Virus record (IMG/VR): IMGVR_UViG_3300035181_000391
Span: 1-25,972 of that record
DNA: 25,972 nt
Strand: one strand, 5' to 3'
Source: a virus
Below the pieces are notes generated by a model, which was not told the origin of the DNA, searched no databases, and saw only the letters and a list, made by a program, of their open reading frames with translations. Positions within the stretch are counted from its first letter, which is position 1, and every line of letters begins with the position of its first letter. Shown here piece by piece: positions 1 through 25,972 of this stretch. The translations under genes and the position numbers were made by a program.

Positions 1-178
1 TTTCGACAACGGACATTACCCGCTCGACGGCTTGCGATGCGGATGCCTGTCGTTCCTCGATGACGGCAAGCCTGGTCACGGCCTCGCTCATGCGTTCAAT
101 GGCCGACCGCATGGCATCCTGGTTTTCGCGGATGTGCTCAATGTCGCTGGCGAGTGTTGCAATCTGGTCTACGCTCAT
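1..178 (-). CDS. Small coiled-coil protein, C-terminus cut by window edge
   Basis: The first 59 residues are visible, from an ATG at 178 (MSVDQIATLASDIEHIRENQ...). The frame is open to the left edge, so the C-terminus is missing. The visible part is helical and charged, with spaced I/L/V residues (Ile6, Leu9, Ile13, Ile16 and on to Leu37 and Ile40). This fits an amphipathic helix or coiled coil. It starts 2 nt after the stop of the 74-aa tail gene and has no clear Shine-Dalgarno site, so translational coupling is likely. In many phages a gene here encodes a short coiled coil followed by one membrane helix (XhlA or holin-accessory type). The membrane segment would lie outside the window, so that role is inference only. 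Confidence 0.6.
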   Translation of the reverse strand, partial: MSVDQIATLASDIEHIRENQDAMRSAIERMSEAVTRLAVIEERQASASQAVERVMSVVE

Positions 179-180
179 AT

Positions 181-405
181 TTAGATTTCGATCTGTTCCA
201 GTGTGAGATCAACGGCCTGGCCCTGCACAACACCGTCTCGCACGAACACCTGTTGCCCTGCGGTCGCGGAGCTTGCCTTGGCAACAATGACGCCGCCGCC
301 AGGTAGCGTAATGGTGGCGAGGCCGTTGGCGTAGCTGGATACAGTTCCCACCTGCACCGGGCCAGGCTGGAGCAGGTCGCGGAGTTCGGCGAATAGGTTG
401 CGCAT
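181..405 (-). CDS. Small beta-rich tail-tip-associated protein (74 aa)
   Basis: The start is ATG at 405, preceded by AAGGAG at 412-417 with a 6-nt spacer. A longer in-frame reading from 471 lies inside the upstream gene and was rejected. After a short N-terminal helix (MRNLFAELRDLL) come alternating strands and turns: VGTVSSY, ATITLPGGGVIVAK, QQVFVRDGVV, ending in LEQIEI. The pattern resembles the OB-like or small beta-barrel domains of tail hub and spike proteins. It follows the 627-aa hub-like gene by 10 nt, so it probably belongs to the tail tip. I recall similar small proteins downstream of siphovirus tip genes, usually annotated as hypothetical. The function is unproven. Confidence 0.75.
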   Translation of the reverse strand: MRNLFAELRDLLQPGPVQVGTVSSYANGLATITLPGGGVIVAKASSATAGQQVFVRDGVVQGQAVDLTLEQIEI

Positions 406-415
406 GTCCGTCTCC

Positions 416-2299
416 TTATGCGAAGGCTTCGACGCCGATGGTCTGCCAGACGTTCGGGAAGCTGGCGTCAACCTTCACCGAGCGGACGATGCCTTTGCGT
501 GTAGCTGATCCGTCCTGGTAGCTGATGACCTTGCCCGGTTCGAGCAGGCCGCCCATGTCGGCTGCGACCGGCAAGCGCAGGCTGAGTTCGAGCTTCCTGC
601 CGGTGTCCGACAGAACCGCGATACCGCGCTGGCGTGCCGCGTCGGCATGGGTGATCAGCGGATCCACAAACATCGGCGCGAGCAGGTCGCCCGCAGTGCC
701 GGTGCGGGTGACTTGACCGAGGATGCCCTGTGCCTCCCCCCTCACGAAAACGCGGTTGTAGAGCGGTCTGTCTACCCACTGGATCGATTCTTGCTCTACC
801 GCGTCGGAAGGCAGCGCCACATCGACTGCGAGCGAGCCCCACTGCCACGGCGGCAGCGGGTAGCGTGGTCGAACCAGCAGCGTCTGCGCGGTCGGGTGCG
901 GATGCACGTAGCCGCCTGCGGCCTGTGCGATCTTGACCACGCCATCCATCCATGACCCCTGGAAGGCAAACACGTTGGCCGGCACCGACCAGTCCGTCAG
1001 CCCCCAATCGACGCCCCATCCGATGCTGACGCCGTTTGCCGTCAGCACATCGGCCATGAGTTGCTGCGCGGTGAAGGCGGATGATTGCATGTAGTTCATG
1101 ACCGGCGCATAGGGCGATGCGAGCAGTGCGCTCTTGCCTCGGCCCGTGACCTGGATGGTGGCCGCGCCAAACCGGCGCTCGCGTGAGATTCCTTCCGCAA
1201 GCAGGCGCACCGAGAATCCATTGATGCTGGCTTCAAGCTCCACAGGCGTGAGCACGGCGGAGGGCGACACGAGGCCCTCGGCGCTCGCGGGCATCTGCGC
1301 ATCCCAGCCCCATGTCCATGAGTTGATGTCGAGAGACATGCTCATGGAGATGACGGGTAGGGCCAGGTTGTCGCTCACGCGAACAAGGGAAACGTTGTTG
1401 AGCACGATGTATACCCTCCGAACAGGAACCACGACCGGGCCGGTTGGCTCGGTGTAGCCGTCGCAGATGAACAGCAGATGCGCGGGCAGCGTGGCATCTG
1501 CCGCCTGGCTGAACAGCAGATGCGCAGGAATGGCCGGGCTGTAGCACGGCGGTGGTGCCGGCGGCTGCGGCGATGCGCTCACGCCTGGGCGCGGCTGCCA
1601 AGCCTCCTGATACCTGCCGACCCTGGGCATACGCCACGGGATGCCGTAGCCTGAGCTGCCGTGGTGGGCGCTGCGGCGCGATGCCGCATCCTCGAATCTG
1701 CTGCGGCGGTCATGGCGCAGGCGGCGCGCATCCTCGAAGCGGACGGCGCGGGCATCGCGCAGCCGATCGGCTTGCTGCTCCGCTTCAACAGCGCGGGCGC
1801 GCAGACGGCGCGCATCCTCGAACAGCACGGCGCGCGCCCAGGGGCTGAGGCCCATCGCCTCGCTGTAGGCGGCGAATGCAGCCGTGCGAAGCGTCAATGT
1901 CTGCTGTTCGCGGCCTTGCGTGCCGGAGCTGAGCGGCGCGGCTTGCTGTTGCTTGCCGACCACGCCCGGGCGCAGCGGCGCGGCCTGTTGATCTGCGGTT
2001 CGCTCTGCAATCGAGATCGGCTGCGCGTGCTGCGCGACGCTGACCGTGCGGCCAACGGTCGGGCGGTCGACGTTGAGGTCGATGCGAGCGTTGATGCTGC
2101 CCGCAAGGCCAGAGATGGAACCGGCGCAGGCAAGTCGCACGACGCAGCGGATTTGAATGGTTCCGGCAAGGCCGCTGATTGATCCGACCGCGCTGGCGCT
2201 GTAGGTCTGCGTGACCGGTGCTCCGTCGTCGCCAAACACCAGCTCTACCGGATTTCCGGTGGCTGGCGTCTGCCAAAAAACGAGGTCGGTCTGCGCCAT
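416..2299 (-). CDS. Tail hub/tip-like structural protein with 14-residue repeats (627 aa)
   Basis: The start is ATG at 2299, 1 nt after the upstream stop. Four regions can be seen. Residues 1-78 carry two copies of a GSISGLAG[T/S]I motif (near 39-48 and 60-69). Residues 79-218 are about ten imperfect tandem 14-residue repeats, first Gln/Ala/Pro-rich, later Arg-rich (ARRLR...RFED). Residues 219-285 are Pro-rich with two AHLLF motifs. Residues about 290-627 form a mixed alpha/beta region resembling hub or baseplate proteins, with segments such as VYIVLNNVSLVRVSD, RPLYNRVFVRGEAQG and LEPGKVISYQDG. Position near the end of the tail genes and the hub-like C-terminus suggest a component of the tail tip close to host contact. 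The family assignment is inferred from position and general sequence character. The repeat region may be a flexible or coiled linker. Confidence 0.75.
   Translation of the reverse strand: MAQTDLVFWQTPATGNPVELVFGDDGAPVTQTYSASAVGSISGLAGTIQIRCVVRLACAGSISGLAGSINARIDLNVDRPTVGRTVSVAQHAQPISIAERTADQQAAPLRPGVVGKQQQAAPLSSGTQGREQQTLTLRTAAFAAYSEAMGLSPWARAVLFEDARRLRARAVEAEQQADRLRDARAVRFEDARRLRHDRRSRFEDAASRRSAHHGSSGYGIPWRMPRVGRYQEAWQPRPGVSASPQPPAPPPCYSPAIPAHLLFSQAADATLPAHLLFICDGYTEPTGPVVVPVRRVYIVLNNVSLVRVSDNLALPVISMSMSLDINSWTWGWDAQMPASAEGLVSPSAVLTPVELEASINGFSVRLLAEGISRERRFGAATIQVTGRGKSALLASPYAPVMNYMQSSAFTAQQLMADVLTANGVSIGWGVDWGLTDWSVPANVFAFQGSWMDGVVKIAQAAGGYVHPHPTAQTLLVRPRYPLPPWQWGSLAVDVALPSDAVEQESIQWVDRPLYNRVFVRGEAQGILGQVTRTGTAGDLLAPMFVDPLITHADAARQRGIAVLSDTGRKLELSLRLPVAADMGGLLEPGKVISYQDGSATRKGIVRSVKVDASFPNVWQTIGVEAFA
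1646..2065 (-). repeat. Ten tandem 42-bp (14-aa) coding repeats inside the hub-like tail gene
   Basis: Residues 79-218 of the 627-aa protein fall into ten 14-residue units. Examples are QPISIAERTADQQA, APLRPGVVGKQQQA, APLSSGTQGREQQT, ARRLRARAVEAEQQ, ADRLRDARAVRFED and ARRLRHDRRSRFED. At DNA level the string gcatcctcgaa occurs at 1686, 1728 and 1812, spaced 42 and 84 bp, which confirms a 42-bp period. The last units match best, the first ones poorly. A period of 14 is two heptads, so coiled coil is possible, but the Pro and Gly residues in the early units argue against one continuous helix. Confidence 0.75.
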
Positions 2300-2300
2300 G

Positions 2301-2723
2301 TCAGGTCATCGCGCTTGATGCAAGCTGGATGATGGAGCCCGCGAGCAGCATGGGGCTGTTGTCGCCCGATGGCGTGGTGCCGCCCGTGATCTGCACATCG
2401 CCACCGCTGGCTGCGTCAGTCACGGTGCCGTCTGCGATGCGGTCGCCCGATGCGCTCAGCCAGCGCACCCAGCGCGGAATGCCCGCCGTCAGCACCAGGC
2501 CGCCGGGCTCTGATGCCAGCGCAAACGAGAGCACGCCGCCCGTGACGGTGGCGCAGGGCTTGGCGAGCAGGATTTCAGCCTGCGGCGCTTGGCCTGGTGC
2601 GCCAGGGCCTGGGTAGGCGTTGGTGAAGAATTGCAGCCGCGCGCTGCCCGGGCCGCTGTCGGCTTGGGCGATGGTTGCAGCGAGCTGCGCTTCGAGAACG
2701 GCGGTGGAGACGCTCCAAGTCAT
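2301..2723 (-). CDS. Hypothetical tail-tip protein (140 aa)
   Basis: The start at 2723 forms an ATGA overlap with the stop of the upstream 456-aa gene, so translation is probably coupled. The protein begins with a short amphipathic helix (VSTAVLEAQLAATIAQA). It continues with beta-rich, Gly/Ser/Ala-rich sequence (ARLQFFTNAYP, VLSFALAS, GGLVLTAGIPRWVRWLSASG, DVQITGG). There is no signal peptide, membrane segment or catalytic motif. It lies between two large tail proteins and has the composition of a structural beta protein. I do not recognise a named family. A minor tail-tip role follows only from position. Confidence 0.75.
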   Translation of the reverse strand: MTWSVSTAVLEAQLAATIAQADSGPGSARLQFFTNAYPGPGAPGQAPQAEILLAKPCATVTGGVLSFALASEPGGLVLTAGIPRWVRWLSASGDRIADGTVTDAASGGDVQITGGTTPSGDNSPMLLAGSIIQLASSAMT

Positions 2724-4090
2724 GGCACACCCTCCGGCGTGAGCTGACTCGCGGCAACCGGTCGGAACGCGCCGTTGAGGTCTTGAGCGAGCACGGTGAA
2801 CTGCTGCGCGGTGTCGATGCCGGTGAAGCTATAGGCCCCGGTTGCCGGGTCGCTCCAGGTCTCGCGGGCGAGCAGCCCGTCGCGGTCACGCAGCAGCCTC
2901 ACCCGCGCTTTGGTCGGTGTGTTGGGCGTGCCCTTGATTTTGGTGGTGCCGTAGATCGTTCCGCTGCCGCCGAACTCCATGTCCAGCGCCATGCGCACTC
3001 GGTTGGGCGAAGCGATGCGCACCGGGTCAACCGGCGCGGATGACACGATCAGCGCGCGGAATGGCGATGAGCCGCGCGAGTCTGTCAGGTCTTGGAAGAT
3101 GTTCGTGCCTGTATAGTCATCCCACGCCATCGCCCCAGACGGAACCACGCCTGCGAGTTCTGCCGGAGTCGTGAGCAGAGTCGCTGACCACGGAGAACTA
3201 CTCGAAGATGGTGACTGCATGTCGATTACGTAACCCGCTCCGACCACGAAGTTCGGCAGGCTCACGCGGCTCGACCATGCGCTTCCGTTCTTGCGCAACG
3301 CCATCGTGCCATCGTCGAGATTGACATCGAAGTACATGATGTCACCTACCACTTTTGGCGCGCCGGGTTGGCCTGAGACGCTGATGATGGTGTTTGTAGG
3401 CTCGTAGTAAAGATTGTTGTCTCCCGCATCCTCCAGCCAGTGCTTGCCGACGTTGTATGCGCCCCACCCTGACAGCGCGGCCATGCCGCCGAAGAAGGCC
3501 TGTGGCGGGTTTTGAGAGTCCAACCTGAGTCCAAAAACTCTCCTCCTGGAGGTCTTGACATTGTCCGTTCGAACCCGGCCTGAAAAGTTGCTCCACACCG
3601 ACGCCTGCCGCCCGCTGATGGATGCGGTCGAACCTTTCGATGCCGAGTCCCAGTTCGATGTCGGTTCCTGCCGGAAGATCGGGTCTGAAGGCGTGAACTG
3701 TTCCAGTCCAGGATAGAGCACGCGCCCGAAGTTCGTATCCGTGACCCAGGTAACGCCGTCAGTCGAGTACTGGAGGCGTCCATAGGCCACGAACTCCGCG
3801 AGGCCAGCCGCGCCGATGCGCGGGGTGATATTCGTCACGGATGATCCGAAGTCCCACAGGATGTAGAACCCGCCACTGCGCACGGCAGATGCGGCAAAAC
3901 GGCAGCGCGCGCTGGTTGAGGTTCCTTGCAGGTAGGAGAGGCTGCCTGCAATCGGCGCATGGCTGCTGGTGACGGTCGCCGCCGCGTCCACGCGGGTCGC
4001 GCCGTCGTACCAGTGCCAGGCGAACACCTCCAGGTCGCTCCCGGACCAGGCTTCCAGGCCGTTGATTCGCCAGTATCGCGCCGAGGCCAT
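2720..4090 (-). CDS. Putative tail-tip/fibre protein with discoidin-like and SPRY-like regions (456 aa)
   Basis: The start at 4090 is 1 nt from the upstream stop. Residues 1-130 look like a discoidin/galactose-binding type beta-sandwich: an N-terminal RYWRINGLEAW, a later FYILWDFGSS, and YGRLQYSTDGVTWVTD. Residues about 185-295 resemble a SPRY domain, with VFGLRL, a GDIMYFDVNLDDGTMALRKNG hairpin and ending near YVIDM. Residues 393-456 resemble a small carboxypeptidase-regulatory-like fold (TKARVRLLRDRDG, ETWSDPATGAYSFTGI). All three are adhesion or scaffold folds seen in tail fibres and tips, so carbohydrate or surface binding is plausible. These matches were made by eye from residue patterns and need profile searches. 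No enzymatic motif is visible. Confidence 0.75.
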   Translation of the reverse strand: MASARYWRINGLEAWSGSDLEVFAWHWYDGATRVDAAATVTSSHAPIAGSLSYLQGTSTSARCRFAASAVRSGGFYILWDFGSSVTNITPRIGAAGLAEFVAYGRLQYSTDGVTWVTDTNFGRVLYPGLEQFTPSDPIFRQEPTSNWDSASKGSTASISGRQASVWSNFSGRVRTDNVKTSRRRVFGLRLDSQNPPQAFFGGMAALSGWGAYNVGKHWLEDAGDNNLYYEPTNTIISVSGQPGAPKVVGDIMYFDVNLDDGTMALRKNGSAWSSRVSLPNFVVGAGYVIDMQSPSSSSSPWSATLLTTPAELAGVVPSGAMAWDDYTGTNIFQDLTDSRGSSPFRALIVSSAPVDPVRIASPNRVRMALDMEFGGSGTIYGTTKIKGTPNTPTKARVRLLRDRDGLLARETWSDPATGAYSFTGIDTAQQFTVLAQDLNGAFRPVAASQLTPEGVP

Positions 4091-4091
4091 A

Positions 4092-5264
4092 TCAGCGGCT
4101 CCACGGGCCTGTCAGATCGAGGAACGCCGTTCCCGCGTTGGTCGAGTCTCCCGGAGCGCGCACACGCAGCGCCATGAGGGTGCGGCCAGCGTAATCGTCG
4201 GTTCCGAGCACGGTTTGACCGGCTGCGAGGTTGGCACTGGTCATATCCTGCACCGGGTGCAGCAGGCCGGGGAAGCTGCCGCGAATCGATGTGCCGAACA
4301 ACTCCAATGCGCCGGTCAGCAAACCATTGTTCGCTCCGTTCGGGTAGTTCCCAAGGCTATATCCAGCGGTGCCAGCATAGGCGTCCGACGTGCTGCCGTT
4401 GTGATGCGATCCGAGTCGCTGCGCGCTGATAGATTGACCGACTCCAAGATGGTCGCGCACCATGTAGCAGCCGACCCGCGCTGAGCGGCCAGAGTAGCCG
4501 ACGCAGCCGTTCGGAGCGCCAGAGGTAAGCGCCGTCTGGTCTGCTTGGTTGCCTACGATGACACACGCATAGGCGTCGCCGCTTTTGAGGCTGGCGAAGT
4601 CTCCAGCGTAGAGGATGGTGAAGCGGCTGCTGCCATTCGGGGCCACAGCCAGATAGAAGCCACGCGCATCGCCCACGAAGTACCATGCCCGAGCCGTGGC
4701 ATCGGCTGTGGCGCTCTTGGGCCAGTAGAGGCCGCCCGACACCTGCGCATCGGTCGGCGTGAGCCCGGTGCCGGTGTTGATGTCGCTCATCGTCTCATAG
4801 AGACGCACGCGTGCGTTTGTGGTGCCGGTGTCATCCAACCGCAGAATGCAGCCGGTCGCCTCCGGCACGGTGGGCTTGAATGCCGAGAGGTTGGTGCCGG
4901 TGTAGAGTTCCTGCCAGCCAGCCGGGGCGAACTTGGCGGTGATGGTGCCGGTTGCGGCACCGTCTGGCACCCCCGTAGCGGCATAGCTGATTGTGGTGGC
5001 GGTGGTGGCCGTGACGAGCTGTTCTCCGTTGAGCGCTGCGGGCGTGGCGCCGGCAATCAGCACGATGGAGCCTACCGTGTAGGCATGGGGCGCGGCAAAG
5101 GTGGCTGTAGCCACATTCGATGCGACGTTGAGCGCCTGCACCGATGCGGCGGCGAATCCGTCCACCAGGCAGGTTTTGATCAGCGTTTTCAGTGCCCCGG
5201 CCTGCCCGGTAAGCACCGGTGCTCCGGTCATGGTGGAATTGAAATTCTTGACGGTTGTCGTCAT
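4092..5264 (-). CDS. Putative tail-tip structural protein (390 aa)
   Basis: The start is ATG at 5264 with AAGGAG at 5270-5275 and a short 5-nt spacer. This is one of the few tail-tip genes with its own strong ribosome site. The N-terminus (MTTTVKNFNSTMTGAPVLTG) contains a helix, LKTLIKTCLVDGF. Then comes beta-rich sequence with a stretch like surface-protein modules (NVATATFAAPHAYTVGSIVLIAG, residues about 49-72). The middle contains RLYETMSDINTGTG and ARAWYFVGDARGFYLAV. The C-terminal third is Gly/Asn-rich, ending in LDLTGPWSR. I have seen similar proteins in siphovirus tail modules, always without a proven function. No peptidase or glycosidase motif is apparent. It probably sits in the tip complex with its two neighbours. 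Confidence 0.75.
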   Translation of the reverse strand: MTTTVKNFNSTMTGAPVLTGQAGALKTLIKTCLVDGFAAASVQALNVASNVATATFAAPHAYTVGSIVLIAGATPAALNGEQLVTATTATTISYAATGVPDGAATGTITAKFAPAGWQELYTGTNLSAFKPTVPEATGCILRLDDTGTTNARVRLYETMSDINTGTGLTPTDAQVSGGLYWPKSATADATARAWYFVGDARGFYLAVAPNGSSRFTILYAGDFASLKSGDAYACVIVGNQADQTALTSGAPNGCVGYSGRSARVGCYMVRDHLGVGQSISAQRLGSHHNGSTSDAYAGTAGYSLGNYPNGANNGLLTGALELFGTSIRGSFPGLLHPVQDMTSANLAAGQTVLGTDDYAGRTLMALRVRAPGDSTNAGTAFLDLTGPWSR

Positions 5265-5273
5265 GGGTACTCC

Positions 5274-8200
5274 TTAAGGCGAAGGCGGGCGATCCACATC
5301 GCCGCGCACGAGTAGCTCAAACTTGAAATCCGTCCCCGCTGCGGCGCTAGGCTGCACGGTGCGCACCGCCGCGTAGCTGTACATCGCGCCCACGGTGTTG
5401 ATGCGCACGGTGTTGCCAGCCGCCCAGCCCAGGCCCCAGCCGGTGGCGCGGATGGTGAAATACGGCTGTCCGCTGATCGGGTTGACGGGCGCGCAGTCCG
5501 CGTTGATGCTGTAGTTGCCGAGGTTGCCGACGTTTTCTCCGATCACGTCGAACGTGCTGGAACTGGTGAAGCGCAGCGCCCAGCGCTGGGTGATGGCCCC
5601 GGCATTCGTGACCGCGATCGGGGCAACGGTGTCGTTGTAGGAGGCGGTCGCCGCGGAGCCGACCAGGTAGTCCACCCAGGTCACGCCGTCCCAGGTCGCT
5701 TGGTCCCATAGGCCGCTCACGCGAGCCTTGAGGTTGCCCGCCACGAGCGCACCAGAGACGTAGCTCCCCGGTACCGGGAACTCATGCGACAGCGCCCGCG
5801 AGAGCGACAGCGTGCCGTTGATCTGCACATCGCGCACCCGCACCATGTCTTCGACGCGATGCTCCACCGTGACTGGCTGGCTGTAGCCTGAAACGTCGGT
5901 GAATGTGATGGTGCCCGCATCAAGGTCAGCCGTGTAGCCGGTGTTGATGACAAGGCCGTCATTGCCAACCACCCGCAGCCGCGAGAGCCGGGTGCGCGCG
6001 CAGTTGATGGTCTGCCCGTTGCTGACCGTGACCGGACCGACCCTCCCGGTATGTCCGACCACCGCATAGCCGCCCACCCGGAACATCGGCACCTGCCCAT
6101 CCTGCGGCAACCGCACCGGGTCGAGGCCTAGGATGCTGGCGTCAATCGGCAGGTAGCTGTAGGCGACGCAGGCGAAGCGGAAGGTGTCCACAAGCACCAT
6201 GCGGGGCTTCCAGATTTTGTCAACCCCGCCAACGGTATACACGGCCTCCGGTACGAACCATTCCTCAGACTGGATCTCGGGCGTGACGGTCAGTTCCTGA
6301 CCGAACAGCAAGCGCACCGTGCCGGTTTGGTAGTCCACCTTGCCATTGACTGAGCCAGAGACGATGTTGCCACTCGCGTCCGCCGTGATCGTGGTGAGCG
6401 TAGTGTTTCCAGCGAACTGGAACTGCATCGTCAGCGAACCAGGACGCAGCGGTGCCATCGGCGTGCGGAAGGTGATTTCGTTGCACGGCGTCATTCCCAG
6501 CGTGGTCAGCATCGCCAGGATGTTGAAGCTGTTGGCCTGGCCTGCAAGCCATTGCGTGAGCGTGACGCGCCCGGTGGCGTAGCTGATGGATCCCCACTGC
6601 GTGCCTGAGCCGTTGGCCGGGTTGATGTCCACATCGAGCCGTCCCTCGCGCTCGACCAGCAACTTCGGGCCGAATTGCAGCAGCAGGCTCCCGGGAACAA
6701 GCTGTTCGTCATAGCCTCGCGTGACGTCGATGTATGGCGTCCATGTCTGCGTCTCAGATGCTGCGTTGCCAGCCGATGCGGTGCGGTAGCGCACCTTGAC
6801 GTAGCCGGACAAGTCTGACGGGTAGATGGCAGGGCATGGAACGTATCGGAAGCCGTCAAGGTGTTGATGGATGGTGTTTGTCAACAGGGTTCCGCTCGGC
6901 AGAGACAGAGACGTGGTTCCAATCACAGTCTTCGCGTAGTTCGGCACCGGGAGGCTGATCGTCAGGTCGGGGTTCCATTCAAGCGTGCCAGCAGAGTAGT
7001 TGACAGTCGAGCCAGTAATGCCTTGCAGCGATCCGGAACCGGTGTCGCGCACGATCTTGGTCGGGTCACGCCAGAGCGACGTAGGGCTCGGGATGAAGCT
7101 GTTTTGGGTATAGACGTAGTCGTTGTTGACCGCGTTCACATCGACCAGTAGGTTCCACTCGACCTCCATCGTGTTCGGCAGTACGTTCTGATTGGCGAGC
7201 GTGATCTCCAGATGCCCGCTGGAGTTGCGAATTGGATGCTCGAACGTTTCCTCAATCTTCGGCCCCCACTGGTAGCTGATATTGAGCGTCGCGTTGGCAG
7301 GGAGCATGTTGTTGGGCACAAACACCACCTTGCCGGAGGTATAGGTCACGGTGCCGGTGGCGTCTCCGGTGAGTTGACCTGCGCTGTTGTCGGTGGCGGT
7401 TTTGGTCGCGGCCCCATCAGTCCAGGTGATTGTGAGCGTCCCAGGAGCCACACCGCTGTGGGCAAGGTCAAACGCCATCTCAGCCTTGACGGTGCCCCCA
7501 GCGCGCTGGGTCTGCGTGGTTTTCGTGCCCCAGGTCAGCATCACGGTAGAGCCCACATCTGGAAGAGCACCAAGCGTCACAGAGACTGATCCGGTAACGA
7601 AGTTGAGCATGCCGGAGCCGTACGCAGCATCAATCCCCTTGATCTTGCCGGAGCCATCCTCACGCAGCACATACCATCGGCCTTGCGCCATGTAGCTCAC
7701 GCTGAGCGTCTGCGGCGAAGGCACTGGGGTCAGGATGAACACGAAGGTTCCGGCGCGGGTCTCTGCGGTCACATCGAACCCAGCGGTCTGCATGTTGAGC
7801 GCCGGGAAGGCGGCAGGCTTATAGGTCGCGGTATGCGATGCGCCGAGGTTCGTGGTTGCGGTGAGGATGCCGTTTTGGTAGTCGATGGAGCCGACCTCGG
7901 TCGTGCCCGCATACAGACGCCCCGCCGCGTCTGTGATGGTGTTGCTGCCGGAGGCGATGGAGAGGCTCCCAGGCATCACGCCGCCGCCGAGATAGATTGC
8001 GTGCGTCGCATCCCATGCGGTGCTGATAGTGCGCGTGATGCTGCCGCCTGCGGCAATGCCTGCTACCGTGTCGCCGTTCGGCTTCACATCGGTGATCGGC
8101 ACTTCGGTCTGCGAACTCGGCACGAGCTGGGTGAAGATGCTCGCGCAGGTCACGGTCGCGTCCCCGATGTGTGCAACCGCAGTGAGCGGCGATGCACCCA

Positions 8201-8891
8201 CATAGTTCCCAGCGTCTGCCACGGTGGTGTCGCGGATCAGGGTGGCATTCGCCGCCCGCTGGAAGTACTTCGACGGGGGCGACCCGGTGAAGTCCGTGCG
8301 CAGCGCGTCGGAGATTTCGCAGGTGACCACGGCGGCGCGGTACTCTTTGCCATCGTCGCCGACGAACGTGCGCTCCACGGATGACACGCGGGTGACGCGC
8401 ACGTATTGCTTGCGCTCGGACGGCTGGCCTTCAGACTGCACCAGCACCAGCGTTTGACCGATGTTTGGCGTGGGGTCTCCAACACGCTGGAACATCTGAA
8501 TGTTGCGCTGGCCAGCGACATGGTTTTCCAGCAAGTAGCCACCCCAGACAGGCCCAGCGATCAGGTAGTTCTCGATCGCCTGTGCAATGTCGGTGCGGCG
8601 CGCGAAGGGCGCGCATGGCGTGAGCGTCACGGTGACGTTCGGGTCGTTCGGCGGATCTGCAACGATGACGTTCGCGCCCATGAACGAGTCCACGTTGGCG
8701 GTGCGCACCGTCGCGTGCAGTTGCCGGATGGAGACCGCGCCGCCCGCACGGTCAAGCTCGGTCACGTCCGCGAAGATCGCGTTGCTCGCGCCATCTGCAA
8801 TCACGGTGCCAGACGGGCCGCCTCCGCCTTCGGGCACATCGTCCATGACCTTGCTGGCCAGCAGCTTGATATCGCCCTCGAGGATGGTCAT
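5274..8891 (-). CDS. Large modular tail protein (1205 aa)
   Basis: The start at 8891 forms an ATGA overlap with the upstream 137-aa gene. The N-terminal 250 residues are a mixed alpha/beta region including DIAQAIENYLIAGPVWGGYLL. From about residue 300 the protein contains repeated beta modules. Each begins P-G-[ST]-L and ends in a G-x-[IV]-x-Y-x-x-G-x-[IVL] motif: near 306-346 (GSIDYQNGIL), 482-525 (GTVTYTSGKV), 732-781 (GSISYATGRV) and 817-864 (GKVDYQTGTV). A partial copy near 609-639 has only the second motif (STVNYSAGTL). It lies directly after the tape measure and 137-aa genes, where siphoviruses encode distal-tail and tip proteins. It is therefore probably a structural tip or side protein. 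No enzyme motif is visible. I do not recognise an exact named homologue. Confidence 0.8.
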   Translation of the reverse strand: MTILEGDIKLLASKVMDDVPEGGGGPSGTVIADGASNAIFADVTELDRAGGAVSIRQLHATVRTANVDSFMGANVIVADPPNDPNVTVTLTPCAPFARRTDIAQAIENYLIAGPVWGGYLLENHVAGQRNIQMFQRVGDPTPNIGQTLVLVQSEGQPSERKQYVRVTRVSSVERTFVGDDGKEYRAAVVTCEISDALRTDFTGSPPSKYFQRAANATLIRDTTVADAGNYVGASPLTAVAHIGDATVTCASIFTQLVPSSQTEVPITDVKPNGDTVAGIAAGGSITRTISTAWDATHAIYLGGGVMPGSLSIASGSNTITDAAGRLYAGTTEVGSIDYQNGILTATTNLGASHTATYKPAAFPALNMQTAGFDVTAETRAGTFVFILTPVPSPQTLSVSYMAQGRWYVLREDGSGKIKGIDAAYGSGMLNFVTGSVSVTLGALPDVGSTVMLTWGTKTTQTQRAGGTVKAEMAFDLAHSGVAPGTLTITWTDGAATKTATDNSAGQLTGDATGTVTYTSGKVVFVPNNMLPANATLNISYQWGPKIEETFEHPIRNSSGHLEITLANQNVLPNTMEVEWNLLVDVNAVNNDYVYTQNSFIPSPTSLWRDPTKIVRDTGSGSLQGITGSTVNYSAGTLEWNPDLTISLPVPNYAKTVIGTTSLSLPSGTLLTNTIHQHLDGFRYVPCPAIYPSDLSGYVKVRYRTASAGNAASETQTWTPYIDVTRGYDEQLVPGSLLLQFGPKLLVEREGRLDVDINPANGSGTQWGSISYATGRVTLTQWLAGQANSFNILAMLTTLGMTPCNEITFRTPMAPLRPGSLTMQFQFAGNTTLTTITADASGNIVSGSVNGKVDYQTGTVRLLFGQELTVTPEIQSEEWFVPEAVYTVGGVDKIWKPRMVLVDTFRFACVAYSYLPIDASILGLDPVRLPQDGQVPMFRVGGYAVVGHTGRVGPVTVSNGQTINCARTRLSRLRVVGNDGLVINTGYTADLDAGTITFTDVSGYSQPVTVEHRVEDMVRVRDVQINGTLSLSRALSHEFPVPGSYVSGALVAGNLKARVSGLWDQATWDGVTWVDYLVGSAATASYNDTVAPIAVTNAGAITQRWALRFTSSSTFDVIGENVGNLGNYSINADCAPVNPISGQPYFTIRATGWGLGWAAGNTVRINTVGAMYSYAAVRTVQPSAAAGTDFKFELLVRGDVDRPPSP

Positions 8892-9301
8892 GCGGGAATC
8901 TCCAGGAATTTCAAAGTCACTCGGTACCAGTCATCCGGGCCGGCTGCCGGAAGGCCAAGCACCGGCTCTGCTTCAAGCCCGCGCTCGTCGTGCCGGAAGG
9001 CCACGGTGAAGCTGCGTGCGTCTGCGAAGGTGAGCAGGAATCGCCCGCTGCTTGACGTGATTGGCTCTGCCGCCCATGCGCGCAGCGTGTCCACATCCGC
9101 GCGGCGCAGCCAGGCCATGTCGGCATCGGCCTGCAAGGTGATTTGCCGCCCGGCCTGCTTCGCTGCCGACTGAATCAGCAGCGCGCCGTTGAGCAGGTAG
9201 GTGGTGCTGCTGACCGCAGCGGGCCAGGTGTGTTCATCCCGCCACAGCATGGAATCTGGCAGCGTGACGGTCGCGTTGGTGGCGAGGTTCTTCAGGATCA
9301 T
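8888..9301 (-). CDS. Hypothetical minor tail protein downstream of tape measure (137 aa)
   Basis: The likely start is ATG at 9301 (MILKNLATN), 2 nt after the tape-measure stop. A TTG two codons upstream (9307) would overlap that stop and is an alternative. Neither has a clear Shine-Dalgarno site, so coupling is likely. The protein is beta-rich with segments ATVTLPDSMLW, ITLQADADMAWLRRADVDTLRAW, GRFLLTFADARSFTVAFRHD and a C-terminal DDWYRVTLKFLEIPA. Size, position after the tape measure and strand pattern fit a minor tail protein of the distal tail, analogous to lambda gpM or a distal-tail-like component. That analogy is by position only. Confidence 0.78.
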   Translation of the reverse strand: MILKNLATNATVTLPDSMLWRDEHTWPAAVSSTTYLLNGALLIQSAAKQAGRQITLQADADMAWLRRADVDTLRAWAAEPITSSSGRFLLTFADARSFTVAFRHDERGLEAEPVLGLPAAGPDDWYRVTLKFLEIPA

Positions 9302-9303
9302 GA

Positions 9304-12300
9304 TCAACGCGAAGAAGATCGGAGAGACGCCGCGCGCAGCGCATCAACAACCGCGCGCGCATCGGCCTCGCTCGCGGTATTGATGACGGACGAAGATGAA
9401 CTCAAACCCTCAATGCGCACCTGGTGCACGGTGGCGACGCGGGTTTGCTGCGGCGCTTGTGCGGGCGCTGGCGCGAATTCCTGCGCAGGCGCAGTGGAAA
9501 AGGACGGGCTTGCAGCAGGCGCAGGAGCGCTTGACGTTTTCGCATTGAGGAAGTCGATCATGCGCTGCACCTGAACCTGCTGCCGCTGAATCGAGCGCAT
9601 GAAGTCTGTGCTCAGCAGCGCAGGCGATGCGTCGCGCGCGAGCTGTAGGTTCTGGTCGTTGGCGGCCTTGACCGCCTCCACGGCGGCGCGATCCGCCTCC
9701 GACAGCGTGCCAGAGTCGAGCTTGTTCACCAGCTTATAGATCAGCGTGTTGTCAACTGCGTTCTGGCCTTCAAGTTTTTTCCGGCGCTGCTCTTGCTCAT
9801 CAAGCGCCTTATTTGCTTCCCTCGTCGCTTGTGTCAGCTTTGCCATACCGGCAGCGGCTTGCTCCCCTGCGCGCTCGCCAGCAGGGCCGATTCTTTGCAG
9901 TGCGTCTGCAACTCCCTCGGCTTCGGCGCGGGCCCGGATTTCTGAACTCACAACTCCGCCGTTAGACTGCACGAGAGCGTCAACCATTTTTCGCGCGGCC
10001 TCGGCCTTCCTGGCCTGCCAGGCTTCATAGCTCTCGCCTTCCTGCTGCCCGGCTTGCTTGATGACCTCATAGGCTTCCTGCGCATGCTTTGCGGTCGCGC
10101 TCAGTTCCTCCCGGCTCTTGAGACCGAGCGTTTTCATGGCCTCTGCCAAGCTGTTGATGCCTGGCGTCACGCCATCCATAGCCGCCCGGAGTTCCCGCGC
10201 CTTCTGCGCCGCTTGGTCGAGCAGGCCATCAGCGAGCTTGTTACCGAGTGCCCCGCGCACGGCCTCGATACGGGCGCGCAGCGCATCGAGCGCGGCCTGC
10301 CCGTCTGCGGTGTCGATGGCTTTTTTGAACGAGAAGCTCAGTGCCGCAGCCACATCCGCGCCTTGCGCTTTGAGGCGGCCCAGGTTGTCGATGATGAGGT
10401 CCACCCCTTGCACCGCTTGCTGAGCGGCCTTGCCCATGCCGCCCGAGATCACGTCGAAGTCGCCCCCGGCGCGGCGAATGGCCTCGCGCAGCCCGGCATC
10501 GATGGCCTGCTGCGAGAGCTTCGCACCATCGCTGGTCGCAGCGAATGCGGTGCGGGCGCGAACGGCGAACTCGGCGAGGTCAACGTCTTTGAGCGCTTCT
10601 CTCCAGGAGTCGCGGAATTGCTCGGCGCTGATCTTGCCATCATCGAGCAGCTGCTGAAGCGCCTTCGCGCTGTTGGCCAGCCGACCATCGCTGCTGAAGT
10701 CCAAACCCTGCTGCACTTTCTTGAGCGCATCGGCAACCGACTCGCCAGACTCGCGCGCGCGGTTGAAGGACTGCACGAGGTCGCGTGTTGCGCCTTCAGC
10801 AATGACGGCGGCCTTGGCCGCTTCCTCTGCCGCCTTCTTTTGTTCCTCGGTCTGCCGCTTGGCCCCTGTGTTGGGCTTTTCTGCGAGCATGGAAGCAACG
10901 GCCCGGTCGCCGGCTTCGGCGGCTGACTTCGCCCGGAAGAACTCGCTCACCAGTTCGCCGATGCCGATTGCCAGACCAACGCCAGACACCGCGCGCAGCG
11001 TGCGCAGGATGGCGGTGAGTGCCGTGGCCTGTGTGGCTGCGGTTGCCATGCCTGCTGCAGCAACCTGCGTCTCTGCCGCAGTTGCGGTCATGGCCGCCGC
11101 TGCTCCGGTCGCGGCACCGCGCAGGCCCGCCATCGCCGCTGCCGCCTCATAGAACGTGCTGGCGATGCTCACGGCTTTGAGAGCCGCTGCCACCTCGACG
11201 ATCTTGAGCAGCACGGGGCCAAGCTGCACCGCAGCCTTCACGGTGCTCTCGACTCCGGTGGCTATCTGCACGAACGTGTCTGCGATGGCCTTGGCCTTGA
11301 CCTGTAGCTCGCCCGACTGCTTCAGCCGGTCGAACTCGGCCAGCAGTTCCTGCACCTTCGCGGTCAGGAAGTCGAGCACTCCAGAGCGCGACACCATGTC
11401 GAAGAACTCAGCGAGCGCATCCTTGGCGTTGCTCACTGCGCCCGCGTAGGTGTTCATCAGCTTGTCGGATGCGCCCGCGTTCATGCGGCCCAGCTCATCA
11501 ATAAGCTTGGAGATTACATCGCGGCCCAGCAGCCCGGCCTCGCTCATCTTCTGAAGCTCAGGCACGCTGCGCCCGGTAGCAGTCGCCAGCGCGTCCCACA
11601 CCGGCACGCCTGCCTCAGCGAGTTGCAGGATTTCCTGGCCCTCCAGCTTGGTCTTTGTCCAAGCTTGCCCGAGCGCAAGCGTCACACGCGATAGGGTCTC
11701 GGTTCCGCCACCTAGATTCGATGCCACATCCGAGAGCGCGCGCATCTGCGCCTCGGTCGGCTGCATGCCGAAGGCGGTCAGCTTGACGAAGCTCTCGGTC
11801 AGCGCCGTCACCTCGAATGGCGTGGTGATTGCGAGCCGCTTGATCATGTCGAAGGCTTCGGTCGCCTTCTGCGTGCTGCCGAGCAGGTTTTCGAGGCGAA
11901 CCCCTAGGGTCTGGAACTCGCTGCCAGTCTCGACAACCTTCTTACCCACGTCGAGCGCTGAATTGATGCCAGCGATGGCAGCGATCCATGCAGCCGCCTT
12001 CGATGCTGCTGCCGACATAGCCTCGGCGGCTGAGGTGGTTTCCCGGCCCACGGCCTGCACGGCAGGCGCTGCACCAGACGCCGATCCGCGCAGTTCTGCC
12101 AAGCGCGCATTGAAGGCAGCAACCGCTGCGGCCTTGTCCGCAGGCATCACATCCGCAGACTCGCGCACCGTCTTGAGCGCGGTCTGAAGCTGCTTGATCT
12201 CTTCTTCAACTGCCTTGACGCCCTTGATGCCGAGCACACGAAATGCTTGGTCGAGCGCCTTCCCGGTTTGGTCGCCTTCGGCCTTGATTTCTCCGGTCTT

Positions 12301-12390
12301 CGCCTTGAGGTCGGAAACGGCTTTTTCCAGCGCAGCAGCAAACTGCTGCGTCGCCATCCGAAGCTCAAGCTCTACTTTCCCGTCGCTCAT
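9304..12390 (-). CDS. Tail tape measure protein (1028 aa)
   Basis: This is a long, Ala/Lys/Glu-rich, mostly helical protein, the longest alpha-helical product in the window. Residues 1-105 are coiled-coil-like (LEKAVSDLKAKTGEIKAEGD). Residues about 145-335 match the tape-measure N-terminal domain in character: TLGVRLENLLGSTQKATEAF, LAITTPFEVTALTESFVKL, LGQAWTKTKLEGQEILQLAE and YAGAVSNAKDALAEFFD. Residues about 395-490 are Ala-rich and hydrophobic (VSGVGLAIGIGELVSEFF), typical of tape-measure membrane-active segments. Further helices follow to the C-terminus. Tape measure proteins set tail length during assembly and may form a channel at DNA ejection. No lytic domain is evident. The ATG at 12390 overlaps the TGA of a possible mini-ORF and has no obvious strong Shine-Dalgarno site. 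Confidence 0.93.
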   Translation of the reverse strand: MSDGKVELELRMATQQFAAALEKAVSDLKAKTGEIKAEGDQTGKALDQAFRVLGIKGVKAVEEEIKQLQTALKTVRESADVMPADKAAAVAAFNARLAELRGSASGAAPAVQAVGRETTSAAEAMSAAASKAAAWIAAIAGINSALDVGKKVVETGSEFQTLGVRLENLLGSTQKATEAFDMIKRLAITTPFEVTALTESFVKLTAFGMQPTEAQMRALSDVASNLGGGTETLSRVTLALGQAWTKTKLEGQEILQLAEAGVPVWDALATATGRSVPELQKMSEAGLLGRDVISKLIDELGRMNAGASDKLMNTYAGAVSNAKDALAEFFDMVSRSGVLDFLTAKVQELLAEFDRLKQSGELQVKAKAIADTFVQIATGVESTVKAAVQLGPVLLKIVEVAAALKAVSIASTFYEAAAAMAGLRGAATGAAAAMTATAAETQVAAAGMATAATQATALTAILRTLRAVSGVGLAIGIGELVSEFFRAKSAAEAGDRAVASMLAEKPNTGAKRQTEEQKKAAEEAAKAAVIAEGATRDLVQSFNRARESGESVADALKKVQQGLDFSSDGRLANSAKALQQLLDDGKISAEQFRDSWREALKDVDLAEFAVRARTAFAATSDGAKLSQQAIDAGLREAIRRAGGDFDVISGGMGKAAQQAVQGVDLIIDNLGRLKAQGADVAAALSFSFKKAIDTADGQAALDALRARIEAVRGALGNKLADGLLDQAAQKARELRAAMDGVTPGINSLAEAMKTLGLKSREELSATAKHAQEAYEVIKQAGQQEGESYEAWQARKAEAARKMVDALVQSNGGVVSSEIRARAEAEGVADALQRIGPAGERAGEQAAAGMAKLTQATREANKALDEQEQRRKKLEGQNAVDNTLIYKLVNKLDSGTLSEADRAAVEAVKAANDQNLQLARDASPALLSTDFMRSIQRQQVQVQRMIDFLNAKTSSAPAPAASPSFSTAPAQEFAPAPAQAPQQTRVATVHQVRIEGLSSSSSVINTASEADARAVVDALRAASLRSSSR

Positions 12391-12467
12391 TGGGTCTGGC
12401 TCTGGTCAACTCGCTGCATCTGAAGCGCAAACGCCGCCACGGGCTGCGGCGGCGTCTGCACCGGAAT
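12387..12467 (-). other. Possible mini-ORF or frameshift extension between tail tube and tape measure
   Basis: Only 93 nt separate the tail tube stop from the tape measure start, and no tail-assembly chaperone pair (lambda G/GT type) is present. One frame here is open from before the tail tube stop to a TGA at 12387-12389 that overlaps the tape measure ATG (ATGA). Read from GTG at 12461 it gives 24 residues (VQTPPQPVAAFALQMQRVDQ then SQTQ); an ATT at 12467 is further upstream. Most codons end in G or C, as in real genes here. It could be a coupling leader for the tape measure, a +1 frameshift tail of the tail tube protein, or chance. No ribosome site or slippery sequence was found. Confidence 0.25.
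12431..12455 (-). terminator. GC hairpin after the tail tube gene (possible weak terminator)
   Basis: A perfect 8-bp inverted repeat (acgccgcc/ggcggcgt) with a 9-nt loop lies 29 nt past the tail tube stop. On the minus strand the stem is followed by TTGCGCTTC, which is not a good U-tract. It could attenuate transcription after the highly needed tail tube gene, or protect the mRNA 3' end. It overlaps the possible mini-ORF, so the palindrome may also be a codon-use coincidence in GC-rich DNA. Confidence 0.35.
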
Positions 12468-12483
12468 GGCCGTTGAGCAGCCC

Positions 12484-13236
12484 TTACACGCTCGCCTGGA
12501 TCACCCGGCCAAACAAGCCGAGCGGGCCGGTCTCCGACTTGCTGAGATCGGCCAACACCCGGCCCGAGAGGTCGAACTTCTGAAGGTCGTTGCCGATCAG
12601 CGAGAAGTCCTTGGTCGGGTTGAGCACCACCCGATACAGGTCAACGATCACCCGCTTGTTGGAATCAGCGGTGTTGAGGCCATCGAAACGCAGCCACACC
12701 TCGGGCTGTGCGGTCTTGAACATCGCCAGGCGCTTGGCCGCACCATAGCTGTAGTCCACCTTGAACGGCTGGGTGAAGCCGGTCACATTGAGCAGCTCGA
12801 TCGCTCCCTGCTCGGCATGCACCTTGTAGTCAGTGCCTGCTGCCAGCGTAGCAGGCGTGGCGTTCGAGTCCTTCACCGTCACGGCAGACACGAACTGGTT
12901 TGCCAGCAGGTAGATACCGCCTGCGACCGCGCCAGATGGCAGGGCCTCATTCGTGACGGTGCCAGCCGTGACCGTGCTGGTCTGCCCGTAGAGCGTCAGT
13001 TCGAGGTTTTCGAGGCTGAAATCCTCAACGGTGGTGGAAAACTCGCCATCCTTGCTCTTGATGAGCTGCAGGTCGGTGAAGCGCTGGCCGCTGTACGCCT
13101 CTTTATGTTCCATCGTCTCGGTCTTGAGTTGAATCTTCAACTCGGGCACGTTTCCGAGCCAGCGCAGCGCGAGCGGGTTGCCGTTGCTGTCGCGCTGGCC
13201 AATGTAGACGCGGCCTTGTCCAGAAAAATACGCCAT
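12484..13236 (-). CDS. Major tail tube protein (250 aa)
   Basis: The start is ATG at 13236 (MAYFSGQGRVYIGQRD), with AAAGGAG at 13244-13250 and a 7-nt spacer. A TTG two codons upstream was rejected. The sequence has the pattern of siphovirus tail tube proteins: an N-terminal strand naming the particle surface (GRVYIGQRDSNGNPLALRWLGNV), LKIQLKTETMEHKEAYSG, a TTVEDFSLENLELTLYG segment, and a C-terminal RVVLNPTKDFSLIGND followed by FDLSGRVLADLS. Many copies stack as hexamers to form the tube around the tape measure. The strong ribosome site fits high expression. The gene follows the tail terminator and mini DUF7210 genes and precedes the tape measure. No sheath gene is next to it, which supports a non-contractile tail. 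Confidence 0.85.
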   Translation of the reverse strand: MAYFSGQGRVYIGQRDSNGNPLALRWLGNVPELKIQLKTETMEHKEAYSGQRFTDLQLIKSKDGEFSTTVEDFSLENLELTLYGQTSTVTAGTVTNEALPSGAVAGGIYLLANQFVSAVTVKDSNATPATLAAGTDYKVHAEQGAIELLNVTGFTQPFKVDYSYGAAKRLAMFKTAQPEVWLRFDGLNTADSNKRVIVDLYRVVLNPTKDFSLIGNDLQKFDLSGRVLADLSKSETGPLGLFGRVIQASV

Positions 13237-13238
13237 GT

Positions 13239-13397
13239 TCAATCTCCTTTACGGGTTGGTTTCTTGGGTTCAGGCGCGGCTTCGGCCACGCCGTGCTCGA
13301 TAAGCCACTGCGCGGCGGATTCGTCCACGTCGAGCAGGTCGCCGGGCGCGTAATCCGCCCCAGCGTCGGTATGCGGTTTGAGCAAGGTCACGATCAC
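13239..13397 (-). CDS. DUF7210-like mini-protein, GTG start (52 aa)
   Basis: A 53-codon frame starts with GTG at 13397, forming a GTGA overlap with the stop of the gp37-like gene. It ends at 13239, just before the tail tube ATG. A second in-frame GTG lies at 13391. The product reads MIVTLLKPHTDAGADYAPGD, then LLDVDESAAQWLIEHGVAEA and a basic tail ending KKPTRKGD. The pattern of a short strand, Lys-Pro, an AG..Y.PGD turn, a D/E-x-x-A-A-x-W-L-I helix and GVAE is typical of the small phage proteins called DUF7210. The 72-aa gene at 14737-14955 has the same pattern. The tail tube ribosome site lies within its last codons. Its function is unknown. Confidence 0.8.
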   Translation of the reverse strand: MIVTLLKPHTDAGADYAPGDLLDVDESAAQWLIEHGVAEAAPEPKKPTRKGD

Positions 13398-13825
13398 GAT
13401 TCGATTCCCTGGATAACTTCGCCGACCTCGAAGGCCAGCGGGTAGAGCAAGAGACCGCCGTCATAGACCGGCGCTGGTGGCGTGACTGGCTGCAAGCTCT
13501 GGTATCCGGGCGCTGGCTGCCAGCCCATGAGGGATTTCAGGCAAGCTCGCACCAAATCGGCGGCATCTGCCCTAGCGGCCTCGCCCGTGGTGGCGTGCTG
13601 AACGTTGCGCACCACCACCACCACCAGCCAGCGGCTGGAGAGACGCGCGGTCTTGCCCTGCGCCGTCACCTCCAGCACCTTGTGCCCGTCGCTGACCACG
13701 AAGGCAGCAGGCAGTTTCTTCCCGCTCACATCCTCGACCCCGAGCGACACCGCGCCGTGCACACCAGCGAGCGCGGGTACGGTGTCGGTCAGGCGTTGGC
13801 GGATGAGCGGTTCGAGTTCAAGCAT
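13394..13825 (-). CDS. Mu gp37-like tail terminator protein (143 aa)
   Basis: The start is ATG at 13825, 3 nt after the gpG-like stop. The protein has the layout of Mu gp37/DUF1834-type proteins: an N-terminal helix (LEPLIRQRLTDTVPAL), a strand around AAFVVSDGHKVLEVT, then SSRWLVVVVVRN and a helix AADLVRACLKSLMGW. It ends with YDGGLLLYPLAFEVGEVIQG. Tail terminators form a ring on top of the tail tube, stop its growth and provide the surface that joins the head. The position between the gpG-like gene and the tail tube supports this. The assignment is from pattern and gene order. Confidence 0.78.
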   Translation of the reverse strand: MLELEPLIRQRLTDTVPALAGVHGAVSLGVEDVSGKKLPAAFVVSDGHKVLEVTAQGKTARLSSRWLVVVVVRNVQHATTGEAARADAADLVRACLKSLMGWQPAPGYQSLQPVTPPAPVYDGGLLLYPLAFEVGEVIQGIES

Positions 13826-13828
13826 GCG

Positions 13829-14311
13829 TCATGCCTTCAGATGCCGCGTGATTTGATTCAAGACGGATTCCTGCCACGCGGGCGGCAGGTCCACACCATC
13901 CTCACGAACAGGGAAGAACGCCCGCGCAGGAATGTTCTTGCGTGCGCTGCCGAACTGGTGCGTGGCTGCGTATTCGACGCGCGACCAGACGTTCACATGG
14001 TCGCTGCCGACGCTCTGAATCTCGATGCTGGTGCGCAGCGTCCCGGTGTCTTGCAGGATGCGCGGGTTGGCAACGGCGGACTGCTTTGCCTTGCCTGTCT
14101 TGAACCTGCGCGCACGGCCAAGAATGGTCGCTGGCTTGAGCGGAGCCCACTTGTCGCCATACGGCGTCGCCTCGCGCTCAAAGCTATCAAGGATGCGCGA
14201 CACCAGTTCTTCGCCGATGTCGGTCATGACCGGCTTCATGTCAGCCGCACGCGCCCGCAGCATTTCAAGTGCCGCCATGACTTGTGCATCGTTAACCGTG
14301 ATTGTCAGCAT
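13829..14311 (-). CDS. Mu gpG-like virion morphogenesis protein (160 aa)
   Basis: The start is ATG at 14311 (MLTITVNDAQVMAALEMLRA), overlapping the gp36-like stop by 7 nt. A longer reading from 14362 runs inside the upstream gene and was rejected. The signature of the phage virion morphogenesis family is clear: an N-terminal helix, GEELVSRILDSFEREATPYG, KWAPLKPATI, a basic RFKTGKAKQ, ILQDTGTLRTSI, VWSRVEYAATHQFG and IPARAFFPV. In Mu, gpG acts late in virion assembly at the head-tail connection or tail completion. The neighbours (gp36-like upstream, gp37-like downstream) are in Mu-like order. Confidence 0.88.
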   Translation of the reverse strand: MLTITVNDAQVMAALEMLRARAADMKPVMTDIGEELVSRILDSFEREATPYGDKWAPLKPATILGRARRFKTGKAKQSAVANPRILQDTGTLRTSIEIQSVGSDHVNVWSRVEYAATHQFGSARKNIPARAFFPVREDGVDLPPAWQESVLNQITRHLKA

Positions 14312-14733
14312 GGCAACATCCTGGCAAGCATGGCATCCGTCATCTGCCGACTTGGTGCCCATGCCGCCGCCCCGCGCGGAACGGATGCGCCGGCAGAGCC
14401 GAACAGCACGACCTTCCCGGTCGCAATGTCACGCAGCTCGCGCACAGCGTCTCGGTAGGCAACGTAGACAGGGCTGTCCTCTTTGCACGACCGCTGCCAC
14501 AGGTTGTAGTGGGCAACGATGGAGACCAATCGCTTGAGCGTGTCCGGGGCCGGATCGGGGATGGCCTCCGAGGTCGCCGCTCGCACATAGCCCATGACCT
14601 CCGCCTCTGCGTCAGCGAGAGCGGCATCGACCCGCGCAGCGTTGGATACGCCCAGGTTTTCGAGATCGGTCAGTTGCTTGACCGTCTCGGCCCCCAGGCG
14701 GGTTTCCAACTCTGTGCGCGTCAGGATAGGCAT
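14305..14733 (-). CDS. Mu gp36-like head-tail connector protein, DUF1320 (142 aa)
   Basis: The start is ATG at 14733 with AAGGGG upstream, 3 nt after the previous stop. The sequence is helical and typical of DUF1320/gp36: MPILTRTELETRLGAETVKQ, then a helix RVDAALADAEAEVMGYVRAA, DTLKRLVSIVAHYNLW and AYRDAVRELRDIATGKVVL. Proteins of this type form a ring below the portal and link head to tail. The C-terminal 30 residues (GSAGASVPRGAAAWAPSRQM...) look flexible. The gene follows the capsid and small DUF7210-like genes and precedes gpG, which matches Mu-like order. Confidence 0.87.
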   Translation of the reverse strand: MPILTRTELETRLGAETVKQLTDLENLGVSNAARVDAALADAEAEVMGYVRAATSEAIPDPAPDTLKRLVSIVAHYNLWQRSCKEDSPVYVAYRDAVRELRDIATGKVVLFGSAGASVPRGAAAWAPSRQMTDAMLARMLPC

Positions 14734-14736
14734 TGC

Positions 14737-14955
14737 TTACCCCTTGGCGCGGCGTGCCCTGGATGGCGACACGTCGATCATGCCATCCAGCACCGGATTT
14801 GACGTGGCAGGCGTGGCCCGCCCCGCCCGATCCACAGCCTGCGCATAACCATGCGCGATCCAGTCGAGCGCAAGGGCTTCCGGAGGATCGCACAGCACGC
14901 CCGCATTGAGCGTCTGGCTTCCCACTTGGAACGGCCTCACGATCATGATGCGCAT
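14737..14955 (-). CDS. Small DUF7210-like protein after the capsid gene (72 aa)
   Basis: The start is ATG at 14955, 3 nt after the capsid stop, with no strong Shine-Dalgarno site; a second ATG lies two codons in. The protein starts MRIMIVRPFQVGSQTLNAGV and continues with a helix PPEALALDWIAHGYAQAVD. It ends in a basic tail (PSRARRAKG). The strand-turn-helix pattern, with a W[IL]A.G hallmark, matches the DUF7210-like family and the 52-aa gene at 13239-13397. It stands where lambda-like phages carry gpFI or other small head accessory genes. Its role is unknown; a head-completion or capsid-accessory function is inferred only from place. Confidence 0.78.
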   Translation of the reverse strand: MRIMIVRPFQVGSQTLNAGVLCDPPEALALDWIAHGYAQAVDRAGRATPATSNPVLDGMIDVSPSRARRAKG

Positions 14956-14958
14956 GGC

Positions 14959-15939
14959 TTAGTTGCTGGTGGTGAGCTTGACCAGGACAGACGGCTGGTG
15001 GCACAGCGGGAGGCTGTTGCACTGCGTATGCAGCACGATCCCGCGCCCGCCCTCGCGCTCCCACTGCTTCACGTAGAACGGCAGGCCGATGGTGTTGACC
15101 GTCTCGTTGAAGTCAGCCGGAGCGAAGTAGGTGGCGAAGGTGTCCATCGTGCCGACCGGGAAGGCATGGCCCTCGTTGGCCGCGATCAAGCGGTTGCCAC
15201 TGACGGACGCGCGGTATTCGACGAAGTTGATACCGCCGAACTGGAACCCGCCGCGCATGTCTTGGCCGAGGCGTGCGGATGCTTCGCTGTGGTACTTGTA
15301 GGCATCAACCACCTTGTCGTGCTCGATCAGCTTCGAGTAGAACTCGGGGCTCACCAGCGCGGTCACGCCGGTCATGGTGTCGCCCTTGAGGTTGTCCTGA
15401 ATCTGGTTGATCACGTCCGCGCACTTGGCGAGCACGCTGGTGCTCGACGTGCCGAGCAGGAAGTCAACCGTCACCTGAGTGACGCCGAAGGACGAAAACA
15501 GGTTGGCGATGACCGAGCCGTCTCCATTCGTGACCTGGCCCTTGAGCGCGCCCATGCGCTTCCACTCCAAGGTGATGTCGTGCTTGGCGCGCATGCGCTG
15601 CAAGCGGCGGGCGACTTCGGATGCGACGGTGTTCAGGCCCTCGACGCCGAAGTCGCGCACGTCTTGCACGTCGCCCGGCATGACCACATCCTCATGCACG
15701 GTCTGTTTGATGCCAAACGCGACGGTGTTGCGGCTGATAGCGCCTGCCGTCGTGCCGTTGCCGCCCCATTCGTGCGATGGAAGTACAGCAAGCGCGCCGG
15801 AGGCTTCCTCGATCACGACGGAGCGCGAGGCAACGCCGCGAGATGGGAACAGGCCCATTTGGCCGATCATGCCCCACTGAACCGGGAACTTGTTGATTGC
15901 CGCAGTCAGCTCGGCATTGGTGAAGTTATTGACCAGCAT
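14959..15939 (-). CDS. Major capsid protein, lambda gpE-like (326 aa)
   Basis: The start is ATG at 15939, with a near-perfect AAAGGAGG at 15946-15953 and a 6-nt spacer, the strongest ribosome site in the window. The sequence fits the lambda gpE-type (HK97 fold) capsid family. It has an N-terminal FTNAELTAAINKF; LFPSRGVASRSVVIEEASG, HEDVVMPGDVQDVR and a long helix GLNTVASEVARRLQRMRAKH. ITLEWKRMGALKGQV, VTALVSPEFYSKLIEHDKV and GGFQFGGINFVEYR follow. The C-terminus has GLPFYVKQWEREGGRGIVLH and QCNSLPLCHQPSVLVKL. Many copies form the icosahedral shell. Its order after protease/scaffold and decoration genes matches Mu-like and lambda-like head operons. Confidence 0.95.
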   Translation of the reverse strand: MLVNNFTNAELTAAINKFPVQWGMIGQMGLFPSRGVASRSVVIEEASGALAVLPSHEWGGNGTTAGAISRNTVAFGIKQTVHEDVVMPGDVQDVRDFGVEGLNTVASEVARRLQRMRAKHDITLEWKRMGALKGQVTNGDGSVIANLFSSFGVTQVTVDFLLGTSSTSVLAKCADVINQIQDNLKGDTMTGVTALVSPEFYSKLIEHDKVVDAYKYHSEASARLGQDMRGGFQFGGINFVEYRASVSGNRLIAANEGHAFPVGTMDTFATYFAPADFNETVNTIGLPFYVKQWEREGGRGIVLHTQCNSLPLCHQPSVLVKLTTSN

Positions 15940-15945
15940 TCCGGG

Positions 15946-15953
15946 CCTCCTTT
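15946..15953 (-). promoter_or_regulatory. Strong Shine-Dalgarno site of the major capsid gene
   Basis: On the minus strand this reads AAAGGAGG, 6 nt before the capsid ATG. It overlaps the stop codon of the decoration gene, so termination of one gene and initiation of the next are adjacent. It is the closest match to the 16S rRNA tail in this window, as expected for the most abundant virion protein. Confidence 0.85.
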
Positions 15954-16323
15954 AGACGGTTGCGCGGGCCAGGATGCCCAGCGCCTTGAGTTGAGTGACG
16001 GCGGCGTCTTTCTGCGCGTTGGTGGGCGATCCGCCCCACACCAAGTTGTCTCGGTCAACGACGATGGCTTGACGGGCAACAATCACGCCCGGCTTGTCGC
16101 CAGCGGTCGCATCGACGGCGGTCAACGAGACACCGATTGCGTTTTGCGTGCCGTCATTAGCGGCAGGGTCGAAGGCGGCGATCTTGCCGCTCGCGGTGAT
16201 GCGCCCGACCACTTCGCCAATGGCGATGTTTTGGCCGGATGCGACGATCACATCGTCACGGCTGTAGCCTTGTTCTTCTTCGTACTTGAGGAACTGGCCC
16301 TCGGTTCTGGTCATGGTCGGCAT
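15952..16323 (-). CDS. Head decoration protein, lambda gpD-like (123 aa)
   Basis: The start is ATG at 16323, with AAAGGAG at 16331-16337 and a 7-nt spacer. The sequence matches the head-decoration family: FLKYEEEQGYSRDDVIVASG, IAIGEVVGRITASGKIAAF, an IGVSLTAVDATAGDKPGVIV strand pair and IVVDRDNLVWG. It ends with a short helix (QKDAAVTQLKALGILAR). In lambda, gpD trimers bind the expanded capsid and stabilise it. Position directly before the capsid gene supports this. There is no sign of truncation. Confidence 0.9.
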   Translation of the reverse strand: MPTMTRTEGQFLKYEEEQGYSRDDVIVASGQNIAIGEVVGRITASGKIAAFDPAANDGTQNAIGVSLTAVDATAGDKPGVIVARQAIVVDRDNLVWGGSPTNAQKDAAVTQLKALGILARATV

Positions 16324-16335
16324 TTCTGCGCTCCT

Positions 16336-16665
16336 TTACGACTTGATGATGGAATCGACCGCCGACAGCAGGGCGTTCAGGCGCTGCTGATCGCCATCGG
16401 GCTTGCCTGCGGTGACTTTTCCGAGGCTGGCAGCGGAAAACAGCGCCGCATCACGCGTGGGCTTAGCGACTGCCTTCAGATCGGCGGCGAAGGCGGCAAA
16501 TGCCGCGTCGCTCATCTCGATATACGGCTTGTCATCAGCCGGCATGTCGCGGCCAACAGCCTCGAACAGCGCGGACAGATCGGCGCGGCGGCGCTCGACG
16601 CGTGCGGCCTCGATCTGCGCCTCGAGCTCCGCAATGCGGGCCTTCAGGGCATCGACTTCTTCCAT
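16336..16665 (-). CDS. Nested in-frame capsid scaffold protein (109 aa)
   Basis: Within the protease gene, codon 181 is an ATG at 16665 preceded by AAAGGAG at 16675-16681 with a 9-nt spacer. This is far better than anything before the full-length start. The product begins MEEVDALKARIAELEAQIEA, continues as charged helix, and shares the protease stop codon. Mu (I/Z) and lambda (C/Nu3) make their scaffold from an internal in-frame start in the protease gene. The same arrangement is inferred here. The scaffold would fill the prohead, guide capsid assembly and be cleaved out. Confidence 0.75.
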   Translation of the reverse strand: MEEVDALKARIAELEAQIEAARVERRRADLSALFEAVGRDMPADDKPYIEMSDAAFAAFAADLKAVAKPTRDAALFSAASLGKVTAGKPDGDQQRLNALLSAVDSIIKS

Positions 16666-17205
16666 ATTTCGTTTCTCCTTTGAGGTGGCAGATGCTGCGG
16701 CTGAAAAGGCTTGCGCCTGGGTGTTCGGGTCAGCCCCAACCGGAACAAATGACACCTCCCGAACAGTGGCGTCCTCGAAGATTGCGGACACATCCATTGC
16801 CCGCCCGTTGACCGTGGTCGGCTCGGACACCTCGCGCACGTTGGCCTGCATGCCGACCGAAAGCTGAACCGGGAATCCCTCGGCGAACAGCGCGGCGACC
16901 TTGGTGCCCGCATCAGTTGCTTGCGAAAGCTCGCCCTCGACGGATAGGAACGGCAACCCGTCCGCGCCGGTGGCCTTGAAGATGCGGCCCTTGCCAGCGA
17001 TGCCATTGATGCTCTGGTCGTGGTCGACCAGGATCGGCAGTTCTTCGCCTTGATCGTTTTTCAGCGAATCAAGGTCAATCGCAACGTCGCCGAGCCAGCC
17101 GTAATTCGGAATGACCCCGCCCGAATACGCGACGCCGGAGAATCGGCGCGGAGCTCCAGCGACAGGCGTTGCCGCGAAGGTCAGAGAAATCGGCTTGTTT
17201 TTCAT
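16336..17205 (-). CDS. Prohead protease with C-terminal scaffold domain, Mu I/Z-like (289 aa)
   Basis: The start is taken as ATG at 17205 (MKNKPISLTFAATPVAGAPR). A longer frame reaches 17430, but that part lies inside the gpF-like gene and is Arg-rich noise. Residues 1-165 form the protease. His62 is in an LVDHDQ motif and Ser116 in QLSVGM, the histidine and serine expected of prohead serine proteases; REVSFVPVGADP (149-160) is the usual following strand. Residues 181-289 are a charged helical scaffold (VDALKARIAELEAQIEAARV at 184-203). A separate internal start for this part is very likely, as in Mu gpI/gpZ. The protein would cleave the scaffold, and perhaps itself, during prohead maturation. 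No good ribosome site precedes 17205. Confidence 0.88.
   Translation of the reverse strand: MKNKPISLTFAATPVAGAPRRFSGVAYSGGVIPNYGWLGDVAIDLDSLKNDQGEELPILVDHDQSINGIAGKGRIFKATGADGLPFLSVEGELSQATDAGTKVAALFAEGFPVQLSVGMQANVREVSEPTTVNGRAMDVSAIFEDATVREVSFVPVGADPNTQAQAFSAAASATSKEKRNMEEVDALKARIAELEAQIEAARVERRRADLSALFEAVGRDMPADDKPYIEMSDAAFAAFAADLKAVAKPTRDAALFSAASLGKVTAGKPDGDQQRLNALLSAVDSIIKS
16675..16681 (-). promoter_or_regulatory. Internal Shine-Dalgarno site for nested scaffold
   Basis: On the minus strand this reads AAAGGAG, 9 nt before the ATG at 16665. It lies within the coding sequence for residues SKEKRN of the protease-scaffold protein, the linker between the two domains. A full ribosome site exactly at a domain boundary is hard to explain unless it is used. 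Confidence 0.75.
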
Positions 17206-17246
17206 GCGCCCGATGATGGGCGCGCCGTCCGTTGATTGAGCCGGGA

Positions 17247-17996
17247 TCAGGTTCCCGCGCCTGCGTCGCCTGCGAGTAGCTTGCGGATAAGCGCAATGAC
17301 GATCTCGACAGCCGCGATTTGCACGCCTACCGCAAGCGCGGCGCTTGTCATGGATTCCTGGAGCGCCCCGATTTTCTGTTCCGAAACGGTTGCGAGCGTG
17401 TCCGACCATACCGTCGGCTTCGCGCCCCATCCTGGGTCTGCCACGCCTTCAGCGGGAGGGTTTTCCGTCACGCCCCCGCGCCCGCGCGCTTGGTCGGCGG
17501 AAAGCGAGCGCAGGGTGCACCGACATCGAAACCCGAGCGGAGGCGAATGTGTGTCCCAAAACGGATCATCAACAGGTCGAATCGTGCCGTCGAGCGCAAG
17601 ATGAGAAGGCCGCGTTCGGCTGTCGTTGATGGCGTCGTACATGAGATATGGCCGGGTTGACTTCGTTTCCTCGAAGCTCCTCCAATGCCCGGCGTTGTAG
17701 GCCGTCTGCACCGCGTTTCGGAAGATCGTTTCCAGGCGATGATCCGGCAGGCTCCAATCCTGGCTCTCGGCCCATTTTTGGAACTCCTGCAACGTGCCGC
17801 CGTCTGCGACATGGCGGGCAAGCTCATCTGCCACGCGCTGAATCTGATCCAGCTTTGCAAGGCCAGAGACGGTGAATGACTGGGTGCGCTTTTCGTCTTC
17901 GAGCGCGTAGAAAACATCCGGCAGCGTGACGTTTTGACTGCGCAGATCGGCAATGATTTTCGACGCTGGGTCGTCGAGTGGAACCTTCACAGCCAT
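17247..17996 (-). CDS. Mu gpF-like head morphogenesis protein (249 aa)
   Basis: The start is ATG at 17996, overlapping the upstream 86-aa gene by 10 nt. The family signature is clear in the middle: LETIFRNAVQTAYNAGHWRS, PYLMYDAINDSRTRPSHLAL, DGTIRPVDDPFWDTHSPPLG and FRCRCTLRSLS. The Asn-Asp-x-R-T-R-P-x-H and C-x-C residues are hallmarks of the Phage_Mu_F (SPP1 gp7-like) family. In Mu and SPP1 this minor head protein binds the portal and is carried in the virion. The C-terminal 60 residues include a hydrophobic stretch (SAALAVGVQIAAVEIVIALI), which may be a membrane or packing helix. Unlike in Mu, it is separated from the portal by four genes. Confidence 0.9.
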   Translation of the reverse strand: MAVKVPLDDPASKIIADLRSQNVTLPDVFYALEDEKRTQSFTVSGLAKLDQIQRVADELARHVADGGTLQEFQKWAESQDWSLPDHRLETIFRNAVQTAYNAGHWRSFEETKSTRPYLMYDAINDSRTRPSHLALDGTIRPVDDPFWDTHSPPLGFRCRCTLRSLSADQARGRGGVTENPPAEGVADPGWGAKPTVWSDTLATVSEQKIGALQESMTSAALAVGVQIAAVEIVIALIRKLLAGDAGAGT

Positions 17997-18247
17997 ATCA
18001 GTTCTTCATCCCTCTTGCGGCGCGGCCTCTGACGGCGCACGCTGTCGTAGCCAAATCCAAACGTACCGCCCGGCCAAGGACGCGCCATGTCTGCCATCAA
18101 GTGATCAGCTGCTGACCCAACTGGCAATCCAGAGTAGGCGACCAGCGCGGACCCTGCGGTCGCACCACTGCTGATCATCAGCAGCAGCGCTCCAGCAGAT
18201 CCTCCGCTGCCAGCCAGTTGCCGCAGCCGTTCTCCAGCGGTCGTCAT
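17987..18247 (-). CDS. Small hydrophobic protein between repeat protein and gpF-like gene (86 aa)
   Basis: The start is ATG at 18247, in an ATGA overlap with the stop of the repeat protein. The longer frame to 18364 overlaps the upstream gene and was rejected. A Gly/Ala/Ser-rich apolar segment (residues about 16-46, including GALLLMISSGATAGSALVAY) could be a membrane helix or an Ala-rich structural helix. The C-terminus is basic (RRQRPRRKRDEELIWL). No family is recognised. Its tight coupling on both sides makes it a real gene despite its size. It may act with the repeat protein. Confidence 0.7.
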   Translation of the reverse strand: MTTAGERLRQLAGSGGSAGALLLMISSGATAGSALVAYSGLPVGSAADHLMADMARPWPGGTFGFGYDSVRRQRPRRKRDEELIWL

Positions 18248-19398
18248 GGCAGGCTCCGCGCCCAGACCGCATGCGCGGCGCGGGCGATCTCCGCTGCGGA
18301 CAACATGCCAGCGCCTGGCGTGTATACGGGCGGCGAGTCTGGCAGCGGCAGCGTCTGCGCCCACACGGCAGCGGCCAGTGCATCGATGGCGGCGAGCGAT
18401 AGAGACGGGCTGTTTGACGCGCCTTCAGCCATGCACGATGCTTCGGCGAGAGTTGCCGCGCCCTGCGCCCGGATAGCAAGCATCCCACCGGAGGCGCAGA
18501 TGGCGTCCCCAAGCTGCCCGGAGGTCATCTGTGCAGCCAGAAGCAGCGCCGCATCGCCAGCCGAGATCGCATCGTCCAGAGTCGCAGCGCCTTGCGCGCT
18601 GATTTGCAGCCTGCCAGCGCCTGCCATGCTGGCGTCTGCAAGCGTTGTCGAAGCCTGCGCGCGGATCGGCAGGATGCCAGTGGCCGCAAGCGCTGCGCCA
18701 GAGAGAGTCGCTGCTGCCTGCCCTCGCACGGCAAGCGCACCGGTCGCCGAGAGTGCAGCAGCCTCCAGCACGCTTGCTGCCTGCGCACCGATGGCAAGCT
18801 GACCGGCCCCGCCCGATGTGGCATTGGCAAGCGTCAAAGACGCCTGCGCCCTGATGGCAAGCGAGCTGATGGCTGATGCGGTAGCGGCTGCAAGCGCGGA
18901 GACCACTTGCCCATTGATGGCAAGCGCGCCGGATGCGGAAAGGGTGGCCCCAGCCAGAACAGACGCCCCTTGACCGCTGATCGCCAGCGTACCCGTTGCG
19001 GTGGCTACAACCTGCTCCAGCGTTGCATCAAGCGCGCCATTGATTCCTGACGAACCCATCGATCCAGATGCCGAAAGCAGGGTCGAATCGAGCGTTGCCG
19101 CCCCCTGCGCCTGGAGGGCCAGCGTCGCGCCGACGGATGCGGTCAGAGTCGCCAGCAACATGCTGGTGCTGCCTTGGATCGCCAGGCCGCCCGTGGCAGA
19201 TACCGATACCGCGCCTAGGGTTGTTGCCAGCGTACCCGTTCTCGGGCCGCTTGCGGTCGCGCCGAATATCCACGCGCCCCATACCTTGGCCTCGGTGTCA
19301 TCCAGGTCGGCCCAGGCAATGCTCGCGTAGGTCTGCGCCGCGCTGCGCTTGATGTGCCGCGCCTTCAGCCAGCCGTTGATCTGCGCGGCGGCTGTCAT
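18244..19398 (-). CDS. Ala/Gly-rich repeat protein of unknown function (384 aa)
   Basis: The start is ATG at 19398 with a weak AAGGG upstream. Residues 1-50 are a unique head (INGWLKARHIKRSAAQTYAS then WADLDDTEAKVWGAWIFGA). Residues about 54-330 are roughly 13 imperfect 21-residue repeats of the type [GA]Q-x-A-x-x-L-x-x-A-x-L-S-A-x-G-x-L-A-I. The C-terminus carries two copies of an AxAVWA[Q/R][T/S]LP motif (near 342-351 and 375-384). Regular turns and hydrophobic positions suggest a beta-solenoid or similar fibrous structure. The location between portal and gpF-like genes points to a virion or head-associated protein. I recall repeats of this flavour in other phage structural genes, but no function. 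Confidence 0.75.
   Translation of the reverse strand: MTAAAQINGWLKARHIKRSAAQTYASIAWADLDDTEAKVWGAWIFGATASGPRTGTLATTLGAVSVSATGGLAIQGSTSMLLATLTASVGATLALQAQGAATLDSTLLSASGSMGSSGINGALDATLEQVVATATGTLAISGQGASVLAGATLSASGALAINGQVVSALAAATASAISSLAIRAQASLTLANATSGGAGQLAIGAQAASVLEAAALSATGALAVRGQAAATLSGAALAATGILPIRAQASTTLADASMAGAGRLQISAQGAATLDDAISAGDAALLLAAQMTSGQLGDAICASGGMLAIRAQGAATLAEASCMAEGASNSPSLSLAAIDALAAAVWAQTLPLPDSPPVYTPGAGMLSAAEIARAAHAVWARSLP
18409..19239 (-). repeat. About thirteen 63-bp (21-aa) coding repeats
   Basis: Units such as SGQGASVLAGATLSASGAL (plus AI), GAQAASVLEAAALSATGAL (plus AV) and RGQAAATLSGAALAATGIL (plus PI) follow each other with a period of 21 residues. The central units match best. 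The first four and the last unit are diverged, and two units carry insertions of one or two residues. On the DNA, gatggcaagc-type strings recur at the unit junctions. Divergence between units suggests an old array under protein-level selection, not a recent expansion. Confidence 0.75.
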
Positions 19399-19401
19399 GG
19401 A

Positions 19402-20208
19402 TTACCCTTGCGAGTACACCACGTGCCCGCTGATGTTGCTCGCCGTCGTGGTAGACGGAACGAACAGCAGGAATGGAACGCTGCCGTCATACATGCGCGG
19501 CATTCCAGAGGTGATCGCGTCGATGGCCGCCGGTACGTTGGCAGACGTGATCTCAAGCCGCGCAATCTCGCGGTATGCGACAAGCGATGCGGCCCCAGAA
19601 GTCCAGGTTGCAGAGAGCGTGAAAGTCTGTACCGACTGCACGCCGGTATCTCCAGCGGCCAGGCCCATCGGATAAAACGCCCCGACAGCGGACGATGCGA
19701 CGCCGGTCAAAATGCCCGTGCCAGTCTGACCAGCCGTTCCGGCCTGGTTGGTGTAGCTCATGGTGAATACGGGCGTGCCTGATCCAGTCGCCGTCGTCAC
19801 CTCAAGGCCGATCAAAACCTGAGTGCCGGCGCTAGCACCGTTGGCATCGCGCGCGGGCCACGCCGCGGAGTTTACGTTCTGCGCGGTCGTTGCAGTCAGG
19901 TTCAGGCCAGAGTTGTGCCAGAGTCGGTCGCACAAGATGAGCGTGCCAGCGACGGATGCCTGGGCCTGAAATCGCGCCAGGTAAATGTTCTTGCCGGCGA
20001 CTGCGGCGGGGAATGGGATTTGACCGCCATAGCTGGTGAGCGCAGCGCCAGACATGCCAGAAGCCGGCGCAACAGCCGACCCAGGCGTGCCTGCGATGTA
20101 GAACAAGCTCTGCGGGCGGCCAGCAACAAGCGTGGGCGTTGCCGCCTTGGCGACAGATGCGGGTGGGAGCATCCCCGCGAGCAGTTGATCGAGCGTGGTG
20201 ATCGCCAT
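19402..20208 (-). CDS. Putative virion structural protein (268 aa)
   Basis: The start is ATG at 20208, 6 nt after the previous stop; no strong Shine-Dalgarno site is visible. It opens with a helix (TTLDQLLAGMLPPASVAKA). Then comes beta-rich, Gly/Ser/Thr/Ala-rich sequence: SLFYIAGTPGSAVAP, NIYLARFQAQASVAGTLILC, VLIGLEVTTATGSGTPVFTM and TFTLSATWTSGAASLVAYRE. It ends PFLLFVPSTTTASNISGHVV. This is the composition of a capsid or fibre beta-sandwich. Comparable proteins occur in other phage genomes without assigned function. It belongs to the four-gene block between portal and gpF-like genes, so a head-surface or portal-vertex role is possible but unproven. Confidence 0.75.
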   Translation of the reverse strand: MAITTLDQLLAGMLPPASVAKAATPTLVAGRPQSLFYIAGTPGSAVAPASGMSGAALTSYGGQIPFPAAVAGKNIYLARFQAQASVAGTLILCDRLWHNSGLNLTATTAQNVNSAAWPARDANGASAGTQVLIGLEVTTATGSGTPVFTMSYTNQAGTAGQTGTGILTGVASSAVGAFYPMGLAAGDTGVQSVQTFTLSATWTSGAASLVAYREIARLEITSANVPAAIDAITSGMPRMYDGSVPFLLFVPSTTTASNISGHVVYSQG

Positions 20209-20214
20209 GATCGC

Positions 20215-20622
20215 TTAGGCGTTGCCGTCGGTCAGAGTGAACGACGTGACGGTGAAGCTCTGACCAACGGCGAAGTTGACGTTATCGACTTGCAGGTCGC
20301 CACCGCCGCCAGTCGCCGTGACCGTGCCTTGCAGGTGGCAGGTCGTTCCTGCCGAGTCGTAGATGCGAAAGTGCCCGGCAGTTCCTGAGGCATCGGCGCT
20401 GGTGTCCTGCCACGTACCGGACATGCTCTTGCTGCCGGATGCGGCGGCGGCCATCCAGTCCGAGGGCAGGGTGACCGTGGCGAGCACGGTTCCGGAGTCT
20501 GCCGTCGCACATGATGCCGGGGCTGCGCCGGTGCGAATCTTCATGACAGCGGACGCGCCGATGGCGGTCTCGATGGCGTCAAGGCGGGCGTTGCGGACGG
20601 GAACAGAAAACTGGATAGCCAT
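20215..20622 (-). CDS. Putative small virion structural protein (135 aa)
   Basis: The start is ATG at 20622 with AAGGAG at 20632-20637 and a 9-nt spacer, a sign of good expression. The N-terminus FSVPVRNARLDAIETAIGAS is followed by MKIRTGAAPASCATADSGTV and strand-rich sequence with Ser/Gly/Thr (TVTLPSDWMAAAASGSK, GHFRIYDSAGTTCHLQGTVT). It ends VGQSFTVTSFTLTDGNA. This is a recognisable phage protein type with an R-N-A-[RM]-L-D-A-I-E-x-x-I-G opening, usually hypothetical and near head genes. A small decoration or fibre-associated role is inferred. It is the first gene after the portal. Confidence 0.78.
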   Translation of the reverse strand: MAIQFSVPVRNARLDAIETAIGASAVMKIRTGAAPASCATADSGTVLATVTLPSDWMAAAASGSKSMSGTWQDTSADASGTAGHFRIYDSAGTTCHLQGTVTATGGGGDLQVDNVNFAVGQSFTVTSFTLTDGNA

Positions 20623-20628
20623 GATTGG

Positions 20629-22434
20629 TTACTCCTTAGGTTGGTCGGTTTCGTAGGTCGTGACGGTGCGGGTGACTTCGAGGGTGTTCGGATCGCGCTC
20701 GACGGTCTGAATGGCGCGGTTCGGGTGCGCCACCACCACCTGCGCTGGAGGCACTTCGGCGTTGAAGCTGACCTCTGGCGCTGCGACCTGCACATTGACC
20801 ACCGGCGGTTCGACGTTGACGATCGGCGCGGGCGCGGCCTCCATGCGCACGACCGGAGCGGGCTGCTCCGGCATGTGGATCGTGATTGGCGTCGTGAGGT
20901 TTACCGTCGGAGCGGATGCGGCCTCTCCGCTCGTTTGCGCTTTTCCGCCTGCATGCAGATACCCCATCACATCGGCGGCGAATAGGGCTCGCTCGAATAC
21001 TTGCCCGAACCGCGACGAATCCGCGTCGCGCATGGCGACGGCCAGTCGTTCGTACAGGTCGCCCACACTCTCCGCGCCCATGATGGCGGACTTGATCGCG
21101 GCGGAGTCGATCGGGCTGGCCACGGACGGGAGGATGCGTTCGATCTCATCCTCGATGGCCTGTTGCCCTGCGGTGAAGCGCGGTCGGTCTGGTTTGTGCG
21201 GCGCGTCGGGTGTGGCGAACGTTGCGGCCATGCCAGCGCCTACAGATTGACCTGACGCGCCGCCAGTTCCGACGCCAACGTCTGCAATTGCTGCCGCCTG
21301 ATCCGGCGTGAGTTCATTGAAGTCATCCGGCTCCAGGCCGTATTTTTCCTCGAGGTAGCGGCGCGTGAACTGGAGCATTCCCGACCTGACCAAGATTTCA
21401 TCGCGCTTGGCACGGTCCATTTGCAGCCCGGCTTCATCCTCCATGACGAAGCGAGGCGCTGGTAGCGCGTTGAGTGCTGCAAGGGTATCGAGCACCCGCT
21501 GCACCGCGTCAGTGAGCAGACGAATATCGGCGCGGCGCTTTTCCTGCCGGATCTCGTCATGCACCTCGCCCAATGCGCGATTGCCGCTGCCGCCGTCGGT
21601 TCCGCTGGTGAGCGTCTGCCCAAGGATCAGGCGTTGGATGCGCCGCGTGCATGCAATCTCGAACTCGGTGAACTTGTTGGGGCTGTTGCCAGGGGTATCG
21701 ACCGAGACGATTTCTTCATCTCGGTCGAGCGCTGCCACCGGCCCGCTCGATAGGCTGCGCAGCATCTCCACCATCGCCTGCTTGTCAGAGAGCGTGCGCC
21801 CAACGAGCAATGGAACGGCGGCCTGCTCCAGGAACTTTGCCCAAAAGCGCCAGCCGTGGGTGCGGAAGTACCACGGCCAATAGGCTTTTGCCAGCAGCGC
21901 CTCGCCCATCGGCTTGCGCAAGCTGCCCTGGTGCACGATGGCGAAGAACTTGCGCGGGTCGGTTTGCGTTTGGTCGTTGCGCCAAAGCAGCGTGCCGTCC
22001 GGTCGCAGCATGAACCACTCGAATGGGCATTCGATGATGCTGCCGATGGCGATCCTCCCGCCCACGGCGTCCACGTAGACCACCTCGAACACGCTGTAGC
22101 CATATGGGACAGCGCCCCAAGCTGCCGACATGATGGAAGGAATCGCGCCCGCCGCCGCATCCTCAAAGAACTGGCGCGCGCGCGATTGGTCGTGCTCGAT
22201 GCGCCAAGGCGTGTTGAGCGCGGCATCGCGGCGCGTCTCGATGGCAGCAGACACCTCATCATCGTCCGCGATCCTCCGAAGCTTGGAGCGGTCGATACCG
22301 AGTTGTGCCAGTACTTCATCGGCGTCCCCGAGCCACCCGAAACGAGCCAATGCCCGCTCGATGGAGACGGCTGAGGTGTATGCGGTCGGTGCTTGTGCCA
22401 TGATGCTCGATGATGTTGCCTGCCGTGCCGTCAT
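20629..22434 (-). CDS. Portal protein, Mu gp29-like, DUF935 (601 aa)
   Basis: The start is ATG at 22434, in an ATGA overlap with the Mor-like gene stop; the longer frame to 22488 lies inside that gene. Residues about 20-390 have the DUF935 portal pattern: DEVSAAIETRRDAALNTPWR, AWGAVPYGYSVFEVVY, YWPWYFRTHGWRFWAKFLEQ, FEIACTRRIQRLILGQTLTS and GEVHDEIRQEKRRADIRLL. Residues 424-495 are the helical C-terminal part (IEDEIERILPSVASPIDSAA). Residues about 508-601 are a Val/Pro/Asn-rich extension with NV-type strands (PIVNVEPPVVNVQVAAPEV) and a final TVERDPNTLEVTRTVTTYE. Portals form the dodecameric DNA gate and dock the terminase. Its place after terminase agrees. Confidence 0.93.
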   Translation of the reverse strand: MTARQATSSSIMAQAPTAYTSAVSIERALARFGWLGDADEVLAQLGIDRSKLRRIADDDEVSAAIETRRDAALNTPWRIEHDQSRARQFFEDAAAGAIPSIMSAAWGAVPYGYSVFEVVYVDAVGGRIAIGSIIECPFEWFMLRPDGTLLWRNDQTQTDPRKFFAIVHQGSLRKPMGEALLAKAYWPWYFRTHGWRFWAKFLEQAAVPLLVGRTLSDKQAMVEMLRSLSSGPVAALDRDEEIVSVDTPGNSPNKFTEFEIACTRRIQRLILGQTLTSGTDGGSGNRALGEVHDEIRQEKRRADIRLLTDAVQRVLDTLAALNALPAPRFVMEDEAGLQMDRAKRDEILVRSGMLQFTRRYLEEKYGLEPDDFNELTPDQAAAIADVGVGTGGASGQSVGAGMAATFATPDAPHKPDRPRFTAGQQAIEDEIERILPSVASPIDSAAIKSAIMGAESVGDLYERLAVAMRDADSSRFGQVFERALFAADVMGYLHAGGKAQTSGEAASAPTVNLTTPITIHMPEQPAPVVRMEAAPAPIVNVEPPVVNVQVAAPEVSFNAEVPPAQVVVAHPNRAIQTVERDPNTLEVTRTVTTYETDQPKE

Positions 22435-22838
22435 CCGTTCGGAACTAAGTCCGGCGTATCGTCGCCAAAGAGCGGGAGCGTGCTGCATGCGGCTGAAAAT
22501 CGCTTTTCGAGCAGCTTGCGCGCGCCGCGCTCGGTGTATCCGCTCGGGCGCGTCAGCGCTTTGGCAACCTCAGACCAGCTTTTGCCTTGCGCTCGCATCT
22601 CCGCTGCGCGGCGGCGGTTGTGCTCGGTGTGCAGCCGCTGGCTGCTGGCGACGTAGAGCCGCTCGCCTTGGAAGTAGTCGCAAAGCCTCGCCGCATCACG
22701 CTCGCCAATGGCCTGCACCAGTGCATCCCACGTCCGTCCTTGGTGACGGACAGGAACGCGGATTTCTCGGCCATTGAAGGCCAGAGCCAGGCGTGCGGCT
22801 GCACCGTGTCCGAGCAAATCGACAATCTCCGGCATCAT
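22431..22838 (-). CDS. Mor-like transcription activator family protein (135 aa)
   Basis: The start is ATG at 22838, in a TGATG overlap with the terminase large subunit stop; a second ATG follows directly. Residues 24-64 read EIRVPV..., LVQAIGERDAARLCDYFQGE and RLYVAS. Compared with Mu Mor, this matches its dimerisation part and the GG.QVYIP turn. Residues 76-113 (RRAAEMRAQGKSWSEVAKAL, then YTERGARKLLEKRF) match the Mor helix-turn-helix with its recognition helix. Mor and C activate middle and late Mu promoters. A member inside the packaging operon could act as a late regulator or bind phage DNA for packaging. The recognition is from memory of the Mor sequence; no operator was identified. Confidence 0.65.
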   Translation of the reverse strand: MMPEIVDLLGHGAAARLALAFNGREIRVPVRHQGRTWDALVQAIGERDAARLCDYFQGERLYVASSQRLHTEHNRRRAAEMRAQGKSWSEVAKALTRPSGYTERGARKLLEKRFSAACSTLPLFGDDTPDLVPNG

Positions 22839-24040
22839 CAGAACGTCCTCCCACCAGCAGCAACAGGCCGGGTTGCCGCCATTCCGATCGCAGAAAAGGA
22901 GTGGCTGAGCGCGTCCACGGCATCGTCGTGCTCGCACTCAGGAAACGAGAGCAATTCATCGCGGAACCATGCCGGAACGCCCGCCGGGTCGTGCCGGATC
23001 ATGCGCTGTTCGTAGCGAGTCAACACGGGCAAAAAGCGCGTCACCTTGTCCTTGTCGGGCCGGATGCCGCGCACCGGAAGGGTTGTCGTGCGCGTCAGTT
23101 CCTGCACCACGGCGGCCTGGTACTGCGTTTGCTCGACCGCGATCACGCGCGGGCTGTGGCGCGCTGCGGCGGCCTTGATGCGCTGGAGTACCTCGTGAAA
23201 ACCGCACCGGTGCCGCTCGGCTTCCTTGATGTACACGAGGCCGGTTTCGGGGTCACGAGCCAGCGCAACAATGGCGGTGTAGTCCGACCCTGCCCGCTCG
23301 CTGATGGCGAGGTCAACGCCAAGCACAACGGGCAATCCGGGCGGGCATGGTGCATCTGCAAGCATCTCCGGTTTCACCATCCCACCGCCGAATGTGACGA
23401 ACTCGGCTAGGTATTCCTGTCGAAACACCAAATCTGGAAGCTCTCGGCGCTTTTGCTCGATCTCCCCCGGGTCGATATGCGGGTTGGCGCTGGTCGGCAT
23501 GTGGAAGCTCGCCCAATCTGGATATGCCGGATCTCCACCGCGCTTAAACAGATCGTAGAAGTAGTTCATCCCGTTCGGCGTGCTGATAAACCACGCATCT
23601 CCGCCGAAGTCCGTCAGCGTCGGGCTGATTGCCCGTTCCCATGCGTCCTTCAGATAGCGGGCGTGTGCGGCCTCATCGATCACGAGTCGGGAGTACTTGC
23701 GGCCCCGGCCCGCGTCTTTGTCCTCGAGCGTCCAAAAGTCAATCACTCCGCCGGTGATGAGTTCGATGCGCATCTCGGTGCGGTTGGCCTTGCGCGTGAC
23801 TGGTTTGAGCGTGCGCTCCATGTCTCCCCATACATCAAGCAACAGCTTGTACGACGGAGAGAAAAACGCCACCGGCTTTCCATCAATAGCCCCGCCCTGC
23901 ATCAGCGCAAGCCATTCCACAGCCATCAGGGTTTTCCCGAATCGCCGCCCTGCACTGATGACCTTGAATCGCGCCGGTGTTTCGAGCACGAAGCGCTGGC
24001 CTTGGTGCAGGTCGATCGGTGGGATGAAGATGCGGGTCAT
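22838..24040 (-). CDS. terL: Terminase large subunit (400 aa)
   Basis: The start at 24040 forms an ATGA overlap with the small subunit stop. The ATPase domain has a Walker A SAGRRFGKT (29-37), Walker B RLVIDEA (118-124, Asp122, Glu123) and a coupling motif FISTPNG (151-157). The nuclease domain has Asp243 in GVDLA, Glu303 in AVEQT and an HDDAVDALSH motif (371-380), the expected RNase H-like acidic set. The length is close to the 400-500 aa usual for the family. The protein cuts concatemeric DNA and pumps it into the prohead through the portal. All key residues are intact. The sequence alone does not tell cos from headful packaging. Confidence 0.96.
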   Translation of the reverse strand: MTRIFIPPIDLHQGQRFVLETPARFKVISAGRRFGKTLMAVEWLALMQGGAIDGKPVAFFSPSYKLLLDVWGDMERTLKPVTRKANRTEMRIELITGGVIDFWTLEDKDAGRGRKYSRLVIDEAAHARYLKDAWERAISPTLTDFGGDAWFISTPNGMNYFYDLFKRGGDPAYPDWASFHMPTSANPHIDPGEIEQKRRELPDLVFRQEYLAEFVTFGGGMVKPEMLADAPCPPGLPVVLGVDLAISERAGSDYTAIVALARDPETGLVYIKEAERHRCGFHEVLQRIKAAAARHSPRVIAVEQTQYQAAVVQELTRTTTLPVRGIRPDKDKVTRFLPVLTRYEQRMIRHDPAGVPAWFRDELLSFPECEHDDAVDALSHSFSAIGMAATRPVAAGGRTF

Positions 24041-24504
24041 TTGGAGCCGTAGCTGCGTTCAATCACGATGGTTGGCTGCGCGGAAGCCTCATCAAGCCCC
24101 CATGCTTTGCGCTCTCCGTCCTGCCGGATGCGCAGCATTTCAGCGCTGATCTTGGCGAGCTTGCCGGACTCAAAATCCTCTGGAACCGATCCGAAGCGCG
24201 CACGGTGGTCTTCCCACTCAGCCTGGTGCATGCGCACCACTGAGGCGCTTTTCTCGGCTGCTGCGTCTATGGATTCAGCGCGTTTTTGCGGGTTGGAGCT
24301 TGCAACTACTCTTGCAACCTTTTCTGCAACCTTGCGCCGAATCACTTCTGCAACATCGGTGCCGTCGCTCCACCCCTCGGCCTTCGCGCGCTTCTGGATC
24401 GCCTGGTGAGAAACTCCGTACTTGGAAGCGAGCTCAGGAAACGACGCCCCAGCCTCCCGCTCAGCGCGGATATCCGACCACGTTTCCTTGCTCAGTCTCG
24501 GCAT
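24037..24504 (-). CDS. terS: Terminase small subunit (155 aa)
   Basis: The start is ATG at 24504 (MPRLSKETWSDIRAEREAGA), overlapping the RusA gene by 13 nt. Residues about 10-45 form a helix-turn-helix (FPELASKYGVSHQAIQKRAK, EGW). Next is a long charged helix with KVAEKVARVV, KRAESIDAAAEKSASVVRM, and a C-terminal region KLAKISAEMLRIRQDGERKA ending IVIERSYGSK. A DNA-binding head, a helical oligomerisation part and a C-terminal tail that contacts the large subunit are typical of small terminases. Position directly upstream of terL confirms it. It would recognise the packaging site, which was not located here. Confidence 0.88.
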   Translation of the reverse strand: MPRLSKETWSDIRAEREAGASFPELASKYGVSHQAIQKRAKAEGWSDGTDVAEVIRRKVAEKVARVVASSNPQKRAESIDAAAEKSASVVRMHQAEWEDHRARFGSVPEDFESGKLAKISAEMLRIRQDGERKAWGLDEASAQPTIVIERSYGSK

Positions 24505-24875
24505 GTCGACACCTGCACATCAACACGCCCGCCTGTGACCGGATCGGCGGATAAATCCATCGCGAGGCGGAATCGCGCATCGTTGACACCGAGCGCATCA
24601 GCGATTCCATCGAGCGCGGGCTTCATCGATGCCAACAGGTTGTCCCAGTCCCTGCGGCGTCGATCAGGCGGCCTGAACGTCAGATTCACGCGCAGCGCTG
24701 CATTCGGATCGACTGTGCGTGACCAGTCTTTTGCACCAGCCCCTAGCGCGCAGGCGTGCGCCTCTGCGCGATAGCGTGAGCGCACCTTGTGCAAGGCTGC
24801 CCAATGCCCGCGCGCGTTCGGGCTGAGTTGCCGTGGAGGCCAAGAGAGATTGATCATGAGGTTGTCCGTGGTCAT
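24492..24875 (-). CDS. rusA: RusA-like Holliday junction resolvase (127 aa)
   Basis: The start is taken as ATG at 24875 (MTTDNLMINLSWPPRQLSPN). ATG at 24857 (MINLSWPP) is also possible, and a longer frame to 24932 overlaps the upstream gene. Family hallmarks are the N-terminal L-x-W-P-P-x-x-L-S-P-N-x-R, the basic RRRRDWDN with Asp76 and Asp78, LDGIADALGVND with a late acidic residue (Asp99), and a helix KPALDGI. These match the catalytic aspartates of E. coli RusA (D-x-D-N and a downstream Asp). The enzyme resolves branched DNA before or during packaging. RusA genes just upstream of terminase are frequent in lambdoid and Burkholderia phages. Confidence 0.93.
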   Translation of the reverse strand: MTTDNLMINLSWPPRQLSPNARGHWAALHKVRSRYRAEAHACALGAGAKDWSRTVDPNAALRVNLTFRPPDRRRRDWDNLLASMKPALDGIADALGVNDARFRLAMDLSADPVTGGRVDVQVSTCRD

Positions 24876-24888
24876 GTTTTGGTCGATG

Positions 24889-25107
24889 TCATTGCCGAGC
24901 GAGCTCCGCCTGAACCCGCGTCCAGAACTCATCCCATGCCTTGCCGTGGAATGTCCGGAGCGCTGCGATGTGCCCCTCTTGCAGCAAGCGGCTGGGTCGG
25001 GCCGACACGATCAGACGGGCACAGCACCTAGGGCAGTTGAAGTCGTAATTGCCCCCGCTGCGTCGCTCTGCGGCGGATTCACAGGCTTCACACCGCTCAG
25101 GCCGCAT
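24889..25107 (-). CDS. Small two-CxxC (zinc-ribbon-like) protein (72 aa)
   Basis: The start is taken as ATG at 25107 (MRPERCEACESAAERRSGGN), overlapping the end of the DUF6475-like gene by 11 nt. A longer frame to 25206 is mostly inside that gene. Cys6-x2-Cys9 and Cys25-x2-Cys28 (followed by Cys29) could bind one zinc ion as a short ribbon or knuckle. The rest is a helix (GHIAALRTFHGKAWDEFWTR and VQAELARQ). Tiny phage proteins of this type between replication and RusA genes are common and of unknown function, perhaps DNA- or protein-binding. Zinc binding is inferred only from the cysteine pattern. Confidence 0.75.
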   Translation of the reverse strand: MRPERCEACESAAERRSGGNYDFNCPRCCARLIVSARPSRLLQEGHIAALRTFHGKAWDEFWTRVQAELARQ

Positions 25108-25753
25108 GGCGGTGCTCCAATCGGTGCGTTGGAAGTTGCTCAAAAGCGGCATCGGCAACGCGGATGGGCGTCTTGCTTCCCTCGCCTCCGAACTGATAGA
25201 CCGCACGACCCTTAACCGGATCGCCGATCAACATCGGACTTGGCGGAGGCAGACCGCGCATCTGGTACACATCATCCGGGCTGCGGTCGCCGCAGAGCTT
25301 GCGTGGGTAGTCAAACGCTCCACGCGCGGCATAGGCGCGGTACGACTCGGTGAACCGGTGTTGGGTATACCCGAGGTCTTTTGTCTCCGTCCGGCAAAAC
25401 TTGACCCAGCCGCCAAGGTCCTCGATGGCAGCATGGATGGCCGGATCATCGAACACCACGTCGGAGTACGCCCCGACGCGCTGCGCAGCGTCAAGCGCCT
25501 TTCCCCACGCGATGGCCGACTTGTCGGTGGTCGTGCCTTCCAGCACCCGAATGAGGTCGGCAACTTTGGGCGCAAACCGCCCAGCGTCCGGGTCGGAGGC
25601 ATGCCGCGTCAGAGCCTTTTCGACCTGCTCAAGGCTGTACCTCTCGCATGCCGACCACCACACCGACAAAACGAACGGGCTTGCGCTCTTGCCGTAATAC
25701 GCCATGACGGAAGAAATCAGATCAATGAATCGTTCGCGGTCGCTGGCTTTCAT
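25097..25753 (-). CDS. DUF6475-like protein, probably replication-associated (218 aa)
   Basis: The start at 25753 forms an ATGA overlap with the upstream gene. The N-terminal 75 residues are helical (MKASDRERFIDLISSVMAYY, VLSVWWSACERYSLEQVEKA, LTRHASDPDAGRFAPKVADL). They resemble the small helical replication-accessory proteins of phages. The middle has AIAWGKALDAAQRVG and DDPAIHAAIEDLGGWVKFCR, then RFTESYRAYAARG, a pattern I associate with DUF6475. The C-terminus (RGLPPPSPMLIGDPVKGR...) looks flexible. Gene position before RusA and terminase suggests a DNA replication or helicase-loader-like role, as with lambda P, but no ATPase motif is present. Confidence 0.75.
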   Translation of the reverse strand: MKASDRERFIDLISSVMAYYGKSASPFVLSVWWSACERYSLEQVEKALTRHASDPDAGRFAPKVADLIRVLEGTTTDKSAIAWGKALDAAQRVGAYSDVVFDDPAIHAAIEDLGGWVKFCRTETKDLGYTQHRFTESYRAYAARGAFDYPRKLCGDRSPDDVYQMRGLPPPSPMLIGDPVKGRAVYQFGGEGSKTPIRVADAAFEQLPTHRLEHRHAA

Positions 25754-25972
25754 TTCGCCTCCGTCCGTTCAAATTGGGAAAGCCACTCTCGGGCCACCCG
25801 TCGGTTTTCTTCTTCGAGTGCGATCTGTGGGTTGTACGCATACGCGGCCTGTCGATGCGGCTTTGCAGTGCTGGTCATCAGCACACGGTCTGCGTAGGCT
25901 GGCAGGTAGGCGATAGGCTCGGTGGCCTGAGCTTTTGCACGCTCGATGGCCTGTCGCATCTGCTCGAACGTC
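25750..25972 (-). CDS. Unknown protein, N-terminus beyond right edge
   Basis: The frame is open to the right edge of the window (upstream residues TFEQ precede the first ATG at 25959), so the true start is probably outside. Its stop overlaps the next gene as ATGA. The visible 73 residues (FEQMRQAIERAKAQATEPIA, then YLPAYADRVLMTSTAKPHRQ and a helix LEEENRRVAREWLSQFERTE) show no catalytic motif. By position it could be the end of a replication-initiation or helix-turn-helix protein, but nothing visible proves that. If translation starts at 25959 it would be a 69-aa protein. Confidence 0.6.
   Translation of the reverse strand, partial: TFEQMRQAIERAKAQATEPIAYLPAYADRVLMTSTAKPHRQAAYAYNPQIALEEENRRVAREWLSQFERTEAK

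What the first reader, a model, noticed from the sequence alone, without database searches (positions are those of the whole stretch)
17987..20622. Four-gene cassette inserted between portal and gpF-like gene
In Mu the portal (gp29) and gpF-like (gp30) genes are neighbours. Here about 2.6 kb with four coupled genes separates them: a 135-aa protein with a strong ribosome site, a 268-aa beta-rich protein, a 384-aa repeat protein and an 86-aa hydrophobic protein. None has a known function. Their place suggests a portal-vertex or head-surface structure, such as a head fibre or host-attachment module, which would be an undescribed virion part.
Basis: inference. Interest (0 to 1): 0.55.

Follow-up and report, generated by a model that had tools for sequence, protein, structure and literature searches.

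The report
Swappable phage attachment-fibre gene cassette
Between two head genes this bacterial virus carries a small gene set that probably builds an accessory fibre for gripping its host; the middle of the set is swapped like a cartridge between quite unrelated viruses.

Summary
Four intact, tightly coupled minus-strand genes (A 135 aa, B 268, C 384, D 86) lie between a Mu-type portal and a Mu-F gene that are nearly adjacent in named relatives. All four are under purifying selection.

A belongs to PHROG 3758. Its solved relatives sit in tail-fibre complexes: the phage 7-7-1 tail-fibre model (garland) and a KPP25 entry. Its predicted fold also resembles neck-whisker and fibre-adaptor proteins. 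FelixO1 and Sf14 keep their whisker genes in the same portal-to-capsid slot. B is a β-rich, probably jelly-roll protein. C is a conserved 51-residue head plus 21-residue repeats.

The A-[B]-C order recurs in unrelated phages, both between portal and capsid genes and among tail-fibre genes. A sharp 968-bp block, B plus the C head, is 84-91% identical between this lineage and phages with unrelated portals, capsids and tails. Other relatives keep A, the C tail and D but replace the centre.

Best reading: an accessory host-attachment fibre with an exchangeable receptor-binding centre. The 'head surface' half is not: the cassette stays when portal and capsid genes are swapped. Neck or tail attachment is open.

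The parts
20215..20622 (-). Gene A, 135 aa: PHROG 3758 family, likely dimeric fibre adaptor (garland/whisker/gp8-like fold)
19402..20208 (-). Gene B, 268 aa: beta-rich, probably jelly-roll protein, likely receptor-binding or displayed part; uncharacterised family
18244..19398 (-). Gene C, 384 aa: W-motif head, 21-residue repeats, C-terminal tail; likely fibre shaft
19246..19398 (-). C head (residues 1-51, ...VWGAWIF...), conserved together with B across unrelated phages
18421..19239 (-). C repeat region, 13 units of about 21 aa
18247..18420 (-). C tail (residues 327-384, ...AAAVWAQTLPLP...HAVWARSLP), conserved with D inside the lineage
17987..18247 (-). Gene D, 86 aa: small hydrophobic protein with basic C-terminus; resident of the slot, not part of the widespread core
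19246..20213 (-). 968-bp exchange block (B plus C head), 84.5% and 91.0% identical to two contigs with unrelated flanks (L221, L131)
20629..22488 (-). Portal (Mu gp29 type), flank of the slot
17247..17996 (-). Mu gpF-like minor head protein, other flank
2301..2723 (-). Second, divergent PHROG 3758 protein near the 627-aa tail-end gene
   Evidence: 1e-7

Best explanation
The cassette encodes an accessory host-attachment fibre of the virion. A is a small dimeric adaptor of the garland/whisker/gp8-like kind that fixes the fibre to the tail or neck (family: shown; dimer and site: inferred). B is a beta-rich, probably jelly-roll domain displayed on the fibre, most likely the receptor-binding part (inferred). 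C binds B through its 51-residue head and forms a shaft of 21-residue repeats whose number can vary (repeats and length steps: shown; shaft: inferred). The C tail and D tie the fibre to this virus lineage (inferred). Recombination swaps the centre, B plus C head, between phages and leaves the virion-specific frame, A plus C tail plus D (pattern: shown). The usual reason for such swaps is change of host receptor (inferred).
For: A: profile match to 44nx_B (KPP25 ORF006, 7e-13) and 9rkv_A (phage 7-7-1 tail-fibre model, 9e-5); fold Z 11.1 to 9rkv_A over 131 residues. Section 10 of PMC12796354 describes garland homodimers around the distal tail fibres of 7-7-1; PMC10811340 (passages) says garland proteins share the fold of T4 gp8 and A511 gp105. 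44nx also holds KPP25 ORF005, A's neighbour. Linkage: the ORF after B carries repeats in 34 of 45 loci against 23 of 239 other ORFs; of 37 A loci 28 have a repeat ORF among the next four, 24 of them with period 21, against 5 of 37 in the preceding four; PHROG 3758 lies 9-61 bp upstream of B in 10 of the 13 contigs, of 50 searched, that carry it. Exchange: L009-L014 have B at 91-96% and C at 80-82% (only the head aligns), but A only at 37-39% and no other window gene within the flanks; sharp edges at the B start and after C codon 51. L128 keeps A (90%), C tail (64%) and D (62%) but has B at 54% and C head at 25%. C of four such phages differs in length by exact 21-aa steps, 427/448/469. B, C and D are less conserved in kin (mean 86, 79, 80%) than A (92), Mu-F (90) or capsid protein (97; 3 kin). 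Two unrelated Rhodobacter capsulatus YW1 phages share B at 88% inside a shared operon.
Against: No virion, binding or structural data exist for B, C or D. B's best fold matches (Z 8.4 or less, about 100 of 268 residues) are at background level and include capsid cement proteins. A's neck-whisker match (Z 7.3-7.5) is below the level to trust alone, and A has no sequence similarity to that protein (blastp E 1.6). The tail-not-head inference rests on one contig (L215) that covers the tail tube. Rapid change and exchange would also fit a display with another purpose than receptor binding.
Confidence: 0.62

Rival explanations
1. Neck whiskers: A, B and C form collar fibres fixed near the portal, with a mainly mechanical or tail-fibre-retracting role, as in Sf14/FelixO1, rather than receptor binding.
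For: FelixO1 keeps ORF54/ORF55 between portal and protease/capsid genes; ORF55 is the Sf14 neck chain 9c39_K and the Bas63 chain 9mt4_I, ORF54 is 9c39_I 'gp127'; PMC11821841 (passages) names gp30/gp31 (gp127/gp126) as whiskers. A's fold resembles 9c39_K and 9mt4_K. Portal - A - B - C - capsid order confirmed by PHROG in L151, L167, L168, L192, L199 and L202 (the A place taken by PF23140 in L199 and by an unassigned ORF in L202) with four portal and five capsid families.
Against: No relative of ORF54 or of the gp37 adapter was identified in the cassette (not searched systematically). The cassette survives portal and capsid replacement. In other phages the same genes lie among tail-fibre genes (L221; Leptothrix; RcZahn; Pan4).
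Confidence: 0.2
2. Head-surface decoration or head fibre: B is a cement-like jelly roll and C a flexible head fibre.
For: Gene place between portal and capsid; B resembles Pam1 cement (7eel_H, Z 7.6) and KHP40 cement (7dou_4, Z 6.3); PHROG files A under 'head and packaging'.
Against: The cassette is kept when the portal and Mu-F genes are swapped and no capsid match remains (L215, L217; L217 ends soon after Mu-F). B moves into a phage with an unrelated capsid at 91% identity. The window already has a lambda gpD-like decoration protein. A's solved relatives are in tail complexes.
Confidence: 0.1
3. Non-virion module (moron, chaperone or regulatory genes) that merely uses a permissive site in the structural operon.
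For: No direct virion data for B, C or D; D is hydrophobic.
Against: A's family members are in solved virion structures; repeats, beta-rich proteins and exchange fit surface parts.
Confidence: 0.05

Closest known systems
Garland proteins of Agrobacterium phages 7-7-1 and Milano (gp125/gp127)
   Same: A is a sequence and fold relative; small protein encoded next to a tail spike or fibre gene in Milano and 7-7-1
   Different: Garlands hang on fibres of contractile baseplates and no B or C was seen beside them; here A heads a B-C operon beside the portal
KPP25 ORF006 in PDB 44nx
   Same: Same family as A; co-deposited with the product of the next gene, ORF005
   Different: No B or C seen nearby; I found no paper for this entry
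Neck whiskers of Sf14/Bas63/FelixO1 (gp31 = ORF55)
   Same: Genomic slot between portal and capsid genes; similar small fold
   Different: No sequence similarity to A; partner gp30 rather than B and C
Podophage GP4 fiber I gp80 (PF23140) and GP4 fibre-tail adaptor (8jou)
   Same: PF23140 proteins take the A place beside B in some phages and match 8jou_a; A's fold resembles 8jou_a (Z 6.0)
   Different: A itself does not match PF23140
A-1(L) neck-fibre operon gp82-gp81-gp80
   Same: Self-contained fibre operon: anchor, repeated middle, distal part (PMC10966104, passages)
   Different: No similarity tested; its middle is many copies of one small protein, here repeats inside one chain; its distal module did not bind the host

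Membership tests
PHROG 3758 (virion structural protein) | Full-length profile match of A | tested here: met
   5e-35, residues 1-133 of 135
Garland-type tail-fibre adaptor (7-7-1, Milano) | Sequence profile match to the solved chain | tested here: met
   9rkv_A 8.8e-5
Garland-type tail-fibre adaptor (7-7-1, Milano) | Same fold | tested here: met
   Foldseek 1.2e-5; Z 11.1, rmsd 3.2, 131 of 139 residues; model pLDDT 76
Garland-type tail-fibre adaptor (7-7-1, Milano) | Homodimer bound to tail fibres in the virion | not testable with these tools
   Needs virion structure or pull-down
Sf14/FelixO1 neck whisker | Gene between portal and head protease/capsid genes | tested here: met
   window; FelixO1
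Sf14/FelixO1 neck whisker | Sequence relation of A to gp31/ORF55 | tested here: not met
   blastp E 1.6
Sf14/FelixO1 neck whisker | Fold relation of A to gp31 | tested here: inconclusive
   Z 7.3 and 7.5 over 106-107 residues, within the stated background range
PF23140 GP4 fiber I gp80 | Pfam match of A | tested here: not met
   No PF23140 match up to E 1
Head fibre or capsid decoration | Inherited together with the capsid genes | tested here: not met
   L215 and L217: A 89-93%, B 87-90%, but portal 29-30% and Mu-F 28-29%; no capsid match in L215, the one that reaches the tail tube
Head fibre or capsid decoration | Located on the capsid | not testable with these tools
   Needs virion imaging

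The most novel reading that the evidence does not exclude
A 'cartridge' adhesin: an undescribed fibre type in which a jelly-roll receptor binder (B) clips onto a conserved 51-residue head of a 21-residue-repeat shaft (C), held by exchangeable gp8/garland-type adaptors (PHROG 3758 or PF23140). The B plus C-head cartridge is traded intact between phages with unrelated virions that share a host, and the fibre can be mounted at the neck or at the tail.
Probability: 0.35. Interest if true: 0.68.

Novelty: new variant of a known kind. Interest (0 to 1): 0.5.

Why it matters
If right, it gives a mechanism for moving host recognition between phages of different build: virion-specific adaptor at one end, portable binding cartridge in the middle. 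It would put a function on a very common but unlabelled repeat protein (C) and on an unlabelled family (B), and it suggests that the 'head' labels of PHROG 3758 and PHROG 240 mislead annotation. The exchange edges name the exact pieces to test.

Tried and rejected
Rejected or uninformative: a head-spike idea (Rhodobacter GTA-like, recalled) - the B profile found no PDB chain better than E 0.47. B fold search: best PDB hits by Foldseek have TM about 0.2; VIA best Z 8.4 (6i56_A, XepA), 7.6 (Pam1 cement), 7.3 (7-7-1 long tail fibre), all near background; the BFVD relatives are all uncharacterised phage proteins. C: no PDB match, no Pfam match over cut-off in ten relatives; five of the ten match PHROG 38872 of unknown function. 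D: no match in 50,697 phage records; not similar to the small ORFs of KS10 and Y8A. I had thought that the C tail is kept in L220, where A-B-C is replaced; the match (score 46) does not exceed the best of 200 shuffles (49), so I dropped it. A first dN/dS for Mu-F used a wrong frame and is void; corrected. In one search the C protein picked for L129 may be the wrong ORF and is not used. A strict W-motif pattern for the C head found only 7 of 45 (2 of 239 controls) and is not used as a definition.

Counts and selections: PHROG 3758 and PF23140 were sought in 50 of 53 chosen B contigs (L174, L186, L200 dropped to meet the limit of 50; L148 and L151 are one 80% cluster). The 37 A loci come from 42 that I picked of the 80 returned; those without three downstream ORFs or with the same next ORF were dropped. 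The ten upstream ORFs were picked by size and place; 7 are portals, L198 is a terminase, L195 an unknown family, L163 unmatched. Of seven downstream ORFs tested as capsid proteins, six match (L162 does not). Control ORFs are not independent of each other. In L128/L129 and in L016/L017/L023 the flanks show replacement; only L215 (the whole L023 contig) also covers the tail tube. The mean portal identity includes a truncated portal (L018, 40%) and is not quoted.

Literature: GP4 and Bas63 papers were not found in the library; no paper names entry 44nx. One search for a 21-residue repeat in phage fibres listed no paper with that phrase among the 12 shown of 536. PMC12796354: passages and sections 10-11; PMC10811340, PMC11821841, PMC10966104: passages only. 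Mu gene order is recalled, beyond the three relatives read.
Full report
Observation. Four minus-strand ORFs lie at 20622-20215 (A, 135 aa), 20208-19402 (B, 268 aa), 19398-18244 (C, 384 aa) and 18247-17987 (D, 86 aa), between a Mu-type portal and a Mu-F gene. They are coupled by gaps of 6 and 3 nt and a 4-nt overlap. In MP29 the portal and F genes abut; in KS10 and Psychrobacter phage Y8A, the closest named portal match (31%), one short ORF lies between. So about 2.6 kb is extra. All four genes are under purifying selection (dN/dS 0.09-0.31).

What A is. A matches PHROG 3758 over its whole length. A profile of the family finds two solved chains. By tblastn of the aligned stretches these are KPP25 ORF006 and a 7-7-1 structural protein encoded beside a tail fibre gene. 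The 7-7-1 entry is the 'tail fibers' model; its paper describes garland homodimers around the distal fibres (PMC12796354, section 10). That 9rkv_A is the garland chain is my inference from its length, its gene place and its Milano relative. The Milano paper says garland proteins share the fold of T4 gp8 and of A511 gp105, a baseplate-to-fibre connector (PMC10811340, passages). The A model (pLDDT 76) gives Z 11.1 to 9rkv_A, then 7.5 and 7.3 to neck chains of Bas63 and Sf14, 6.0 to a GP4 fibre/adaptor chain, 5.2 to A511 gp105 and 4.7-5.1 to phi812 baseplate and arm chains. The rows after the first are weak one by one and are mixed with unrelated cellular proteins at Z 5-6, but they name the same kind of phage protein.

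The slot. The Sf14 and Bas63 neck chains are FelixO1 ORF55, and its neighbour ORF54 is Sf14 'gp127'. FelixO1 keeps both genes between portal and protease/capsid genes, and the Sf14 paper calls the products whiskers (PMC11821841, passages). This is the slot of the window cassette. The slot also recurs with B and C: portal upstream and capsid protein downstream were both confirmed by PHROG in L151, L167, L168, L192, L199 and L202, with four portal and five capsid families. But the same genes also sit among tail-fibre genes: after the central tail fibre J in a Leptothrix genome, after the tail-tip genes in RcZahn, at the end of the tail module in Pan4 (A with the same four-gene order, other proteins in the B and D places), and between tail-fibre and endolysin genes in L221.

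What B and C are. B has 128 confirmed relatives by an alignment scan of viral contigs (80 kept), none characterised; Pfam has none and PHROGs only a chance-level row (E 0.18). Its model is confident (pLDDT 87) and nearly all beta; a jelly roll is the likely class, but the matches are at background level. The ORF after B carries internal repeats in 34 of 45 representative loci, against 23 of 239 other ORFs. C of the window has a 51-residue head with the motif VWGAWIF, 13 repeats of about 21 residues, and a tail. A loci show the same pattern with other proteins in the B place: 28 of 37 have a repeat ORF among the next four, 24 with period 21, against 5 of 37 upstream. PHROG 3758 is on 13 of 50 B contigs, directly upstream of B in 10. 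PF23140, the GP4 fiber I family, is on 11 of 50, within 600 bp upstream of B in 6. On 27 of the 50 neither family was found (one contig has both), so other proteins or none fill the A place there. So the core is B-C, often headed by a small fibre adaptor whose family is exchangeable.

Exchange. Four patterns were seen. (1) Close kin keep everything. (2) L016, L017 and L023 keep A (89-93%), B (87-90%), C (68-76%) and D (56-67%, depending on the aligner) but have portal at 29-30% and Mu-F at 28-29%. Terminase is 76-87% identical there; the whole L023 contig (L215) also has the tail tube at 86%, but no capsid match. (3) L128 and L129 have the same foreign portal and F class (28-33%), keep A (87-90%) and D (54-62%), but B falls to 54% and 33%. 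(4) L009-L014 have B at 91-96% and the C head at 80-82%, while A is 37-39%. Nearly the whole contig of one (37,000 of 38,348 bases, L221-L222) has no other match to 25 window proteins; its portal, capsid and tail genes are of other families. DNA identity is 84.5% (L221) and 91.0% (L131) over exactly 968 bp, from 5 bp before the B start to C codon 51. So A follows the virion type, B with the C head moves, and the C tail with D stays with the lineage. In one sister (L220: portal, D and Mu-F at 69%) A-B-C is replaced by about 5 kb of other ORFs, of which only a 144-aa one has a family match, of unknown function.

Mechanism. Shown: family and likely fold of A, linkage, repeats, length steps of 21 aa in C (427, 448, 469), and the exchange edges. 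Inferred: A docks the fibre on the tail or neck; the C head holds B; the repeats form the shaft; B binds the host. Receptor binding is the usual reason for such exchange. It is also suggested by two unrelated phages of one host strain that share B at 88% and by lower conservation of B, C and D than of A, Mu-F and capsid protein in kin. It is not shown.

Site. Head surface is disfavoured by patterns 2 and 4. Neck is favoured by the slot and by the whisker comparison; tail is favoured by A's best solved relatives and by pattern 2, where the tail gene tested is kept while portal and capsid genes are not. That last argument rests on one contig. I leave neck against tail open.

Novelty. The adaptor is known in kind. 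The B family, the repeat protein C and their joint exchange as a cartridge were not found described in the searches made, which cover open papers only and were aimed mostly at A. Verdict: new variant of a known kind, interest 0.5.

Noticed in passing
window 2301-2723 (-): A second, divergent PHROG 3758 protein (1e-7) near the tail end of the genome, so the phage may carry two adaptor-type proteins, like the garland pair of Milano.
   Followed up: partly
L034 5166-6819 (same contig as L197); L036 205-1866; L204; L206: B is present as two or three tandem, diverged copies before C.
   Followed up: no
L025 6811-8616: C has an extra domain of about 216 aa between the head motif and the repeats.
   Followed up: no
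L220 4441-9458: In a sister with the same portal, D and Mu-F, about 5 kb of unrelated ORFs (645 and 471 aa among them, no Pfam or PHROG match) stands in place of A-B-C: a second, unrelated filling of the same slot.
   Followed up: partly
L215 9580-13055: A second cassette-like set after Mu-F: a PF23140 (GP4 fiber I) protein, three small ORFs and a 551-aa repeat protein.
   Followed up: partly
L005 7452-11078 and L008 6298-11069: A fibre-like operon with B (88% identical) is shared by RcMcDreamy, where it sits beside DNA polymerase, and RcZahn, where it follows the tail tip.
   Followed up: partly
PHROG 3758 and PHROG 240: Both are filed under head functions, although PHROG 240 proteins match Pfam 'GP4 fiber I' and PHROG 3758 has solved members in tail-fibre complexes; the labels look misleading.
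   Followed up: partly
L225 5363-5560: The 65-aa ORF between portal and Mu-F in Psychrobacter phage Y8A is labelled pyrimidine dimer DNA glycosylase, which looks like a wrong annotation for so short a protein.
   Followed up: no
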